Below are positions 1 to 64,000 of a DNA stretch of 64,000 bases, piece by piece (the stretch's first letter is position 1; every line of letters begins with the position of its first letter). The notes below the pieces were generated by a model. That model had not been told where the DNA came from, did not search any database, and was given only the letters and a program-made list of their open reading frames with translations. The stretch comes from Desulfogranum japonicum DSM 18378 (GTDB lineage: Bacteria; Desulfobacterota; Desulfobulbia; Desulfobulbales; Desulfobulbaceae). The stretch lies in assembly GCF_000429945.1 (NCBI RefSeq), contig NZ_AUCV01000001.1, positions 248,001-312,000 on the forward strand, in the 5' to 3' direction. The position numbers and the translations under genes were made by a program.

Positions 1-1587
1 GCACTCAACAGGACCGTGACAGTTGAATATGATGCGCTAAATCGGCCCGTAAAAACGGATTACGCTTCCCAAGCTATCACTTATCTTTATGATCAGGACG
101 TTCACAGCACTGGTAGGGTAAAGCAGATCAACGATGAATTTGGCAGTATCGTTTTTGATTACACCGGGCTTGGACAACTGAGCAGAGAAGAGCGAACTAT
201 TGAGGGTGCTACGATTATCACCGGTTATGGATATGACGTAACAGGCGGACTGATCAGTATTACATATCCCAGCGGAATGGTTGTAACCTATAGAAAAGGA
301 TCGACTGGGCAGGTCGAATCTGTATCAATTGATGGTCGCACAGTTGTTTCTTCTGTCACTCACATGCCTTTTGGTCCACTGAATAGTGCGCTTTTGGGTA
401 ACATATTAATGAGTCGGGAGTATGATCAACGCTATAACCTTACAAGTCTCCAGGCAGATACTTTGAACTATACCTACGAGTATGACAAGGAGGGACATAT
501 AACCGGTATAACGGGGAAATCTTGGCAAAGACCCTCTGCGTTGTCTGAAATCTACGCATATGCAACAGATAGTAACAGGCTGTCCGGAAAGGATGAACAG
601 ACCTATGCTTATGATGCTGTGGGTAATATTACATCAAATGGCACTTTGTCGTTTAAGTTCGATGCACTCAACCGTCTTGAAAGTGTTGAGCAAGAAGGTG
701 TAACCATAGCAACCTACGGATATGATTATGCCAAACGCCGCATCAAGAAAACCGTTGCTTCAGAAATTACCTATTTTATCTATGACCTCAAAGGTAATTT
801 GATTGCAGAAACAGCAAGTAACGGAACTGTGCAGAGAGAATATATCTATTTAGATGGTGAGCTCATTGTACAGAAACTGTACCAAGAAAATATGGGTTTG
901 TACTATGTGATTAACGATCATCTGGGTGCTCCCCAGCGTATGATAAATGAGGCTGGTAATATTGTCTGGAAGGCAAACTATTTACCATTTGGCAAGGCTC
1001 AGGTCACACTATCCTTGGTAAGCAATAACATCCGGTTTCCAGGTCAGTATTTTGATAACGAGACCGGATTGCATTATAACTGGCACAGATACTATGACCC
1101 AGAAATGGGTCGTTATTTAACCGCTGATCCAATTGGGTTTGAAGGTGGCGATGTTAACTTCTATTCTTATGTCTGGCAAGATCCCCTCAATTGGATTGAT
1201 CCATGGGGATTATCAGGAGAAGCGGGCCGATATGTTTGTTCAAAAATAAATGATTGTCGTGAATATTGTAATGCGTGTTGTGCTCTTTTTTATATTCCCA
1301 GTACTGTTTATTACGCTAATAAAACAGCACTCGATCATGCAAATGCTGTTAGTAAGGGAATTGATTCAGCTATAGATGCATATGATATGACTAAAAAAGG
1401 AGATGGACCAAGCCCAACATTGACTCATCAAATATTTAAGAAATCACAAAAGGCGAGCGATGGAATTATGGCAACTAAGGACGTATTAGACTCAACCAAA
1501 GAATTTGCTGAGAATTTAACTGATTCCATACGAAGTTGCCAAGAAGGATGCGCTGGCAAAGATAAATGTTGTTATCAGGAAAAATAA
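1..1587 (+). CDS. Rhs/YD-repeat protein, C-terminal part (5' end outside window)
   Basis: The reading frame is already open at base 1 (A-L-N-R-T-V...), so the GTG at 16 is not the true start and the gene begins upstream. The visible 528 codons carry repeated YD-type motifs (YDALNRP, YDAVGNI, FDALNRLESV) and the Rhs core end motif near nt 1081-1212 (RYYDPEMGRYLTADPIGF, then DPWGL). Rhs cores form a shell around a C-terminal toxin that is cut off after this motif. The tail here is about 124 residues, predicted mostly helical, with nine cysteines clustered at both ends (e.g. DCREYC, ACC, EGC, KCC). I do not recognise it as a known nuclease or deaminase. The gene is followed at once by a secreted MORN protein. 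The Rhs assignment is firm; the toxin activity of the tail is inference. Confidence 0.9.
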   Translation, partial: ALNRTVTVEYDALNRPVKTDYASQAITYLYDQDVHSTGRVKQINDEFGSIVFDYTGLGQLSREERTIEGATIITGYGYDVTGGLISITYPSGMVVTYRKGSTGQVESVSIDGRTVVSSVTHMPFGPLNSALLGNILMSREYDQRYNLTSLQADTLNYTYEYDKEGHITGITGKSWQRPSALSEIYAYATDSNRLSGKDEQTYAYDAVGNITSNGTLSFKFDALNRLESVEQEGVTIATYGYDYAKRRIKKTVASEITYFIYDLKGNLIAETASNGTVQREYIYLDGELIVQKLYQENMGLYYVINDHLGAPQRMINEAGNIVWKANYLPFGKAQVTLSLVSNNIRFPGQYFDNETGLHYNWHRYYDPEMGRYLTADPIGFEGGDVNFYSYVWQDPLNWIDPWGLSGEAGRYVCSKINDCREYCNACCALFYIPSTVYYANKTALDHANAVSKGIDSAIDAYDMTKKGDGPSPTLTHQIFKKSQKASDGIMATKDVLDSTKEFAENLTDSIRSCQEGCAGKDKCCYQEK

Positions 1588-1604
1588 AGATTTTCAACGT
1601 ATCA

Positions 1605-2351
1605 ATGAGAAACTACCAAATACTCTTATTATTTGTATTCCTTATCTCACCAGCATTTCTCCATGCAAAATGCATCGAAGGTGATTGTGAGAATGGATAT
1701 GGAACGTATTCTGATTTCTGGACAACTTACAAAGGACAACATAAGGACGGAAAATATCATGGAGAAGGTGTCCTGACTTTTCGTGTGGGGGGAGAATATG
1801 TTGGTCAGTTCCAAAGTGGGCGTTACCATGGCCATGGTCATAAAACAGTTCCAGGTTCGCAAGATTATGAAGGAGAGTTCAAAAACGGTGAATATGACGG
1901 GAAAGGGACGTTACTATTTCCAGATGGTTCAAAGTATATCGGCCAATTTAAAAATGGACAACCACATGGACAAGGGATCTATACAAATCCAGACGGCACA
2001 AAATATGATGGGCAATATGTAGAGGGGAAAAGGGAGGGGAAGGGCACTCTCATTCTACCTGATGGCTCTAAGTATAGCGGGCAATGGAAAGATCGCTTGC
2101 CAAGTGGACAGGGCAGCTATTTTTGGGCAGATGGAAGAAAATATGTTGGTCAGTTTAAGGCAGGCGATCAAAATGGACAAGGGACTTACACTTGGCCTGA
2201 TGGGAAAAAATATGTCGGCCAATTCCATGATGGATTACGACATGGCTTTGGAACAGAATGGATTAACGATAAAGTCAGCAAGTCAGGTTATTGGCTCAAT
2301 GATAAATATGTAGGGGAAGAAAAAACTAACGGTTTAATCGACGCTGAATAG
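1605..2351 (+). CDS. Secreted MORN-repeat protein
   Basis: The product is about 248 residues. An N-terminal hydrophobic segment (ILLLFVFLISPAFLHA) reads as a Sec signal peptide if the ATG at 1605 is used. An upstream ATG at 1566 would overlap the Rhs gene by 22 bp and add 13 residues before the signal. Neither start has a strong ribosome-binding site, so translational coupling to the Rhs gene is plausible. The mature part is about eight 23-residue MORN repeats of the form YxGQFxxGxxHGxGxxxxPDG. MORN repeats form elongated beta-sheets that bind proteins or lipids. Position directly behind an Rhs toxin tail is where an immunity gene is expected, but MORN proteins are not a standard immunity family, so that role is only a hypothesis. 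It lies next to an IS remnant. Confidence 0.8.
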   Translation: MRNYQILLLFVFLISPAFLHAKCIEGDCENGYGTYSDFWTTYKGQHKDGKYHGEGVLTFRVGGEYVGQFQSGRYHGHGHKTVPGSQDYEGEFKNGEYDGKGTLLFPDGSKYIGQFKNGQPHGQGIYTNPDGTKYDGQYVEGKREGKGTLILPDGSKYSGQWKDRLPSGQGSYFWADGRKYVGQFKAGDQNGQGTYTWPDGKKYVGQFHDGLRHGFGTEWINDKVSKSGYWLNDKYVGEEKTNGLIDAE

Positions 2352-2363
2352 TTTTTAGCCTCG

Positions 2364-2519
2364 TCAGACAAATCTATGGGTAAATTCCGGCACAGGCAAA
2401 TTTCCAATATTATGATATAGCGCGATTTCTCTCAGTGTATCGCTTCTGACACCATACGATTTTCTGATAGTCAGTTTTGCTTTATTGTTAAACCCTTCCG
2501 AATACCTAGCGCTATATCT
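2364..2519 (-). pseudogene. ISL3-family transposase, C-terminal fragment
   Basis: The minus-strand frame reads RYSARYSEGFNNKAK, then a K-S-Y-G-V-R stretch, ending at a TGA at 2364-2366. The EGxNNK...Yg-R pattern is characteristic of the C-terminal end of ISL3-type DDE transposases. Only 52 codons remain; upstream the frame runs into stop codons and a palindrome. The assignment is by motif recall. Confidence 0.55.
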
Positions 2520-2648
2520 TGTTGGTATATGATTTCATTTCGCCCAAAGCCCTTTTACCCATAACGAGAAGGGTTTGGGCGAAATGAAATCGTTTTTCCG
2601 CCAATGCTTGGGGAGATGAATCGTTCCGCAACTATGACAAAGACCCCT
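2364..2648 (-). mobile_element. Truncated ISL3-like element with terminal repeat and palindrome
   Basis: The element carries the transposase fragment, a perfect 18-bp inverted repeat (GATTTCATTTCGCCCAAA at 2531-2548, its complement at 2574-2591) and a terminal-repeat-like end at 2622-2647 whose complement reads TTTGTCATAGTTGCGGAACG. The same end sequence and the palindrome's left arm recur at 47.52-47.73 kb, so this is a dispersed family. No matching second end is seen beside the MORN gene, so this copy is truncated. The remaining bases 2649-2891 hold nothing I can identify. Confidence 0.55.
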
Positions 2649-2891
2649 TAAAATCACCACAATATCCCTGTTTATTGTAGCATTGCTGATTTTCCCTCTT
2701 TCAGCAAAACAGGAACAAAAAACTGTACAGTAGGGGATAAGTCACAGGGGCATTGGAACGTTAATCCTGTTGGTACTTTCAGCTGCTGCGTATCTCTAGG
2801 ATCACGAGCAGCGGATTGTCTGTGATCTTATCTGTTAAAAATTAAAACAACCGCAATTGTAATATTGCTGTCTCTAACACACGTTATCGCG

Positions 2892-4493
2892 ATGGAAAAG
2901 AAGAATAAATCATTTGGCAGTGTATGTTTTAAGGTTGCATTATTTTCTGGTATTTTTTTTGCGCTTTTGGTCAGCAATAACGCTATTGCTGCCTCTGTAA
3001 CTCTAACAGCTACAGATCTTGGAAATGGAGGAGTTCGTCTTTCTGCAAGTGCATCTTTTGCATCCTGCAAAGTATGTGATGCTTATGGGAATTGCCATAC
3101 GAATAATAGAGGAAGTGTCAGTATACCTTATAGGTGCGCAGATAGTGGGGAAGGGTCAGCCGAATGTTCGGTAATTCTCGATAGAGGGACATTACATGGG
3201 ACAAGAAATTTTACCGCTAATGCTTCAGATTGTAAAGGTAGTGCTAGTGACAGCATAACCACAGAATTTGATAATACCCCAACTGTCAGTTATCAAGAGC
3301 CGACAGGAGAGGTAGAAGAGCCATTTGATATAAAAGCTAATGTAGTGTTCAAACCTACCTTGCAAGAAAACAAAGGAACTATTAATGCGTATGTTCGCAA
3401 TGCCTTTATTGCTCGAAAAATATGTAAGACAGAAAATTGTTCTTTTAGTTATGAAGAAGAAACTGGGAGTTTGTATGATTTAAACCATGGTGGGCCATAT
3501 ACAATAATAATAAGAGCTTATGGCGGTGGAGCTTCAGCTGAAGAGAGTGGATCCATTACTGTTGATAAAACTCCAGAAGTAGAAATTACTTCACCTGCTG
3601 GAACTGTCAGTGAGCCATTTGATATAACCGGGACAGCCACTTTTAAACCTACTTTAAATGAAGTTAAAGGTACTATTACACTGTATGTTCGTAATGGTTT
3701 TGTTGCTAGTAAAAAATGTATGACAGAAAATTGTTCATTTAGCTATAAAGAAGAAGTTGGAAAATTGTTTGACCTAAATCATGGTGGGCCTTATGAGATC
3801 AGAATGCGTGCAAGTGGTGGTGGCATATATACTGATCAGACTAAAGATATCACTGTAGATAAAACTCCAGAAGTAGAAATTACTTCACCAGCTGGAACTG
3901 TTAGTGAACCATTTGATATAACTGGGACAGCTACTTTTAAACCCACGTTAAATGAAGTTAAAGGTACTATTACACTGTACGTTCGTAATGGTTTTGTTGC
4001 TAGTAAAAAATGTATGACTGAAAGTTGTTCGTTTAGCTATAAAGAAGAAGTTGGAAAATTGTTTGACCTAAATCATGGCGGGCCTTATGAGATCAGAATG
4101 CGTGCAAGTGGTGGTGGCATATATACTGATCAGACTAAAGATATCACTGTAGATAAAACTCCAGAAGTAGAAATTACTTCACCAAAAGGAATGGTTACCT
4201 CTCCCTTCAATGTAACAGGATATGCCACGTTCAAGCCAACTTTAAATGACGTGAAAGGCACGATTTATGCTTATCTGAATGGGGCATATCTCGGGTCTAA
4301 AACATGTTCCACGCTCTCATGTGATTATAATTATCAGCAAATCAATGGAGCTCTAATTAATCGTAATATTGGTTCTTATACTCTTCGCTTCAGGGCTACG
4401 GGAAGCGGTGCAACAGCTTATGCAACCGAGCAGTTTCTCGTTACAGATATAATACTTGAAAATAATTTAGACGATGAATGCCCTAATGATTAA
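2892..4493 (+). CDS. Secreted protein with four 98-residue Cys-pair repeats
   Basis: The ATG at 2892 gives a good signal peptide (VALFSGIFFALLVSNNAIAA); the ORF could open 27 bases earlier at 2865. An N-terminal domain with about eight cysteines (residues ~25-125) is followed by four repeats beginning with a V-D-K-T-P-E-V-E-I-T-S-P-like stretch, each with a conserved Cys pair (CMTENCSFSY) and an LNHGGPY motif. They resemble bacterial Ig-like or adhesin beta-sandwich modules. The protein stops abruptly after LDDECPND. Similar N-terminal modules can precede Rhs cores, so this may be the cut-off front of a former Rhs gene; that is inference. The function is unknown. Confidence 0.75.
   Translation: MEKKNKSFGSVCFKVALFSGIFFALLVSNNAIAASVTLTATDLGNGGVRLSASASFASCKVCDAYGNCHTNNRGSVSIPYRCADSGEGSAECSVILDRGTLHGTRNFTANASDCKGSASDSITTEFDNTPTVSYQEPTGEVEEPFDIKANVVFKPTLQENKGTINAYVRNAFIARKICKTENCSFSYEEETGSLYDLNHGGPYTIIIRAYGGGASAEESGSITVDKTPEVEITSPAGTVSEPFDITGTATFKPTLNEVKGTITLYVRNGFVASKKCMTENCSFSYKEEVGKLFDLNHGGPYEIRMRASGGGIYTDQTKDITVDKTPEVEITSPAGTVSEPFDITGTATFKPTLNEVKGTITLYVRNGFVASKKCMTESCSFSYKEEVGKLFDLNHGGPYEIRMRASGGGIYTDQTKDITVDKTPEVEITSPKGMVTSPFNVTGYATFKPTLNDVKGTIYAYLNGAYLGSKTCSTLSCDYNYQQINGALINRNIGSYTLRFRATGSGATAYATEQFLVTDIILENNLDDECPND
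3277..4446 (+). repeat. Four tandem 294-bp coding repeats
   Basis: The shared string ctccagaagtagaaatta starts at 3571, 3865 and 4159, an exact 294-bp (98-codon) period; a diverged first unit starts near 3277. Units two and three are nearly identical in DNA, including third codon positions, which points to recent duplication or gene conversion. Units one and four are clearly older. Confidence 0.85.
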
Positions 4494-4690
4494 ATAAATT
4501 ATATGCAGAGATTATCGAAAAAGAAAAACGGTTAAAACTCTATGCGCCATATATGGGTGTTTTCTTTGATACAGGTGATCTTTGGAGTATTGCTTTTAAT
4601 GGAATACACGAAACAGGGTCCCAACAAGGTAAATCAACCAGGATGCTCCGCTCCTTACGTCGCGTTTATTATTTGGGACATTATGTGTAA
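4490..4690 (+). pseudogene. Unidentified coding remnant
   Basis: A 66-codon open frame without a start codon reads (L)YAEIIEKEKRLKLYAPYM, then G-V-F-F-D-T-G-D-L-W, and ends at TAA 4688-4690, nine bases before the next gene. It looks like the C-terminal end of a former protein (possibly immunity or toxin) but I cannot name the family. Chance openness cannot be excluded. Confidence 0.35.
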
Positions 4691-4698
4691 AGAAAGCC

Positions 4699-5136
4699 AT
4701 GAGCATCATACAAGAAATTAAAGAATCATGGGGTTGGGTTGGAATTGATCTTGTTGAGATTGTAGGGGAAAACGATTTCGGAAATCTGATGATTAGGGAC
4801 TCGCAAGGCCAGTATTGGCGCCTCTGTCCAGAGGATGTCTATTGTGAGGTCGTCGCCAAGAATAGAGAGGAGCTTGACCGCCTATCTACAGATCAAGAGT
4901 TTTTGGAAGATTGGTACATGCGAGCGTTGGTTGAGCAAACTACCCAGCATCTTGGTCCGCTCTCTGAAGGTCAGAAATACTGTCTCGTAATCCCTGGAAT
5001 TATTGGCGGTGAGTACGCAATTTCAAATATTAAAAAGGTATCAATGATTGAGCTCGTGCGTTTCTCGGGTGATTTGGCTTGCCAAATCAAAGGACTGTCT
5101 GATGGTGCTCAAGTTCAGCTAAAGGTGGTAGATTGA
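4699..5136 (+). CDS. T6SS/Rhs immunity protein, Tdi1-like (GAD-like plus DUF1851)
   Basis: The product is 145 residues. The N-terminal half has the pattern GWVGI...VGENDFGNLMIRD...YWRLCPED typical of GAD-like immunity domains. The C-terminal half (about residues 85-140: LSEGQKYCLVIPGIIGGEY, then MIELVRFSGDLACQIKGL) matches my recollection of the DUF1851/Tdi1 C-terminal domain. Proteins of this type neutralise effector toxins, classically the Tde1 DNase in Agrobacterium. It sits just ahead of a broken toxin tail and behind an unidentified remnant, so it may be an orphan kept for protection against kin. The family call is fairly confident; the cognate toxin is unknown. Confidence 0.7.
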   Translation: MSIIQEIKESWGWVGIDLVEIVGENDFGNLMIRDSQGQYWRLCPEDVYCEVVAKNREELDRLSTDQEFLEDWYMRALVEQTTQHLGPLSEGQKYCLVIPGIIGGEYAISNIKKVSMIELVRFSGDLACQIKGLSDGAQVQLKVVD

Positions 5137-5152
5137 GTGTGCATAAGAAGCT

Positions 5153-5671
5153 GTGCAGTGGGGCCCGTTACGCTATGCCACTCCTGCTAGAAGCGACGTA
5201 ACATATTCCTCCCAGAGTGCAGTTGAATTTGGAGCCAATGTTGCTGTCACTGAGACAGTTGTTTTTTGGGGAGGAAGCTTATTTGGTGTTTTTTTTGAAA
5301 ATTTGCCTCACGAAAAGCATTCAAGCGATCTTGCCGGAGTGTTGGGGATCTCTCTTCAATTGCAAATCAATCAATAAATAAAGAAGGACTGACTACTGCT
5401 GCGCGAGTTTTAACGAAACATGCTTCGGAACAAAGGGTGTCAGGAACATTTCCTAAAATAAGCGGAGGCATTGTAGAGCAAAATAAAGCCGCTCGACAAA
5501 TAGTTGACGATATATTGGGTAATTCTAATTCAACATTTGCCAATTTAACTTTGGGTTGTCATTTCTATGGAGGTCCGAGAGCCAGATGGAAGAGGCATAA
5601 GGTATAATAGTGACGGAAACTTTCTGGTTTTCTTGACAAGAAGAAGAGATAAGCATGAAGTCGAAATTTAG
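5153..5671 (+). pseudogene. Frameshifted polymorphic-toxin C-terminal domain
   Basis: Three frames must be joined. Frame A (5153-5377) ends S-S-D-L-A-G-V-L-G. Frame B (about 5341-5607) reads NQSINKEGLTTAARVLTKHA, then GIVEQNKAARQIVDDILG. Frame C (about 5570-5671) reads EVREPDGRGIRYNSDGNF and ends at TAG 5669-5671. Together they resemble a common Rhs/CdiA C-terminal toxin module in which an I-V-D-D-I-L segment precedes a V-R-x-P-D-G-R-G-x-R-Y motif. At least two frameshifts mean no full protein can be made as the sequence stands. The stop lies inside the start of the next gene. Confidence 0.6.
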
Positions 5672-5897
5672 CGTGGATTTTTTTAGCGATGAGCGATACG
5701 AATATGTGACTGCAGAAATATCATACGAAGGTCAAATTCTTTGTCAAATTAGTCAAGACAAAGGAAAAAGCAATATGCTAATTGAGTTTTTCCATGAACA
5801 GCGTGTTTTGGCGAAACAACCCAAAATGAAGTTTTTTGTTAATGATTTTCTTTTGTTAATAGAAGGTGTTAAGAATGATTTAGCTACCTATCGCTAA
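5655..5897 (+). CDS. Small putative immunity protein
   Basis: The product is 80 residues, starting MKSKFSVDFFSDERYEYVTA, acidic and without signal peptide or membrane segment. The start overlaps the end of the decayed toxin reading frame by 17 bases, the usual arrangement of toxin and immunity genes. I recall similar small proteins beside Rhs/CDI toxin ends, but cannot name the family. The frame is intact even though its presumed toxin partner is broken. Immunity is inferred from position. Confidence 0.55.
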   Translation: MKSKFSVDFFSDERYEYVTAEISYEGQILCQISQDKGKSNMLIEFFHEQRVLAKQPKMKFFVNDFLLLIEGVKNDLATYR

Positions 5898-6059
5898 GAA
5901 CGGTGGGCTTCCATGTGCAATCGACGTGATTATAAACAATCGTTAAGCCATACTTACTGATTACCGCAAGATAGCATGCTAACCGATCAGCGGTACTAAG
6001 CCGACACCTTTCCATCCGGAATGCAAATTTTAAGACCTTGAAAGTACAAAGTCCTTAAA

Positions 6060-6097
6060 TAAAAAAAGCACTTAACCTATGAACAGGCTAAGTGCTT
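6060..6097 (-). terminator. Rho-independent terminator of tRNA-Lys
   Basis: On the minus strand a stem of about 13 bp (arms 6085-6097 and 6066-6078, AAGCACTTA core, one mismatch) is followed by a run of about seven T. It lies just downstream of the tRNA. Bases 5898-6059 hold nothing recognisable. Confidence 0.8.
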
Positions 6098-6105
6098 GAT
6101 ATATA

Positions 6106-6181
<76 letters not shown>

Positions 6182-6207
6182 ACATGCGTACAATTTGTGG
6201 GAGCCCA

Positions 6208-6236
6208 TGAATATCATAGGTTGATAGTTACGTCAA
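6208..6236 (-). promoter_or_regulatory. Sigma70-type promoter of tRNA-Lys
   Basis: On the minus strand TTGACG, a 17-base spacer, then TATTCA, ending about 27 bases before the tRNA. Confidence 0.5.
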
Positions 6237-6327
6237 GGGTGAAAAGGCTTCTGGAGATTTTTGTCAGCAGAAAAAGAAGTGGTGGTTGTGTAGCTGTTCT
6301 TATTTCCAGTAATTTTTTTAAAACTCC

Positions 6328-6355
6328 TTGACATTGACGAGAATTGACCTATCTT
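6328..6355 (+). promoter_or_regulatory. Possible sigma70 promoter upstream of corC
   Basis: TTGACA, 16 bases, TATCTT, lying 224 bases before the corC start. It would give a long leader. Apart from this I see no defined element between 6237 and 6578. Confidence 0.4.
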
Positions 6356-6578
6356 CACATGTATTTCACGTAGTATAGTCAATGCCTTATAGTAGGCTGT
6401 GTCTGCTGTCATGTAAAAGCAAATGATTTTTAGAAGTTGGCTTGCGTGTACAGTTCTTACTTGAGAATCTCCCCGGAGAAGAAAAAGTTCATCTGACGTG
6501 AAAATAACCGGTTGAAAAGTGTGCCCAGAAGTGTACTTTTAATCCGGTTGTACTACTTTTTTCTACTTTATATGAGGA

Positions 6579-7496
6579 ATGCGGGTCAGCCCCTTCCCAC
6601 CATACATGGACAAATCATCAGAAACGACCACCCAGGACGAGGCTCCCTCGAGTAAGGGGGTATTTGATCGGCTGCGATCAGTCTTCCGTCTGCGTGCAAC
6701 CCCCGATACCACAGAAGAACTGGAACATGAAATTCAGGAACTGCTTGAAGAAGGCGAAGAGCAGGGACTGATTACCAGTGAAGAAGAACGCCTAATCAGT
6801 TCTATTTTTGATTTTCGTGAAACCGAGGCGTCTGAAATCATGACCCCTTTGGCTGATATGGTTTGTGCGGAAGAGCACATGTCCATAGAGGAACTGGTTC
6901 AGCTAATCAATGATGAGGGCTATACCCGTATACCACTATACAGGGAAACCCTGGATCATATCATCGGTATTCTCCATGCCAAAGATCTGCTGAGGATATG
7001 TGCCAACGGTAACGGGCCTGAGCATGATATTCATCAGTATCTTATTCCGCCCGCCTTTATCAGAGAATCAAAACCCATCACAGAGCTTCTTCGTGAGTTC
7101 CAGGCCAAAAAAAATCATTTGGCTATAGTTGTAGACGAGTTTGACAGTGTGCGCGGCTTGATCACCCTTGAGGATGTGATTGAGGAAATCGTTGGTGAAA
7201 TTGACGATGAGCATGATCAGGATGAAAGCTGGCTGCGGATAGTGGATGATCAGACCGTAATTGTCGATGCAAAGATTGACGTGGAAGATGTGGAAAGACA
7301 TTTTGCAGTCACCCTTCCCGAGGGACCCTATGAATCCGTTGGAGGATTTATCGTGCATCAGTTAGGCAGGGTGCCTGATGTCAATACCATAGTGGAGAGT
7401 GATCAGCTCGTTTTCCGGGTTTTGGGCGCTGATAAAAGACGGGTGAAGTCGGTACGAATTAAGAAGCGGTCAGATGTTGTTTTACCCATCAGCTGA
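6579..7496 (+). CDS. corC: CorC/HlyC-family CBS-domain protein
   Basis: The product is 305 residues and soluble. Two CBS domains run from about residue 86 (MTPLADMV...YTRIPLY...IIGILHAKDLL) to 140 and about 155 to 215 (LAIVVDEFDSVRGLITLEDV, then IEEIVGEI). A CorC_HlyC C-terminal domain follows (~225-300, YESVGGFIVHQLGRVPDVN). In Enterobacteria this family (CorC/YbeX) is tied to magnesium/cobalt efflux and ribosome maintenance. The ATG at 6579 has a short TGAGGA just ahead; an ATG at 6606 has no ribosome-binding site. It overlaps lnt by 23 bp, repeating the conserved ybeX-lnt order and supporting both calls. Confidence 0.9.
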   Translation: MRVSPFPPYMDKSSETTTQDEAPSSKGVFDRLRSVFRLRATPDTTEELEHEIQELLEEGEEQGLITSEEERLISSIFDFRETEASEIMTPLADMVCAEEHMSIEELVQLINDEGYTRIPLYRETLDHIIGILHAKDLLRICANGNGPEHDIHQYLIPPAFIRESKPITELLREFQAKKNHLAIVVDEFDSVRGLITLEDVIEEIVGEIDDEHDQDESWLRIVDDQTVIVDAKIDVEDVERHFAVTLPEGPYESVGGFIVHQLGRVPDVNTIVESDQLVFRVLGADKRRVKSVRIKKRSDVVLPIS

Positions 7497-9054
7497 ATTG
7501 TCCCTGAGCCGGGGGATAGGTTGCAGCGTTTTTTCCTTTATCCTGCTGTTTGTTGCCATGCCGGGACTTGTCGGCGGCTGGCCTTTGCTTTTTATTGCCC
7601 TGATTCCAGTTCTTTACGTCTGTCTCTATAGCGCTCCCAGAAACAGTTTTCTAGCCGGAATGATTGGTGGTTTCGTCTATCATCTGGCAACAATGTATTG
7701 GATAGTCATTGTTCTTGGGCAATATGGTGGCCTGCCTGTATGGATTTCAGTACCTGCTCTCATGCTTTTAGCCCTCTATATGGGGCTTTATCCTGCACTT
7801 TTCTGTTTGTTGCTCAGTCGTTTAACAGGTCGGTTTTGGCACAGAGAGCGGTCCATCGCCCCTCTTGTCTGGGCTGCGCCTGTGCTGTGGGTGGGGTTGG
7901 ATTATCTTCGCAGTGTGTTGTTTTCCGGTTTTCCCTGGTTGGACATTGGCTATGGCCTGTATTTACACCCACAGTTGATCCAGGCCGCTGATCTTGGGGG
8001 GCATCACTTGATCACCTTCAGCCTGGTTCTCGCAAATGGTTTTATTCTAGCCATTATTGACCGGCAACGTAAGGCTGTGCGCTGGAATGTATCCATGGAA
8101 AGGCGTCTTCTTCTTTATGCCTGCGCTTTTTTGGTCTTTGTTTTCGGTTACTCCTATCTCAGGTATGAAGTGGTCGGGGCCCAGGCTACCAGAGCTTTAC
8201 AGGCCAAGATCGGACTTGTGCAGGGGAATATAGATCAGTCGCTTAAATGGTCGGCAGAGGCCAAAAAACGAACAGTTGAAAAGTATATTTCGCTTTCAGA
8301 AGAACTGCTGAAAAATAAGGATACGGAGCTGATCGTCTGGCCTGAAACTGCTGTTCCTTTTTATCTGCAGAATGATCCTCTTGCTGATCATGTCGGCAAT
8401 TTTGTCCAGCGCAATAATGTCTGGTTGTTGACTGGAACACCCATGTACAATATTACCGGTCCCAGACAGGCACAATATTTTAATGCTGCTGTCTTGATAA
8501 ATCCTTCAGCGCATGTTGCCGGTACGTATTCCAAAAGGCATCTGGTGCCTTTTGGGGAATACGTACCATTGAAACAGGTACTGCCTTTTCTCCAGCCATT
8601 GGTGGTAAATGCCGGTGATTTTACAGCAGGTGATTCAGCTGCCCCTTTATCCATGGGGTCTGTCAAGCCCGGTGTCCTGATTTGTTATGAGTCGATCTTT
8701 CCGGATATAGCAAGGCAAAGTGTTGCAGAAGGTGCTAATATACTCGTCAATATCACAAATGATGCCTGGTACGGCAGATCCAGCGCACCATATCAATCTT
8801 TGGCTATGTCTGTCTTTCGTTCTGTGGAGACAAAGCGTTCCCTGGTACGTGCAGCCAATACAGGTGTGAGCGGTTTTATTGACCCTGTGGGCAATGTATG
8901 GGAAGAAACAGCGATTTTTACAGACAGTGCCATCTCGATGTATGTGCCGGTGTGGGAGAAGAAAACAGTCTTTAACAGATCTGGCTGGGCCTTTGGATTA
9001 GCATGTTTTTGTGGCATGGTATCGGTTTTGATTTTTTACCGTAATCGCGAATAA
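7474..9054 (+). CDS. lnt: Apolipoprotein N-acyltransferase
   Basis: The product is 526 residues, normal for the family. About six hydrophobic helices fill residues 1-225, followed by a nitrilase-fold periplasmic domain and a final membrane helix (~505-522). The catalytic triad is visible: Glu291 in WPETAVPF, Lys354 in YSKRHLVPFGEY and Cys404 in GVLICYESIF. The enzyme adds the third acyl chain to lipoprotein N-termini at the inner membrane, which implies a Gram-negative envelope. The start lies inside the corC end, so the two are probably translationally coupled. Confidence 0.96.
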   Translation: MLFYPSAELSLSRGIGCSVFSFILLFVAMPGLVGGWPLLFIALIPVLYVCLYSAPRNSFLAGMIGGFVYHLATMYWIVIVLGQYGGLPVWISVPALMLLALYMGLYPALFCLLLSRLTGRFWHRERSIAPLVWAAPVLWVGLDYLRSVLFSGFPWLDIGYGLYLHPQLIQAADLGGHHLITFSLVLANGFILAIIDRQRKAVRWNVSMERRLLLYACAFLVFVFGYSYLRYEVVGAQATRALQAKIGLVQGNIDQSLKWSAEAKKRTVEKYISLSEELLKNKDTELIVWPETAVPFYLQNDPLADHVGNFVQRNNVWLLTGTPMYNITGPRQAQYFNAAVLINPSAHVAGTYSKRHLVPFGEYVPLKQVLPFLQPLVVNAGDFTAGDSAAPLSMGSVKPGVLICYESIFPDIARQSVAEGANILVNITNDAWYGRSSAPYQSLAMSVFRSVETKRSLVRAANTGVSGFIDPVGNVWEETAIFTDSAISMYVPVWEKKTVFNRSGWAFGLACFCGMVSVLIFYRNRE

Positions 9055-9253
9055 CTGGTCTTTTTAAGGTTTGCTGGAGAGAGCTGACATAATGAATATG
9101 CCTCATTTATGGGCATTTTGATGAGGTGAATGTGTTTTGTCAGCGTTTCTGTATTGTGTCCTCAACTGGCCGTTTTGGCCTTACTCCCTATGGTTTTATA
9201 GAGTTGTAGGAAATTCGAGCTGAGAGGAAAATCGGAATTCTCTTTTTCATCAC

Positions 9254-9282
9254 TTGAGACTTCCGCAATTTCTATGTAATAT
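9254..9282 (+). promoter_or_regulatory. Sigma70 promoter of prfB
   Basis: TTGAGA, exactly 17 bases, TAATAT, placed 72 bases before the prfB start codon. The rest of the 9055-9354 gap shows only a weak CCTCAT/ATGAGG fold. Confidence 0.65.
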
Positions 9283-9354
9283 ATTGCCCTTTTGTAAAGG
9301 CGCATGTTGTGTGGCGCCGGTTTTATTAAATGTATTATTGAGAAGGATTGTATT

Positions 9355-10468
9355 ATGGCAGAAATGACTGATTCTGCAGAATCTCGACAGGTGCTTAATG
9401 ACCTCAAGGGCAGAATGCTTGCCCTGAAGGAGCATCTTTGACTTAGAGGGCAAGAAGGAACAGGTAGAGATACTGGAACGTCAGACCTTGTCACCGAATT
9501 TCTGGAATGACCAGGGAACAGCCAAAAAGGTTCAGCGTCAACTGGGACAACTTCAGGATGTTATTCAAAGCTGGGAGAAAAATTTCAGCGATATTGAAGA
9601 TGTCGACACCTTGCTGGATATGGCCATTGAAGAGAATGACGAGGAAACTTTTGGCGAGGTAGAATCCAGCCTGGGGCAACTCAAAGAACGTGTCGACCTG
9701 GTTGAGCTGGAATGTATGTTCAGCGGCGAGCACGACAGTGGCAACAGTATGGTAACCATCCATGCCGGCGCAGGTGGAACAGAAGCCCAGGACTGGGTCG
9801 GGATGCTGTTGCGCATGTATCTGCGATGGGCGGAGAGCAAAGGATTTAAGGCTGATATTCTGGATCTGCTCCCTGGTGATGAGGCTGGAACCAAGAGTGT
9901 GACCATATTGATAAAGGGAAAATACGCTTACGGATATCTTCGATCAGAGATAGGTATTCATCGTCTGGTGAGGATTTCTCCCTTTGATGCCAGTGGCAGA
10001 CGGCACACATCCTTTGCCTCGGTGATGGTTTTACCTGAGCTGGATGATAGCGTTGAAGTGGATATCCAGGATAAGGATATTCGCATTGATACCTATCGTG
10101 CCAGTGGAGCGGGTGGGCAGCACGTCAACAAAACCGACTCTGCCATCAGGATTACCCATTTACCCTCAGGTATTGTGGTGCAGTGTCAGAATGAACGTTC
10201 ACAGCATCGCAACAAGGATATGGCAATGAAGATGCTTATGTCCAGACTGTATGAACGGGAAAAGGAAGAGCAGGCCAAAGAGCATGAGAACCTGCAGGGG
10301 GATAAGAAAGAGATCGCCTGGGGATCACAAATTCGTTCGTATGTCCTGCAGCCTTACCGACTGATAAAAGACCATCGGACCTCCCATGAAGAAGGCAATG
10401 TGGATGCAGTGCTCGATGGGAAGCTGGATGCATTTATAAAAGCCTATCTGCTCTGGCAACCGTCGTAA
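9355..10468 (+). CDS. prfB: Peptide chain release factor 2 (programmed +1 frameshift)
   Basis: Translation starts at ATG 9355 (MAEMTDSAES), runs 28 codons to CTT at 9436-9438, meets an in-frame TGA at 9439-9441, and continues in the +1 frame from GAC at 9440 to 10468. The full protein is about 370 residues, the normal RF2 length. RF2 hallmarks are the stop-codon recognition motif SPF (RLVRISPFDASGRRH) and the GGQ peptidyl-hydrolysis motif at residues 253-255 (GAGGQHVNKTDSAIR). RF2 reads UGA and UAA, and low RF2 raises frameshifting at the internal UGA, an autoregulatory loop known from E. coli. A tool that ignores recoding would truncate the protein to start at 9488. Confidence 0.95.
9427..9442 (+). 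promoter_or_regulatory. RF2 programmed frameshift site
   Basis: The slippery CTT-TGA-C at 9436-9442 is preceded by the internal Shine-Dalgarno-like AAGGAG at 9427-9432. Spacing from GGAG to CTT is three bases, as in the classical site. Confidence 0.93.
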
Positions 10469-10524
10469 CGAGGTAGACGTAGGGTACTACAGGCATAAGC
10501 AGGAGGTGTGGGGGCTGTTTCATC

Positions 10525-11604
10525 ATGAAAACGACAATCCGGCAGCAACAGGAAGAGCTGGAGCACATAACCCTCTCCCCCTATGCCTGTTTCAGTAGCC
10601 AGTCCCGAGGAAGATTCTCACCCCGGAAAGAGAATCGACGGTGTGATTTGCGAACCGCCTTTCAACGGGACCGGGATCGTATTCTTCACTCCAAGACTTT
10701 CAGGCGCCTGAAGCATAAAACCCAGGTATTTCTGGCGCCTGCAGGTGATCATTACCGTACTCGACTGACCCATGTTCTGGAAGTCTCCCAGATTGCACGG
10801 ACCATGGCCGTATGCCTTCGCTTGAACGAATATCTGACTGAAGCCATTGCCCTGGGGCACGATCTTGGTCATACCCCTTTTGGACATGCAGGAGAATTCA
10901 GCCTCAATCAGTTGCACCCCAAAGGGTTCAAGCACAACAACCAGAGTCTCAGGATTGTCGATTTTCTGGAAAACGATGGCTTGGGGCTGAACCTGACCTG
11001 GGAAGTCAGAAACGGAATTCTCAAGCATTCAAAAGGGTATGGCGACATTTTGCCTGACAACGGTAATGAGCTTGCTGCTACCCTTGAAGGACAGGTGGTT
11101 CGCGTGGCCGATATCATGGCGTATGTTAATCACGATTTGGATGATGCCCTGCGCGCTGATATGGTGCATGGGATGGATATTCCTTTGCACCTGCGTAAGG
11201 CGCTGGGCGAAGATTCCTCAGATCGTATCAATGCCATGGTCAGTGATTTGGTAAAAACAACCCTGCATTTTGATGACGGAAGACTTCATCTCAGCGATGC
11301 CATGCAGGAGACCATCAATGAAATGCGTGCCTTCCTCTACGATAATGTGTATCGGAACTGGCGAGTACACAGCGAATTTGAGAAGGCTCAACGAATAATC
11401 CGTGATCTGTATGCATACTTCCTTACCCATGAATTCCCGGAACATGGTACTGGAAAATGCTGCAGCAGGGATGAGCCCATGACAGATCAGGCGCGTGAGA
11501 GGAGAAACCGTCAGGTCTGCGATTTTATAGCAGGGATGACAGATCGCTACGCCCTGTCTCTTTACACCCAGATATATATGCCCAAACCCTGGAGTATGCG
11601 CTGA
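10525..11604 (+). CDS. dgt: dNTP triphosphohydrolase (dGTPase-like, HD domain)
   Basis: The product is 359 residues, matching the shorter dGTPase-like class. The HD metal-binding signature is clear: R-L-T-H near residue 80, then AIALGHDLGHTPFGH near 112-126, and a later D in VADIMAYVNHDLDD. The N-terminal Y-A-C-F-S-S-Q-S-R-G-R and FQRDRDRILHSKTFRRLKHK are typical of the family. These cytoplasmic enzymes release triphosphate from dNTPs and influence nucleotide pools and phage defence. It follows prfB by 56 bases and precedes valS. Confidence 0.9.
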   Translation: MKTTIRQQQEELEHITLSPYACFSSQSRGRFSPRKENRRCDLRTAFQRDRDRILHSKTFRRLKHKTQVFLAPAGDHYRTRLTHVLEVSQIARTMAVCLRLNEYLTEAIALGHDLGHTPFGHAGEFSLNQLHPKGFKHNNQSLRIVDFLENDGLGLNLTWEVRNGILKHSKGYGDILPDNGNELAATLEGQVVRVADIMAYVNHDLDDALRADMVHGMDIPLHLRKALGEDSSDRINAMVSDLVKTTLHFDDGRLHLSDAMQETINEMRAFLYDNVYRNWRVHSEFEKAQRIIRDLYAYFLTHEFPEHGTGKCCSRDEPMTDQARERRNRQVCDFIAGMTDRYALSLYTQIYMPKPWSMR

Positions 11605-11649
11605 AGGTTGCCTGATTCAGGGGCATATTTCATTCTAGAAGACAAACAG

Positions 11650-11671
11650 ACAGCCAATGGGCTGTTTATTA
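11650..11671 (+). terminator. Short hairpin before valS
   Basis: ACAGCC, loop AATG, GGCTGT, followed by TTTATT. The loop holds the ATG at 11657, which argues against that codon as the valS start. It may be a weak terminator or attenuator for dgt. Confidence 0.35.
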
Positions 11672-11677
11672 AGCAAC

Positions 11678-14362
11678 ATGGATAACAACGCCTTGGAAAC
11701 AAACAAGAAATACGATCTGCCCAAAGGATATCAGTTTGATGAAGTGGAACAACGCTGGTATACGCGTTGGCTGGAGGAAAAAACTTTTGCTGCAAAGATG
11801 GAAGAAGGTGTGCCTTCTTTTTCCATTGTTATTCCTCCACCGAACGTGACCGGGGTTCTGCACATCGGACATGCCTTAAACAATACTCTGCAGGATATCC
11901 TGGTTCGCTATCATCGCATGAAAGGGCATAATACCCTTTGGGTACCTGGCACTGATCACGCTGGTATTGCCACACAGAATGTTGTGGAAAGACAGCTGGC
12001 CACTGAAAGCAAAACGAGGCATGATCTGGGCCGTGAAGGGTTTATTGAACGTGTCTGGAAGTGGCGTGAAGAAAAAGGCGGAACGATCATTAATCAGTTG
12101 AAACGCATGGGTGCCTCCTGCGATTGGGATCGGGAACGATTTACCATGGATGAAGGATTATCCATGGCTGTTCGCGAGGTGTTTGTACGTTTATATAAAG
12201 AGGGGTTGATTTATAAAGGGGATTACATTGTTAACTGGTGCCCCCGTTGTCATACAGCCCTGGCCGATGACGAAGTCGAGCATGATCCAACCGATGGTAA
12301 ACTGTATCATATTCGTTATCCTTTTGCGGATGGTTCCGGTCATGTGGTGGTCGCCACAACCCGTCCGGAAACTATGCTTGGTGATACAGCCGTTGCTGTG
12401 CATCCGGAGGATGAGCGCTATCAGGGGCTGGATAAAATCGGAATTTCCTTGCCCTTGACAGACAGAACCATTCCCGTTGTTTTTGATCATCATGTCCAAA
12501 GGGAGTTCGGTACAGGTGCATTGAAGGTAACCCCTGCCCATGACCGCGATGACTATGAGATCGGCCTGCGTCATGATCTTGAGCGGCTCAAGGTCATGGA
12601 TGACAAGGGCATCATGAATGACGCTGCCGGTGCCTATGCCGGGCTTGATCGTTTTGAGTGCCGCAAAAAGATCGTTGCAGATCTTAAGGAACAGGGCTTC
12701 CTGGAGCGCATCGAAGAGTATCAGCACGCTGTGGGCAAGTGTTACCGCTGTTCAACTGTGGTTGAGCCAACGACTTCCAAACAGTGGTTTGTCTCTGTGC
12801 GTCCCCTGGCAGATAGGGCTGTGGCAGCGGTGCAGGATGGTAAAATTAATATCTATCCTAACACTTGGTACAAAACTTTTTATTCATGGATGGACAATAT
12901 ACGCGATTGGTGTATTTCCAGACAGATCTGGTGGGGGCACCGTATTCCAGCCTGGACCTGTACCGAATGTGGCGAGGTCATGGTTGAAATTGATGATCCT
13001 TCCACGTGCAGCAAGTGTGGCAGTGCTGACCTGCGGCAGGAAACCGATGTGCTCGACACCTGGTTCAGCTCTGCATTATGGCCTTTTTCAACCCTGGGAT
13101 GGCCTGAGCAGACCAAAGAGCTGGCTACCTTTTATCCCACCTCGGTGTTGATTACCAGTTTTGACATCCTCTTTTTCTGGGTAGCCAGAATGATGATGAT
13201 GGGACTGCATTTCATGGACGAAGTGCCTTTCCGTGATGTCTACCTCCATGCCCTGGTGCGAGATAAGCATGGCAAAAAAATGTCCAAATCCACAGGGAAT
13301 GTCATCGATCCATTGGTTATGATCGAGCAGTATGGGACAGATGCCTTCAGGTTCACTCTTACAGCTTTTGCTGCCCAGGGGCGTGAGATTCGAATGGATG
13401 AAGAGCGGGTTGAAGGATATCGTCGTTTTATCAATAAATTGTGGAACGCAGCCCGATTTGCCCAGATGCATCTGAAAGAGGTGGAGCCTGGTATCACAGA
13501 GGTGGTAAGGCGACCAGATGAACTGGATCTGGTACACCAGTGGATCTTAAGCAGAACCAATCAGACAGTGATTGAAGTCCGTCGGGCACTGGACGAATAT
13601 CGTTTCAATGATGTGGCTTCACTGATTTACCAGTTTATCTGGCATGAATTCTGTGATTGGTATGTGGAATGGATCAAAGGAGATCTGTACAGTCAGGATG
13701 CTGATCGAACCCGTCATGCGCGGGGTGTCCTGCTCCATGTTTTGGAGACTGTTCTCAAACTCCTGCATCCTGTGGCGCCTTTTGTTACAGAGGAGATCTG
13801 GAGCCAGCTGCCGGGAGATCGCGGAACTGTTATGACAGAGAGCTTTCCTGAGCCGGACGCAGGGTTGGATAACGAATCTGCCCAACGCGACATGGAACTG
13901 CTTATGGATGTGATTTCCGGACTGCGAACTGTTCGCACCGAGGCAGAGCTGCATCCTACGGCTAAGATTGAGGCAACAATTATTTGTCCTGATCCTGCTA
14001 AACGTACACTTCTTGAGAACTTCGCACCTGCAATTCAGACCATGGTGCGCGCTCAGTCCATTACCCTGGTGGAAAGTGGTACCGTGCCAGATGATGCCGG
14101 GCACACAATGATTCAGGATATTGAACTGGTAGTGCCATTGTCAGGGTTCATTGATGTGGAGGCTGAGCTGGAAAAATTATCCAGAGAGAAAACAAAACTG
14201 GAAAAAGAATTGCATCGGGTACAAGGGAAGCTGGGGAACGAGAAGTTTCTTAACAATGCTCCTGCTGATGTGGTCGCTAAAGAAAAAGAAAAATTGGCTG
14301 AATTCGAGGCCCATCTGGCTAAAAACCAGGAATCTGTAACCCGTTTGCAGAAATTACGTTGA
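11678..14362 (+). CDS. valS: Valyl-tRNA synthetase
   Basis: About 894 residues from the ATG at 11678 (MDNNALETNKKYDLPKGYQF); a longer frame from 11657 is possible but its start lies in a hairpin loop. It is a class I synthetase with the HIGH motif (PPPNVTGVLHIGHALNN, near residue 62) and KMSKS motif (HGKKMSKSTGNV, near residue 534). An editing domain lies between (TTRPETMLGDTAVAVHPED). The C-terminal coiled-coil tRNA-binding arm (KLSREKTKLEKELHR) is specific to ValRS. It charges tRNA-Val with valine. A single base separates its stop from nadC, so the two share a transcript. Confidence 0.97.
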   Translation: MDNNALETNKKYDLPKGYQFDEVEQRWYTRWLEEKTFAAKMEEGVPSFSIVIPPPNVTGVLHIGHALNNTLQDILVRYHRMKGHNTLWVPGTDHAGIATQNVVERQLATESKTRHDLGREGFIERVWKWREEKGGTIINQLKRMGASCDWDRERFTMDEGLSMAVREVFVRLYKEGLIYKGDYIVNWCPRCHTALADDEVEHDPTDGKLYHIRYPFADGSGHVVVATTRPETMLGDTAVAVHPEDERYQGLDKIGISLPLTDRTIPVVFDHHVQREFGTGALKVTPAHDRDDYEIGLRHDLERLKVMDDKGIMNDAAGAYAGLDRFECRKKIVADLKEQGFLERIEEYQHAVGKCYRCSTVVEPTTSKQWFVSVRPLADRAVAAVQDGKINIYPNTWYKTFYSWMDNIRDWCISRQIWWGHRIPAWTCTECGEVMVEIDDPSTCSKCGSADLRQETDVLDTWFSSALWPFSTLGWPEQTKELATFYPTSVLITSFDILFFWVARMMMMGLHFMDEVPFRDVYLHALVRDKHGKKMSKSTGNVIDPLVMIEQYGTDAFRFTLTAFAAQGREIRMDEERVEGYRRFINKLWNAARFAQMHLKEVEPGITEVVRRPDELDLVHQWILSRTNQTVIEVRRALDEYRFNDVASLIYQFIWHEFCDWYVEWIKGDLYSQDADRTRHARGVLLHVLETVLKLLHPVAPFVTEEIWSQLPGDRGTVMTESFPEPDAGLDNESAQRDMELLMDVISGLRTVRTEAELHPTAKIEATIICPDPAKRTLLENFAPAIQTMVRAQSITLVESGTVPDDAGHTMIQDIELVVPLSGFIDVEAELEKLSREKTKLEKELHRVQGKLGNEKFLNNAPADVVAKEKEKLAEFEAHLAKNQESVTRLQKLR

Positions 14363-14363
14363 T

Positions 14364-15197
14364 ATGGATAGTTATCTTCTTGAAACAAGTCTCCACACGT
14401 TTTTGCGTGAAGATCTGGAGCATGGCGATATAACCACAGATGCCATCTTCGGGCCTGACGATCAGGCCCGGGCCAGGTTTATTGCCCGGCATCCCATGGT
14501 TGCCGTTGGCATGGAAGAAGTCGCTGCAAAGGTGTTTTCTCTTCTGGATTCACGGGTTCAGTGCCTGCACCCGGTGCCAGACGGAAAGCTGGTTGATACA
14601 GGTTCCGTATTACTTGAGTTTGAAGGCGCAACGCGGACCCTGCTGCGTGGTGAACGCGTTGCATTGAATCTTGTACAACGTCTTTGTGGTATAGCTACCC
14701 AGGCAGCCCGTTTTGTAGAACGGGTGGCTGATCTGGACGTGAAAATCGTAGATACCCGGAAGACCACCCCAGGTCTGCGCATGTTGGAAAAATATGCCGT
14801 ACGTGCTGCCGGGGCCTACAACCATCGTTACAGTCTCAGTGACGGGGTACTGATTAAGGATAATCACATTGCGGCCTGCGGCTCCATAACCGAGGCTGTT
14901 CAGCGGGCACGTAGAGGAGTCCCCCATACGATTCAGATTGAAGTCGAAACAGATACCATGGAGCAGGTAGAGGAATGCCTGCGTTGTGGAGTGGGGGTCA
15001 TCATGCTCGACAATATGGACCTTGCTACCATGCGAAAGGCTGTTCAACTGATAAACGGGAGAGCATTGGTGGAAGCTTCTGGTGGAGTAAACCTGGAAAC
15101 TGTGCGTGATATTGCCGAAACAGGGGTTAATATCATTTCAGTGGGAGGTTTGACACACTCTGCTCCTGCCTGCGATATTGGTATGGACTGGTTGTGA
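14364..15197 (+). CDS. nadC: Nicotinate-nucleotide pyrophosphorylase (carboxylating)
   Basis: The product is 277 residues, the usual quinolinate phosphoribosyltransferase length. Diagnostic segments are EDLEHGDITTDAIF at the N-terminus, RVALNLVQRLCGIAT, DTRKTTPGLRMLEKYAVRAA, NHRYSLSDGVLIKDNHI, and EASGGVNLETV near the C-terminus. It converts quinolinate and PRPP to nicotinate mononucleotide and CO2 in NAD synthesis. It is tightly coupled to valS. Confidence 0.96.
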   Translation: MDSYLLETSLHTFLREDLEHGDITTDAIFGPDDQARARFIARHPMVAVGMEEVAAKVFSLLDSRVQCLHPVPDGKLVDTGSVLLEFEGATRTLLRGERVALNLVQRLCGIATQAARFVERVADLDVKIVDTRKTTPGLRMLEKYAVRAAGAYNHRYSLSDGVLIKDNHIAACGSITEAVQRARRGVPHTIQIEVETDTMEQVEECLRCGVGVIMLDNMDLATMRKAVQLINGRALVEASGGVNLETVRDIAETGVNIISVGGLTHSAPACDIGMDWL

Positions 15198-15348
15198 GCT
15201 TGTAAAAGACGCGTCATCACCGGTTCATAGGTGGTGGCGTGCACTCTGTCCAGTTTTTTGAATCTGACAGGAGACTATTCCTTTCTTCATTTCATACGAC
15301 TTTATATTCGTTGCCGGCCAATGCCAGCATTTTACTTTTTTAGACTTG

Positions 15349-15368
15349 CGGCACAGGGGACTGTGCCG
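15349..15368 (+). other. Perfect hairpin just upstream of thpR
   Basis: CGGCACAG, loop GGGA, CTGTGCCG: an 8-bp perfect stem ending eight bases before the thpR start codon. No T-run follows. It could shade the ribosome-binding site or stop transcripts from nadC; its role is unknown. Confidence 0.4.
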
Positions 15369-15376
15369 AACATCTT

Positions 15377-15919
15377 ATGCAAAAAAGGCTTTTTGTTGCC
15401 CTGGATTTACCTGAAAATATTCAAGAGCGTATAAGGCCTCTATGCTGCGGTCTGCCCAATGCTCGCTGGATCCCCCCTGAACAGTTGCATCTGACTTTGA
15501 GTTTCATAGGAGAAGTCGATGGGGCTACCTTTCATGATATTCGTGAAGCATTACATGGCATATCAGCACCAACATTACAGTTACAGCTGGACGGGATTGG
15601 TTTTTTCCCGCCACGGGGAAAACCTCGAGTGGTATGGATAGGCCTTGCCCGTAATCAAGTCCTGTATGATGTGCAGAAAAAAATACACACTCGATTGCTG
15701 CAGCTGGGTCTTGATATGGAGACACGAAAATATAGCCCTCATATTACCATAGCCAGGCTCAATAATACTCCGGCAGCTAAGGTCGGGCGATATATGGAAG
15801 AGTATGGATTGTTCTGCACTCAGGAATTTGAAGTGAGTCAATTTGTTTTGTATTCCAGTGTGCTTGGGCGCAAAGGAGCCACACATCTGGTTGAGCAGGC
15901 ATATCCCTTGTGCCGCTGA
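15377..15919 (+). CDS. thpR: RNA 2',3'-cyclic phosphodiesterase (2H family)
   Basis: The product is 180 residues. The two H-x-T motifs of 2H phosphoesterases are present: His38-Thr40 in LHLTLSFIGE and His122-Thr124 in SPHITIARL. N-terminal KRLFVALDLPENIQ is typical of ThpR/LigT. The family hydrolyses 2',3'-cyclic phosphates and was first noted for 2'-5' RNA ligase activity. It stands alone between nadC and a convergent tRNA-Cys. Bases 15920-16154 hold nothing recognisable. Confidence 0.9.
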   Translation: MQKRLFVALDLPENIQERIRPLCCGLPNARWIPPEQLHLTLSFIGEVDGATFHDIREALHGISAPTLQLQLDGIGFFPPRGKPRVVWIGLARNQVLYDVQKKIHTRLLQLGLDMETRKYSPHITIARLNNTPAAKVGRYMEEYGLFCTQEFEVSQFVLYSSVLGRKGATHLVEQAYPLCR

Positions 15920-16154
15920 AAGGCCGGTCTCAATTCAAAACAAACATTCTGGTGGCCGGTTACATTTCGCATCTGTTTTGATGCCGGGCATTCGCATGTA
16001 AGTGTGAAATTCGATAGTTCACTGCGGCTGCATGTCCGGTGTCTTGAGTCTTCTGCAAATATAGTCGTAAAAATTGGATTAGAGAACGATCCATAGTTGG
16101 GAGCAGAACATGGACGGAGTAGAAAGAGCAATGAATGTATTTGTAAGGAAAGAA

Positions 16155-16186
16155 CAAAAAAAGGGGTTACCGAAAGGTAACCCCTT
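16155..16186 (-). terminator. Rho-independent terminator of tRNA-Cys
   Basis: AAGGGGTTACC (16161-16171), loop GAAA, GGTAACCCCTT (16176-16186): an 11-bp perfect stem followed on the minus strand by seven T. It sits about 10 bases beyond the tRNA 3' end. Confidence 0.9.
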
Positions 16187-16195
16187 GAATATGCC

Positions 16196-16270
16196 TGGAG
16201 GCGACGAGCGGATTCGAACCGCTGAATAATGGTTTTGCAGACCACTGCCTTACCACTTGGCTACGTCGCC
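16196..16270 (-). tRNA. tRNA-Cys (GCA)
   Basis: The minus strand begins GGCGACGTAGCCAAGTGG and ends CTCGTCGCCTCCA. The anticodon loop is CTGCAAA, giving anticodon GCA. The T arm is GCGGTTCGAATCCGC. The encoded CCA is included. Confidence 0.95.
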
Positions 16271-16287
16271 TTGCTCTGTGCGGCACC

Positions 16288-16315
16288 TTTATACCACAGT
16301 TAAAAATTTTGACAA
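16288..16315 (-). promoter_or_regulatory. Sigma70 promoter of tRNA-Cys
   Basis: On the minus strand TTGTCA, a 16-base spacer, then TATAAA, ending 18 bases before the tRNA. It lies divergently in the leader of rnc. Confidence 0.6.
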
Positions 16316-16330
16316 GAGGAAATTTCGTCT

Positions 16331-17065
16331 ATGGGAACTACACTATGGGCTTTGGTTCAGGATCACGAGAAAGAACTGCAGGAGCTGCAGGAGCGGATCG
16401 GCTATTTTTTCCGGGACCTGCAGCTCCTGCAGCTCTCCCTTGTGCACAGTTCATTCGCCTTTGAGCGTTTGGATGATAATCGTCACAATGAGACTCTGGA
16501 GTTTTTAGGAGACGCTGTTTTAGACCTTGCCGTAGGCTATATTCTTTTTGATCGCTTTCCCAAACTCCGTGAAGGCAAGCTCACCCGCATCCGTTCTGCC
16601 CTGGTCAATGAAGCCGGTCTTGCCCATATGGCGAGAGAACTGGAGCTTGGGCAATATCTCTTATTGGGCAGGGGGGAAGATGCCTCCAATGGCAGGGAAA
16701 AATCATCCATTCTCAGTTGCGCTTATGAGGCACTGGTGGGAGCACTGTTTCTTGATGGTGGGTATGAGCAGGCCCTGGACTTTGTGCGTCGTTTTTTCGA
16801 GCCCCTTATTGAGGAACGTGGAGATCACCTTGTTCATGCTGATTCAAAGAGTGCATTGCAGGAGTTGTTGCAGGAACAGCACAACGAAGGACCTGATTAT
16901 GTCCTGGTGGATGAAGAAGGGCCGGCCCATGCAAGGATTTTCTCTATTTCCGTCAGGTTTCAGGGGGAAGAGCTTGGGCTGGGGCAGGCATCGAGTAAAA
17001 AGGAAGCCGAACAGAAGGCTGCCCGTGCTGCCCTGGAATGCCTGCAGAATACTGACCAGGAATAA
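16331..17065 (+). CDS. rnc: Ribonuclease III
   Basis: The product is 244 residues. The catalytic signature NETLEFLGDAVLDL lies at residues 53-66, and the second acidic cluster is YEALVGALFLDGGY. A C-terminal double-stranded RNA-binding domain covers about 167-240 (SALQELLQE, then EEGPAHARIFSISV and SSKKEAEQKAARAAL). It cuts double-stranded RNA in rRNA processing and mRNA control. The following radical SAM gene starts 35 bases on. Confidence 0.97.
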   Translation: MGTTLWALVQDHEKELQELQERIGYFFRDLQLLQLSLVHSSFAFERLDDNRHNETLEFLGDAVLDLAVGYILFDRFPKLREGKLTRIRSALVNEAGLAHMARELELGQYLLLGRGEDASNGREKSSILSCAYEALVGALFLDGGYEQALDFVRRFFEPLIEERGDHLVHADSKSALQELLQEQHNEGPDYVLVDEEGPAHARIFSISVRFQGEELGLGQASSKKEAEQKAARAALECLQNTDQE

Positions 17066-17100
17066 AATTTCATGTCTGCCATATCTCAGGTTGTAGAAGT

Positions 17101-18105
17101 ATGCCGTTGATTATCCCGCTGTTTATTCCCCATGAGGGGTGCCCCCATGCCTGTATCTTCTGTAATCAGCGTTCCATAAGCGGTGAATCAGAAAAAATTG
17201 ACAGGACAACTGTTCAACAGACTGTTACGCAGTGGCTGCAATGGAAAAAGCCTGGCCAACAGTGTATGGTTGCCTTTTACGGTGGCAGTTTCAGTGGTCT
17301 GGAAAAGAAGCGACAGCAGGAATTGCTTGGAGCAGTGCAGCCCTATCTTAAAAACGGAAGTGTGCATGGCATTCGCATTTCAACCCGTCCCGATTACATT
17401 GACAGGCAGAGGATTGCATTACTGCAGGAGTATGGAGTAACGCATGTGGAACTTGGCGTCCAGTCTCTCGATGATGAAGTTCTGGAGCGGTGCAGGCGTG
17501 GGCATAGTGCGAATCAGGTCAGGGCTGCCGTTGCATTATTACAGCAGGCTGGCTGTGTTGTTGGAATGCAGTTGATGCTTGGGCTTCCCGGGCAAAGTTT
17601 CACTTCCCTGCGTGGAACCGTGTCTGATACCATTGCCCTGTCTCCAGACATGGTGCGTATTTATCCCGCTTTGGTGGTTGCGGGATCCAGGTTGGAACAA
17701 TTGTGGCAGCACGGACGTTTTACCCCTCTTTCCCTTGACAAGGCCGTTGTCCAGGCTGTGTATATGAAAAAACAATTTGATAAAGCCAATATTCAGGTTA
17801 TACGCATTGGACTGCAGGTCGGAGACTCTTTGATGCAAAGCCTGCGGTCAGGACCTTTCCACCCGGCTTTTGGTGAATTGGTCTTCAGCCGAATGATGCT
17901 TAAAACTACCAGAAAGATACTCGCCGCCTGCGGAAAACATGATAACCTGCGGCTGGTGATTAACCCCAAAGACCAATCCGTTTTTCGGGGACTGCGCTCA
18001 GCAAACCTGCATCGTTTGTCTGAACTCGGCCTCCTGGAACGTTTCAGCCTGGAGACAAGCGAAAATATGACGCGTCATGCCATAGGCTGTATGGTTGAAC
18101 CATAA
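17101..18105 (+). CDS. Radical SAM protein, Elp3-like catalytic half without GNAT domain
   Basis: The product is 334 residues. The [4Fe-4S]/SAM motif is Cys14-x3-Cys18-x2-Cys21 (GCPHACIFCNQ). The glycine-rich FYGGSFSGL and GVQSLDDEVLERCRRGH segments are typical of the Elp3/HemN-like superfamily. Related to the Elp3 radical SAM domain plus its C-terminal extension, but it ends before any acetyltransferase domain. The substrate is unknown; tRNA modification is one possibility. It lies between rnc and an ABC-F gene whose start is 19 bases after its stop. Confidence 0.8.
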   Translation: MPLIIPLFIPHEGCPHACIFCNQRSISGESEKIDRTTVQQTVTQWLQWKKPGQQCMVAFYGGSFSGLEKKRQQELLGAVQPYLKNGSVHGIRISTRPDYIDRQRIALLQEYGVTHVELGVQSLDDEVLERCRRGHSANQVRAAVALLQQAGCVVGMQLMLGLPGQSFTSLRGTVSDTIALSPDMVRIYPALVVAGSRLEQLWQHGRFTPLSLDKAVVQAVYMKKQFDKANIQVIRIGLQVGDSLMQSLRSGPFHPAFGELVFSRMMLKTTRKILAACGKHDNLRLVINPKDQSVFRGLRSANLHRLSELGLLERFSLETSENMTRHAIGCMVEP

Positions 18106-18124
18106 TAGACGTTTATCGATTTTT

Positions 18125-20101
18125 ATGCTCAGTATCAATGATTTAAGCCTGCAGTACGGAAGTAAGCATATATTTAGAAATATTTCAGCCCAGGTGCATA
18201 CCGGGGATAGGGTGGGGTTGATCGGCGTCAATGGCGCTGGCAAATCAACGCTGCTCAAGATCATGTGCAGGGAACAGGATGTAGATCCGGGAATTGTTTC
18301 TACAGCCTCCTGGTTTTCAGTCGCATATCTGCCGCAGGAGATTACTACGGATCTTGGTGAGAGAACCCTGTATGAAGAAGCTGAATCTGCCTTTGCAGAT
18401 GTTCTTGCCAAAGAACAGGAACTGCAGGAGGTCGGTCGGGAATTGTCTCTGCTTGATGAGGATGACCCGAGAATAGAAGAGCTGCTTAATCTTCAGGGGG
18501 AGCTACAGCACGCCGTTGAAGGTTGCGATATCTTTCGTATACGGCCTCAGATAGAACAAATACTTACCGGGCTTGGCTTTACCCATGCAGATCTTGATCG
18601 CAAGGCGTCCAGTTTTTCCGGTGGATGGATTATGCGGCTTTTGCTGGCCAAGTTATTGTTGCAAAGACCGTCCCTGCTGCTTCTTGATGAGCCTACCAAC
18701 CATCTGGATCTGGACTCTCTGACCTGGCTGGAAAATTTTTTACAGCAGTATCAGGGTGCCCTGATTGTCATCTCCCATGACCGTACTTTTCTGGATAGGG
18801 TAACCACTGCTTCCTGGGAGTTGAGCCTTGGGAAACTGACCGTGTATAGAGGGAATTACTCCCATTATCTTGTAGAAAAAGAGCAACGTCTGGAACTGGA
18901 ACGTGCCGCCTATGATAATCAGCAGGCATTAATTAAACAGACTGAACGGTTTATTACCCGTTTTCGGGCAAAATCCACCAAGGCCAAGCAGGTACAGAGT
19001 CGTGTCCGGCAACTGGAGAAAATGGAGCGCCTGGAACTTTCCGAAACCGATCGCACCATAAATTTTTCATTTCCGCCTGCAGCTCCTTCAGGACGCGATG
19101 TACTCATGTTGCACAATGTTAATAAAGCCTATGGGAAACAGCAGGTTTTCGATCAGGTCGAGTTTAACCTGCAGCGAGGCGATAAGCTGGCAGTGGTCGG
19201 AGTCAACGGGGCAGGGAAGACCACGCTGCTGAAAATCCTGGCAGGCCTTGAACCTGCTGAAGGTGAAATCAGGCAGGGGCATAACGTTATTCTTACATAT
19301 TTCGGTCAGCACCAGGCCCAGGAACTCTCTGCCGAGTTGAGTATTGTTGATACAGTCTACCATGCTGCAGACGATATGACCATTACCCAGGTTCGTTCTC
19401 TGCTGGGAGCGTTTTTGTTTACAGGTGATGAGGTTGAAAAAAAGGTACAGGTTCTCAGTGGTGGTGAAAAATCACGGGTAGCCCTCGCCCGTATGTTGGT
19501 GCGACCTGCCAATTTAATGTTGCTGGATGAGCCGACCAACCATTTGGATATCAGCTCCCAGGAAGTCCTGCAGGATGCCATGGCCCAATATGAGGGGACC
19601 ATCATTGTCGTTTCCCATAACCGTTTTTTTGTAAATTCGTTTGTTAATAAAGTCCTGGAGATACGGGACGGCAAGGCAAATATTTACGAGGGAAATATAG
19701 ACGATTATCTTGCCCAGAGAGAAAAGCTGGAAGCCCTGGAAACTGAAAAAAGTGAGACGTTGGAGTGCAACAGCACACTGGAAAACGAAGATTCCTCCAG
19801 TGGCAGCAGGGTGGATAAAAAAGAACAGCGCAGGCAACGTGCTCTTGAACGTGAAAAACTCAATAAGAAATTAGGGCCTTGGAAAAAGAAGAATGAGCAG
19901 GCAGAGGAGGAAATTGAGCAGCTGGAGGTCCGAAAGGCAGAACTTGAAGAAATGATGGCCGCACCCGATCTGTATGCAGACCAGGAAAAATGGACGGAAG
20001 TGAGCAAAGAATATACCCGGGTTGAACGTCGTTTGGAGCGGGTGTACAGTCTCTGGGAAGAGGCACAGGCAGCCATAGAAGAAATTGAACAGCAGATCTG
20101 A
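18125..20101 (+). CDS. ABC-F family ATPase (Uup/YheS-like)
   Basis: About 658 residues from the ATG at 18125 (MLSINDLSLQYGSKHIF); the frame opens earlier at 18095 inside the previous gene, without merit. It has two nucleotide-binding domains with Walker A GVNGAGKSTLL and GVNGAGKTTLL, signature motifs FSGGWIMRLLLAKLLL and LSGGEKSRVALARML, and Walker B LLLLDEPTNHLD and LMLLDEPTNHLD. The linker between them and a charged C-terminal coiled coil (~545-655) mark ABC-F. These are soluble translation factors acting at the ribosomal E-site or, for Uup, in DNA metabolism. The exact subfamily is not settled. Confidence 0.92.
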   Translation: MLSINDLSLQYGSKHIFRNISAQVHTGDRVGLIGVNGAGKSTLLKIMCREQDVDPGIVSTASWFSVAYLPQEITTDLGERTLYEEAESAFADVLAKEQELQEVGRELSLLDEDDPRIEELLNLQGELQHAVEGCDIFRIRPQIEQILTGLGFTHADLDRKASSFSGGWIMRLLLAKLLLQRPSLLLLDEPTNHLDLDSLTWLENFLQQYQGALIVISHDRTFLDRVTTASWELSLGKLTVYRGNYSHYLVEKEQRLELERAAYDNQQALIKQTERFITRFRAKSTKAKQVQSRVRQLEKMERLELSETDRTINFSFPPAAPSGRDVLMLHNVNKAYGKQQVFDQVEFNLQRGDKLAVVGVNGAGKTTLLKILAGLEPAEGEIRQGHNVILTYFGQHQAQELSAELSIVDTVYHAADDMTITQVRSLLGAFLFTGDEVEKKVQVLSGGEKSRVALARMLVRPANLMLLDEPTNHLDISSQEVLQDAMAQYEGTIIVVSHNRFFVNSFVNKVLEIRDGKANIYEGNIDDYLAQREKLEALETEKSETLECNSTLENEDSSSGSRVDKKEQRRQRALEREKLNKKLGPWKKKNEQAEEEIEQLEVRKAELEEMMAAPDLYADQEKWTEVSKEYTRVERRLERVYSLWEEAQAAIEEIEQQI

Positions 20102-20112
20102 GCAATGTCATC

Positions 20113-20223
20113 GTAACTGCTCACAGTGCCCCTGATCTTTCCGCGATCAGCCTTGCTTACGTATGGGGCAATACGTTGCGCCAGCCTGCTTGCGAAAACC
20201 TCAGGTGCCATGTAAATAGTTAC
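20113..20223 (+). repeat. Dispersed ~110-bp element, copy R1
   Basis: Starts GTAACTGCTCACAGTG and ends ATGTAAATAGTTAC, with internal TGATCTTTCCGCGATCA and GCCAGCCTGCTTGCGAAAA. Further copies are at 33761, 48317, 49455 and 49826. Confidence 0.85.
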
Positions 20224-20306
20224 AAATACAGGGGAGTTGCAAAGCTTAGTCACTTCCCCTATGAGTACTTAGTGTCTCTCCATAATGAACAACAGGTGAA
20301 AAAGAT

Positions 20307-22013
20307 ATGAAGAAAATAGGAATTGTCCTTTTGCTGGCAGTAGCGCTCGCAGCTGGCATTTTTGTATATATGTCCAGGAAGGCAGGCGATATTCTTGATT
20401 TTGCCACGTACCTTCCTGAGAATACATTGGCCACTGTGAGTATTACCAACCTCAACGAACTGACTGATTCCTTTGGTTCTTCAGCCCTGGGGAAATTCCT
20501 GGCCAAGGAAAATATCAATGCTATCCTGGATGAGTTGCAGGTGGAGCCAGCAGTTCGCGACCAGTATGACGGGACCCATGATAGCGTTGTCAATCTTTTA
20601 ACAAATCCGGCTTTTCGTGCTGTTTTCGGCAGGGACGCCACCTTGGCGATTTTACCGCCGGACATGGCAGCCATGAAGGACTCTCCTGATAAGGAACTGC
20701 AGCGGTCAACCATCATCTTTGCAAGATCAATGGCCTCCAGCGCTTTGGACGGGCTTGCCAAACTGATGAGTAACAGTGTTACGGCAGAAACTGTCGACGG
20801 ACGTGCAATGACCAGGATAACCATGGAAGACGGTCAGCATATATATGGGTTGACTGACAAGGATATGGTTTTACTCTCCTATGATCCATCCAGCTTGATA
20901 CGCTGTATGTCTTTTCATGAAGGTGAAGATACGCTGGCAGGCAGCACTGTTTTTGATCAGGCAAGGGAGTACTGGGACACTGTTCCGGAAGAACAGGTGT
21001 ATGGCCGTCTGTTTGTTCACGGGGATAGTTTAAGAAATACGGTTGCAGCAACAGGGCAGAAAGACGTGGAGCTGTTTCTGCAGTACACCAAAGGGATAAC
21101 CTCCATTGTCAGTGTCGCTTTCCAGCAGGCAGATCTGCTCCGGGTTGATTCCCAGGCATTTTTCGAACCAGATCAGTTGCACCAGGTCATGAAGGATGCC
21201 ATTGCCGGTCAGGCAGAGAAAAATACTACCCTGTCATTGGTCGGGGATACATGTCTTGCATATTACTGGTCCTCTTCCCTGAATCCTGAAGTTACTCGCA
21301 GATACCTGCAAAACGCGGATGAGAAGGGTATGCTGGATATGCGAACACTTTTTGCCGAACAACTGGGGCTTTCCATTGATGAGGTTTTAGACGCTTTTGG
21401 TCCCCAGTATGGCTTTGTTGTGAATGAAATCGTTAAGGGTGGTTTTTTTCCTATTCCCAAAGTCCTCCTGTTTGCAGAAGTTCGTGACCACGATGCTGCT
21501 GTAAAGGTGGTGGACAGAGTAAGAGAGGCAATGAATCAGACCGGATACGCCCGTGAACAGCAGTGGCCCCACGGCGAGAATACCATTTACTACTGGTCTG
21601 TTTTGCCAGGTGAAACTACACAAATTGCCCTGGTTATGGCAGATAATATGGTCTACATGGCTAATGGTTCCTCTACGTTGACAACACTGCTTGATAGACA
21701 GGGAGAGGATACCGGTTTGAAAATGCAATTGGCACAGGCTATGGGGAAAACCATGCAGACCCAGGTTGAGACGGCACGATTTGGCACCTATCTGGTGTAT
21801 CCTCGTCGAATGGCAGGAGAGATGCGTGGGATTATGCAGTGGCTGGTAGATATGGTGGCCGTTTCCAAGGGAACTTCTTTATCCCGGATCAGCGGTGAGT
21901 TTATTCGCCTCATGCAGTCGGTGGAAGTGATGACGGGAACTACAACGCTGGCTGATGACCATGCTACATGGAGCTGGACTCTGAAGTCAGCGAAAATGAA
22001 TGAACAACAATAA
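20307..22013 (+). CDS. DUF3352-type exported or anchored protein
   Basis: The product is 568 residues. A single N-terminal hydrophobic helix (IGIVLLLAVALAAGIFVYM, residues ~4-22) should anchor the protein with its bulk outside the cytoplasm. The next stretch (DFATYLPENTLATVSITNLN) and the repeated GYVV-type beta segments fit the DUF3352 family as I recall it, common in Deltaproteobacteria and Cyanobacteria. The function is unknown. It stands alone behind dispersed repeat R1 with a ribosome-binding site AACAGG. Confidence 0.65.
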   Translation: MKKIGIVLLLAVALAAGIFVYMSRKAGDILDFATYLPENTLATVSITNLNELTDSFGSSALGKFLAKENINAILDELQVEPAVRDQYDGTHDSVVNLLTNPAFRAVFGRDATLAILPPDMAAMKDSPDKELQRSTIIFARSMASSALDGLAKLMSNSVTAETVDGRAMTRITMEDGQHIYGLTDKDMVLLSYDPSSLIRCMSFHEGEDTLAGSTVFDQAREYWDTVPEEQVYGRLFVHGDSLRNTVAATGQKDVELFLQYTKGITSIVSVAFQQADLLRVDSQAFFEPDQLHQVMKDAIAGQAEKNTTLSLVGDTCLAYYWSSSLNPEVTRRYLQNADEKGMLDMRTLFAEQLGLSIDEVLDAFGPQYGFVVNEIVKGGFFPIPKVLLFAEVRDHDAAVKVVDRVREAMNQTGYAREQQWPHGENTIYYWSVLPGETTQIALVMADNMVYMANGSSTLTTLLDRQGEDTGLKMQLAQAMGKTMQTQVETARFGTYLVYPRRMAGEMRGIMQWLVDMVAVSKGTSLSRISGEFIRLMQSVEVMTGTTTLADDHATWSWTLKSAKMNEQQ

Positions 22014-22402
22014 TACATTTTTGTGAAAATTATTGTGTCCATGGTTCCAAGAGCCTGTGACGGGAAGAAAAAGCTCTTGCCGAAAAAGGGAATTCTGGGG
22101 TATTGATGGTGCTTTGCAGCGACTAACCTTAATTTTTCCTGTGTTTTTTACGGTATCAGTGAAACCTGGTGCAAATCGTTCCGGGCAGTGCTGAAAGGGC
22201 AGGTGGTTTTTTCAGCGCACCTGTTTTACGGAAGAATATGTGGATAAAAGGTCAAATTTCTGCAGGTAAACACATTGGGGGGCCATGTGGAAATTGCATG
22301 GATCTTCCTGCTAATTGAATGGAAACTCAAGTTGCTAGACTTGGGCTCATGCTCTCCTCAGGCACATTGTTGCCAGCAAAGGAGAGGGCAAAGGAGGTGG
22401 AA
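22014..22402 (+). other. Intergenic leader of the ior operon
   Basis: A 6-bp fold AAGAGC/GCTCTT near 22050-22079 is the only hairpin noticed; a strong promoter is not evident. An ORF opening at 22319 is in frame with iorA, but its first 28 residues do not resemble the IorA N-terminus. Confidence 0.3.
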
Positions 22403-24214
22403 GTGGTTTTTGAAAGTGAAAAGAAACTCTGGCTATCCGGTAATGAGGCCATAGCATTGGGTGCCTGGGAAGCCGGCATCACTGTAGCAAGCGGATATCC
22501 AGGGACTCCATCCACAGAAATAATGGGTAATTTTAACACCTACGATGGTGTGTATGCGGAATGGGCGCCGAATGAAAAAGTCGGCCTGGAGGTAGCCATC
22601 GGTGCATCTTTCACTGGGGCGAGGGCTTTGGCAACCATGAAGCATGTTGGCTTGAACGTTGCTGCAGATCCGCTGTTCACATCTGCCTATACCGGTGTTC
22701 GCGGCGGGCTGGTGATTCTGACAGCCGATGATCCGGAAATGCATAGTTCCCAGAATGAACAGGATAACCGTAATTACGCTTTTGCAGCAAAAATGCCCAT
22801 GCTTGAGCCTTCAGATCCCGCTGAAGCAAAGAGTATGATTGGTCGGGCCATTGCCTTAAGCGAAGAACTGGATACCCCGGTACTGTTCCGTATCACTACC
22901 CGTATAGCCCATGTCAAAGGGGTGGTGGAAAAAGGTGAACAGGTTGAGGTACCTCAGACATCCATTGAAAAAGTACCGGCCAAGCTGGTTATGCTGCCAG
23001 GAAACGCACGTGTGCGGAGAAAGTACGTTGAAGAGCGCATGGCAAAAGCCAGGGAAATCGCCGAAACTCTTCCGGAAAATCATATTGAACCCGGTACAGG
23101 CAAACGGGGGTTTATTGCTGCTGGAACATCCTATAATTATGTGAAGGAAGCCTTTCCTGAGGCACCTGTTCTCAAGTTGGGGATGGTTTGGCCTCTTCCG
23201 GAAAAAATGATCCGAGAGTTTGCTGATACGGTTGAAGAACTTATTATTGTTGAAGAACTTGATCCTTTTCTGGAAAATCATATCAAGGCCATGGGCATAG
23301 ACTGCCACGGCCAGGATATCATTCCCACCCAGGGAGAGTTAAACTCCTTTATCGTAAAAAAAGCCGTTGCTCCGGAATCCATTCCAGAACTTTTTGAGCC
23401 CCTCGAACTCCCCATGCGGCCACCGAATATGTGTGCCGGTTGTCCGCACAGAGGGCTTTTTTACGGTCTGTCTAAGATGAAAAATGTTTTTGTTTCAGGC
23501 GATATAGGTTGCTACACACTGGGATTCCTTCCTCCACTTTCGGCCATGGATGCATGTGTGTGCATGGGTGCCTCTATCACCATGGCCCATGGTATGGCCA
23601 AGGCACTGGGCAAAGAAAGTGAGGGCAGGCTGGTTTCAGTGTTGGGAGATTCCACCTTTCTTCATTCGGGAATTACCGGGTTACTGAATACGGTTTACAA
23701 CTCCTCATATGCAACCACCATTATCCTGGACAACCGCATCACAGCCATGACTGGCCACCAAAACAACCCTGCCTCAGGTAAGTCAATTTCCGGAGAGCCT
23801 GCAAATCAGATTGATTTTGAGCAACTCTGTACAGCCCTGGGCGTGAAACGGGTGGTTGTGGTGAATCCCAATGATGTGAATGCCACGCGCAAGGTCTTGA
23901 AAGAGGAGATCGAGTCACCTGAACCATCGGTGATTATCAGTCGTGCGCCATGTATTCTGCTTCCTGAAGAAATCAAGCGTAAAAAACCTGTCTATTACAC
24001 CAGGCTGGATAACTGTACCGGCTGTACGGCTTGCGTGCAGATGGGGTGCCCGGCCATCAGCTGGCATCCGATTACGCCTGCAGAGGCTGTGGAAAAGGGC
24101 TACCGGGAAAAACAGAAAGGGTATGCGGAAATTACCGAAGTACAGTGTAACGGGTGCGGCCAATGTGCAGCTGTTTGCAAGTTTGAAGCCATCACCAAGA
24201 GGGAGGAGAACTGA
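22403..24214 (+). CDS. iorA: Indolepyruvate:ferredoxin oxidoreductase, alpha subunit
   Basis: About 603 residues from the GTG at 22403, chosen because AAAGGAGG sits five bases ahead and the family sequence (LWLSGNEAIALGAWEAGITV) follows directly. The N-terminal half is the pyrimidine-binding pyruvate-ferredoxin-oxidoreductase-type domain (SGYPGTPSTEI). The middle holds the TPP-binding region (GDSTFLHSGITGLLNTVYN, then LDNRITAMTGHQ). The C-terminus has two [4Fe-4S] clusters (CTGCTACVQMGCP and CNGCGQCAAVC). With IorB it oxidatively decarboxylates aryl-pyruvates to aryl-acetyl-CoA, reducing ferredoxin, an oxygen-sensitive reaction of anaerobes. Its stop overlaps the iorB start. Confidence 0.96.
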   Translation: MVFESEKKLWLSGNEAIALGAWEAGITVASGYPGTPSTEIMGNFNTYDGVYAEWAPNEKVGLEVAIGASFTGARALATMKHVGLNVAADPLFTSAYTGVRGGLVILTADDPEMHSSQNEQDNRNYAFAAKMPMLEPSDPAEAKSMIGRAIALSEELDTPVLFRITTRIAHVKGVVEKGEQVEVPQTSIEKVPAKLVMLPGNARVRRKYVEERMAKAREIAETLPENHIEPGTGKRGFIAAGTSYNYVKEAFPEAPVLKLGMVWPLPEKMIREFADTVEELIIVEELDPFLENHIKAMGIDCHGQDIIPTQGELNSFIVKKAVAPESIPELFEPLELPMRPPNMCAGCPHRGLFYGLSKMKNVFVSGDIGCYTLGFLPPLSAMDACVCMGASITMAHGMAKALGKESEGRLVSVLGDSTFLHSGITGLLNTVYNSSYATTIILDNRITAMTGHQNNPASGKSISGEPANQIDFEQLCTALGVKRVVVVNPNDVNATRKVLKEEIESPEPSVIISRAPCILLPEEIKRKKPVYYTRLDNCTGCTACVQMGCPAISWHPITPAEAVEKGYREKQKGYAEITEVQCNGCGQCAAVCKFEAITKREEN

Positions 24215-24801
24215 TGAAGCAAAGTGGTAACATACTCTTTTCCGGTGTTGGAGGCCAGGGTATTCTCCTGGCCAGTGAACTGACAGCCTACGCGCAATTG
24301 GCAGCTGGTTACGATGTGAAGAAAAGTGAAGTGCATGGTATGGCTCAGCGTGGCGGTTCGGTGGAAGCCCATTTGCGCTATGGGGAACGTGTCTATTCCC
24401 CATTAATTGATCCTGGCTGTGCGGATATTCTGGTAGCTTTCGAAATATTGGAAGCTGTACGTTATCTGCCATATCTGCATAAGGACAGTGCGGTTGTGGT
24501 GAACACCCAGAAAATTCTGCCACCGGCTGTGGCGCTGGGAAAAATGACTTATCCTGCTGATATCCTAAGTGAGTTGACCTCACGTAATATCAATGTGGTC
24601 GCCATTGATGCCTTTGCCATCGCGGAGCAGGTTGGAGAATTGAAAACTGTGAATGTGGCCATGGTGGGTGCCATGTCTAATTTTCTGGCTGTTGACCCTG
24701 CAGTGTTCGACTCTGTGATAGACAATACTATCAAGGAACCTTTTAGAGAGGTGAACAAGAAGGCCTTTGAGGCTGGAAGGGCTGCGGTATACGCCAAGTA
24801 A
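24214..24801 (+). CDS. iorB: Indolepyruvate:ferredoxin oxidoreductase, beta subunit
   Basis: The product is 195 residues, the usual IorB size. It is the gamma-type pyruvate-ferredoxin-oxidoreductase domain, with FSGVGGQGILLASELTA near residue 10 and SEVHGMAQRGGSVEAHLRYG near 47. It pairs with IorA. ATG overlaps the iorA stop (TGATG), so translation is coupled. Confidence 0.95.
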   Translation: MKQSGNILFSGVGGQGILLASELTAYAQLAAGYDVKKSEVHGMAQRGGSVEAHLRYGERVYSPLIDPGCADILVAFEILEAVRYLPYLHKDSAVVVNTQKILPPAVALGKMTYPADILSELTSRNINVVAIDAFAIAEQVGELKTVNVAMVGAMSNFLAVDPAVFDSVIDNTIKEPFREVNKKAFEAGRAAVYAK

Positions 24802-24889
24802 CAGGCTGACCGTTTTTTTATGTAAAACTGAAAGAGCAGTGGTTCCTCCGGCATGGGAGGGATAATCAAGATGGGATCGAGGAGGAGTG

Positions 24890-26191
24890 ATGATCTGGGT
24901 TGAAGAAGTTGAGTCACTACCCCGTCAGGGGTTGGAGTCCATACAGCTCAAGCGGCTACAGGGATTAGTTGAGCGGGTTTACGCTACAGTGGCGCCATAC
25001 CGCGAAAAAATGGTTGCAGCAGGCATCAAGCCTGAAGATATCCGTTCTCTGGATGACCTGAAGCTGTTACCCTTTACCACCAAGGATGATTTACGCGACA
25101 ATTATCCCTTTGGTTTGTTCACTGTTCCCCTCGAAGAAGTCATTCGGGTACATGCATCCTCTGGAACCACTGGAAAACCGACTGTCGTCGGTTACACTGA
25201 AAACGATATCGATCTCTGGGCTTCTGTAATGTCGCGCTGTTTGGCCATGGCAGGAGTAACCAGGGGAGATATGGTGCATAATGCCTATGGTTATGGCCTG
25301 TTTACCGGAGGGCTGGGAGCCCATTACGGTATCGAAGCCCTGGGCGCAACGGTAATACCCGTTTCTGGTGGTAACTCAAAGCGTCAGGTTACCATCATGC
25401 GTGATTTTGGTTCCACTGTTCTTTTGTCTACGCCTTCATATGCGCTGAATCTTGCAGATGCCCTGGCCGATGTAGGCGTTTCGACCGATGAGTTGAAACT
25501 CCGTGTCGGCATTCATGGGGCAGAGCCCTGGAGTGAAAATATGCGCGAGGAAGTTGAGCGCAAGTTGGGCATTAAAGCAGTGGACATTTACGGACTCTCT
25601 GAGATTATTGGTCCCGGTGTGGCCATGGAATGTCTGCATTCCGACCGAGGTATGCATATATTGGAGGATCATTTTCTGCCCGAGGTCGTTGATCCCGAAA
25701 CGTTGGAACCTTTGCCCTACGGAGAGGCCGGTGAGCTGGTGTTTACCACCCTTACCAAGGAGGCTTTTCCGCTTATCCGTTACCGGACAAAAGATATCTC
25801 AAAACTGTATGCTGAACCATGTGGATGCGGACGAACCCTGATTCGCATGGAAAAAGTAATGGGCCGGACAGATGACATGCTCATTATTCGCGGTGTGAAT
25901 GTCTTTCCATCCCAGGTTGAGCATGTTCTCATGGGGATTGAAGGTGTGGAGCCTCATTATCAGATTGAGGTCAACCGTGAAGGTACCATGGATACCATGT
26001 CCGTATTGGTTGAAGTGAGTGAGGATATCTTCTCAGATGAGATTCGTGTACTTGAAGGGTTGAGTAAACAAATCCAGGCAGACGTAAAAGATATGCTTGG
26101 GGTTACCTGTAAGGTGAAGTTGGTAGAGCCGCGCTCCATCGCACGTTCTGAAGGAAAAGCACAACGGGTGGTTGATAACAGGAAAATATGA
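24890..26191 (+). CDS. paaK: Phenylacetate-CoA ligase (first copy)
   Basis: About 433 residues. The ATG at 24890 has GGAGG four bases ahead; a GTG at 24887 would be too close. AMP-forming ligase motifs are visible: the P-loop [17 protein letters not shown] near residue 90, [15 protein letters not shown] near 234, and the hinge/C-terminal [20 protein letters not shown] near 322. PaaK enzymes activate phenylacetate or related aryl acids with ATP and CoA. Placed behind iorAB it can interconvert aryl-acetyl-CoA with the free acid; in the reverse direction it could conserve ATP. Confidence 0.95.
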
Positions 26192-26247
26192 TACAGGCCA
26201 TACAGGCCGCAGTGTTATCCGGTTGTGACAACATTTTTTACTGACAT

Positions 26248-26271
26248 CACATTCGTGGGAAAACGAATGTG
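26248..26271 (+). other. Perfect 9-bp hairpin between paaK and the ACT gene
   Basis: CACATTCGT, loop, ACGAATGTG. No T-run follows, so it is either a processing/stability element or a weak terminator. Confidence 0.4.
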
Positions 26272-26333
26272 TCTATGATCGTTTTCCATTAACATGCCTG
26301 ATCCCGATATATACCGCTAAGGAGGCAAATGAT

Positions 26334-26765
26334 ATGAGAGTTGAACAGATAGCAGTCTTTCTCGAAAATAAGTCAGGGCGTTTGGCTGAAATAACCCGCA
26401 TCCTTGCTGAACATCAGGTCAACATTCGAGCTCTTTCTGTTGCCGATACAGCAGATTTCGGTATTCTCCGCCTTATCGTTGATAAGGTCGAAGAGGCCAA
26501 AAAGGCATTGCGTGCAGGCGGTTTTACCGTTGGAAAAACCAACGTTGTTGCAGTGGAAGTATCTGATAACATAGGCGGGCTTGCCCATGTTCTTGCCGCT
26601 GTCAATGAAATCGGGCTCAACGTCGAGTATATGTATGCCTTTGTTAATAAAAGTTCTGAAAATGCGGTATTGATTTTCCGTTTTGATAACATGGATAAGG
26701 CCATTGAACGCCTGCAGCAAAAAGGGTTTGTATTGCTGTCCGGTGAACAGATCTGTTCGTTATAA
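26334..26765 (+). CDS. Tandem ACT-domain protein
   Basis: The product is 143 residues made of two ACT domains, about 1-68 ([20 protein letters not shown]) and 70-140 ([20 protein letters not shown]). ACT domains bind small ligands, usually amino acids. A strong AAGGAGG precedes the ATG. Stand-alone ACT pairs are common beside paaK and iorAB, where they are presumed to sense aromatic amino acids or acyl-CoA intermediates; the ligand here is not shown. Confidence 0.9.
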
Positions 26766-26831
26766 AAAGCAATGCCTTCTGTGGGGGAAGAGTACTGCTT
26801 CAAGCAATTACACGTTGAGGGAGGAGAAGTT

Positions 26832-27989
26832 GTGAGGAAAGGATATATCCGGAAAGTGCTGTTGGCAGGCTTGAGCGTTGCCGTGTTTGGTTTTGCAGGG
26901 GCAGCCCAGGCCGAGGTTATAAAAATTGGTGCTATTTTTGCGGAGACAGGAGGCGCTGCCTTTTTGGGAGGGCCTGAAGCCCGAACAGCGCGCATGCTGG
27001 TAGAGCAGATTAACCAGGCTGGAGGAATTAACGGCGATACCCTTGAACTGATCGTGAAAGATTCCGGGGGAAGTCCTGAAAAGGCAATTTCGTTTGCTAA
27101 ACAGCTCATTGAAGAGGATAAGGTATTGGCCATCATAGGACCTTCCACGTCTGGGGAGTCCATGAAGATCAAGAGAATTGCTGAAGACCACCAGACTGTC
27201 CTGATTTCCTGTGCCGCTGCAGAGTTGATTGTGAATCCGGTTGCCAGCTATGTGTTTAAAACACCACAAAAAGATTCTTTTGCTGCCAGAAAAATCTTTC
27301 AGACCATGCAGGATAAGGGAATTCGTAAAATTGCAGTGGTGGTCGGTAATACAGGATTTGGAAAAACCGGAAAGCAGCAGCTGAAGAAAATAGCACCCGA
27401 ATATGGTGTGGAAATCCTGGCAGAAGAAACCTATGATAAAAAAGCCACTGATTTGAGCGCGTTGGTAGCAAAGCTTAAATCAATCGAAGCCATAGAGGCG
27501 GTGGTTAACTGGTCTATTGTTCCTGCCCAATCCATTATTGCTAAAAATATCCGGCAAACGGGCTGGGACGTACCGCTCTTCCAAAGTCACGGATTCGGCA
27601 ATATCGGCTATGTTCAGGCGGCAGGTGAAGCCGCAGAAGGGATCATTTTTCCCTGTGGTCGTCTGCTGGTTGCTGACACTTTGGCAGAGAATAATCCGCA
27701 GAAGGCACTGCTTGTCGAGTATATACGTGCCTACCAGAAACGATTCAATGAAGACGCTTCCGGTTTTGGTGGGTATGCCTATGATGCTGTCAATATCCTG
27801 CATGAGGCTATCAAGGTGGCTGGAAATGACCGCAAAAAAGTCCGTGATGCCATAGAAGCAATACAGAATCTTCCTGGTGCTTCCGGTGTTTTTTCCTTTT
27901 CACCAGAGGACCATAATGGCCTCTCCCTTGATTCCTTTGTTATGCTGACGGTCAAAAATGGCCAATTTGTTCTCTACCAGGGGCAGTAG
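26832..27989 (+). CDS. livK: Branched-chain-type amino acid ABC transporter, substrate-binding protein
   Basis: About 385 residues from the GTG at 26832, preferred because GGGAGGAG lies five bases upstream and a clean signal peptide follows (VLLAGLSVAVFGFAGAAQAE). The mature protein begins VIKIGAIFAETGGAAFLGG and has the two-lobe periplasmic-binding fold (IIGPSTSGESMKI...). It delivers substrate to LivHM. The operon suggests aromatic amino acids or aryl acids rather than leucine, which is inference. A hairpin behind it may keep its mRNA more abundant than that of the permeases. Confidence 0.92.
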   Translation: MRKGYIRKVLLAGLSVAVFGFAGAAQAEVIKIGAIFAETGGAAFLGGPEARTARMLVEQINQAGGINGDTLELIVKDSGGSPEKAISFAKQLIEEDKVLAIIGPSTSGESMKIKRIAEDHQTVLISCAAAELIVNPVASYVFKTPQKDSFAARKIFQTMQDKGIRKIAVVVGNTGFGKTGKQQLKKIAPEYGVEILAEETYDKKATDLSALVAKLKSIEAIEAVVNWSIVPAQSIIAKNIRQTGWDVPLFQSHGFGNIGYVQAAGEAAEGIIFPCGRLLVADTLAENNPQKALLVEYIRAYQKRFNEDASGFGGYAYDAVNILHEAIKVAGNDRKKVRDAIEAIQNLPGASGVFSFSPEDHNGLSLDSFVMLTVKNGQFVLYQGQ

Positions 27990-28000
27990 ATGTCCGATAC

Positions 28001-28030
28001 AGCGGGATCTGACCGGATCCCGCTTTCTTT
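28001..28030 (+). terminator. Intra-operon terminator/attenuator between livK and livH
   Basis: AGCGGGATC, loop TGACC, GGATCCCGCT followed by TTCTTTTT. A partial terminator here would favour high binding-protein expression. Confidence 0.7.
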
Positions 28031-28046
28031 TTGTCTGTAAAGTGCT

Positions 28047-28937
28047 ATGACCGTAGACCTCTTTTTCCAATACCTGTTTGCAGGTGTCACCTATGGCTCC
28101 ATATACGCAATTGTTGCCATTGGTTTCAATATTATCTATAACTCAACGGGCATTATCAATTTTGCACAGGGGGAGTTCGTCATGCTTGGCGGCATGATAT
28201 CCATATCCCTGTTGCAGTTCATGCCTCTGCCACTTGCCATCATTGTAGCGGTACTTGCTACCATGCTGGTTGGAGCTCTGGTTGAAATTCTTTTTATTCG
28301 CTGGCTGGAAAGGCCAAGCGTCATGCAGATGATCATCATCACCATCGGGGTTTCCATCCTGCTGCGTGAGGTGGCACTCCATATTTGGGGAGAATCCATA
28401 CGGAGCCTGCCGTATTTTTACGGCAATGAAATTACCACTTTCTCTCTGGGCAGCGTGCATATTTCTCCGCAGGTACTCTGGGTGATTGCAGCCTGCGGCT
28501 TCATGGTATGCGGGCTGAGCCTCTTTTTTAAATTTACGCCCACCGGTCGTGAGATGCGCGCCTGTTCAGTTAACAGAACTGCAGCAATTCTTTGTGGTAT
28601 CAATACACGAAATATGGTGACCTTCTCTTTTATGCTCAGTGCCGGTATCGGTGCCATGGCAGGCTGTGTTATGTCGCCCATTACATACACGCAATATGAT
28701 TGCGGGACAGGCCTGGCTATTAAGGGGTTCACAGTTGCTATCCTTGGCGGACTGGGGAATTCCATGGCAGCTGTTGCCGCAGGTTTACTATTGGGTATCA
28801 TTGAAGCATTTTCCGTGTCTGTGGTACCGCTGGCATTCCAGGATGCCATTGCCATTACCATACTGCTTATCATTTTGTTCATCAAACCCCATGGATTGTT
28901 TGGTTCCAGTGAAGCTGCGAGGTTGAGGGATTTTTAA
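28047..28937 (+). CDS. livH: Branched-chain-type ABC transporter permease LivH
   Basis: The product is 296 residues with about eight membrane helices. Family segments are FQYLFAGVTYGSIYAIVAIG at the start, NFAQGEFVMLGGMI near residue 38 and FTVAILGGLGNSMAAVAAG near 230. Its TAA overlaps the livM start (TAATG), so the two are coupled. Confidence 0.93.
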   Translation: MTVDLFFQYLFAGVTYGSIYAIVAIGFNIIYNSTGIINFAQGEFVMLGGMISISLLQFMPLPLAIIVAVLATMLVGALVEILFIRWLERPSVMQMIIITIGVSILLREVALHIWGESIRSLPYFYGNEITTFSLGSVHISPQVLWVIAACGFMVCGLSLFFKFTPTGREMRACSVNRTAAILCGINTRNMVTFSFMLSAGIGAMAGCVMSPITYTQYDCGTGLAIKGFTVAILGGLGNSMAAVAAGLLLGIIEAFSVSVVPLAFQDAIAITILLIILFIKPHGLFGSSEAARLRDF

Positions 28938-30031
28938 TGAAGGTATCAAAAACAAACAAGATTCTTTGCCTCTGCGCCCTGGTCATTCTTACCCAGGTGA
29001 CCACCACTCTGACAGGAACCCAGTATTACCTGACTCAATTAACCATGGCCGCTTATTATGGTCTGGTTGTGATCGGGCTTGGTGTTTTGATGGGCTATGC
29101 CGGGCAAATTTCCATTGGACATGCGGGTTTTTTCGCCATCGGCGGATATATTTCCGCAGCCATGACCACCCATAACCTCGTGCAATTGCAGGATACTCCG
29201 ATTATTTCTTTCTGCAGTCAGATGGGACTTCTGATGGAGAGACAAGATATCTATGGTGATCAACTGCTGACTTTTGCTCCTTGGGCTGCCTGTGTAACGG
29301 CCCTATTGCTGGCTGCTCTTATCGCTTTTTTTTTAGGTATCCCTGTTCTGAAACTCAAAGGACATTATCTTGCAATGGCCACTCTGGGTTTTGGCACTAT
29401 CATTTATCGTTTGGTGCTCGCCACTCCACTGTTCGGTGAGGCTGACGGTATCAGCGAGGTTCCTGCCTTTACTCTGTTACCGGCTATCGGGTCATTGCCG
29501 CCAATTATGGTAAGCGGTGATTTCGGTTTACGGGTCATCAATTACTATCTTGCATGGGGTGTCCTGATCATTGGTATGATTCTCCTGCTCAATCTCATTG
29601 ATTCGAGAGTCGGAAGAGCACTGCGTTCTCTGCATTCGTCAGAAGAGGCTGCCGAGGCCTCCGGTGTTCATACATCTGGCTGTAAAGTCTATGTCTTTGT
29701 GATCAGCGCTGTATATGCTGCTCTGGCAGGTGTTTTATTGACCCACTACAATGCTGGAATCGGCCCAAGCGAAGCTTCGGTGATGAAATCTGTACGTTAT
29801 GTTGCCCTGGTCGCCGTAGGAGGTATGACGAATCTCTGGGGTACCCTTATTGTCGGCATATCTCTGACTTTTCTCAGTCTGAGGGGCGTGTTTGGTTCCT
29901 ATGATGATGCCGTTTTTGCCGCTATTCTTATTGGAGTTATGTTGTTTTCACCAGCGGGAATCCTGAGCTTACGAGGTTGTTTACTTCCTTCAAAGCAGGA
30001 AATAGCACCAGCAAAGGAGGAAAATTTGTGA
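28937..30031 (+). CDS. livM: Branched-chain-type ABC transporter permease LivM
   Basis: The product is 364 residues, polytopic. MGYAGQISIGHAGFFAIGGY near residue 52 and LKLKGHYLAMATLGFG near 138 identify LivM; RALRSLHSSEEAAEASGVH is the cytoplasmic coupling segment. It forms the inner-membrane channel with LivH. Confidence 0.93.
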   Translation: MKVSKTNKILCLCALVILTQVTTTLTGTQYYLTQLTMAAYYGLVVIGLGVLMGYAGQISIGHAGFFAIGGYISAAMTTHNLVQLQDTPIISFCSQMGLLMERQDIYGDQLLTFAPWAACVTALLLAALIAFFLGIPVLKLKGHYLAMATLGFGTIIYRLVLATPLFGEADGISEVPAFTLLPAIGSLPPIMVSGDFGLRVINYYLAWGVLIIGMILLLNLIDSRVGRALRSLHSSEEAAEASGVHTSGCKVYVFVISAVYAALAGVLLTHYNAGIGPSEASVMKSVRYVALVAVGGMTNLWGTLIVGISLTFLSLRGVFGSYDDAVFAAILIGVMLFSPAGILSLRGCLLPSKQEIAPAKEENL

Positions 30032-30061
30032 ATATAGAGTATTTGGGACGGGGCAATATCC

Positions 30062-30817
30062 ATGCTTGAATTGCAGGCTGTACATAAAAAGTTTGGTGGG
30101 CTGCATGCTGTCAATGATGTCAGTTTTTCCGTGAACGAAGGGACAATCAAATCTGTTATTGGACCTAACGGCGCTGGCAAAACCACGTTGTTTAATCTTA
30201 TCGCGGGTAATTTACCCCCCACTGACGGAACTATTCTTTTTCAGGGAAAAGCCATTCAGGGACGAAAACCCCACCAGGTGGCTGCGCGGGGCATGGCCCG
30301 AACGTTTCAGAACATTAAACTTTTTCACGGTATGACCGCCTTGGAATGTGTGATGGTGGGATGCCATACCCAATCAAAGGCCGGATTTATTTCCGGGATG
30401 CTGAATACCCCGTTTGCGAGAAAAGAAGAGAAGGCGATCCGGCAACGTTCAATGGAGCTTCTTCAGTTGTTGGAGATAGAGGAGTTCGCTGAAGTTGAAG
30501 CTACCAGTCTGGCCTTTGGCCAGCAGAGGGCAGTGGAACTTGCCAGGGCACTGGCCTTGAATCCCCGACTTCTGTTGCTTGATGAACCAGCTGCAGGTCT
30601 CAATATCTATGAAACCGCTGAAATTTCCCGGTTAATATGCAAGATTAGGGAAATGGGGGTTACTGTGTTGCTGGTTGAACATGATATGTCTCTGGTCATG
30701 GAGATCTCTGATGAGGTAGTGGTGCTTTGCTTTGGAGAAAAAATAGCTGAGGATACACCTGAAAATATTCAGCAAAACCCTGAGGTTATTCGAATTTATT
30801 TGGGCGAGGACGAATGA
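30062..30817 (+). CDS. livG: Branched-chain-type ABC transporter ATPase LivG
   Basis: The product is 251 residues. Walker A is GPNGAGKTTLFNLI near residue 37, the Liv-specific GMARTFQNIKLFHGMTALEC follows near 79, the signature region is LAFGQQRAVELARAL (the usual LSxGQQ is LAFGQQ), and Walker B is LLLLDEPAAGLN. It energises LivHM with LivF. Confidence 0.94.
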   Translation: MLELQAVHKKFGGLHAVNDVSFSVNEGTIKSVIGPNGAGKTTLFNLIAGNLPPTDGTILFQGKAIQGRKPHQVAARGMARTFQNIKLFHGMTALECVMVGCHTQSKAGFISGMLNTPFARKEEKAIRQRSMELLQLLEIEEFAEVEATSLAFGQQRAVELARALALNPRLLLLDEPAAGLNIYETAEISRLICKIREMGVTVLLVEHDMSLVMEISDEVVVLCFGEKIAEDTPENIQQNPEVIRIYLGEDE

Positions 30818-30857
30818 TGATCGACCAGTTACGCAAGCGAGTTCTATTTATTACATT

Positions 30858-31583
30858 ATGCTCAGAATAAAAAACTTAGACGCAGGCTATGGCAAGCTTC
30901 GCGTCCTCAAAAATATATCGTTGCATGTAGATCCTGGTGAAATTGTAACTATAATCGGTGCCAATGGGGCGGGAAAAACGACTCTTCTGCACACCATCGT
31001 CGGACTCGTGAATTCAGCGGCCGGAGAAATACAGTTTCAGCAAAAGTGTTGCAGCGGATTAACCTCACAACAGGTTGTTGCCAGTGGATGCGCTCTGGTG
31101 CCCGAGGGCCGACAGGTTTTTGCTTCCATGAGCGTGGAAGAGAATCTGTTGCTTGGGGGGTATGTGTTGCAGCGTAATGCTGGCAGGGCAGCCGTATTAC
31201 GTGAGTTAGAGTATCAGTATGATCTTTTTCCTGTTTTACGAGAGAGGAGAGAACAGTTGGCAGGAACGCTCTCTGGTGGAGAGCAGCAAATGCTTGCCAT
31301 GGGACGTGCCTTAATGTCCAAACCTAAACTGGTTATGATGGATGAGCCTTCAACCGGGTTGGCGCCATTGATTGTCCGCGATATTTTTTCAATTATTAAA
31401 AAATTGCGCGAAGAAGGTAACACTGTTCTACTCATCGAGCAAAATGCCAAAGCAGCTCTGGGAATCGCAGACAGAGGGTATGTCATGGAAGTCGGCAAAA
31501 TCATATTACAGGGACCGGCTGAAGGATTATTGATTAACAGAGACGTACAGAGGGCGTATCTGGGAAGAGAAAAAATCGACTAA
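30858..31583 (+). CDS. livF: Branched-chain-type ABC transporter ATPase LivF
   Basis: The product is 241 residues. Walker A is GANGAGKTTLLHTI, followed by the LivF landmark LVPEGRQVFASMSVEENLLL; the signature is LSGGEQQMLAMGRALM and Walker B is LVMMDEPSTGLAP. It forms the second ATPase of the transporter. Confidence 0.94.
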   Translation: MLRIKNLDAGYGKLRVLKNISLHVDPGEIVTIIGANGAGKTTLLHTIVGLVNSAAGEIQFQQKCCSGLTSQQVVASGCALVPEGRQVFASMSVEENLLLGGYVLQRNAGRAAVLRELEYQYDLFPVLRERREQLAGTLSGGEQQMLAMGRALMSKPKLVMMDEPSTGLAPLIVRDIFSIIKKLREEGNTVLLIEQNAKAALGIADRGYVMEVGKIILQGPAEGLLINRDVQRAYLGREKID

Positions 31584-31699
31584 TTGACCGGAGGAGATGT
31601 GCCCGGAAGGTATGCACACCATAGCTTGGGTAATGTTGCTGCAACCTCGGCTCCGCGCACAGGTTGAACTTACAAACTATTCACCATAAGAAGACACAT

Positions 31700-32998
31700 A
31701 TGTACTGGGAACCAGAACGAGAATGCATGGAGCGGGCTGATCTTGAACAGCTCCAATTGGAACGTCTGCAATCTACTTTGTACCGGGTGGGTACACATGT
31801 TCCGTTTTACCGGCAAAAATTTGAAGCCCTGAAATTCAACTATGATGATGTCCGCTCATTAGACGATATCCGCCGGCTTCCATTTACTGAAAAACAGGAT
31901 CTGCGCGATAATTATCCCTATGGCCTGTTTGCCGTTCCCCTTCGAGATGTTGTCCGGGTACATTCTTCTTCCGGTACTACTGGCCAGGCAACAGTGGTAG
32001 GATATAGCCGTAATGATATCCAGACCTGGTCTAATCTTGTCGCCAGGATTCTGACCGGAGGCGGTGTTACCAACAATGATGTCATTCAGATCGCCTTTGG
32101 ATACGGCCTGTTTACCGGTGGGTTTGGTATGCACTACGGAGCAGAGCGGATTGGAGCCTCTGTCATCCCTATTTCAGCAGGTAACACCAAACGCCAGATT
32201 CAGATTATGCAGGATTTTAAAACCACTGCCCTCATCTGTACCCCATCCTATGCGTTGGTGATTGCCGACACCATGATGGAAATGGGAGTCAATCCAAATG
32301 GCTTATCGTTGCGTTATGGGCTTTTTGGCGGAGAGCCCTGGTCTGAGGCTATGCGGCATGAAATCCATGAAAAACTCGGCATTATAGCCACTGATAATTA
32401 CGGATTGTCAGAGGTGATGGGACCAGGGGTTGCAGGGGAGTGTCAGGAATGCAACGGTTTGCATATTAATGAGGATCATTTTTTGCTTGAGGTTTTGGAT
32501 CCAATGACCCTGGAACCCGTTGCCCCGGGTGAGGTCGGCGAGTTGGTTATTACCACGTTGACCAAAGAGGCTTTCCCAATGATTCGCTACCGCACACATG
32601 ATCTTACACGTTTCATTCCAGAACCTTGTCCATGCGGTCGTACATTGACGAGGATGCAACGTGTCGTGGGACGTTCCGATGATATGCTGATTATCAAGGG
32701 GGTTAATGTTTTCCCCATTCAGATTGAGAAAGTACTCTTTGAAGTAGAAGGTACAGAACCCCACTACCAGATTATTGTTGAACGGGAAAACCACCAGGAT
32801 AAGGTCACTGTGCTCGTTGAGGTTGTGGAATCTATCTTTTTCGATGAGATGAAAAAGCAGCGCCAGATGGTTGATCATATCAAGGCCAGACTGGCTTCAG
32901 AATTGGGTATCTCCATCGCTGTGAAACTGGTGGAAGAAAAATCAATTGAACGTAGTATGGGCAAATCTCAACGGGTGATTGATAAACGTCAATTTTAA
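31700..32998 (+). CDS. paaK: Phenylacetate-CoA ligase (second copy)
   Basis: About 432 residues from the ATG at 31700 ([20 protein letters not shown]); a start at 31664 adds 12 unlike residues. It has the same motifs as the first copy: [31 protein letters not shown] and [27 protein letters not shown] zinc-type segment is shared by both. The two copies are clearly diverged, which suggests different aryl-acid substrates rather than a recent duplication. It closes the ior/liv block. Confidence 0.94.
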
Positions 32999-33140
32999 TG
33001 GCTATAATGCTGCATGCCTCTCATCTCTTGCATTGGAGTTGTTCACTTTGCTTAGGTATTTATGCATAATATTCGCATATCATACGCAGTAGATGTATTT
33101 AGAGAGTACTCTTCATAAAACCAAAACGGGGAGAAGGTGT

Positions 33141-33617
33141 ATGACTACAGGCAGGTTTTTTTTAGGATTTTTGCTCGTCATTGGCTGTATCTTTGGTTGT
33201 GTTTATGCGACACTAGCGGCAGAGTATACGGGATGGGAAGCAGACAGCGCATATAACAGGCTGTACCAGAAAAGTGAATTGGATCGAATAAAGGGTGATG
33301 TCGTCAAGGTGATGGAAATTGTTCCCATGCCGGGGATGTCGACTGGGGTAGCACTGTTGGTTCGTGATGAATTAGACGAGACAGTTACGGTGCATCTGGG
33401 CCCCAAATCTTTTCTGGGAGATAGCTTCGGCATCCGCCGCGGAGACCGGATTAAGGTGCGTGGCGCATGGGCGGAACTTGATGGAAAAGATATCTTTATG
33501 GCTGCCAAAATCAAGAAAGGGGACCATTATACCTTGAAGTTGCGCTTTACAAAAAATGGGGAGCCTTTTTGGCTTTTATCTCCCGAGGAGTTGGCTAAAG
33601 AGCGTGCCGCTGATTAG
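33141..33617 (+). CDS. Exported OB-fold-like protein of unknown function
   Basis: 158 residues from the ATG at 33141, which has GGGGAGAAGG ahead; the frame opens at 33093. The N-terminal FFLGFLLVIGCIFGCVYATL is a signal peptide or anchor; a Cys there makes a lipoprotein conceivable. The mature part (IKGDVVKVMEIVPMPG, then VALLVRDEL...VHLGPKSFLGDSFGIRRGDRI) has alternating beta-strands with a GDxIxVxG turn, as in small OB-fold proteins. I do not recognise a named family. It follows the second paaK by about 140 bases and is probably separate. Confidence 0.65.
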   Translation: MTTGRFFLGFLLVIGCIFGCVYATLAAEYTGWEADSAYNRLYQKSELDRIKGDVVKVMEIVPMPGMSTGVALLVRDELDETVTVHLGPKSFLGDSFGIRRGDRIKVRGAWAELDGKDIFMAAKIKKGDHYTLKLRFTKNGEPFWLLSPEELAKERAAD

Positions 33618-33760
33618 TTACAGGCTTGATTTTTGCTAGATCTTTATCATTGTCAGCACGGTTTCGGGTTATATTCATATTGAATTGAGCAATGCTGTAA
33701 TGATGTTTTTTAGTATCTACTCATGGGGGAAAAGAATAAAATTTAAATTCACCTGTATTT

Positions 33761-33871
33761 GTAACTGGTTACAGGGGGGCTGAGGTCTTCGCAATTAGAC
33801 TGGTGCAGCGTATTGGATCATACGTAGGCCAGGCTGATCGCTGAAAGACCAGGTGCACTGTGAGCAGTTAC
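33761..33871 (-). repeat. Dispersed ~110-bp element, copy R5 (inverted)
   Basis: Begins GTAACTGGTTACAGG and ends CACTGTGAGCAGTTAC. The complement aligns along its length with copies R1 and R2. Bases 33618-33760 hold no other feature seen. Confidence 0.85.
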
Positions 33872-34005
33872 GTTTTTTGTATCCAATCTGTTTGTTATTC
33901 GGTCTCATCACAGGGAATAGTTATTTCTTCAAGTGTGGCCGGTTCATTTATGCTGTCAGGTATCTTGCTGGTATCTGCAGCATTTTTTCTATTCAGGAGA
34001 TAATT

Positions 34006-34722
34006 ATGAAACTGTTTACTTCAGCTGTGGTTGTTCTGCTGCTGGTTGTTCATACTGCAGCTGCCCAAGATGCGCGAACAAAACCCGAATCAGACCAGGA
34101 CAAACTCAGTTATGCCATGGGGCTTGATCTTGGAGCATATTTGAAAAATATCGGCGAAGAGTTGAATCTTGATAGGCTCAGTGAGGGGATGGCAGATGCC
34201 TATAATGGAACAGAGCCATTATTGACAGCAGAAGAAGCGAGAGCTGTACAAGAGACTTTTGCAAAACGCCAGAAAGAGCAACAGATTAAGGAGAGTATAG
34301 CCAAACTGCAAAAGAATCAGGAAGCTGAAAAGAAATTTTTGGCAGAAAATAAGACCAAGGAAGGTGTTGTCGAGACAGAATCCGGCCTCCAGTACAAAGT
34401 CATTAAGTCCGGCGAAGGTGCCAAACCTACAGTTGAGGATATGGTGGAGGTGAATTATCGTGGAACCTTGCTTGATGGAACAGAGTTTGATAGTTCTTAC
34501 AAGCGTAACCAATCTGCCAAATTTCAGGTAAAACAAGTTATTCCTGGTTGGCAGGAGGCATTACAGCTGATGCCTGTAGGTTCAGAGTATGAAATTTACA
34601 TTCCCGCCAAGCTGGCTTATGGTGATCGTGGCGTTCCTCCGACCATTGAGCCAGGCTCCACCCTCACTTTTAAAGTTGAACTCCTTGACATTCCCCAGGC
34701 TGAGACTAAGAGTAAAGAGTAG
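34006..34722 (+). CDS. FKBP-type peptidyl-prolyl isomerase, FkpA/Mip-like, exported
   Basis: About 238 residues from the ATG at 34006, chosen because CAGGAGA precedes it and a signal peptide follows (LFTSAVVVLLLVVHTAAA). The frame opens at 33853, inside repeat R5. The N-terminal dimerisation domain (~25-125: KLSYAMGLDLGAYL, LTAEEARAVQETF) precedes an FKBP domain (~130-230: GLQYKVIKSGEG, VEVNYRGTLLDGTEFDSSY, VIPGWQEALQLMPVGS, PPTIEPGSTLTF). The protein folds or refolds periplasmic proteins. Confidence 0.94.
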   Translation: MKLFTSAVVVLLLVVHTAAAQDARTKPESDQDKLSYAMGLDLGAYLKNIGEELNLDRLSEGMADAYNGTEPLLTAEEARAVQETFAKRQKEQQIKESIAKLQKNQEAEKKFLAENKTKEGVVETESGLQYKVIKSGEGAKPTVEDMVEVNYRGTLLDGTEFDSSYKRNQSAKFQVKQVIPGWQEALQLMPVGSEYEIYIPAKLAYGDRGVPPTIEPGSTLTFKVELLDIPQAETKSKE

Positions 34723-34881
34723 GTTGTTGGAATTTTTCAGCTCGAGTGTTGTGACTTTTTTGAATTTTTTTGAAAACCACATTGGATTGTAAGTGCGTCA
34801 GGTAAATAATAGTATTTCAGACGGTTATGTGTTGTTCAAAGAAGTCATGAGAAATCCGGGGTAGAGTGCATGAGCACATTG

Positions 34882-34922
34882 ACCGAGTTGTCGGCGAAAA
34901 CTGTTTCAGCCGATGACTCGGT
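34882..34922 (+). other. Long hairpin in the 34.7-35.06 kb gap
   Basis: ACCGAGTTGTCGGC pairs with GCCGATGACTCGGT (12 of 14 pairs Watson-Crick) around a 13-base loop. No T-run follows. It lies between the FKBP gene and the small Lys/Cys-rich gene. Confidence 0.45.
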
Positions 34923-35061
34923 GCCATTGGTATCAGCTGTTCCAGCCAACTGCAGATAGTGAAGTATGGTCTAAATCGCTAAAATCCTCTGCATGTCCTG
35001 GGAGGCCATTGTCTTGCCGGTACAGACGTAATATTTTCCTGTCCTTTACATTGGAGGTATC

Positions 35062-35154
35062 ATGGGAAAAAAGAAAAAGGCCAAGAAAAAGTGTTGTGGC
35101 AAAGTCAGTAAAAAAGGCAAAATGTGTGATCGATGCCCCTTACGCACCAGGTAG
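35062..35154 (+). CDS. 30-residue Lys/Cys-rich small protein
   Basis: ATG at 35062 is preceded by GGAGGT at ideal distance. The product starts MGKKKKAKKKCCGKVSKKGK and ends CDRCPLRTR. The pattern, a lysine block, CC, then C-x2-C-P, resembles tiny proteins I recall from other Deltaproteobacteria, possibly metal- or nucleic-acid-binding. The strong ribosome-binding site and the Cys pattern are the evidence that it is real. It is too short for most gene callers. Confidence 0.55.
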   Translation: MGKKKKAKKKCCGKVSKKGKMCDRCPLRTR

Positions 35155-35282
35155 TCGGCAAAATATAAAAGATAGCTCTTTATAAAGCAGACAAACCACT
35201 CTCCCCTCACTGGTCCTCGATGAGGGGATGCTGTTCTTAAACTTCTTTTTTGGCTCACTGATATTTCAATTAGTTCTGAGTC

Positions 35283-35429
35283 GTAACTGGTCGCAGGTGC
35301 TTCGGATTTGTGCAGGCGCGGTTTTTCGCAGGTAAGCGGATACTCCGTTAGGCTATCTATGCGAGAAACTGTGATCCGCAAAGAGATAAGCAACCAGCGG
35401 GAGACTTCGTGGAGTCTGTGATCAGTTAC
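35283..35429 (+). repeat. Dispersed element, longer family (copy V1)
   Basis: A 147-bp segment starting GTAACTGGTCGCAGGTGC and ending GTCTGTGATCAGTTAC, so its ends resemble those of the ~110-bp family. Its 3' half aligns over about 80 bases with 55729-55811. Confidence 0.65.
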
Positions 35430-35441
35430 CTTACCTGTAAT

Positions 35442-36278
35442 TCAGTGCTTTCCGACAACCTGCAGTATTTCCAGAGGCTCTGCCAGGCCGAGTTCCCTGT
35501 GAAGCGATTCTATATGCCCAATCTCCCTCCATTTTTTGTTCAATAACTGTGCTCCGTAGGCATCAATCGCCACCGGATCGGACGATGCTGCGAGGAGTCC
35601 TATTGGTGGATCACAGGTCGGCCCCCAGAGGTGGGCTTGGGCCATGCCCACAGATGCGTCCAGAATCGTGAAATCTGGAGTTCTGTAGCGATTCAAATCT
35701 GCCACGGCCTCTTGTATTTGATGATGAAACGCTGATTTTTTCCAACCACCCTGCTGGTAATGTTCAGGCGGAGCAATGCCCATCATATTTTTCAAGGTCA
35801 GGGTGACTCCGGCAAGTGAGTGCGCCTTGAGAATGGGAACGGATATGAGAAAGCTATCCATAATCATTTTGGGGAGATGCATAGTTGGCCATCGGGAACA
35901 CCCAGGCCGTTTCAGTGTAACCGACTGTTCCTGATTGAGGTCAATGAGGGAAACATTGTGGCGGGCAGCCATTACGGTATAACCCAGGCGATCATAGGCA
36001 TGAAAGGTGTCATACTCCATTGCCGCTGTTCCTTCCGCAATGCATATCTCACAGGAAGTGTTATTCTTCAGGTAGAGAATGATTTCTTCCACCAGCTCCA
36101 CAGGTGTGGTGACTGGATGTGGTATGGCTTCCACAAGGTTTGGTTTTATTACTATGCGTTTCTGATCCTGCAGGTAAGCTGACAACCCCGATTGACAGAG
36201 AAGCTCATGTACACAAAAGCAATGGCTGTTTATGGGGCAGGTGAAGACTTTGCCCCAGTGTCGGGGGAATGCAGACAT
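35442..36278 (-). CDS. DUF362 domain protein
   Basis: The product is 278 residues. IVIKPNLVEAIPHPVTTPVE at about 41-60 and the central VPILKAHSLAGVTLTLKNMM are the DUF362 hallmarks; AASSDPVAIDAYGAQLL follows. Many DUF362 proteins carry a C-terminal ferredoxin domain, absent here. The function is not established. Its start lies two bases after the stop of the LptG-type gene, so the two form an operon. Confidence 0.85.
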   Translation of the reverse strand: MSAFPRHWGKVFTCPINSHCFCVHELLCQSGLSAYLQDQKRIVIKPNLVEAIPHPVTTPVELVEEIILYLKNNTSCEICIAEGTAAMEYDTFHAYDRLGYTVMAARHNVSLIDLNQEQSVTLKRPGCSRWPTMHLPKMIMDSFLISVPILKAHSLAGVTLTLKNMMGIAPPEHYQQGGWKKSAFHHQIQEAVADLNRYRTPDFTILDASVGMAQAHLWGPTCDPPIGLLAASSDPVAIDAYGAQLLNKKWREIGHIESLHRELGLAEPLEILQVVGKH

Positions 36279-36280
36279 GA

Positions 36281-37363
36281 TTAACTATCTTCTCGAAGCA
36301 GAAGCAAAAATCCACAGATGCCCATGGCCAGATGTACTGAAGATGCTGCAAACAGGGGATTGAGATAACTGGCTTTAGCCAGGGATTGCAAAGTACCCCA
36401 GATTCCCCAGCAGACAAAAGCCATGCCGCAACTTACAGGTATTGCAAGAGAAAGGTCTTTGCCCCACTTACGATATACCATCAGTAACAGAGGCAACCCC
36501 AGAAAAAGCAGGGGGAGACCGAGGAGCGTATATGAAATTCTGCCATAAAACTCAGCCCAGGCTTTATTACGTTCCTCATCAGATGCTTTGTGTCTGGTTT
36601 CTGTATAGAGCTCGAGAAGTGACATTTCCAACGCGTGATATTCTGGAACAAAAAAATTGTCAGGTACTTCAGGAAAACCAAATTGTTCCGCTTTGAAGAG
36701 TTCTGTGGAGAAATTCTTTTCCCCCAAGGCTTTCTGCACCTGGCCATGTTTCAAGGTCCAGATGTTGTCTTTCCAGTCAGCTTCTTTGGAGACAATATTT
36801 TCCGTCAGTCTGTAGTCATCGCTCCAGGAGGTATAGGAAAAAAAGAGAAAATTGGTGCTGTGAGGATCAGGCCTGGCAAAGGAGTAAAATCCTTCCTGTC
36901 CACGGTAGTAGTATCTACCGTTTCTATAAATCCCAAGGGGGACTCTCCCTTTGACTTCCTTGTGCCAGATACGGTTGGTTTCAGCCACGGTTTTAGGAAG
37001 AATAAACTGGGACATTCCAAGAAACAGGGTTGTAAACAGCACACCGGCAAGCAGGATGGGTGCGGTGATTTTTCGCAGGGGAACACCACAGGCTTTCAGG
37101 GCGATAAGTTCGTTGGTATGGTTCAGGATACCAAGGGTGACAACCCCGGCCAACAGTATACATACCGGCCCCATTTGCTCGATGATGAATGGAATATTCA
37201 GCGTGAAAAACTTTAACACCAGCCCCATGGACTTCCCTTTTTCAAGAAAATTATCAATTTTCTCAAAAAAATCTATCAACAGGTATATGGCTATGAAACT
37301 CGCCATGATGGTTGCTATGTTACGCAGAAACTGAAAGAAAATGTATCGATAGAGTAAAATCAC
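36281..37363 (-). CDS. LptF/LptG-family permease (LPS export)
   Basis: The product is 360 residues. Three N-terminal membrane helices (e.g. IATIMASFIAIYLLIDFFEK, MGPVCILLAGVVTLGIL), a periplasmic beta-jellyroll region (~125-265) and three C-terminal helices form the YjgP/YjgQ layout. NELIALKACGVPLRKITAP is the conserved coupling segment. In the Lpt complex these permeases extract lipopolysaccharide from the inner membrane. LptF versus LptG is not decided; the partner is not in the window. Confidence 0.9.
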   Translation of the reverse strand: MILLYRYIFFQFLRNIATIMASFIAIYLLIDFFEKIDNFLEKGKSMGLVLKFFTLNIPFIIEQMGPVCILLAGVVTLGILNHTNELIALKACGVPLRKITAPILLAGVLFTTLFLGMSQFILPKTVAETNRIWHKEVKGRVPLGIYRNGRYYYRGQEGFYSFARPDPHSTNFLFFSYTSWSDDYRLTENIVSKEADWKDNIWTLKHGQVQKALGEKNFSTELFKAEQFGFPEVPDNFFVPEYHALEMSLLELYTETRHKASDEERNKAWAEFYGRISYTLLGLPLLFLGLPLLLMVYRKWGKDLSLAIPVSCGMAFVCWGIWGTLQSLAKASYLNPLFAASSVHLAMGICGFLLLLREDS

Positions 37364-37655
37364 GGTTATCGAATAAATAGATTAAATAGTGTTTGGCGAG
37401 TGGAGGTCGCTGAATTATTGTCTATATATGCCCTCGGGGTGAGCCGGCAGGCGAAGGCTGCCAGGATGACCGGGAAGGCAACAAGAGCATTTCGAAGGTA
37501 CACATCTACGGACTTCTTCATAGCAGAATCAAAGCAAGATTGACAGATTTTTACAAACAATGCTATATAACTTTTTTTCGAACATAGTTGTAAAAAAAAT
37601 GATAATTGCCCACAATACAAGGAGAAAAAAGCTATTAAAAAGATAGAGTCGCAAC

Positions 37656-37685
37656 TTGCCATTTGTAAAAACTCTATGGTATAGT
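37656..37685 (+). promoter_or_regulatory. Sigma70 promoter of the DHH gene leader
   Basis: TTGCCA, an 18-base spacer, TATAGT. Transcription would start near 37692 and run about 215 bases before the DHH start codon. Bases 37364-37655 hold no other feature seen. Confidence 0.6.
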
Positions 37686-37747
37686 GGGCGGCCTTATAAC
37701 CTTGGGGAATAAATAAATCCATCAAGGGGAAAAAGAAAACTACAGCT

Positions 37748-37840
37748 ATGAATCAATCGAATCAAAAAAAAGCCTGTGGCCTGTTACTGCATGAGCAGAT
37801 GGGCCAGCGTATGGTGACAGGATTTGCCTATCTCGGTTGA
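37748..37840 (+). CDS. Possible 30-codon leader ORF
   Basis: An ATG-to-TGA ORF (MNQSNQKKACGLLLHEQMGQ...) lies between the promoter and the terminator. It has no good ribosome-binding site and no run of regulatory codons. The overlapping DNA also folds: CCTGTTAC (37781-37788) can pair with GTGACAGG (37814-37821), enclosing a CTGC/GCAG stem. It may be part of a structured RNA rather than a gene. Confidence 0.25.
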   Translation: MNQSNQKKACGLLLHEQMGQRMVTGFAYLG

Positions 37841-37849
37841 TAGAATATC

Positions 37850-37893
37850 ACCACTACCTTTACGGATTTTCCGGCAGGTAGTGGTTTTTTTTT
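37850..37893 (+). terminator. Strong terminator/attenuator ahead of the DHH gene
   Basis: ACCACTACCT pairs with AGGTAGTGGT, followed by nine T. It ends 15 bases before the DHH start codon, so it must be bypassed for that gene to be transcribed from the promoter at 37656. Confidence 0.85.
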
Positions 37894-37907
37894 AGGGCAT
37901 TCATATT

Positions 37908-38936
37908 ATGGAGAAACGACTGGAAAAAATCGCGGATTGCATCACCCAAAGTGCAAGTAAAAATTCTGCGCTCTCCAGACTCAACGGTTTTTGGGATCTT
38001 TTTCAACGTGATGACGAAGTCCTCATTCTCATCAGTGCAGATCCCGATGCCATCGCGTCAGCTCTCGCTCTAAAGCGACTTCTCAGTTATCGGGTTCAGA
38101 GTGTTACCATTGGGTATCCCAATGAAATACGACGCCTGAACAATCTCACGATGGTTGAACGCTTAAAAATTCCCATTGAGCGTATGCATACGCTGGCAGT
38201 CAAGGAGTATTCCAAATATATCCTGGTGGACTCTCAACCCACCCATCATACCTGCTTTGAGAAAATCACGTTCGATGCGGTGATTGATCATCATCCGGTT
38301 ACCAAGGGATGGGATGCTGATTTTATAGATATCCGGCCGGAATATGGTGCTGTCTCATCCATGATGGTGGAGTATCTTCGTGCTGCAGGTATTAAACCGT
38401 CTGTATCGCTTGCCACGGCTTTATTTTACGGAATAAAAGTCGACACCCAGAATTTTCAGAAAAAGAATATGCAGCCAGCGGACGGTAATTCCTTCCGCTA
38501 TCTGTTCAATATCGCCAACCTTAATCTGGTTCGAAAATTTGAGTTGACCGAACTGCGTCGCTCTGAGCTGAAATATTTTCGAATTGCCCTCAGTGAAGTG
38601 AAAACCCGAAAAGGACGCGCCTATGTCCATCTGGGAAAGGTCGGCACTCCGGATATTTTGGTGATCATCGCTGATTTTTTCAATCACGTGGATAAATTTG
38701 ACTGGGTAATGGTGTCAGGGATTTACGGAGAAAAACTGGTGGTTATCTTCCGTTGCGATGGGTATCGCAAAAATGCCGGCAAACTTGCCCAGAAGACATT
38801 TGGTGAATTCGGACCTGCCGGTGGACATAAAGAGGCTGCTCGTGCTGAGGTGCCTTTAAAGAACTTGCCATTACGCGAAAATCAGGATTTTACCACCAAT
38901 ACCCTGATTCGTATCGTTACCAGACATGTAAAATGA
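37908..38936 (+). CDS. DHH-family phosphoesterase (NrnA-like)
   Basis: The product is 342 residues. The DHH domain shows ISADPDAIASALALKRLL near residue 42 (a D-x-D variant of DxDAxGS), ILVDSQPTHH near 105, and the DHH motif itself in AVIDHHPVTKGWDADF near 126. The C-terminal DHHA1 domain ends GEFGPAGGHKEAARAEVPL. Relatives degrade nanoRNA, pAp or cyclic dinucleotides; the substrate here is undetermined. AGGG just after the terminator can serve as its ribosome-binding site. Confidence 0.88.
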   Translation: MEKRLEKIADCITQSASKNSALSRLNGFWDLFQRDDEVLILISADPDAIASALALKRLLSYRVQSVTIGYPNEIRRLNNLTMVERLKIPIERMHTLAVKEYSKYILVDSQPTHHTCFEKITFDAVIDHHPVTKGWDADFIDIRPEYGAVSSMMVEYLRAAGIKPSVSLATALFYGIKVDTQNFQKKNMQPADGNSFRYLFNIANLNLVRKFELTELRRSELKYFRIALSEVKTRKGRAYVHLGKVGTPDILVIIADFFNHVDKFDWVMVSGIYGEKLVVIFRCDGYRKNAGKLAQKTFGEFGPAGGHKEAARAEVPLKNLPLRENQDFTTNTLIRIVTRHVK

Positions 38937-39027
38937 TCGCATTGTTGCCAATATATTGTCCATTGGTGATTTATCCATTCAAGCACCTGTCAAAAAGGAA
39001 AGGGGAGCTTGTCGGAAGATTCGCATG

Positions 39028-39054
39028 CTGACCTGCTTATCTTCGACAGGTCAG
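39028..39054 (+). terminator. Hairpin downstream of the DHH gene
   Basis: CTGACCTG pairs with CAGGTCAG around an 11-base loop; the T content behind it is weak. The rest of 38937-39245 contains no recognised element. Confidence 0.4.
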
Positions 39055-39245
39055 TTGCCTTTGACCTTATAGTTTCTTGAATTGACACAGGTTACTCCCC
39101 CCACTGAGAAATGCGGGTTGAGCGCAGTTAATCCTTGCGAAGAGTCGCTCAATTGCAATACTATGCACCAGGCAATGCAATCCTAATCCTGGTTGTGGCT
39201 GTATGACAAGACAGGCAGGTAAACATAAACCGTAAAGGTGTGGCT

Positions 39246-40499
39246 ATGTTTAAACCTTCAACCCTGGCTATGGTTCTCGCAGGGGGACGAGTGGATGAGC
39301 TTGGAGTTCTGACCCATTACAGGCCGAAATCAGCTGTTCCTTTCGGCGGTTTTTCCAGAGTTATCGATTTCCCTCTTTCCAATCTTCTCCATTCCGGTAT
39401 TGAACTGGTTGCAATACTCAGCCAGTATCGTTCCTATTCACTGATTAACCATATCGGGACCGGCGCAGCCTGGGATATGGTTGGCAGGAACAGGGGTATT
39501 TCCATACTCCCTCCCTTCAAGGATTATGAGAATCCCCATTGGTACCGCGGCTCCGCAGACGCCGTCTATCAAAATGTTGATTTTATCAAGTACCATAATC
39601 CGTCCAACCTGCTCATTCTTTCTGGCGATCATATTTACCAGATGGATTATCGCAACATGATCCGGTATCATAATGAGCACGATGCCGATTTGACGGCAGC
39701 CTTTGTCATGGCTCCCGAAGGTTCTGCCTCTCGTTTTGGAGTAGCGGAAATAGCAGACGATTCATCGGAAGGAGGGCGTATGCTTTCCTATGAAGAAAAA
39801 CCTGCCAAACCTAAAAGTCGCTGGGCTTCGTTGACAGTGTTCTGTTTCAAACCGGAAGTGCTTTATGAGGTCTTAAAGGAAAACCAGGCCAATGAGTCCT
39901 ATGAATTCGGTCGGGATATCATCCCCTTGATGATGGCCAGGCAGTGCAAGGTATATGGGTATAAATTTTCCGGTTACTGGGGCTATACAAAGACCGTGGA
40001 TGAATATTGGCAGACCTCCATGGATCTGCTCGGTCCTGATCCCAAAATAGATCTTGAATCCTGGGGTATTCGAACCAATCTGGGACACAGAAACATTGCA
40101 GGACGCCAGCCTTTGAAGGTTGGCAGTTGCGGGCAACTGGAAAATTCAATGGCCTACAATGGTTGTGTGATCGAAGGTACAGTACGGAACTCCATTCTGT
40201 TTCCGGGGGTGAGAGTTGCTAAAGGTGCGGAAGTCAACGATTCCATTCTTTTTTTCGACAATATTGTCAAGCAGGGAGCGCATTTAAACAGGGTGGTCAG
40301 TGATGTGAATACTACTTTTGGCCGCAATGTGCAGATCGGTTCTCCCGGTCGTGACGAGGCTGGTTCTGTAACTGTGATTGGCTGGAACAATGATGTACCG
40401 GACAGCTGTCAAATCGGTACAGGGTGCACTGTCTGGCCCAAAATTACCGCAGAAAGGTGGCCGGGAAGACCATTGCAGGACGGGGAGGAACTCAAATGA
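39246..40499 (+). CDS. glgC: Glucose-1-phosphate adenylyltransferase-type protein (first of two)
   Basis: About 417 residues from the ATG at 39246 (AAAGG eight bases ahead; a GTG at 39240 is too close). The nucleotidyltransferase motif is AMVLAGGRVDELGVLTHYRP, where the usual G-x-G-x-R-L loop is altered. KSAVPFGGFSRVIDFPLSN, WYRGSADAVYQN and LSGDHIYQMDYRNM follow, and a left-handed beta-helix C-terminal domain covers ~300-400. It forms ADP-glucose for glycogen synthesis, or a GlgD-like regulatory partner. Its stop overlaps the next start (ATGA). Confidence 0.88.
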   Translation: MFKPSTLAMVLAGGRVDELGVLTHYRPKSAVPFGGFSRVIDFPLSNLLHSGIELVAILSQYRSYSLINHIGTGAAWDMVGRNRGISILPPFKDYENPHWYRGSADAVYQNVDFIKYHNPSNLLILSGDHIYQMDYRNMIRYHNEHDADLTAAFVMAPEGSASRFGVAEIADDSSEGGRMLSYEEKPAKPKSRWASLTVFCFKPEVLYEVLKENQANESYEFGRDIIPLMMARQCKVYGYKFSGYWGYTKTVDEYWQTSMDLLGPDPKIDLESWGIRTNLGHRNIAGRQPLKVGSCGQLENSMAYNGCVIEGTVRNSILFPGVRVAKGAEVNDSILFFDNIVKQGAHLNRVVSDVNTTFGRNVQIGSPGRDEAGSVTVIGWNNDVPDSCQIGTGCTVWPKITAERWPGRPLQDGEELK

Positions 40500-41764
40500 A
40501 AAATGGTTCAGACGCGCTGGTCCTGCTTTTGGCAGGCGGCATTGGCAGTCGCCTTAATCTTTTGGTCGGGCATAGGGCAAAACCGGCAGTACCTTTTGGC
40601 GGCCTGTACCGAATCATCGATTTCAGTCTTTCCAACGTCATGAATTCAGGATTAAGCAAGGTTGGGGTACTCACCCAGTATAAGCCTCTTTCCCTCATGG
40701 GGCATATTGGTGGTGGTGAGGCCTGGGATTTTACCGGCCGTACACGCGGCGTAAAGATTTTGCCGCCGCGTACAGGGGAAAAGGACAGCGACTGGTACCA
40801 AGGGACAGCTGATGCCATCAGGCAGAATATTGATTTTATACAGAATAATCCTTCTGAGCAGGTGGTGATTCTCTCCGGTGACCATATTTATCGCATGGAT
40901 TTTGACGCCATGCTTTCCTACCATCAGTATAAACAGGCAGATATTACCATTGGTATGATGGTTGTTCCCAAAAGTGAGATTCATCAATTCGGTGCCGGAA
41001 TAGTCGATGGCCAGAACCGTATCATCGATTGGGAAGAAAAACCCAAGGAACCTAAAACCAACCTGGCGTCCATGGGCATCTATGTGTTTGATACCGGTTA
41101 TCTTCTGCGCACCCTGGCCAATAATAAACAGGAGTTTGACTTTGGTATGCATATCGTACCCAGAGCAATTCAGCAAGATCGAGTCTTTGCCTATCCATTC
41201 TATGGGTATTGGCGTGATGTCGGTACTATCCAGGCGTACTGGGAAGCGAATATGGATCTTATTCGGGAAAATTCAGGTATTTCCCCAGAAGAATGGGAAA
41301 TTCAACCCAATCCCGAATATGGAGGTCGTCCCATGGACCGTGCTCCCAGTCGTTTCGTCAATGGCTGTTCTGTGACTTCGTCCATTATTTCAGCTGGCTG
41401 TGTCATTGAAGGGACTGTTGAAAACTCTGTGCTCTCCCCCGGGGTACATGTAAAGAAAGGAGCTGTGGTTTCCAATTCGGTCGTTTTTGATGACAGCGTC
41501 ATAGAAGAAGGAGCCAAAGTGGACCTGGCTATCTGTGACAAGCGCATCTGGGTTGGTCCGAATGCTGTCATTGGTAACGGTAATAACATGGATATTGCGA
41601 ATAAACTCTTTCCCAAGCATCTCTATACAGGAATCAGTCTTGTCGGCAAGGAGGCCAGAATACCTGCCGGCGCACGAGTTGGTCGAAATTGCCGAATTAA
41701 TTTCGGGTTTGCTGAGAGTACATTTAATGGTTCTCTGGAGCTGTCAGATGGTGATTCTGTTTGA
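40496..41764 (+). CDS. glgC: Glucose-1-phosphate adenylyltransferase-type protein (second of two)
   Basis: About 422 residues from the ATG at 40496, which has GGGGAGG ahead. LVLLLAGGIGSRLNLLVGHR is closer to the canonical loop than in the first copy. RAKPAVPFGGLYRIIDFSLS, WYQGTADAIRQNIDF, GDHIYRMDFDAM and WRDVGTIQAYWEANMDLI are all present. Translationally coupled to the first gene. The pair may form a hetero-oligomer like GlgC/GlgD of Firmicutes; that is inference. Confidence 0.92.
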   Translation: MKNGSDALVLLLAGGIGSRLNLLVGHRAKPAVPFGGLYRIIDFSLSNVMNSGLSKVGVLTQYKPLSLMGHIGGGEAWDFTGRTRGVKILPPRTGEKDSDWYQGTADAIRQNIDFIQNNPSEQVVILSGDHIYRMDFDAMLSYHQYKQADITIGMMVVPKSEIHQFGAGIVDGQNRIIDWEEKPKEPKTNLASMGIYVFDTGYLLRTLANNKQEFDFGMHIVPRAIQQDRVFAYPFYGYWRDVGTIQAYWEANMDLIRENSGISPEEWEIQPNPEYGGRPMDRAPSRFVNGCSVTSSIISAGCVIEGTVENSVLSPGVHVKKGAVVSNSVVFDDSVIEEGAKVDLAICDKRIWVGPNAVIGNGNNMDIANKLFPKHLYTGISLVGKEARIPAGARVGRNCRINFGFAESTFNGSLELSDGDSV

Positions 41765-41849
41765 TTTTTCGCACAGATAGTACCAGGTAGCTTCCCCCTG
41801 GGATCAGGCTCATCTGGCTTTCGCAATAATCTGAAATCAGGGGTAATAG

Positions 41850-43052
41850 ATGCAGGTTGGCCGTTACCGTTTTGATCGTATGGAGCTGGCCGGGTCTCTG
41901 GGAGATCTTGGAACTCTCTTGCCCATTGCCTTAGCTATGGTACAGGTGAATGGCATGAGCCCGGTTGGGATTTTTTTCAGCATTGGGCTCTATTACATTC
42001 TGGCTGGCTTCTACTTTGGTATAACTGTGCCTGTGCAACCCATGAAGGTTGTCGGGGCATATGCCGTTGCTACTTCGGTAAGCGGTACCCAGATTGGTGC
42101 AGCTGGCCTGTGTATCGCGCTCTTTCTCCTCCTCATTGCCGTCACCGGGGCCATAGACCTTATCAGGAAATATACTCCTGCCAGTGTCATTCGAGGTGTG
42201 CAGCTCAGTACCGGAATCCTGCTCATGGTCAGCGGGCTTCGGTTTATTCTCGGTACATCGAGATTGCAGGAACTCCTGGAGGCTGTCGAGCCTCACCTTG
42301 TTCTGCAGAGAATTGGACCTGTTCCTGTCAGCCTGATTATCGGATCCACAGGTATTGTCCTTACATTCTTTTTGCTCAAAAGCAGGCGTATGCCGGCAGC
42401 TATTGCCGTCCTCGGTTTTGGGATCATTACAGGGCTGGTACTTGGCGGTATTGCTTCCCTGTATAAATTGGCACCCGGTGTGTTCCTTCCTCAACTGCTG
42501 CCCCTGTCTTTCCCTTCACCTGCAGATTTCATGTTTGCTTTGCCTGTTCTGGTGTTACCGCAATTACCCATGACTTTGGGTAACGCCGTTATGGCATATA
42601 CGGATTTATCCAGGCAATATTTTGGATCAGAAGCGAACAGGGTGACGAATCGTGCCGTCTGTTTAAGTATGGCCATTGCCAACTTGTTGAGTTTCCTGGT
42701 TGGAGGCATGCCGCTCTGCCATGGTGCTGGCGGGTTGGCGGCCCATTATCGTTTTGGAGCCCGTACAGCCGGTTCAAACCTGATTATCGGCGTAGTGTTT
42801 CTTTTGCTTGTTATATGCTTCGGCACGCAGATTACCCTGTTTCTCGATTTAATTCCTTTGTCCATTCTTGGAGTTCTGTTGCTGTTTGCCGGCTCTCATC
42901 TGGCTGTATCCATCATGGACCTGGAGGAACGCAAAGATTATGTTGTTGTAGTTACAATGCTCAGTATAACTTTGGTGCTCAACCTGGCCATAGCCTTTCT
43001 TGTAGGTTTGCTTTTGGCTCACTTGTTTGAACGTAAGGAGTTTTCAGCTTAG
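41850..43052 (+). CDS. Molybdate/sulfate-type transporter (MOT1-like)
   Basis: The product is 400 residues with about ten membrane helices. RYRFDRMELAGSLGDLGTLL at the N-terminus, GFYFGITVPVQPMKVVGAYA near residue 52 and GGMPLCHGAGGLAAHYRFGA near 288 match the MOT1 family related to SulP permeases. MOT1 proteins carry molybdate with high affinity in eukaryotes. A molybdenum link fits the Mo/W-type genes 5-8 kb downstream, but the substrate is not proven. Its stop codon abuts a fold-back element. Confidence 0.85.
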   Translation: MQVGRYRFDRMELAGSLGDLGTLLPIALAMVQVNGMSPVGIFFSIGLYYILAGFYFGITVPVQPMKVVGAYAVATSVSGTQIGAAGLCIALFLLLIAVTGAIDLIRKYTPASVIRGVQLSTGILLMVSGLRFILGTSRLQELLEAVEPHLVLQRIGPVPVSLIIGSTGIVLTFFLLKSRRMPAAIAVLGFGIITGLVLGGIASLYKLAPGVFLPQLLPLSFPSPADFMFALPVLVLPQLPMTLGNAVMAYTDLSRQYFGSEANRVTNRAVCLSMAIANLLSFLVGGMPLCHGAGGLAAHYRFGARTAGSNLIIGVVFLLLVICFGTQITLFLDLIPLSILGVLLLFAGSHLAVSIMDLEERKDYVVVVTMLSITLVLNLAIAFLVGLLLAHLFERKEFSA

Positions 43053-43211
43053 GGTCGCGGAAAATAATAAATGTCCAAAAATTGCGTAGGATATCGGTTT
43101 GGTAACGTCGTCGCGTCAATGGTTCCATACTGGCTGTATTGAGCCATTGACGCGACGACGTTACCGAGTTGAGAGACAAGCAAGATTGGATATTTATTTT
43201 TTCCGTGACCC
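43052..43211. mobile_element. 160-bp fold-back (MITE-like) element
   Basis: Terminal inverted repeats of about 26 bp (GGGTCGCGGAAAA... at 43052-43078 against ...TTTTTTCCGTGACCC at 43187-43211) enclose a perfect 22-bp inverted repeat (43101-43122 with 43144-43165, core GTCGTCGCGTCAATGG). The first base is the last base of the MOT1-like stop codon. No coding frame is inside. The transcript would form a very long hairpin. Confidence 0.75.
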
Positions 43212-43269
43212 TTAATAACGAATCTGATTTCACATAACAGATCACAGGGCGTGTAATGACGGAGATAAC

Positions 43270-45318
43270 ATGGGAAAAACATTGCTTCGTGACAAGCAGA
43301 CGCCGCTATGGAATACAACAGTTCTCGTTATAGGCTGGCTGGCAGGTTTGTTGATTGCAACTGTTGTCTATCTGCAAGTGGAGCCGTTACAGCAACTTGA
43401 ACGTTTAAGTTATGATTTTTTCCTCAGGTATCGCAGTCCTCCCCTTGATCAACCCAAAGACATCCTCCTGATCGATATTGATGAGTCCAGCTTGGCGCAA
43501 TATGGTCAGTGGCCCTGGCCCAGATATCTGCTTGCCAGAATGCTGGCCCGTGTGAATCACGGTAATCCTCAAGTCGTTGGCATGGATATCATTTTCGGGG
43601 AACATGACCGGGCAGCACTCGCCAATGTTCAGCAAAGCCTGGAGAAGAGCCATAACGTGAAATTGATGCTGAGTAATTTGCCCGATGAAATTGTGCATAC
43701 AGACCTTGCTCTGGGAAAAGAGTTGCGGAAAAGTCCGAGTTATCTTGGAGCTATGTTTCTTTTTGGAGAAGACTCTGTCAAAAATGATGTATCGGTTGCA
43801 CCGGGGCTTGGGGTTGTGGTCCTGCAGCCTTCACATGTTGCTGACCTCTTTACCACTGCATCAGGTCTTGTGGCTCCTGTCCCCCTTCTATTGGAGGCTG
43901 CCAGGGGTGTAGGGTTTGTGAATGTATTACCTGACACTGATGGCGTCCTCCGAAGGGTTCCCTTGTTGCTCAGGTATAAACAGGAACTGTATCCATCCCT
44001 CGCTCTCCGTATGGCTTGCGAAGCCCTGGGGGAGAATATGGTGCTTGTTGAACAGAACATGCTTGGGGAGACATCCCTTCAACTCGGTGCTTTTTCTTTG
44101 CCACTGGATGAACAGGGATATTTTCTGGTACCATTTACGGGCAATGGTACAACCCATGAGACCATCAAAGCTAAAGATATTTTAAACGGTGCTGTGGCCC
44201 CGTTGGTATTTACCGACAAGATTGTGCTTGTTGGATCATCTGCCAATGGACTGCTGGATACCCATGCCACACCAATGGATTGGAGTCTGCCTGGTGTGGA
44301 GGTGCATGCCGCAACCATTGCTGCAATACTTCATAATGACACTATTGCGGAGCCGGGCTGGATTAAAAGTGCCCAGGCCCTGTTCGCTTTTTTGGCAGTG
44401 ATCAGCGCGGTGATTGTGGGGTTACGTTTTTCAACGTTGGGAGCAGCTTCAATTCTGCCCATAGGTTTTATTACGATACCGTTATGTTCCTTTCTGCTCT
44501 TTGTTTTTGTACACGTGTTCGTAGCGCCCACAACGGTACTGATAATTTTTGTCAGTACGTTCATATTGGTTGCTTTGGTACGCTTTCGCAGTGAAGAGCT
44601 GGCCGAGCAACGTCGTGAGCGCGATTTGATTGCAGCAAGGGATTGCGCCATAGTTGCTCTTGCCTCGCTGACGGAAACGCGGGATACCGAAACAGGAGGT
44701 CATGTGTTGCGAACCCAACATTATATCCAGGCCCTGGCACAACATCTGGCTGTTCACGGTCCGCAGGAATACCGTTTGGCACCACAGGAAATCGAGATGT
44801 TGGTGAAATCGTCTCCTTTACATGATGTGGGTAAGGTTGGGGTGAGAGATTCTGTTCTTTTGAAACCAGGGCGTTTGACAGAAGAAGAATTTGAAGAAAT
44901 GAAAATGCACACCATTTACGGCAACACTGCTTTGGTTAAGGCTGAGATTGCCTCGGGGATTCCTCACAGTGCTTCTTTTCTGAAAACAGCTCAGGAAATT
45001 TCGTTAACTCACCATGAGCGTTGGGATGGATCTGGTTATCCAAACGGGCTTGAAGGTAAAGAAATACCTCTCAGCGGTCGTTTGATGGCCGTAGCCGATG
45101 TGTATGATGCCCTGATTTCCAAACGGGTGTATAAATCTGCAATGAGTCATGCTGAAGCAGCGAAGATTATCAGAAATTGTGCACACACACATTTTGATCC
45201 GGTAATTGTGCAAGCCTTCAAGGCGTTGGAGCATGTCTTTCAAGACATTGCCAGACAGTTTGCTGATAATGATGCAGGTGCATCGCAGCCCGACTCAAGT
45301 AACGAGATATCCACTTGA
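43270..45318 (+). CDS. CHASE2 sensor with HD-GYP domain
   Basis: The product is 682 residues. An N-terminal membrane helix (VLVIGWLAGLLIATVVYLQV) is followed by an extracytoplasmic CHASE2 domain (~45-350; LIDIDESSLAQYGQWPWPR, VVGMDIIFGEHDRA, FVNVLPDTDGVLRRVPLLLR). Two or three helices follow (~360-440), then an HD-GYP domain (~465-665): SPLHDVGKVGVRD, LTHHERWDGSGYPNGLEGKE and RLMAVADVYDALISKRVYK. HD-GYP proteins hydrolyse cyclic di-GMP, so this is probably an environmental sensor lowering that second messenger. The core motif residues are intact. Confidence 0.93.
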   Translation: MGKTLLRDKQTPLWNTTVLVIGWLAGLLIATVVYLQVEPLQQLERLSYDFFLRYRSPPLDQPKDILLIDIDESSLAQYGQWPWPRYLLARMLARVNHGNPQVVGMDIIFGEHDRAALANVQQSLEKSHNVKLMLSNLPDEIVHTDLALGKELRKSPSYLGAMFLFGEDSVKNDVSVAPGLGVVVLQPSHVADLFTTASGLVAPVPLLLEAARGVGFVNVLPDTDGVLRRVPLLLRYKQELYPSLALRMACEALGENMVLVEQNMLGETSLQLGAFSLPLDEQGYFLVPFTGNGTTHETIKAKDILNGAVAPLVFTDKIVLVGSSANGLLDTHATPMDWSLPGVEVHAATIAAILHNDTIAEPGWIKSAQALFAFLAVISAVIVGLRFSTLGAASILPIGFITIPLCSFLLFVFVHVFVAPTTVLIIFVSTFILVALVRFRSEELAEQRRERDLIAARDCAIVALASLTETRDTETGGHVLRTQHYIQALAQHLAVHGPQEYRLAPQEIEMLVKSSPLHDVGKVGVRDSVLLKPGRLTEEEFEEMKMHTIYGNTALVKAEIASGIPHSASFLKTAQEISLTHHERWDGSGYPNGLEGKEIPLSGRLMAVADVYDALISKRVYKSAMSHAEAAKIIRNCAHTHFDPVIVQAFKALEHVFQDIARQFADNDAGASQPDSSNEIST

Positions 45319-45421
45319 CGAAATTGAGTGTGTTTGGTAAAAACATCATCCCATTTTTTGTACAAGAAAAATTTCGCTTTTTGTCTTTGATCCTGCTATA
45401 TCAAAGATAGTCACCATATGT

Positions 45422-45498
45422 GGTCCCGTAGCTCAGTAGGATAGAGCACCAGATTCCTAATCTGGGTGTCGCAGGTTCGAATCCTGCCGGGATCACCA
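45422..45498 (+). tRNA. tRNA-Arg (CCT)
   Basis: Begins GGTCCCGTAGCTCAGTAGG, ends CGGGATCACCA with encoded CCA. The anticodon arm is CCAGA-TTCCTAA-TCTGG, giving anticodon CCT (reads AGG). The T arm is GCAGGTTCGAATCCTGC. Confidence 0.95.
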
Positions 45499-45646
45499 TT
45501 TTTTTCTGGCGCTTATCCAGGGTCGGGAAAATCTTTTCATTAAACACCGATGTGTTCAACTTCTGCACATTCTTTTCCTGTTAAATGTGTTTTCTTGGTT
45601 GATCCATCTCCCCATAAAAGTTGAAGCGATGATTTAAAAAGAAGTC

Positions 45647-47506
45647 ATGGCCATAAATACCGAAGAAGAATTCATTAATCTGGTCAAGAAGGCAGAAAAA
45701 GAAGCCGAAACCAACTCGAAGGCTTATGCAGCGAAAGTTGCCTTATTCGCCCTGTTTGGATATTTGGTGATATTACTTGTATTTGTCGTGCTTCTAGGGC
45801 TTGGGGCAGGTCTGGTCGCCGCCGCCTTTTTTAGTACAGCGCTGTTCTTTCTTCTCATCAAGAAAAAGCTCATATTTATCGTGGCGAGTGGAATTTGGGT
45901 GCTGTTTCAAGCGCTGTGGGTGAAAATAACACCGCCGGATGGCTATTCTTTACAACGAAAGGAGTTCCCCGAACTGTTTGCGGAGCTTGATGCCCTGAGC
46001 AGCCAGCTGAAGTCTCTCAAAATCCACGAAGTGATTCTCGACAACAATCTCAATGCTTCTGTATTACAACATCCGAGATTGGGTGTACTGGGCTGGAATA
46101 AAAATTACCTGATTCTTGGGTACCAGTTGTTGCTCACGCTCTCACCTGAGGAGATGCGCTCAGTATTGGCCCACGAATTTGGTCATCTCTCCGGCAACCA
46201 CAGTCGCTTCAATGGATGGATATACCGGGTCCGCCTGTCATGGCTTCGAGTGATGGCCGCTTTCGACCAGGCAGAGTCGTGGGGTGGTATGTTGATGGGT
46301 AGATTTTTCGATTGGTATTCACCCCGATTTGAGGCGTATTCGTTTGCCCTTGCACGTAGCAACGAATATGAGGCGGATTCAATTGCCTCTGAATTAACCT
46401 CGCCAGAGATAGCTACTCGCGCTCTGGTAAACGTTTACGCAACTGCACCTTACCTGGATCAAAGGTACTGGGATATCTACCTGCATTATGCAGACGAGCA
46501 TGCGCAACCGCCATATGCGCCTTTTGAAGGGTTGATCCGTTTTTTGAAAGATAATCCGTTGTCCAAGGAGGATATGCTCGTTCGTATAAAAGAGGAGATG
46601 ACCTTAAAAACCCACTATGCGGACACGCATCCCTGCCTCCACGATCGAGTTGCTGCACTGGGTGCTTCGCCTCAACTCCCTGTTCCTTCTGAAACCAGTG
46701 CTGCTGAAGCCTGGTTGGGGGAAGGTAATAAGAAGATAAGGGAAGATTTCGATCAGGAATGGATTCGCAATAATCTTGATTCCTGGAAAGAACGCTATGA
46801 ATATGTAGTCAATGCACAGACCCGTTTAGCGGAATTCGCTCAGGCGCAACCTGTGGATCTCTGTGATGACGACCTATGGAGCTATGCTTGCTGGACGGAT
46901 GAGTTCGTCTCCGGAAAAACAGCCCTTCCTCTGTTTCGTATTTTCCAGGAGCGTTACCCTGAAGATCCCTATCCCGCTTTCTTTATCGGTGTTGCCTTGC
47001 TTGAACAAGGCGATGATGCCGGGTTAGAGCATCTTCGTCTGGCTAGTAAAAGCGTCCAACTCATCGAGCGTGTAGCACATGCCGGGTACGATTTCCTCAA
47101 ACAGAATGACAGGGGGGAAGAGGCAGAGGCGTGGTGGCAAATGGCGTTGGAGCAAAACAAGATTTTTATTGCGGCTCAGCAGGAGAGGGAAACTATAACC
47201 TGCGAGGACGAGCTGGAACATCCACAGATAGACAATGAATTGCTTCAGCAATTGATTGCCAATCTCAAGAAGCAAAAGAAAGTAGGCAAGGTCTGGCTGG
47301 CACAGAAAACGGTCCAGTATTTTCCCGAAAGCCCTGTTTATATTATCGCCTTCGCTGCCAAAGGATTTTTGTTCTCTCTCCATGGGATCCAGCAAAAGGT
47401 TGCTGAGAAATTGGATGTTGAGGGTGATTTTTTTGTAGTGTGCAGAGCGGGTGAGACCAGGAAGTTTGCCAAAAGGGTTGCAAAGACTGGCAAGAGAATC
47501 ATCTGA
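45647..47506 (+). CDS. M48-family metallopeptidase with C-terminal extension
   Basis: The product is 619 residues. Two membrane helices lie near 30-100 (VALFALFGYLVILLVFVVLL and LIFIVASGIWVLFQALWV). The zinc motif HEFGH is at 176-180 (LAHEFGHLSGNH) and the third ligand is in NEYEADSIASEL near 243. The C-terminal ~230 residues are helical and rich in Leu-Glu, possibly TPR-like. HtpX-type members degrade damaged membrane proteins. It stands alone behind tRNA-Arg. Confidence 0.88.
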   Translation: MAINTEEEFINLVKKAEKEAETNSKAYAAKVALFALFGYLVILLVFVVLLGLGAGLVAAAFFSTALFFLLIKKKLIFIVASGIWVLFQALWVKITPPDGYSLQRKEFPELFAELDALSSQLKSLKIHEVILDNNLNASVLQHPRLGVLGWNKNYLILGYQLLLTLSPEEMRSVLAHEFGHLSGNHSRFNGWIYRVRLSWLRVMAAFDQAESWGGMLMGRFFDWYSPRFEAYSFALARSNEYEADSIASELTSPEIATRALVNVYATAPYLDQRYWDIYLHYADEHAQPPYAPFEGLIRFLKDNPLSKEDMLVRIKEEMTLKTHYADTHPCLHDRVAALGASPQLPVPSETSAAEAWLGEGNKKIREDFDQEWIRNNLDSWKERYEYVVNAQTRLAEFAQAQPVDLCDDDLWSYACWTDEFVSGKTALPLFRIFQERYPEDPYPAFFIGVALLEQGDDAGLEHLRLASKSVQLIERVAHAGYDFLKQNDRGEEAEAWWQMALEQNKIFIAAQQERETITCEDELEHPQIDNELLQQLIANLKKQKKVGKVWLAQKTVQYFPESPVYIIAFAAKGFLFSLHGIQQKVAEKLDVEGDFFVVCRAGETRKFAKRVAKTGKRII

Positions 47507-47517
47507 GTAAAAGTATT

Positions 47518-47730
47518 GGTTTTTTGTCATAGTTGCGGAACGATGCGTCTTCCCAACCCCTTCTCCTTATGGGTAAAAGGGCTTTGGGCGAAATGAAAGT
47601 ATATACCAAGATATAGCGCCGGATATTCTCAAGAAATATATTATGGGAGAATCGCTATGTAACTTGTTGTCTTGTCATTAGTAAGCGTCGTGAGGAACAT
47701 GTGACCTACCCGCAACTATGACAAAGGTAC
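47518..47730. mobile_element. ISL3-derived MITE-like element
   Basis: Bounded by inverted ends: TTTTTTGTCATAGTTGCGG at the left and CCGCAACTATGACAAAGG at the right, about 210 bp apart. The left half (TTATGGGTAAAAGGGCTTTG, GGCGAAATGAAAG, AAGATATAGCGCCGG) is the complement of the element at 2500-2648. No transposase remains. The remaining bases 47731-47833 hold nothing seen. Confidence 0.6.
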
Positions 47731-47833
47731 TGATATCTGGCCGTGACTGTAACCAGATAACGCGCTCTGACAATCCAACTACTTATACTCAGATCTCGTT
47801 TCATTTTTTCTTTATTCTTTTATAAGGCAACCA

Positions 47834-48310
47834 ATGCAAAGACCATATAATGACAACCAGTCCTATCATTTACAGATCTGCGGTAAGGTGGCAACGGAAT
47901 TACAGTTAAGCATGTATGATTTACGCGAACTTGATCAGTTCGAGGCCAACCAACTGCCCCTGAGATGCGGCAGTGGCGAACCCAAGGGATGTTCACTCTC
48001 TGGAAAAGGAGTGCTGCTCACAGATGTAATTAATCTGGCGGATGTAATTGCTGCCGGGCATAATGATACAAAAAAAATGTTTATCATTGCCAGGTCAGAC
48101 GATGGGTATACAACCGTATTTTCCTGGCAGGAATTGTTCAACACAGTGGTGGGCGAGGGGGTTTTGATCCTACTGGAAAAAGATGGTGTGCCTCTCTATG
48201 GCGGCCATGGGCCTGCGGACCTTATCTCTGGACGAGATTTTTTGAGTGGTCCCCGTTATGTGAAACGCCTTGCACGTATAGAAATTGTTTTGCTTGATGA
48301 GTTCATATAA
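47834..48310 (+). CDS. Short molybdopterin-binding-domain (sulfite-oxidase-like) protein
   Basis: The product is 158 residues, cytoplasmic. The segment YHLQICGKVATELQLSMYDL, then LPLRCGSGEPKGCSLSGKGV and LLTDVI, follows the order of the oxidoreductase molybdopterin-binding fold, where a Cys supplies a metal ligand. It is far shorter than catalytic family members and ends RYVKRLARIEIVLLDEFI. Enzyme activity is therefore uncertain; it may bind a cofactor. It lies near DUF364 and a radical SAM/SPASM gene. Confidence 0.65.
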   Translation: MQRPYNDNQSYHLQICGKVATELQLSMYDLRELDQFEANQLPLRCGSGEPKGCSLSGKGVLLTDVINLADVIAAGHNDTKKMFIIARSDDGYTTVFSWQELFNTVVGEGVLILLEKDGVPLYGGHGPADLISGRDFLSGPRYVKRLARIEIVLLDEFI

Positions 48311-48316
48311 AAACAG

Positions 48317-48425
48317 GTAACTGTTCACCGTGCACCTGATCTTTCCGCGATCAGCCTGGCTTACGTATGATCCAATGCTACGCCAGCCTGATTGCGAAAA
48401 TCTCAGATACCATGTAACCAGTTAC
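48317..48425 (+). repeat. Dispersed ~110-bp element, copy R2
   Basis: Starts GTAACTGTTCACCGTGC, ends CATGTAACCAGTTAC; internally it shares TGATCTTTCCGCGATCAGCC exactly with R1. Confidence 0.88.
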
Positions 48426-48527
48426 AAATACAGGTGAGTTTCAAGTTTATCCCTTTCTCTATGAGTAGGTACAAAAACAGTTGGCGAACTCTGTATTGAG
48501 GTGACTGCCAGCCAACTGTTCCCAGGA

Positions 48528-48563
48528 GTCTGTGGGAGAATTGCTATTTTTTCTCCCACAGGC
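48528..48563. terminator. Hairpin between copy R2 and the DUF364 gene
   Basis: CTGTGGGAGAA pairs perfectly with TTCTCCCACAG around a 10-base T-rich loop. It lies downstream of the minus-strand DUF364 gene and could end its transcript, though no T-run follows on that strand. Confidence 0.45.
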
Positions 48564-48584
48564 TTCTAGCTTGCTGCAAGCCTC

Positions 48585-49328
48585 TTACACTACAGCACTG
48601 GCAAATCGCAAATGCTTTTTCAGGAGTTTGGTGCCGCCACCTTCAGAGAGAATCACCTTCAATGGTTTTGGCTCAGTGACAAATGCCCCGCTGAGTTGGC
48701 TTATCCGGGTATCTTTAAATATTTCAGGACAAACAGGTGTGGAAGGACCGAGCATGAGAGCTGCTCTATTTTTTTTCAGCGATGCCAGCACTTCTTCACA
48801 GGTATTGTTGATAATGGTGGTGGCAGTGATGATGGCCACGTCACAGCGGGCAAGGGCTTCTTTACCCTGTTGAGCATTTAAGACATTTGGCTTGAAGGTG
48901 TTCAGTTCCACAATATCAAGGGAGCATCCTGTTTCACGGATACGTTTGAGCACAGGAGCAAAGTAGCCAACCATAACCACATGGTCTTCCGGTTTAATTC
49001 CAAGCAGTGAAATAGCTTCCTCATCGGAAAGAGAACGGTCAACTTTGCTGTTCAGGGCATTAAAGACTGCAAGACCAATGGCGCGGGCCAGGTGATTGTC
49101 ACTTTCCAGCCATTCCAGACAGGTAAGGGCATCGCTGCCCTGGATGGTACCGGCGGTTTTGAAGTGGGTACATGTTCCCTGTGGATTTTTATCTGGAGTC
49201 CAGGCGATGCCCATACTATTGTCAGATAACTCTGCGCAGCTATAGCCCAGCCCAAGGCGAATTTCCTTGACTGTTAACCCGTTGGCAAGTGGGGTTCCAA
49301 AACGGATAAGTTCTGCTGCAATACTCAT
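48585..49328 (-). CDS. DUF364 protein (putative heavy-metal chelation domain)
   Basis: The product is 247 residues. GLTVKEIRLGLGYSCAELS near residue 19 matches a DUF4213-type N-terminal domain. VVMVGYFAPVLKRIRETGCS, IITATTIINNTCEEVLASL and LMLGPSTPVCPEIFKD are typical of DUF364, described in Pfam as a putative heavy-metal chelation domain. Some members accompany molybdenum or other metal genes. It is transcribed alone, opposite to its neighbours, flanked by dispersed repeats. Confidence 0.8.
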   Translation of the reverse strand: MSIAAELIRFGTPLANGLTVKEIRLGLGYSCAELSDNSMGIAWTPDKNPQGTCTHFKTAGTIQGSDALTCLEWLESDNHLARAIGLAVFNALNSKVDRSLSDEEAISLLGIKPEDHVVMVGYFAPVLKRIRETGCSLDIVELNTFKPNVLNAQQGKEALARCDVAIITATTIINNTCEEVLASLKKNRAALMLGPSTPVCPEIFKDTRISQLSGAFVTEPKPLKVILSEGGGTKLLKKHLRFASAVV

Positions 49329-49454
49329 GTGATTCTCCCATGGTGTGAGGAAAAGATAAGGGAATCCTTCATCTTTTCCGAGTTCCGCCTACCTGCAGAC
49401 AGCAATACTGAAAAAATTGTAAACAGGCAAGGGATTTAGACCTATTGTCTCGCT

Positions 49455-49552
49455 GTAACTGCTCACAGAACACCCGATCTTTACGCGATTAGCCAGGCTT
49501 ACGTATGATTCAATGCGATCCGCCAGCCTGCTTGCGAAAACCTCAGGTGCCC
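49455..49552 (+). repeat. Dispersed ~110-bp element, copy R3 (right end lost)
   Basis: Starts GTAACTGCTCACAG and is homologous to GCGAAAACCTCAGGTGCC, after which similarity stops. It is in inverse orientation to R4, 270 bases further on; bases 49553-49735 between them show no gene. Confidence 0.8.
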
Positions 49553-49735
49553 TCTTAGGTCTGATCAGGCCTTATCACATGGCCAACCATGGAAAAAAAT
49601 CTGCTTCAATGAATCAGGGACCCGAGATAAACAGGTACTGGCGCAAGTTGATACCTGCTGTTTCATAGCCGGCGAGCAGTTACACATTTTCAGTTTCATT
49701 TGTGTTGTGTGCCACCTTGTAGCATGAAAACCATG

Positions 49736-49764
49736 TTGAAAAATTGTCATAATTCTTCTATAAC
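49736..49764 (+). promoter_or_regulatory. Sigma70 promoter upstream of the radical SAM gene
   Basis: TTGAAA, exactly 17 bases, TATAAC. The transcript would run through repeat R4 before the gene. Confidence 0.55.
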
Positions 49765-49825
49765 CTTGAAGGTCTAATTGGTGAACCTGTTTCTTGCTGT
49801 TATTGAACAGTCTTCGGTTTGTATG

Positions 49826-49930
49826 TGGTTACAGAGTGCCTGGGTCATTCGCAAGCAGGCTGGCGGATCGTATTGGATCATGCGTAAGTCAGGCTGATAG
49901 AGGAAAGATCAGGTGCCATGTGAGCAGCCG
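49826..49930 (-). repeat. Dispersed ~110-bp element, copy R4 (inverted)
   Basis: The complement reads CTGCTCACATGGCACCTGAT at one end and GGCACTCTGTAACCA at the other, with the shared GATCCGCCAGCCTGCTTGCG. It ends 28 bases before the radical SAM start codon. Confidence 0.85.
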
Positions 49931-49958
49931 CCCTGTATTTTTCGTTTATGAGTTTTAT

Positions 49959-51245
49959 ATGTCATCCCCCCGTAAAGTCTATGTAGAAGTAACCACCCTT
50001 TGTAATTTGCAGTGTTCCATGTGTGTGAAGCATGCCCAGGGCAGTTGTATACCTGAGGGGCATATGGCGATGGAGGTTTTTCAATCTCTTGTAACAGGTT
50101 TGCAGTCTGTGGAATTTCTCGTGTTGAACGGGATTGGTGAACCGCTCCTGCATCCAGATCTCGTCAAAATGGTTCAGTTGGCAAGGCAACACATGCCGGA
50201 GAAGGGGATTATAGGTTTTCAATCCAATGGCCTGCTGGTAAATGATAGTAACGCTGAAAAACTGTTGGTATCAGGGCTGGATACCATCTGCCTGTCTCTC
50301 GATAATCTGGAAGATACGCGTGCGGAATTAAGAGGAAAAGAGCATTCTTTGTCACCAGTCATCAATGCGGTAAAGAGCCTTGACCGTGCCCGCAACAAAA
50401 GTGCACGACCATTCCAACTCGGTATTGAGGTGGTGATCAGTAGAGACAACATGCATCAATTGAATGATCTCGTTGCCTGGGCTGGCACGCATAGGGTCGA
50501 TTACATCCTGGTCAGTCATCTGTATTCCTATGATGGAAGAGGGCAAGAGTCTATTCTCTTTTCTCCAAACACCAGAAGTGCAGTGCAGCTCTATGAAAAA
50601 TGGCAAAAGAGAGCCCAAGAACTAGGGGTGAATCTGGAAAATCTTCCGAATGTCCGGCTGCACTATGCTCGCGATCATCAGGACCAGACTCTTCTGGAAA
50701 TTGGAGAATGGATGCGCAAAGAAGCAACTGCCTCAGGTATACGAATGCATCTGCAGAATTTATTTACTTTTGATGCAGAGTTGGCGCAAACGTTGGGACA
50801 GATTTTTGAACAAGCTGAGTGTGCAGCAAAGTCCCTGGGGATAGCCCTGCATTTACCTCCCAAACTTGCCTACGAAGAGAAAGAACGTCACTGTTTTTTC
50901 ATGGATGAGCAGGCATCGTTTGTTGATCAATATGGTAATATCTCTCCGTGCCATTTTCTATGGCACACCTTCAGGTGTCAGGTGAATAATGAACCCCTTC
51001 TGGTTGAACACCATACTTATGGAAATGTTCAAGACGAATCCCTGGAGGAGATTTGGCAGAAAAAGAGCTACAAGGAGTTTCGCCAAGAGGCGACACAAAG
51101 TTCCTACTCCACCTGCTGGAGCTGTACCCCTGGACCGTGTGCTAACCTGTTGAAACAGAATGCCATGGATATTCGCGACTGTCACGGTAGCCAAGTGCCA
51201 TGCGGGCACTGTATGTGGTCAATAGGTTGGACCAGGTGTCTTTAA
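49959..51245 (+). CDS. Radical SAM/SPASM protein, putative metalloenzyme (tungsten/Mo) maturase
   Basis: 428 residues from the ATG at 49959; the 55 codons open upstream only translate repeat R4. The radical SAM motif is Cys15-x3-Cys19-x2-Cys22 (TLCNLQCSMC), with LNGIGEPLLHPDLVKMV behind it. The C-terminal third is Cys-rich and SPASM-like (DQYGNISPCHFLW, STCWSCTPGPC). It ends CHGSQVPCGHCMWSIGWTRC, an ending I associate with radical SAM maturases found beside tungsten aldehyde oxidoreductases. No such oxidoreductase is in the window. The radical SAM call is sure; the maturase role is inference. Confidence 0.75.
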   Translation: MSSPRKVYVEVTTLCNLQCSMCVKHAQGSCIPEGHMAMEVFQSLVTGLQSVEFLVLNGIGEPLLHPDLVKMVQLARQHMPEKGIIGFQSNGLLVNDSNAEKLLVSGLDTICLSLDNLEDTRAELRGKEHSLSPVINAVKSLDRARNKSARPFQLGIEVVISRDNMHQLNDLVAWAGTHRVDYILVSHLYSYDGRGQESILFSPNTRSAVQLYEKWQKRAQELGVNLENLPNVRLHYARDHQDQTLLEIGEWMRKEATASGIRMHLQNLFTFDAELAQTLGQIFEQAECAAKSLGIALHLPPKLAYEEKERHCFFMDEQASFVDQYGNISPCHFLWHTFRCQVNNEPLLVEHHTYGNVQDESLEEIWQKKSYKEFRQEATQSSYSTCWSCTPGPCANLLKQNAMDIRDCHGSQVPCGHCMWSIGWTRCL

Positions 51246-51260
51246 AATGGATTTTAGCTC

Positions 51261-51361
51261 TTGACAATTAGTTTAGGCTAGACTAATCAGGGAAGGAAGA
51301 TATCGCGTTCACTATGCTGGTGGGCGCGAAAATTTTTGCCAAAAGGTTTAGGGGTGCCTAA
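51261..51361 (+). promoter_or_regulatory. Promoter region with two DtxR/IdeR-like boxes
   Basis: TTGACA at 51261-51266 is a perfect -35; the -10 is unclear (TAATCA at 17 bases). Directly behind the -35 lies TTAGTTTAGGCTAGACTAA (51268-51286), which agrees with the DtxR/IdeR consensus TWAGGTWAGSCTWACCTWA at 16 of 19 positions and contains TTAGGCTAGACTAA. A second palindrome, TTAGGGGTGCCTAA, is at 51348-51361. The same TTAG-N6-CTAA pattern flanks the feo promoter. A metal-dependent repressor is the natural reading. Confidence 0.6.
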
Positions 51362-51571
51362 TAAAAAGTGTTGTCCCTAATGGGTGATTGTGTTGCCATG
51401 CATGCAAGCTGACTTTTTTGAAAAGTGTGTATCATCTTTACCGGAACGTAAGCATGGAATGGTTGTGTGGACAGTTGAAAGTAGGAAAAAATTAGGCAAG
51501 AAACCACAGCAGGTAATCATGATTGCGCCACAAGTTTTTTGGTTGATTACAAAGGATTAATGGGAGGTAAT

Positions 51572-52852
51572 ATGAAATTACCATCTGAAAAGCAAGTCGA
51601 TTCCAGTAACAGAAAAAACCGTAAAAAATTATGGGAGATCCATGAGGGGTATCACTGTTCCGTCGTCGGAACGTGTCTCAGTAAGCATGATCTTCAGGTG
51701 CTGGCAAGGAAAAAGCTTTTTTCTCAATCATCAAAACCCACTGAATATACTACGCACTCAGTTCTAGTCGGGCTTGCCTCGGTTCGGCAACCGCAGTCCA
51801 GGTATCTGCAGAAATTGCTGGATCGAAAATACCGTCTGGCCATAGTCAGGTATAAACGTGCAGGTAACGATGAGCAGATCTGGCAGCTTTGGAACGAAGA
51901 TTTTGAGTCGGGAAGGGTTGCAGGAGCATATTGGGCTGTCATGACCCATCCTTCGCCGGATAATAAGCTCATTAATGAAATATACGGGCAAGTGCATATG
52001 TTGGGGCATGAATGTATGGCGCAATTTCAGCATCGTAAAAAGACTGTTGATACATTGCAGACAAGGTTGAGCATGCTTGAGGAAGTATTGGCATCTGAAA
52101 GACAGGTGACTAGGGAAAAAGCAGCTCTGCTGATAGAAAAAAGCCAAGAGGCTGATGGGTTGAGTCTGGCCAATTTGAAACTTCAGGGCACAAACGAAGC
52201 TTTGGTCAGAAAAATCAAGGATCTGGAAAGCGGTCAGCATTACAGGGAAATAGCTGAAGAACGTGACAGTTTAGGAATGGAACTCGCAGCATCTCGGCAG
52301 GAGTGCAATCTGTTATGTGGCAATATGGATATACTTTCCCGTGAACGTGATGAAATGTTGGCGGAGCTAGAGCGAACCCGGGCAGAGGTTTTGAGTTTAA
52401 AACAATCTCTCATACAGGCACATCGACAGCAGCATGAAGTTGAAGAGGAGCTGCAATCTTTGGAGGCTATCTGGCATAGTGCTCTGAATACAGAGACGCA
52501 TTGTGCTGCATGCGATGATCGTGATTCTGACCGATGTCCTGGGGCTGATCTATGTGGAAAAGTCGTACTGTACGTTGGTGGGATGCATAATCTTGTGCCT
52601 CGGTACAGGACAATAGTAGAGCAGCACGGAGGGAAATTCCTCCATCATGACGGAGGAAGGGAGGTGGCGCGCAGCATGTTACCGAAACTGCTTAATACGG
52701 CCGATGCCGTTGTTTGTCCGGTGGACTGCGTAAGTCATGACGCCTGTACATGTGTGAAGAAAATCTGCAAACGTTACGATAAACCGTTCGTGATGATGCG
52801 CAGTTCAGGTTTATCCTCTCTTGCGAGGGGAATTGCTGAAATTGTCCAGTGA
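51572..52852 (+). CDS. DUF2325 protein with long coiled coil
   Basis: About 426 residues from the ATG at 51572, preceded by GGGAGG; the frame opens at 51539. An N-terminal domain (~1-150: LWEIHEGYHCSVVGTCLSKH) has a Cys/His pattern. A coiled coil follows (~150-310, many heptad Leu/Glu). The next segment HCAACDDRDSDRCPGADLC holds four cysteines that could bind metal. The DUF2325 domain itself is ~335-425 (LYVGGMHNLVPRYRTIVEQH, VVCPVDCVSHDACTCVKKIC). The biochemical function is unknown. The operator-like boxes upstream suggest iron control. Confidence 0.8.
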   Translation: MKLPSEKQVDSSNRKNRKKLWEIHEGYHCSVVGTCLSKHDLQVLARKKLFSQSSKPTEYTTHSVLVGLASVRQPQSRYLQKLLDRKYRLAIVRYKRAGNDEQIWQLWNEDFESGRVAGAYWAVMTHPSPDNKLINEIYGQVHMLGHECMAQFQHRKKTVDTLQTRLSMLEEVLASERQVTREKAALLIEKSQEADGLSLANLKLQGTNEALVRKIKDLESGQHYREIAEERDSLGMELAASRQECNLLCGNMDILSRERDEMLAELERTRAEVLSLKQSLIQAHRQQHEVEEELQSLEAIWHSALNTETHCAACDDRDSDRCPGADLCGKVVLYVGGMHNLVPRYRTIVEQHGGKFLHHDGGREVARSMLPKLLNTADAVVCPVDCVSHDACTCVKKICKRYDKPFVMMRSSGLSSLARGIAEIVQ

Positions 52853-52889
52853 ATGGATGGTTCAAGCTACTATAATGAAGGTGAGTGGT

Positions 52890-53246
52890 ATGGGCGTTCA
52901 GAATCGCATCGAAGCAAATCAACGAAATGGTAATCTGCATATAAAGGTGTATGGCTATTTTAGCCAGGAAACAGCGGGGGAGGTGGTGTCTCTTGTAAGT
53001 CATGTATACACAGGGCAGGGGAATGTGTTTATTCATACTAAAGGGCTAACCAGGGTCGATCCCTTTGCAAAGTATATTTTTTCAAGCCATCTCAAACAAA
53101 TACGTGTGCCTTGCGAACGTGTATATCTCACGGGTGAGAAGGGGATGGAAATCAGCCATGACGCAGCCAGGGTTATTGTTCAGCCGGCAAAAAAGAAAAG
53201 GTGCGGAGGGTGTGGAAGCCGGCAATGTGGTATTAAAAACAAGTAG
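52890..53246 (+). CDS. Small protein with Cys-rich tail, unknown function
   Basis: 118 residues from the ATG at 52890 (AAGGTGAG ahead); an in-frame opening at 52821 overlaps DUF2325. The body (GNLHIKVYGYFSQETAGEVV, FIHTKGLTRVDPFAKYIFSS) alternates strands and helices like a STAS or flavodoxin-sized module. The C-terminus is KKKRCGGCGSRQCGIKNK, with three closely spaced cysteines likely to bind metal. It follows DUF2325 by 37 bases and probably shares its transcript. I do not recognise the family. Confidence 0.65.
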   Translation: MGVQNRIEANQRNGNLHIKVYGYFSQETAGEVVSLVSHVYTGQGNVFIHTKGLTRVDPFAKYIFSSHLKQIRVPCERVYLTGEKGMEISHDAARVIVQPAKKKRCGGCGSRQCGIKNK

Positions 53247-53283
53247 TCCCCAGTTACTGAGTGCTGAGTGATGTATTTTTTGA

Positions 53284-53328
53284 AACCGGCAATGTGTCTC
53301 CTCCCCAATTCTTGGGCCGTTGCCGGTT
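53284..53328 (+). terminator. Hairpin ending the DUF2325 unit
   Basis: AACCGGCAA pairs with TTGCCGGTT; the loop is long and no T-run follows. It lies 38 bases after the small gene's stop. Confidence 0.45.
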
Positions 53329-53501
53329 CCCCTTCCACGATCCATTTTCCAAACTTCATTCTTCCTCGTTTTTTCTCATAATCCCGATCATTGCCTGCAC
53401 AATCTCCAGTTTCTTGATCAGGTAAGCTTTGCCTGATGTGGAAAATATGGTATACATGGTGCGAGAATTTCGTGAATATAAAGGGGTATATTCGGAGATT
53501 A

Positions 53502-54338
53502 ATGACAGCGCCCACAGACAGAAAACCAAATACGGCAGTGATCATGAGGGGACGAGGAGTCTCGCTTATGGTCGTAGAGGTGTTCCATGCCGATCTCGTT
53601 GCATTGGAACAGGAATTACAAGAAAAATTAACAGTAGCACCCGCCTTTTTTCGCAATGCACCTGTGCTCATGGATTTTGAGCATCTGGAAGATGCCATTG
53701 ATCTTAAGTGGTTCAACGATGCGTATGATATGCTCTATATGCATTCGTTTATTCCAGTTGGTGTGGTTGCGCCTCCTGATTATCTTAAGCAGGCTATTGC
53801 AAAGCAACAGATAGCTGTCTGGCCTTCAGCGGAAACTGCCCGTAAAGGGAATCAAAGCGTTTCGTCCAGACATGAGGATTCTGTTGCTGAACAGCAGGAA
53901 GCTGATACAGAAGAGAGGACTGTTCCTGAAGATCAGCAGGATGAATCAGGAGCAACAGCCACTTCCGCAGGGCAAACTGTCTGCGGAGAGTTGGTTGATG
54001 AGCCGCAGGCGCAACCAACAATGTTGGTTCTGCAGCCTGTACGTTCCGGGCAGAAAGTGTATGCCAAAGGAGGAGATCTTATTATCATGGCTGCTGTGAG
54101 CACAGGAGCCGAGGTGATGGCAGATGGCCATATTCATGTGTACGGGACACTACGTGGCAGGGCTTTTGCAGGTGCTCAGGGAGATGAGAGTGCGAGGATT
54201 TTCTGTAAAGATCTTCAGGCAGACCTGATATCTGTAGCAGGTACCTACCTGATTAATGATGATTTACCGCAAAAATTTCGAGGAGCTTCAGTGCAGGTGT
54301 ATCTGCGTGAAGAACAACTCATCATCAATCCCCTGTAA
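53502..54338 (+). CDS. minC: Septum site-determining protein MinC
   Basis: About 278 residues from the ATG at 53502 (CGGAG ahead); the frame opens at 53436. The N-terminal domain (~5-95: VIMRGRGVSLMVVEVFHADL, MDFEHLEDAIDLKWFNDAY) binds FtsZ. A variable, acidic and Gln-rich linker (~110-170) is followed by the C-terminal beta-helix (~175-278: RSGQKVYAKGGDLIIMAAVS, GAEVMADGHIHVYGTLRGRA, FAGAQGDESARIFCKDLQAD). MinC blocks Z-ring assembly away from midcell. It heads the minCDE group. Confidence 0.92.
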   Translation: MTAPTDRKPNTAVIMRGRGVSLMVVEVFHADLVALEQELQEKLTVAPAFFRNAPVLMDFEHLEDAIDLKWFNDAYDMLYMHSFIPVGVVAPPDYLKQAIAKQQIAVWPSAETARKGNQSVSSRHEDSVAEQQEADTEERTVPEDQQDESGATATSAGQTVCGELVDEPQAQPTMLVLQPVRSGQKVYAKGGDLIIMAAVSTGAEVMADGHIHVYGTLRGRAFAGAQGDESARIFCKDLQADLISVAGTYLINDDLPQKFRGASVQVYLREEQLIINPL

Positions 54339-54413
54339 CGCATGGCTGTATCTCAACAAATGTACTATTTCTGGATATTCACCAGGTAACGATTCAGTAT
54401 AGAGGAGACTTCG

Positions 54414-55229
54414 ATGGCAAAAGTTATCGTCACTACATCGGGAAAAGGAGGGGTTGGTAAAACAACTACCAGCGCCGCTGTGGCAACAGGTCTGGCCTTG
54501 CGGGGCTATAAAACTGTTGTGATTGATTTTGATGTCGGCCTGCGTAACCTGGATTTGATCATGGGATGTGAGCGCAGGGTTGTATATGATTTCGTGAACG
54601 TCATACGTAAAGAATCCAATTTAAAACAGTCGCTCATTAAAGACAAAAGGGTGAGTGATTTGTATATCCTGCCCGCTTCACAGACACGCGATAAAGATAC
54701 TCTGGATATTGATGGGGTTGGCCGAGTTATTGAAGAGTTGTCTGAAGATTTTGATTACATTGTCTGCGATTCCCCCGCCGGTATTGAACGGGGAGCGTTT
54801 ATGGCCATGTACTTTGCCGATGAGGCCATAGTTGTTACCAACCCTGAAGTCAGTTCAGTTCGTGATTCTGATCGTATTCTGGGGTTGCTTGCCAGTAAAA
54901 CAAAGCGCGCTGAGAACGGTCAGGATCCAGTGAAGGAACACTTGCTGTTAACCAGGTATGATCCTTTACGAGTTGAAAAAGGAGAAATGCTGAGTGTTGA
55001 GGATGTTACTGAGATTTTAGCAATTCCACTGCTTGGAGTCATTCCCGAATCTAAGGACGTACTACAGGCATCCAATGCAGGGTGTCCCATTATTTTGGAA
55101 AATGAAACAGATGCAGGGCAGGCGTATGATGATGCCGTTGGCAGGTTGCTTGGCGAAGATATAAATCATCGTTTTATTGAGGTGGAGAAAAAAGGTTTTT
55201 TTAATAAGTTACGACTGTTCAGGAGCTAA
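54414..55229 (+). CDS. minD: Septum site-determining protein MinD
   Basis: The product is 271 residues. The deviant Walker [12 protein letters not shown] is at 11-21, followed by [20 protein letters not shown]. Switch segments are [20 protein letters not shown] and [20 protein letters not shown]. The C-terminus ends FNKLRLFRS, the amphipathic membrane-targeting helix. The ATPase recruits MinC to the membrane. GAGGAG precedes the ATG; minE follows two bases after the stop. Confidence 0.97.
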
Positions 55230-55231
55230 CT

Positions 55232-55498
55232 ATGCGTTTTTTAGACTTCTTTCGCAGTAATAAAAAAACATCTGCAACAGTCGCCAAGGAACGATTGCAG
55301 ATTATTGTGGCCCGCGAACGGTCTACACGTGGTGGCCCTGATTATCTGCCGCTTATGAAAGAAGAGTTGCTCCTGGTAGTGCGAAAGTATGTGATGATTG
55401 ATGAAAGTGCAGTCCAGGTGCAGCTGGAGCGGGACGGTGACTGTGAAGTATTGGAGTTGAATATAACTTTGCCTGAGGAGGAAAAGGAGGGCGTGTAA
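55232..55498 (+). CDS. minE: Cell division topological specificity factor MinE
   Basis: The product is 88 residues, the normal MinE size. [20 protein letters not shown] is the membrane-binding N-terminus and [11 protein letters not shown] the MinD-interacting helix; [17 protein letters not shown] begins the dimerisation domain. It sets MinCD oscillation. Confidence 0.95.
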
Positions 55499-55529
55499 CC
55501 CTTTTTCTCATATTTCAATCTCTTTTTAG

Positions 55530-55568
55530 AACCGGTAGATGGGGTTTACCATCTACCGGTTTTTTTTT
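55530..55568 (+). terminator. Rho-independent terminator of minCDE
   Basis: AACCGGTAGATGG pairs with CCATCTACCGGTT around a short loop, followed by eight T. It lies 32 bases after the minE stop. Confidence 0.93.
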
Positions 55569-55728
55569 GCCGAAGCTCAGGCTGTACTTCCTGGGAAGAT
55601 GTCAATCTGAAATGAGATAGCCTGTTTGCGGAGATCTCACTTGTCGGACATACAGCAGCGAGTGAGTGCTTGTCAATAATAGCTCTTTTCTGCATCCCTT
55701 AAGATAAAACTTATTTATGGACAGAAAC

Positions 55729-55852
55729 TAGCCTGTCTATGTGTGAAATTGCGATTACACAAAGAGGCAAGCTACCAGAAGGAGGCTCCGTGAGTGTCTG
55801 TGATCAGTTCGTTTAACTGAGAAGTCAGGAATCATGTAACTATTTACAAATA
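55729..55852 (+). repeat. Dispersed-element remnants (V2 plus an R-type right end)
   Basis: 55729-55811 aligns with the 3' half of the 35283 element (TAGCCTGTCTATG..., ending GTGTCTGTGATCAGTT). 55817-55852 then resembles the right end of the ~110-bp family (TCAGGAATCATGTAACTATT). The two may be nested insertions. Bases 55569-55728 show nothing else. Confidence 0.5.
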
Positions 55853-55956
55853 GTAATCTGTTTATAATTGCCCTTATTGAGCAACGTGATTCCTGGAAAT
55901 ATTGCTGGTGAAAGACATTTTAAGTTTGAGTAAAAAGTTTAGGAGCTGGTTAAAAT

Positions 55957-56035
55957 TTAGCATCTTCTAACTTTAATGTTGACATGGAAGCCACGGCAAG
56001 ATAGAACACGGGTATATTTTATTAGGCATGACTAA
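55957..56035 (+). promoter_or_regulatory. feo promoter flanked by two DtxR/IdeR-like boxes
   Basis: TTGACA at 55979-55984, 17 bases, TAGAAC at 56002-56007 form a good promoter. TTAGCATCTTCTAA (55957-55970) lies just upstream of it. TTAGGCATGACTAA (56022-56035) lies just downstream, over the expected transcription start. Both are TTAG-N6-CTAA palindromes like those at 51273 and 51348. Repression by an iron-loaded DtxR/IdeR-type regulator is inferred; the regulator gene is not in the window. Confidence 0.62.
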
Positions 56036-56074
56036 TATTGCAAAGCTTGATTAACAATGCAAGGTGGTGTGAAT

Positions 56075-56359
56075 ATGTCGAAGGTTTATTGTGCTCGTGG
56101 CTTTGAGCGAGAATATGGTTTATCCCCGTGTGCTTTACCATTATCGATGGCCTGTGAAGGTGAGGTGGTTCGAGTGGTCGGCATACGTGGGGGGTGCGGT
56201 ATGCAGGAGCGTCTGTTGAGCATGGGCATTGCTCTGGATGATGAGATAAATGTGTTGCAGAGACAGGGGAAGGGAGCTGTTCTTATAGGCAGGAATGGTA
56301 CCAAGTACGCCCTTGGTGGTGGCATGGCTCAAAAGATTCAGGTGATAAGGTGTAAGTAA
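56075..56359 (+). CDS. feoA: FeoA-domain protein (first)
   Basis: About 94 residues from the ATG at 56075 (AAGGTGG ahead); the frame opens at 56057. An SH3-like FeoA domain covers ~25-92 (GEVVRVVGIRGGCGMQERLL, SMGIALDDEINVLQRQ, RNGTKYALGGGMAQKIQV). The N-terminal 25 residues, with two cysteines, are extra. FeoA proteins support FeoB-mediated Fe(II) uptake. Stop and next start overlap. Confidence 0.9.
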   Translation: MSKVYCARGFEREYGLSPCALPLSMACEGEVVRVVGIRGGCGMQERLLSMGIALDDEINVLQRQGKGAVLIGRNGTKYALGGGMAQKIQVIRCK

Positions 56360-56595
56360 TGAAAACGACATTAGCTGAAATGGCTGTTGGCAGAGAAGGA
56401 AAAGTTATAGGGTTTGCTTCAGGTTCCAGCGCGTACAGGCAAAAATTGCTTGCCATGGGAATGGTTAAAGGAACTGAATTTGCCGTAACCAGGGTGGCTC
56501 CAATGGGAGACCCGGTGGAAATTACAGTCAGAGGTTACAGGTTAAGTTTAAGAAAAGATGAAGCATGTGCTCTGCAGATTGAGGAATTGAAATAA
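56359..56595 (+). CDS. feoA: FeoA-domain protein (second)
   Basis: The product is 78 residues, a minimal FeoA: TTLAEMAVGREGKVIGFASG, YRQKLLAMGMVKGTEFAVTR, DPVEITVRGYRLSLRKDEA. It overlaps both neighbours by one base, so two FeoA types and FeoB are made from one coupled message. Confidence 0.93.
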   Translation: MKTTLAEMAVGREGKVIGFASGSSAYRQKLLAMGMVKGTEFAVTRVAPMGDPVEITVRGYRLSLRKDEACALQIEELK

Positions 56596-58934
56596 TGAAC
56601 ACAATACAGATTGGAATAGTTGGAAACCCTAATTGTGGTAAAACTACTCTGTTTAATAATCTGACTGGTGCAAGGCAAAAGGTTGGCAATTGGCCCGGTG
56701 TTACCGTTGATCGTAAGGAAGGAAGATATGAGTACAAGTCTGTCCCCGTGACGGTAGTTGATACACCAGGTATTTATTCGCTGGCTGCGACTTCATTGGA
56801 CGAGGAAATAGCCAGAGGATATGTGCTTTCAGGTGATGTACAGGTCGTTGTGAACATAGTTGACGCGTCAAATATTGAGCGCAATTTATATCTTACATGT
56901 CAATTGCTTGAAATGCGTGTTCCCATGATTGTTGTATTGAACATGATGGATATTGCTCAAGACAAGCAGATGCAGATCAATGTGACAAAACTTGAGGAGG
57001 AGCTTGGGTGTCCGGTTGTGACCATGGTAGCTTCCCGCGGGGTTGGTCTGGATACACTAAAAACAAAAATTATTGAAGTTGCAGAAGATCGCATTGTCCC
57101 AACAGCACAGATAGAATTTCCACAGGTTGTGAAAGATATGACTGTGGGGTTGGAAAATGATTTGGTTGAACTTGCAGCTGTACACAGGCTAGAAAAATCA
57201 TGGTTGGCACTCAAGTTACTGGAAGGTGATCAACAGATATGCCAGATGATTGGCAGCAAGCAGTTGCAGATAGTTGATAGGTATCGGGAAACAATTGAGT
57301 CCATCGAAAAGGAAGAAGCTGATATCGTTATTGCCTCTGCTCGGTATGATTATATATCATATTTAACACGCGAATGCCTTACTAGAAAAGGAGAGATGAG
57401 TGAAACTGTTTCAGACACGGTTGATAGATTTGTTTTGAATCGCTTTGTTGGGATTCCCCTGTTTTTGGTCGTGATGTATGCAGTGTTCATGATGACCATT
57501 AATGTAGGTGGCGCATTTATTGACTTTTTTGATCTGTTTGCCGGAGCAATCTTTGTAGATGGCATAAGTTACCTTTTGCAGAATGTATCTGCACCTGACT
57601 GGATAGTTACCGTCCTTGCCAACGGGATAGGCGGTGGGGTGCAGACCATGGCCACTTTTATTCCGCCCATTGGTTTCATGTTTCTCTGTCTGTCGTTTTT
57701 GGAAGACTCCGGATATATGGCAAGGGCGGCATTTGTTATGGACCGCTTTATGCGCATAATAGGTCTGCCTGGTAAGGCTTTTGTACCAATGCTCGTGGGG
57801 TTTGGTTGTAACGTGCCAGCAATAATGGCAACACGTACATTGGAAAATGAGCGTGATAGAAAGCTTACAATAATGATGAATCCCTTTATGTCATGTGGGG
57901 CACGCTTGCCTGTATATGCATTGTTCGCTGCTGCATTTTTTCCAGTAGGCGGGCAAAATTTGGTTTTTTTGCTTTATCTCATCGGGATTGGTTTTGCTGT
58001 TTTAACCGGGTTAGTGTTGAAAAATACTCTACTTAAAGGAGAGGTCACCCCATTTGTAATGGAACTGCCGCCTTATCATCTACCTGGTGTGCGCACCGTA
58101 ATTTTACGTGCTTACGAACGGTTGACAAGCTTTCTTTTTAAAGCAGGTAAAGTTTTGGTTCCAGTCATTGTTGTTTTGAGTTTTTTGAATAGCATGGGGA
58201 TTGACGGTAGTTTTGGAAACGAAGAAAAGGAAACGTCCGTGCTGGCTGCAGTAAGCAAAGCCATAACTCCAGTTTTCGCTCCAATGGGTATTACAGAAGA
58301 GAACTGGCCTGCAACCGTTGGTATCTTTACAGGAATTTTTGCTAAAGAGGCAGTGGTTGGAACTCTGGATTCTCTCTATGCAGGGATTGGAGAAGATGAA
58401 GGTAAGGAAGACAGTTCTTTTCAACTGGGGCGGGCAATAGCAGATGCCTTAGCAACTATCCCTGAAAATCTGTCCGGTTTGGCAGGAACTTTCCTTGATC
58501 CCCTGGGGATCTCTGTTGGTGATGTAAGTAATAGAGATACTGCAGCAGAAGAACAGGAAGTTGGCGTTGGTACTTTTGGCAGTATGGTGGCTCTCTTTGA
58601 GACAAAAATAGCAGCTTTTGCCTACCTGTTGTTTATTTTACTGTATTTCCCATGCAGCGCTGCCATCGCGGCTGTATATCGTGAAACCAATTTAGCCTGG
58701 ACAGCTTTTGCAGGCTTCTGGACGACTTTTCTTGCCTACCTGGCTTCTACGTTATTTTATCAGGTCGCAATGTTTAGCAAGGCACCAGCAGTATCTACCA
58801 TGTTTATCATTGGAGACATCTTAGCTTTTATAATAGTATTCATGCTCTTGAAATATTTGGGCGGAAATCACTTTGGGCACCATTCTCAATCAACCCGGCC
58901 AAGCTACGGTACCACAGAAGGATATACGATATAG
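56595..58934 (+). CDS. feoB: Ferrous iron transporter FeoB
   Basis: The product is 779 residues. The N-terminal GTPase domain has G1 GNPNCGKTTLFN (10-21), G3 VDTPGIYSL and G4 LNMMD. The helical guanine-dissociation-inhibitor-like region spans ~170-280. The membrane part holds paired gate motifs, including FGCNVPAIMATRTLENERDR and MSCGARLPVYALF, and PCSAAIAAVYRE near the C-terminus. It moves Fe(II) across the inner membrane, suited to anoxic, iron(II)-rich conditions. The C-terminal tail carries His and Ser residues. Confidence 0.97.
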   Translation: MNTIQIGIVGNPNCGKTTLFNNLTGARQKVGNWPGVTVDRKEGRYEYKSVPVTVVDTPGIYSLAATSLDEEIARGYVLSGDVQVVVNIVDASNIERNLYLTCQLLEMRVPMIVVLNMMDIAQDKQMQINVTKLEEELGCPVVTMVASRGVGLDTLKTKIIEVAEDRIVPTAQIEFPQVVKDMTVGLENDLVELAAVHRLEKSWLALKLLEGDQQICQMIGSKQLQIVDRYRETIESIEKEEADIVIASARYDYISYLTRECLTRKGEMSETVSDTVDRFVLNRFVGIPLFLVVMYAVFMMTINVGGAFIDFFDLFAGAIFVDGISYLLQNVSAPDWIVTVLANGIGGGVQTMATFIPPIGFMFLCLSFLEDSGYMARAAFVMDRFMRIIGLPGKAFVPMLVGFGCNVPAIMATRTLENERDRKLTIMMNPFMSCGARLPVYALFAAAFFPVGGQNLVFLLYLIGIGFAVLTGLVLKNTLLKGEVTPFVMELPPYHLPGVRTVILRAYERLTSFLFKAGKVLVPVIVVLSFLNSMGIDGSFGNEEKETSVLAAVSKAITPVFAPMGITEENWPATVGIFTGIFAKEAVVGTLDSLYAGIGEDEGKEDSSFQLGRAIADALATIPENLSGLAGTFLDPLGISVGDVSNRDTAAEEQEVGVGTFGSMVALFETKIAAFAYLLFILLYFPCSAAIAAVYRETNLAWTAFAGFWTTFLAYLASTLFYQVAMFSKAPAVSTMFIIGDILAFIIVFMLLKYLGGNHFGHHSQSTRPSYGTTEGYTI

Positions 58935-58949
58935 GGAAGTGGAGGACTT

Positions 58950-59174
58950 ATGAATCTCATAGAGGTACGTGATTATGTTCAAGGGCGAAAATTGGTCCCT
59001 TTGTATGATATAGCTTGCCATTTTAGAGTTAATGTCGAGGCTGTCCGACCCTTGCTGGGAGTTTGGGTGGAGAAGAAAAAAATAGTTAAACACAAGGGGA
59101 ACATTGGTTGTGCCAAGGGGTGTTGTGCTTGTGATCCTGCAACTGTGGAGACGTATGAGTGGGTAGGAGGTTGA
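58950..59174 (+). CDS. feoC: FeoC-like winged-helix protein with Cys cluster
   Basis: The product is 74 residues. A winged-helix fold is suggested by LIEVRDYVQGRKLVPLYDIA and RVNVEAVRPLLGVWVEKKKI. Cys54, Cys58, Cys59 and Cys61 (GCAKGCCACD) form the FeoC-type iron-sulfur site. GTGGAGGA lies ahead of the ATG, 16 bases after feoB. FeoC proteins regulate FeoB stability or expression. Confidence 0.87.
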   Translation: MNLIEVRDYVQGRKLVPLYDIACHFRVNVEAVRPLLGVWVEKKKIVKHKGNIGCAKGCCACDPATVETYEWVGG

Positions 59175-59311
59175 TAAATACCTTGGGATAATCATTGTGA
59201 TAACGTAGCGCCTTCATCTATCCTGTTGCTTTAATGCCTCGGAAGACATAGTGTTTATTGCTTTAGAGTATGATTCAGGGTGAGCAGAGATAAACAAAAC
59301 GTGTTGGTGCT

Positions 59312-60496
59312 ATGATTTATAGAAGATTTGGCAAAACCGATCTCCCCATGCCGGTTCTTTCCGCCGGGGCCATGCGTTCCATGCAGTCCTGGAGTGATCT
59401 GGAATTAGGAAAAGTAGAGAAAGGCGAGCAGAGACGGCTCAAGGACATCATTGGAACCGCTCTGGACAAAGGTATTAACCATATCGAAACTGCCAGAGCG
59501 TATGGTAGTTCTGAACGACAACTGGGGCAGGTGCTCCCGTGTTTTTCCAGGGGGCAGTATATTCTGCAAACCAAAGTCGCCCCGGAAGCTGATCCTGAAA
59601 GATTCAGAGAAAATGTGTTGGATTCTCTGTTGCGATTAGGCGTAGAACGGGTTGACCTTTTAGCCCTGCATGGCGTAAATAATTATCGGAAATTATGGTA
59701 TTCCTGTAGGCCTGGAGGATGTCTTTTTCAGGCGAGAAAGCTGCAGCTGGAAGGTAAGGTCGGGTATGTCGGCTTTTCAGGTCATGGGCCTGTTGACGTT
59801 TTGCTACAGGCTGTATCCCATGCAGAGGATGGTGGTTTTGATTATATCAATCTTCACTGGTATACTATTTTTCAGCATAATAATCCCGTGTTAGCTGCGG
59901 CAACGGAAAGGGATCTTGGGATATTTATCATCAGTCCTTCGGATAAAGGGGGGCGTTTGTATTCGCCTCCCCCTATCATTGAACAATTTTGTTATCCTCT
60001 CAGTCCGATGCAGTTCAATGACATGTATTGTCTCCAGCGTGAGGGAGTACACACCATCAGCGTAGGGGCAGCTGCTGCAACAGATTATGATGCTCATCTG
60101 GACGCTCTAGAATATATTCATGATTATGAACGTATACGCTCCATCTATTCCAAATGGAGCGAACGCATGGAAAATAAATGCGGAGTCCCAAGGCCCGATA
60201 GCCATTGGGACAGATTCCCTCCATTTGAAGAAATTCCTGGGTTCATGAATATTTCCTTTATTCTTTGGCTGTATAATCTGGCTATTGGATGGGATCTTAT
60301 GGAGTATGCCCGGGCAAGGTATGCCATGCTAGGCAATGGAATGGAATGGGTGCAGGGCAATAACGCTGCCAACGTCTCCCAACATTCGCTGAAAAAAGTA
60401 GCTCAACGGTCTGGGATGGAAGAAGGTGATCTGATGGAGAAACTATTTCTCGCTCACGGTCTTTTAGGTCAGGGGAAAGGGTGCCCAGGTTCTTGA
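59312..60496 (+). CDS. Aldo/keto reductase
   Basis: The product is 394 residues. The TIM-barrel AKR domain starts YRRFGKTDLPMPVLSAGAM. Catalytic positions are visible: INHIETARAYGSSERQLG (Glu in place of the usual Asp, Tyr kept), QTKV (Lys) and LLALHGVNN (His). This Glu variant recurs in a bacterial subgroup that often has a C-terminal ferredoxin domain; here the C-terminus (GFMNISFILWLYNLAIGWDL) has no C-x2-C-x2-C. The substrate is unknown. It follows feoC by 137 bases and may be independent. Confidence 0.88.
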   Translation: MIYRRFGKTDLPMPVLSAGAMRSMQSWSDLELGKVEKGEQRRLKDIIGTALDKGINHIETARAYGSSERQLGQVLPCFSRGQYILQTKVAPEADPERFRENVLDSLLRLGVERVDLLALHGVNNYRKLWYSCRPGGCLFQARKLQLEGKVGYVGFSGHGPVDVLLQAVSHAEDGGFDYINLHWYTIFQHNNPVLAAATERDLGIFIISPSDKGGRLYSPPPIIEQFCYPLSPMQFNDMYCLQREGVHTISVGAAAATDYDAHLDALEYIHDYERIRSIYSKWSERMENKCGVPRPDSHWDRFPPFEEIPGFMNISFILWLYNLAIGWDLMEYARARYAMLGNGMEWVQGNNAANVSQHSLKKVAQRSGMEEGDLMEKLFLAHGLLGQGKGCPGS

Positions 60497-60579
60497 GCTC
60501 GGACGGACGCGCCGCAGGTTTTCGCGTGCGAAAAACCATTTACTGGAATTCTCTCCCCACGTTTATCGGTGGTGGAACT

Positions 60580-62295
60580 TCAGGTGTCCTCTTCAAGAAG
60601 GTTTTCCTGGGTTAACAATTCATTTACTTTTTGAAGAACGTCTTTGTAGTTTTCTGCTGTGATACGGAGTTTCAGAGAATAGCAGGGGTGTTTTGCCCGC
60701 TTGTCTCTGGTCAGGTTGAAGTCTGTCTTTTTGGCTTTGTCGCCAAAATATTCCTTGCGGAGATGTTCTACCTTTGTCGGCAATGAGACCATTTTCTCCT
60801 TCGCTGGAGAGGTGCCATGCCTGAAGAGGCGCATGAATGTTTGAACGGGTTGAGGGGATTCAAGGGCTTTCTGAAGACTCTCCTGGGTTTTTGCGTTTTT
60901 GATAACCTGGCTGAGAGATGGCCCACTGTGCTCCAGCAAGCTGATAATTTTTTTAATCTGGGGGCGTGTTGGTGTTAGGGGTTTAATGATTTCAGTGTAA
61001 AGTAAATCTCTGTCCTCTGTATTTTTAATAGGAGCCAGAATTTCTGCTGCTACGGAAAACTGCAGTTTTTCGTTGATGATATCATTTATCATCTCCGAAG
61101 ATTCGCCTCTCTCACGTATCTGATTTATTTTTCTATACTTGTGAATGGTCGAATGAGAGACCTTTTGGCCAGGTGTACCTATCCCCAGAGTCTGCCCGAA
61201 TTGTTCGGCAAGTAAAGTGTTATTGAGACCCATCGTTCGGCTGGCTGCATCCAGGAAATTACCTATTTCAACGGGGTTCAGGTTGCGACGTCTGGTATTC
61301 TCAGCTAGTGAAATGTTAAAAAAATCCTCTGTGTTGAAATCTGATTCCTGATATATTTTTGCTTCAACCCACTCCTGGTGTAACCTGGAAATTGCCTGAA
61401 ATCTCCGAAATCCACAGAGTATTTTGTAACGACCATCCTCCTTCTGCAGAAGAACCAGAGGGTGTAACAGACCGTTACGTTTAATGGACAGCGCCAGTTC
61501 ATCAATATATGATTCCCTGGCCAGTTCGGTATAACGATTATCGTTGTGAATACGGAAAATATATTGCAGGTCAGAGTCACTGAGCGTATCTATGTCACTG
61601 ATTTTAATCTGACGAACCAGTGACATCTTTTGAGCAAACGGTTTAAACGCTCTGGAAAGTCTTAATGCTGTTGATTTGGCGGTTTGCTGATCTTTTGTAA
61701 GTTCAGGTGACAGTGTAACGAGGAGGGAGTGCACTTCGGGATCGTAAAATCCTTCCAGATAGTTTTTCTGTTTGAAGAGTTGATTAAGACTGGATGCTTC
61801 CCTGCCGCAGAATTCTGACTCCAGCGGTGCTGTATCAGTGCGTATATTCTGGTCCTCCACAGCTAAACGGATTTTGGTAAGCAGGGATGGCGGGAGAGTC
61901 GGACTGTGTCGCCGCTGTGTGTTACCCCTTTCTCCCTGGCCATAGCCAAAAAGTATCTGTGCATCTTGGGTTGCATGCCCTTGTTGCAGGATCAAAACCA
62001 AAGGCAGGAGGCCATTGCCAGAAATCTCATCTTTAAATCTACGTATCTGCAACAAAAACGACTCTGTTAGCTTCCTTCGTGACTTGACTGAGTCCAGGTT
62101 GTTCAGGTCTGCGATGGCTTTCTTATATTTTGCATTAAGAACTGCATAACAGCGAAGGTGCCTGGTAAGTTCCGTTCCCAGGTCTATGAGATGATTTGGA
62201 GCGCCTTGTCGGTCGACATGTCCATGGGGAAGAAGAATGAGAATATTGTTATTTCCCAGAGTGGTGTGGATAGTCGGAACGGCAGATCTGTCCAT
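60580..62295 (-). CDS. ParB-like protein fused to an N-formylglutamate-amidohydrolase-like domain
   Basis: The product is 571 residues. The C-terminal half is ParB-like: box I KILCGFRRFQAISRL (~301-315), box II SLAENTRRRNLNPVEIG (~349-365) and an HTH (~370-410, ASRTMGLNNTLLAEQFGQ). The N-terminal ~200 residues show LILLPHGHVDRQGAPNHLID (~18-38), ADLNNLDSV (~62-70) and LILQQGHATQDAQILFGYGQ (~101-120). These recall the metal-site histidines and D-x-N motif of N-formylglutamate amidohydrolases, with some residues changed. Such a fusion is unusual. It is not next to parA, so classical partitioning is unlikely; a CTP-binding clamp or regulator is possible. It starts eight bases after the YihY stop. 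Confidence 0.7.
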   Translation of the reverse strand: MDRSAVPTIHTTLGNNNILILLPHGHVDRQGAPNHLIDLGTELTRHLRCYAVLNAKYKKAIADLNNLDSVKSRRKLTESFLLQIRRFKDEISGNGLLPLVLILQQGHATQDAQILFGYGQGERGNTQRRHSPTLPPSLLTKIRLAVEDQNIRTDTAPLESEFCGREASSLNQLFKQKNYLEGFYDPEVHSLLVTLSPELTKDQQTAKSTALRLSRAFKPFAQKMSLVRQIKISDIDTLSDSDLQYIFRIHNDNRYTELARESYIDELALSIKRNGLLHPLVLLQKEDGRYKILCGFRRFQAISRLHQEWVEAKIYQESDFNTEDFFNISLAENTRRRNLNPVEIGNFLDAASRTMGLNNTLLAEQFGQTLGIGTPGQKVSHSTIHKYRKINQIRERGESSEMINDIINEKLQFSVAAEILAPIKNTEDRDLLYTEIIKPLTPTRPQIKKIISLLEHSGPSLSQVIKNAKTQESLQKALESPQPVQTFMRLFRHGTSPAKEKMVSLPTKVEHLRKEYFGDKAKKTDFNLTRDKRAKHPCYSLKLRITAENYKDVLQKVNELLTQENLLEEDT

Positions 62296-62303
62296 GTTGA
62301 TCT

Positions 62304-63692
62304 CTATAAACTGGTTAGCGGAAATGAATGTTGATTAACTGCTTTCTTGGCACCTTGGAGAGCGAGTTCGCTGAGGTGTGCACCTGGAGATGTGTTTTGT
62401 TCTGCCCCAAGAACAATGTCTATGACTTCGCCTGGATTCAGTTGCTTTGCCACTGTAACCGGGAGGAAGTTGTCTTCGTCGTTGACAGAGGCAACCCGAA
62501 GCAGGTTTCCTTCAACCAGGTGTTGGGCAATCCACTCAACTTCTGTTAAGAAAGCCCATGGGATATCCGAGGCAAGATGCTCTGCTGTTGCAGGAAGACG
62601 TTTAACATGCCTGTGGAAGGTTGCGTTCAGTACATCATAAGCCAGTTGAAGCTGACGCTGTGGGGACAGTTTCTCTTCATGTGTCATATAGTGCTTCTGA
62701 TTCTGTACGGCATAGGCTAAGGTCGCACCAAGTAAAATAATGATCCATCCTAGATGCATCCAGATTAAAAACAGGGGAACCGTGGCAAATGAACCATATA
62801 TGGCGTTGTAGTTGGCAACCCCGACTTGCAGGAAAATGTATATTTTTTGTACTATAAACCAGAAAATAGCTGCAAAAAGAGCACCTGACAATGCTGCGGC
62901 TGTGGTCACCCTGGCTCTGGAAAAAAAGAGGTACATTGCCATTAAGCTGAGGACAATAAACAGGAAAGGAAGGAGGCTTAAGAGCATTTTTAACAGCCAG
63001 GGAATGGGGATTACAGTGTGCAGGTGCTTTAAAATTTTGTCGCTGGCCAAAATCGCTTCCCCTGCAAAAGCTGTATTTATAGATAATGGCAAAAGAATAA
63101 GCAGGGCAACATAATCCATTATCTTGCGAAAAAGTGAGCGGCCTCGATGTGCTCTCCATATAGAATTCATGGCATCTTCCACAGCACTGAATACGCCAAT
63201 GGCTACCACAAGAAAGCCGATGACCCCGAAAACTCCCAATGCTGCAAAATTCGTGTTGTCCACATAATTGAAGATGGTGTCCACTGCCTCATGTAGATGA
63301 TCTGACAGGGTTTTTCCTTCGATACTATCATTTTCATCGGTAGGGGAAGTATATGTGTTGGCAGGTACTACCTGGTCAATCACTCGTTCTGCAGCCAGCC
63401 TGAGCTGGCCTCCGCTGCCAATGCCTTTCAAAATCGCAGTGGATAGTGCGAGCATGGGGACCATGGCCAGAATAATTGAGTAGGTCAGCGCAGAAGCGCG
63501 GATGGTAACCTTTGCACGCATGGCTTCAAGTGTCATAATGGTGAGTACTCTGACAACTATGCGGCAAAGGCGGATGTAGGCATTGTCGTGTAATGTTGAA
63601 CGAAATGCCCAGTTGTGAATCCGATTCAGTCGGTTTTGGCCGTTGATATCATTGTGGTTGGTTGTTTCACCAGCTTCAGAAGACATGAGCAA
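62304..63692 (-). CDS. YihY/UPF0761 family membrane protein
   Basis: The product is 462 residues. Six membrane helices lie at ~70-330, with the family motif ALTYSIILAMVPMLALSTAI and FILQVGVANYNAIYGSFATV-type segments (here F-L-Q-V-G-V-A-N-Y-N-A-I-Y-G-S), then FLIWMHLGWIIILLGATLAY. The C-terminal ~120 residues are cytoplasmic (SPQRQLQLAYDVLNATFHRH), with a winged-helix-like extension. Once called RNase BN in error, the family's function is unknown. It lies three bases after the response-regulator gene, in one operon. Confidence 0.9.
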   Translation of the reverse strand: MLMSSEAGETTNHNDINGQNRLNRIHNWAFRSTLHDNAYIRLCRIVVRVLTIMTLEAMRAKVTIRASALTYSIILAMVPMLALSTAILKGIGSGGQLRLAAERVIDQVVPANTYTSPTDENDSIEGKTLSDHLHEAVDTIFNYVDNTNFAALGVFGVIGFLVVAIGVFSAVEDAMNSIWRAHRGRSLFRKIMDYVALLILLPLSINTAFAGEAILASDKILKHLHTVIPIPWLLKMLLSLLPFLFIVLSLMAMYLFFSRARVTTAAALSGALFAAIFWFIVQKIYIFLQVGVANYNAIYGSFATVPLFLIWMHLGWIIILLGATLAYAVQNQKHYMTHEEKLSPQRQLQLAYDVLNATFHRHVKRLPATAEHLASDIPWAFLTEVEWIAQHLVEGNLLRVASVNDEDNFLPVTVAKQLNPGEVIDIVLGAEQNTSPGAHLSELALQGAKKAVNQHSFPLTSL

Positions 63693-63695
63693 GCC

Positions 63696-64000
63696 TTATC
63701 TCCCGAGCTCTCGGAATAACCATTTTTCAATTATTTCAAAGACAATTTCTCTTTTTATCGGTTTGCTGATGTAATCATTCATGCCTGCTTCCAGGCAGAT
63801 TTCTCTGTCCCCTTTCATGGCATTTGCCGTCATGGCGATAATTGGAACACCGGTATAACCTTTTTCCCTCAATGTTCTGGTCGCCTCAAGGCCATCCATC
63901 TCTGGCATTTGAATATCCATGAGAATGAGATCAATATTTTCAGAATCTTCCATATACAGATCTACAGCTATTTTCCCATTGTCTGCAACCTGTACATTGT
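63696..64000 (-). CDS. Response-regulator receiver domain, C-terminal part (5' end outside window)
   Basis: The frame remains open to the window edge ([18 protein letters not shown] at its start). It contains the phosphoacceptor region [20 protein letters not shown], the conserved Thr/Ala in [20 protein letters not shown] and Lys in [12 protein letters not shown]. The receiver is at the extreme C-terminus, and the sequence type ([11 protein letters not shown], then [19 protein letters not shown]) is common in hybrid histidine kinases. The rest cannot be seen. Confidence 0.9.

Follow-up and report, generated by a model that had tools for sequence, protein, structure and literature searches.

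Within the window (the whole stretch of 64,000 nucleotides of Desulfogranum japonicum DSM 18378 analysed here), a 571-aa protein joins a front domain with a predicted N-formylglutamate amidohydrolase (FGase) fold to a ParB-type part, and its gene, hereafter FGParB, is followed by a conserved palindrome. The best available explanation, to which we assign about even odds (a probability of roughly 0.5), is that FGParB is an orphan ParB clamp regulator, which would load at its own site and be tuned by a non-catalytic sensing domain. By computation we show that the front has lost catalytic positions, that pocket residues are kept, that site and gene co-occur, and that the operon is conserved, besides the folds themselves. 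The features considered are the following:

60580..62295, minus strand: FGParB, FGase-like/ParB fusion gene, 571 aa (ORF list, 24-row alignment, structure model).
61624..62295, minus strand: front domain, residues 1-224, predicted FGase-fold pseudo-hydrolase (front-only model, PDB structure matches, catalytic positions lost).
61261..61623, minus strand: ParB-CTPase fold with boxes I-III, residues 225-345, GFRR for GERR (PF02195; alignment with the genome's canonical ParB).
60916..61260, minus strand: probable HTH, DNA-binding middle, residues 346-460 (weak PF17762, model helices, structural match; identity 0.70).
60583..60915, minus strand: residues 461-571, variable linker with strands and a helix at the C-terminus, probable dimerisation domain (secondary structure of the model; identity 0.34).
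60519..60534, no strand: 16-bp palindrome TTTTCGCGTGCGAAAA, 45 bp after the stop codon, proposed FGParB binding or loading site (palindrome search, gene-site co-occurrence).
62304..63692, minus strand: YihY/BrkB-family membrane protein (PF03631; tblastn synteny).
63696..64000, minus strand: C-terminal end of a 719-aa hybrid histidine kinase, whose whole gene is at L089:11696-13855, beyond the window (Pfam scan, synteny).

The ORF reported at 60580-62295 by a first-pass annotation of this DNA is present on the minus strand; it has an ATG start and begins 8 bp after the YihY stop codon. Twenty-three sequences from other genomes (22 nearly full-length and one cut by a contig end) align to it with 51-60% identity, and these orthologues indicate that the frame is more than a chance one. 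Among the 145 relatives searched, matches above 400 bits were confined to the window's family, the next best reaching 41 bits. Searching 257 genomes of the class with a profile retrieved 26 FGParB matches at E <=1e-15, 24 of them in the window's family and two in another family of the order (whole in G156, in pieces in G167); the family-level searches comprised 73 genomes. The carrier genomes are related, so that none of these counts is independent. The sole relative retrieved by the genome-contig scan, 53% identical, belongs to a named carrier, Desulfobulbus elongatus DSM 2908 (Desulfobulbaceae). Over the 23 full-length rows (the partial row L025 was excluded from the means), the mean pairwise identity is 0.49 for the front, 0.71 for the ParB core, 0.70 for the HTH part, and 0.34 for residues 461-571.

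Probing 72,556 plasmid and 50,697 phage records did not retrieve any sequence covering 80% of the query; the matches obtained were limited to the ParB part (residues 250-517), so that identity with a known plasmid-type ParB, which the same annotation had named as a possible refutation, is not borne out. A mobile origin of FGParB was rejected, given that no full-length relative was found on plasmids or phages and that a scan of viral contigs with two peptide patterns gave no match. A defence role was also discarded, since no PADLOC model matched and only weak single-domain matches were obtained for the kinase and HDOD proteins of the neighbourhood.

ParB_N (PF02195) is the only domain above the Pfam cut-off in FGParB. 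It covers residues 260-333 (E 5.2e-9), in agreement with the ParB boxes described earlier, and is present in all 24 sequences. The NCBIfam model TIGR00180 scored 56.1 bits against a cut-off of 58.45, and the PDB sequence matches were Noc (the best) and ParB. The previously proposed HTH is probable: PF17762 matches weakly in three of the 24 orthologues (best E 0.0031), the model has helices in this part, and model residues 225-460 match KorB and ParB structures, among them the KorB chain 8qa9_B over residues 225-459 (Z 12.7, rmsd 6.6).

As regards the nucleotide pocket, R297 and R298 are kept in 24/24 sequences, and E332, N333, and R336 in all 23 rows reaching those positions. F296 of FGParB (F in 22 and Y in two of the 24 sequences) takes the alignment position of E82 in the genome's canonical ParB, which changes GERR into GFRR. 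According to our mapping, the F296 site would correspond to C. crescentus E102 and B. subtilis E78. The E102A variant is described as binding CTP and entrapping DNA without hydrolysis (PMC8367383), and E78Q as unable to hydrolyse (PMC8494293). With Phe or Tyr in the place of the hydrolysis glutamate, nucleotide turnover is predicted to be poor and the clamp to stay closed longer; hence FGParB might be a hydrolysis-poor clamp, a prediction that carries the behaviour of Ala and Gln mutants over to the F-for-E change. That FGParB binds CTP and closes as a clamp is likewise a prediction; according to PMC12704722, nucleotide specificity is not predictable from sequence.

The absence of a parA neighbour, already pointed out, holds for the ten neighbours scanned with Pfam. 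The ParA-binding motif was found in none of the 24 FGParBs with the pattern of the survey PMC12704722, a strict pattern that also misses the genome's canonical ParB, nor with a relaxed one, though the latter finds the LGRGV of the canonical protein. The canonical parB is located at G000:C13 (PF02195), with a parA-like ORF beside it (by eye) and an exact parS adjoining parAB at G000:C13:39155. One exact parS was detected in each of the eight genomes scanned, with or without FGParB. Canonical parS was rejected as the FGParB site, the window harboring no match with up to three mismatches.

The front-only model (pLDDT 91.5, pTM 0.90, the full-length model having a mean pLDDT of 83 and a pTM of 0.66) was compared with PDB structures using VIA-align. 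The top matches were 2q7s (Z 16.9, rmsd 3.4, 191 aligned residues) and 2odf (Z 16.9, rmsd 2.9, 185 aligned residues), both of the FGase family, followed by poly-gamma-glutamate hydrolases (Z 13.0-13.9) and by carboxypeptidases (Z <12). The proposal of an amidohydrolase-like front thus passed structure prediction, and the model gives good support to an FGase fold. The HMM-HMM comparison suggested at the outset points the same way: the front profile matches a stand-alone 266-aa FGase-like protein of G479 with an hhalign probability of 99.5 (E 9.3e-23), and four longer FGase-like proteins with a probability of 94.6. In a search of 395 genomes of the phylum, the front-domain profile gave six matches, i.e., three fusion carriers (the window's own genome, G006, and G041), the stand-alone protein of G479, and longer FGase-like proteins of G490 and G567. 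A viral structure library returned phage and giant-virus hydrolase-like proteins (17 at E <=0.001), which adds support for the fold only. PF05013 was not found in any of the 24 fronts at E <=1, no other Pfam match to the front was credible, and a sequence-only PDB search with the front profile gave nothing at E <=5.

The stand-alone protein (L076:1429-2229) carries PHAF, HIHG, and QLEI, has no credible Pfam match, and is adjoined by a ketosynthase-looking ORF (by eye). In the longer proteins (L077, L078, L082, and L083, from G567, G490, G373, and G469, respectively) some 300 aa of uncharacterised sequence come after the FGase-like N-terminus; a Pfam scan of two of them gave weak PF05013 matches (E 0.01 and 0.02).

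The PHGH, DLNN, and QQGH motifs noticed in the first reading are present in the window's protein and mostly not conserved across the 24 sequences: the first and second H of PHGH occur in 10 and 8, the H of QQGH in one, and the first and second N of DLNN in 7 and 5 (the second N is replaced by D in 19), D63 being the sole invariant residue of DLNN. Owing to this lack of conservation, they were dropped as evidence for the fold. The metal and catalytic roles were taken from PghL and PghP, via our own alignment and topology; as described in PMC6506827, zinc is held in these enzymes by two His and one Glu, and a further Glu is also needed. The second His of HIHG in the G479 protein aligns with Gln104 of FGParB (Q 21, N 2, A 1), and the Glu of QLEI with Thr194 (T 16, S 6, V 1, Y 1), while position 24, aligned with PHAF, is His in 10/24. 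The metal-ligand alignment that had been called for therefore places no His at 104 and no Glu at 194 in any of the 24 sequences; this mapping uses L076 only, since proteins of the L077/L082/L083 type are not correctly aligned in their C-terminal part. The loss of both positions makes it very unlikely that the front is a zinc hydrolase, and its reading as a pseudo-hydrolase, a dead enzyme domain, is well supported by the alignment. GYGQG and Asn171-Gln172 are kept in 24/24 and are common to the G479 protein; the invariant polar residues of the front are D63, H130, T133, N171, and Q172. Judging by secondary structure, GYGQG, N171, and Q172 would lie in loops after strands bordering the old pocket, an arrangement that would fit binding without catalysis. 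The front domain may also be a scaffold only.

The operon comprises, in order, genes for an MltD-like SLT/LysM protein, a MoaE-like protein, an HDOD protein, the hybrid kinase, YihY, and FGParB, with NUDIX, ZapB-like, and ZapA-like genes diverging from it. It is thus larger than originally noted; the YihY neighbour (PF03631) was correctly recognised, and the "receiver-domain gene" turned out to be the C-terminus of the 719-aa hybrid sensor kinase, which extends past the window end. On the whole, the earlier observation is confirmed in part: the ORF, the ParB boxes, a probable HTH region, the lack of parA, and YihY stand, and the motif conservation and the receiver-domain gene do not. The MltD-like, HDOD, and kinase genes are found in 19/21 loci (L068 and L072 end before the kinase), and the MoaE-like gene in 16/21 (not in L062, L065, L032, nor in the short loci L068 and L072). 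YihY lies beside FGParB in 19/21 loci and was dropped as an obligatory partner because it is missing at L065 and L032. Pairwise distances of FGParB and of the kinase are correlated (r 0.86 over 171 non-independent pairs from 19 loci, the fragment L055 included), which fits joint inheritance of the two genes. The MoaE-like protein (119 aa; L089:14863-15222, past the window end) has no MoaD or MoaA among its Pfam-scanned neighbours.

The palindrome, TTTTCGCNNGCGAAAA, has a 14-bp core and had not been mentioned before. A spaced-palindrome search of 20 loci retrieved TTTTCGC-2-GCGAAAA in 19 of them, the missing one (L055) lacking the end of the gene; the next pattern, in the kinase coding region, was shared by nine loci, and one shuffled set reached a maximum of two. 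The 16-mer is exact in all 21 loci read out, and in 20/20 measured loci it lies 2-108 bp after the FGParB stop codon. In G167 it is found just after the gene piece, and in G013, G023, G043, and G070 it was placed by coordinates. Altogether, it adjoins FGParB in 25/25 carriers with a flank (G037, whose gene is cut by a contig end, was excluded), and in none of nine operon loci without FGParB, these nine coming from the ten genomes with HDOD and without FGParB after leaving out G064. Fisher's test gives P 1.9e-8 for 25/25 versus 0/9, a value overstated by the relatedness of the genomes. Over the 73 family genomes, the core occurs in 23/24 carriers and 7/49 non-carriers, as opposed to 10/24 and 11/49 for the reversed control, and one-mismatch matches are at about the control level. 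The pairing of gene and site is well supported, and its simplest reading is that FGParB binds the palindrome.

Some data count against the main reading. Each of the 23 carriers with the core has one to three copies of it, a low number for a global regulator; the copy that is always present lies downstream of the gene and not in a promoter; in the window's genome, the second exact copy falls inside a pentapeptide-repeat ORF; and the arms of the palindrome pair in some loci, as an RNA hairpin would show. The flanks are not conserved in sequence; at least 7/8 outer positions pair in 7/21 loci. Non-conserved complementary arms extend the palindrome in L059, L061, L062, L070, L071, L072, and L092, with perfect palindromes from 28 to at least 56 bp, the latter in L059.

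In Desulfobulbus, a further core is located 128-287 bp after glmS in 7/7 carriers, and within 300 bp of it in 0/9 non-carriers (G071 and G065 were left out, their loci having no stretch after glmS). In G060, the genes following this core are of the HlyD and AcrB types (Pfam). After glmS comes a membrane-fusion gene resembling the G060 one in 6/7 carriers (it was not seen in G069) and in 3/9 non-carriers (G021, G063, and G067); comparing like with like, i.e., where this gene follows glmS, the core occurs in 6/6 carriers versus 1/3 non-carriers (G063). Since the glmS arrangement differs between carriers and non-carriers, a link of FGParB with the efflux operon is suggestive and not firm. In G063 (L170) the core is 769 bp after glmS and before the membrane-fusion gene, the FGParB gene was not found, and the copy might be a relic or due to chance, unless the gene lies on a missing contig. 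Near glmS of G056 there is a core with two mismatches.

A gene followed by its own conserved palindromic site suggests a regulator rather than a segregation protein. FGParB would be a chromosomal orphan of the ParB type, a nucleotide-dependent DNA clamp with no part in chromosome segregation, and its HTH would recognise the dedicated 16-bp palindrome that closely follows the gene and, in Desulfobulbus, also the second copy between glmS and the RND efflux operon. Nucleotide binding via boxes I-III would close the clamp on DNA near the palindrome, and the Phe or Tyr replacing the hydrolysis glutamate would slow turnover and keep the clamp closed longer. Loading might be tuned by the front domain through a partner protein or through a ligand that it binds (an acyl-glutamate, a gamma-glutamyl compound, or another carboxylate). 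FGParB would thus act locally, as a regulator of transcription or of the nucleoid, in connection with the operon's sensor kinase, HDOD, and membrane proteins. Site binding, CTP binding, a long-lived clamp, ligand sensing, and regulation are all steps that we infer; likewise, in the initial proposal of a ParB-CTPase-fold regulator with a degenerate or altered hydrolase module, the module is supported by the FGase fold and by the catalytic positions lost in 24/24, and "regulator" stays an inferred term. Only tentatively would we go as far as a self-contained cassette of ParB clamp and own palindrome that a signalling operon acquires or loses at its end in one piece; the clamp would be naturally hydrolysis-deficient, and a ligand on the dead amidohydrolase domain, not CTP turnover, would control its loading or opening.

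Different explanations can be envisaged. The palindrome might be an RNA hairpin or a bidirectional terminator at the operon end, unrelated to DNA binding by FGParB, as its position just after the last gene and the complementary arms of 7/21 loci would suggest. We regard this as rather unlikely: the core is exact in 21/21 loci, also where the arms do not pair, the nine operon loci without FGParB lack the palindrome, and the further copy after glmS is present in 7/7 Desulfobulbus carriers. Moreover, the T-run 5' and the A-run 3' of the palindrome are the reverse of a terminator, and a terminator scan of 60300-62500 gave three sites, none of them at the palindrome. It is likewise unlikely that FGParB is a Noc-like, division-linked nucleoid organiser, marking a chromosome region and tying it to the membrane via YihY or another partner. 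Noc being the best PDB sequence match, the missing ParA motif, the adjoining YihY in 19/21 loci, and the MltD-like (lytic transglycosylase), ZapB-like, and ZapA-like genes of the region speak in its favour; however, L065 and L032 gave no YihY match, Noc uses many sites whereas a carrier genome has one to three cores, and the N-terminus is a predicted FGase-fold domain instead of the short membrane-binding helix that precedes the CTPase domain of Noc.

Two further possibilities concern the parts of the protein. A front with remaining hydrolase activity, based on a changed active site, and localised by the ParB part might account for the five invariant polar residues, but no sequence retains the metal His or the catalytic Glu at the positions aligned with those of the intact relative, which leaves it quite improbable. 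Hardly credible is a plasmid-type ParB captured on the chromosome and still partitioning a replicon: the ParB part does match plasmid and phage ParBs, yet none of the records searched covers 80% of the query, the ParA motif is missing, and the operon is conserved in two families.

Compared with the systems known so far, the orphan clamp regulator proposed here shares with chromosomal ParB/Spo0J and Noc the ParB-CTPase fold, boxes I-III, a probable HTH and C-terminal dimerisation, and a 16-bp palindrome near the gene. KorB and VirB are ParB-derived, CTP-dependent regulators acting outside segregation and are not known to have a hydrolase-fold domain; the structural likeness of FGParB is to KorB (residues 225-459 with chain 8qa9_B), and regulation by FGParB is a conjecture. 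The fold of the front is common to N-formylglutamate amidohydrolase (PF05013; 2q7s, 2odf), PghP (3a9l), and PghL/YndL (5onj), from which it differs in the lost metal and catalytic positions, the lack of a PF05013 match, and the fusion to ParB. The 2025 survey PMC12704722 lists ParB-CTPase-fold fusions by Pfam-A partner domains; these, like FGParB, combine an orphan ParB fold with a lineage-specific domain outside parAB, and the main text of that survey contains no formylglutamate, amidohydrolase, or peptidase and does not name a fusion of this type. A survey based on Pfam partners would miss the front, which has no credible Pfam match. In the literature collection searched, nothing joined N-formylglutamate amidohydrolase with ParB, nor an orphan ParB-like protein with YihY, and the palindrome did not occur; ParB and Desulfobulbus came together in a paper on oral microbiota.

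Research on ParB-type CTP switches with roles other than chromosome segregation is still young, and FGParB represents a test object for it, with its predicted sensing domain, a hydrolysis glutamate that is naturally changed, and a candidate cognate site that strongly co-occurs with the gene. Among the carriers, D. elongatus DSM 2908 is a cultured strain. With respect to chromosomal ParB/Spo0J and Noc, FGParB has an additional front of about 220 aa with a predicted FGase fold and an insertion in the HTH region, lacks the ParA motif, has GFRR for GERR, and is accompanied by a palindrome other than parS. As for parS-like sequences, G060 harbors, beside its exact parS, 17 one-mismatch sites of the TTTTTCACGTGAAACA type over the chromosome, the other seven genomes scanned having one or two.
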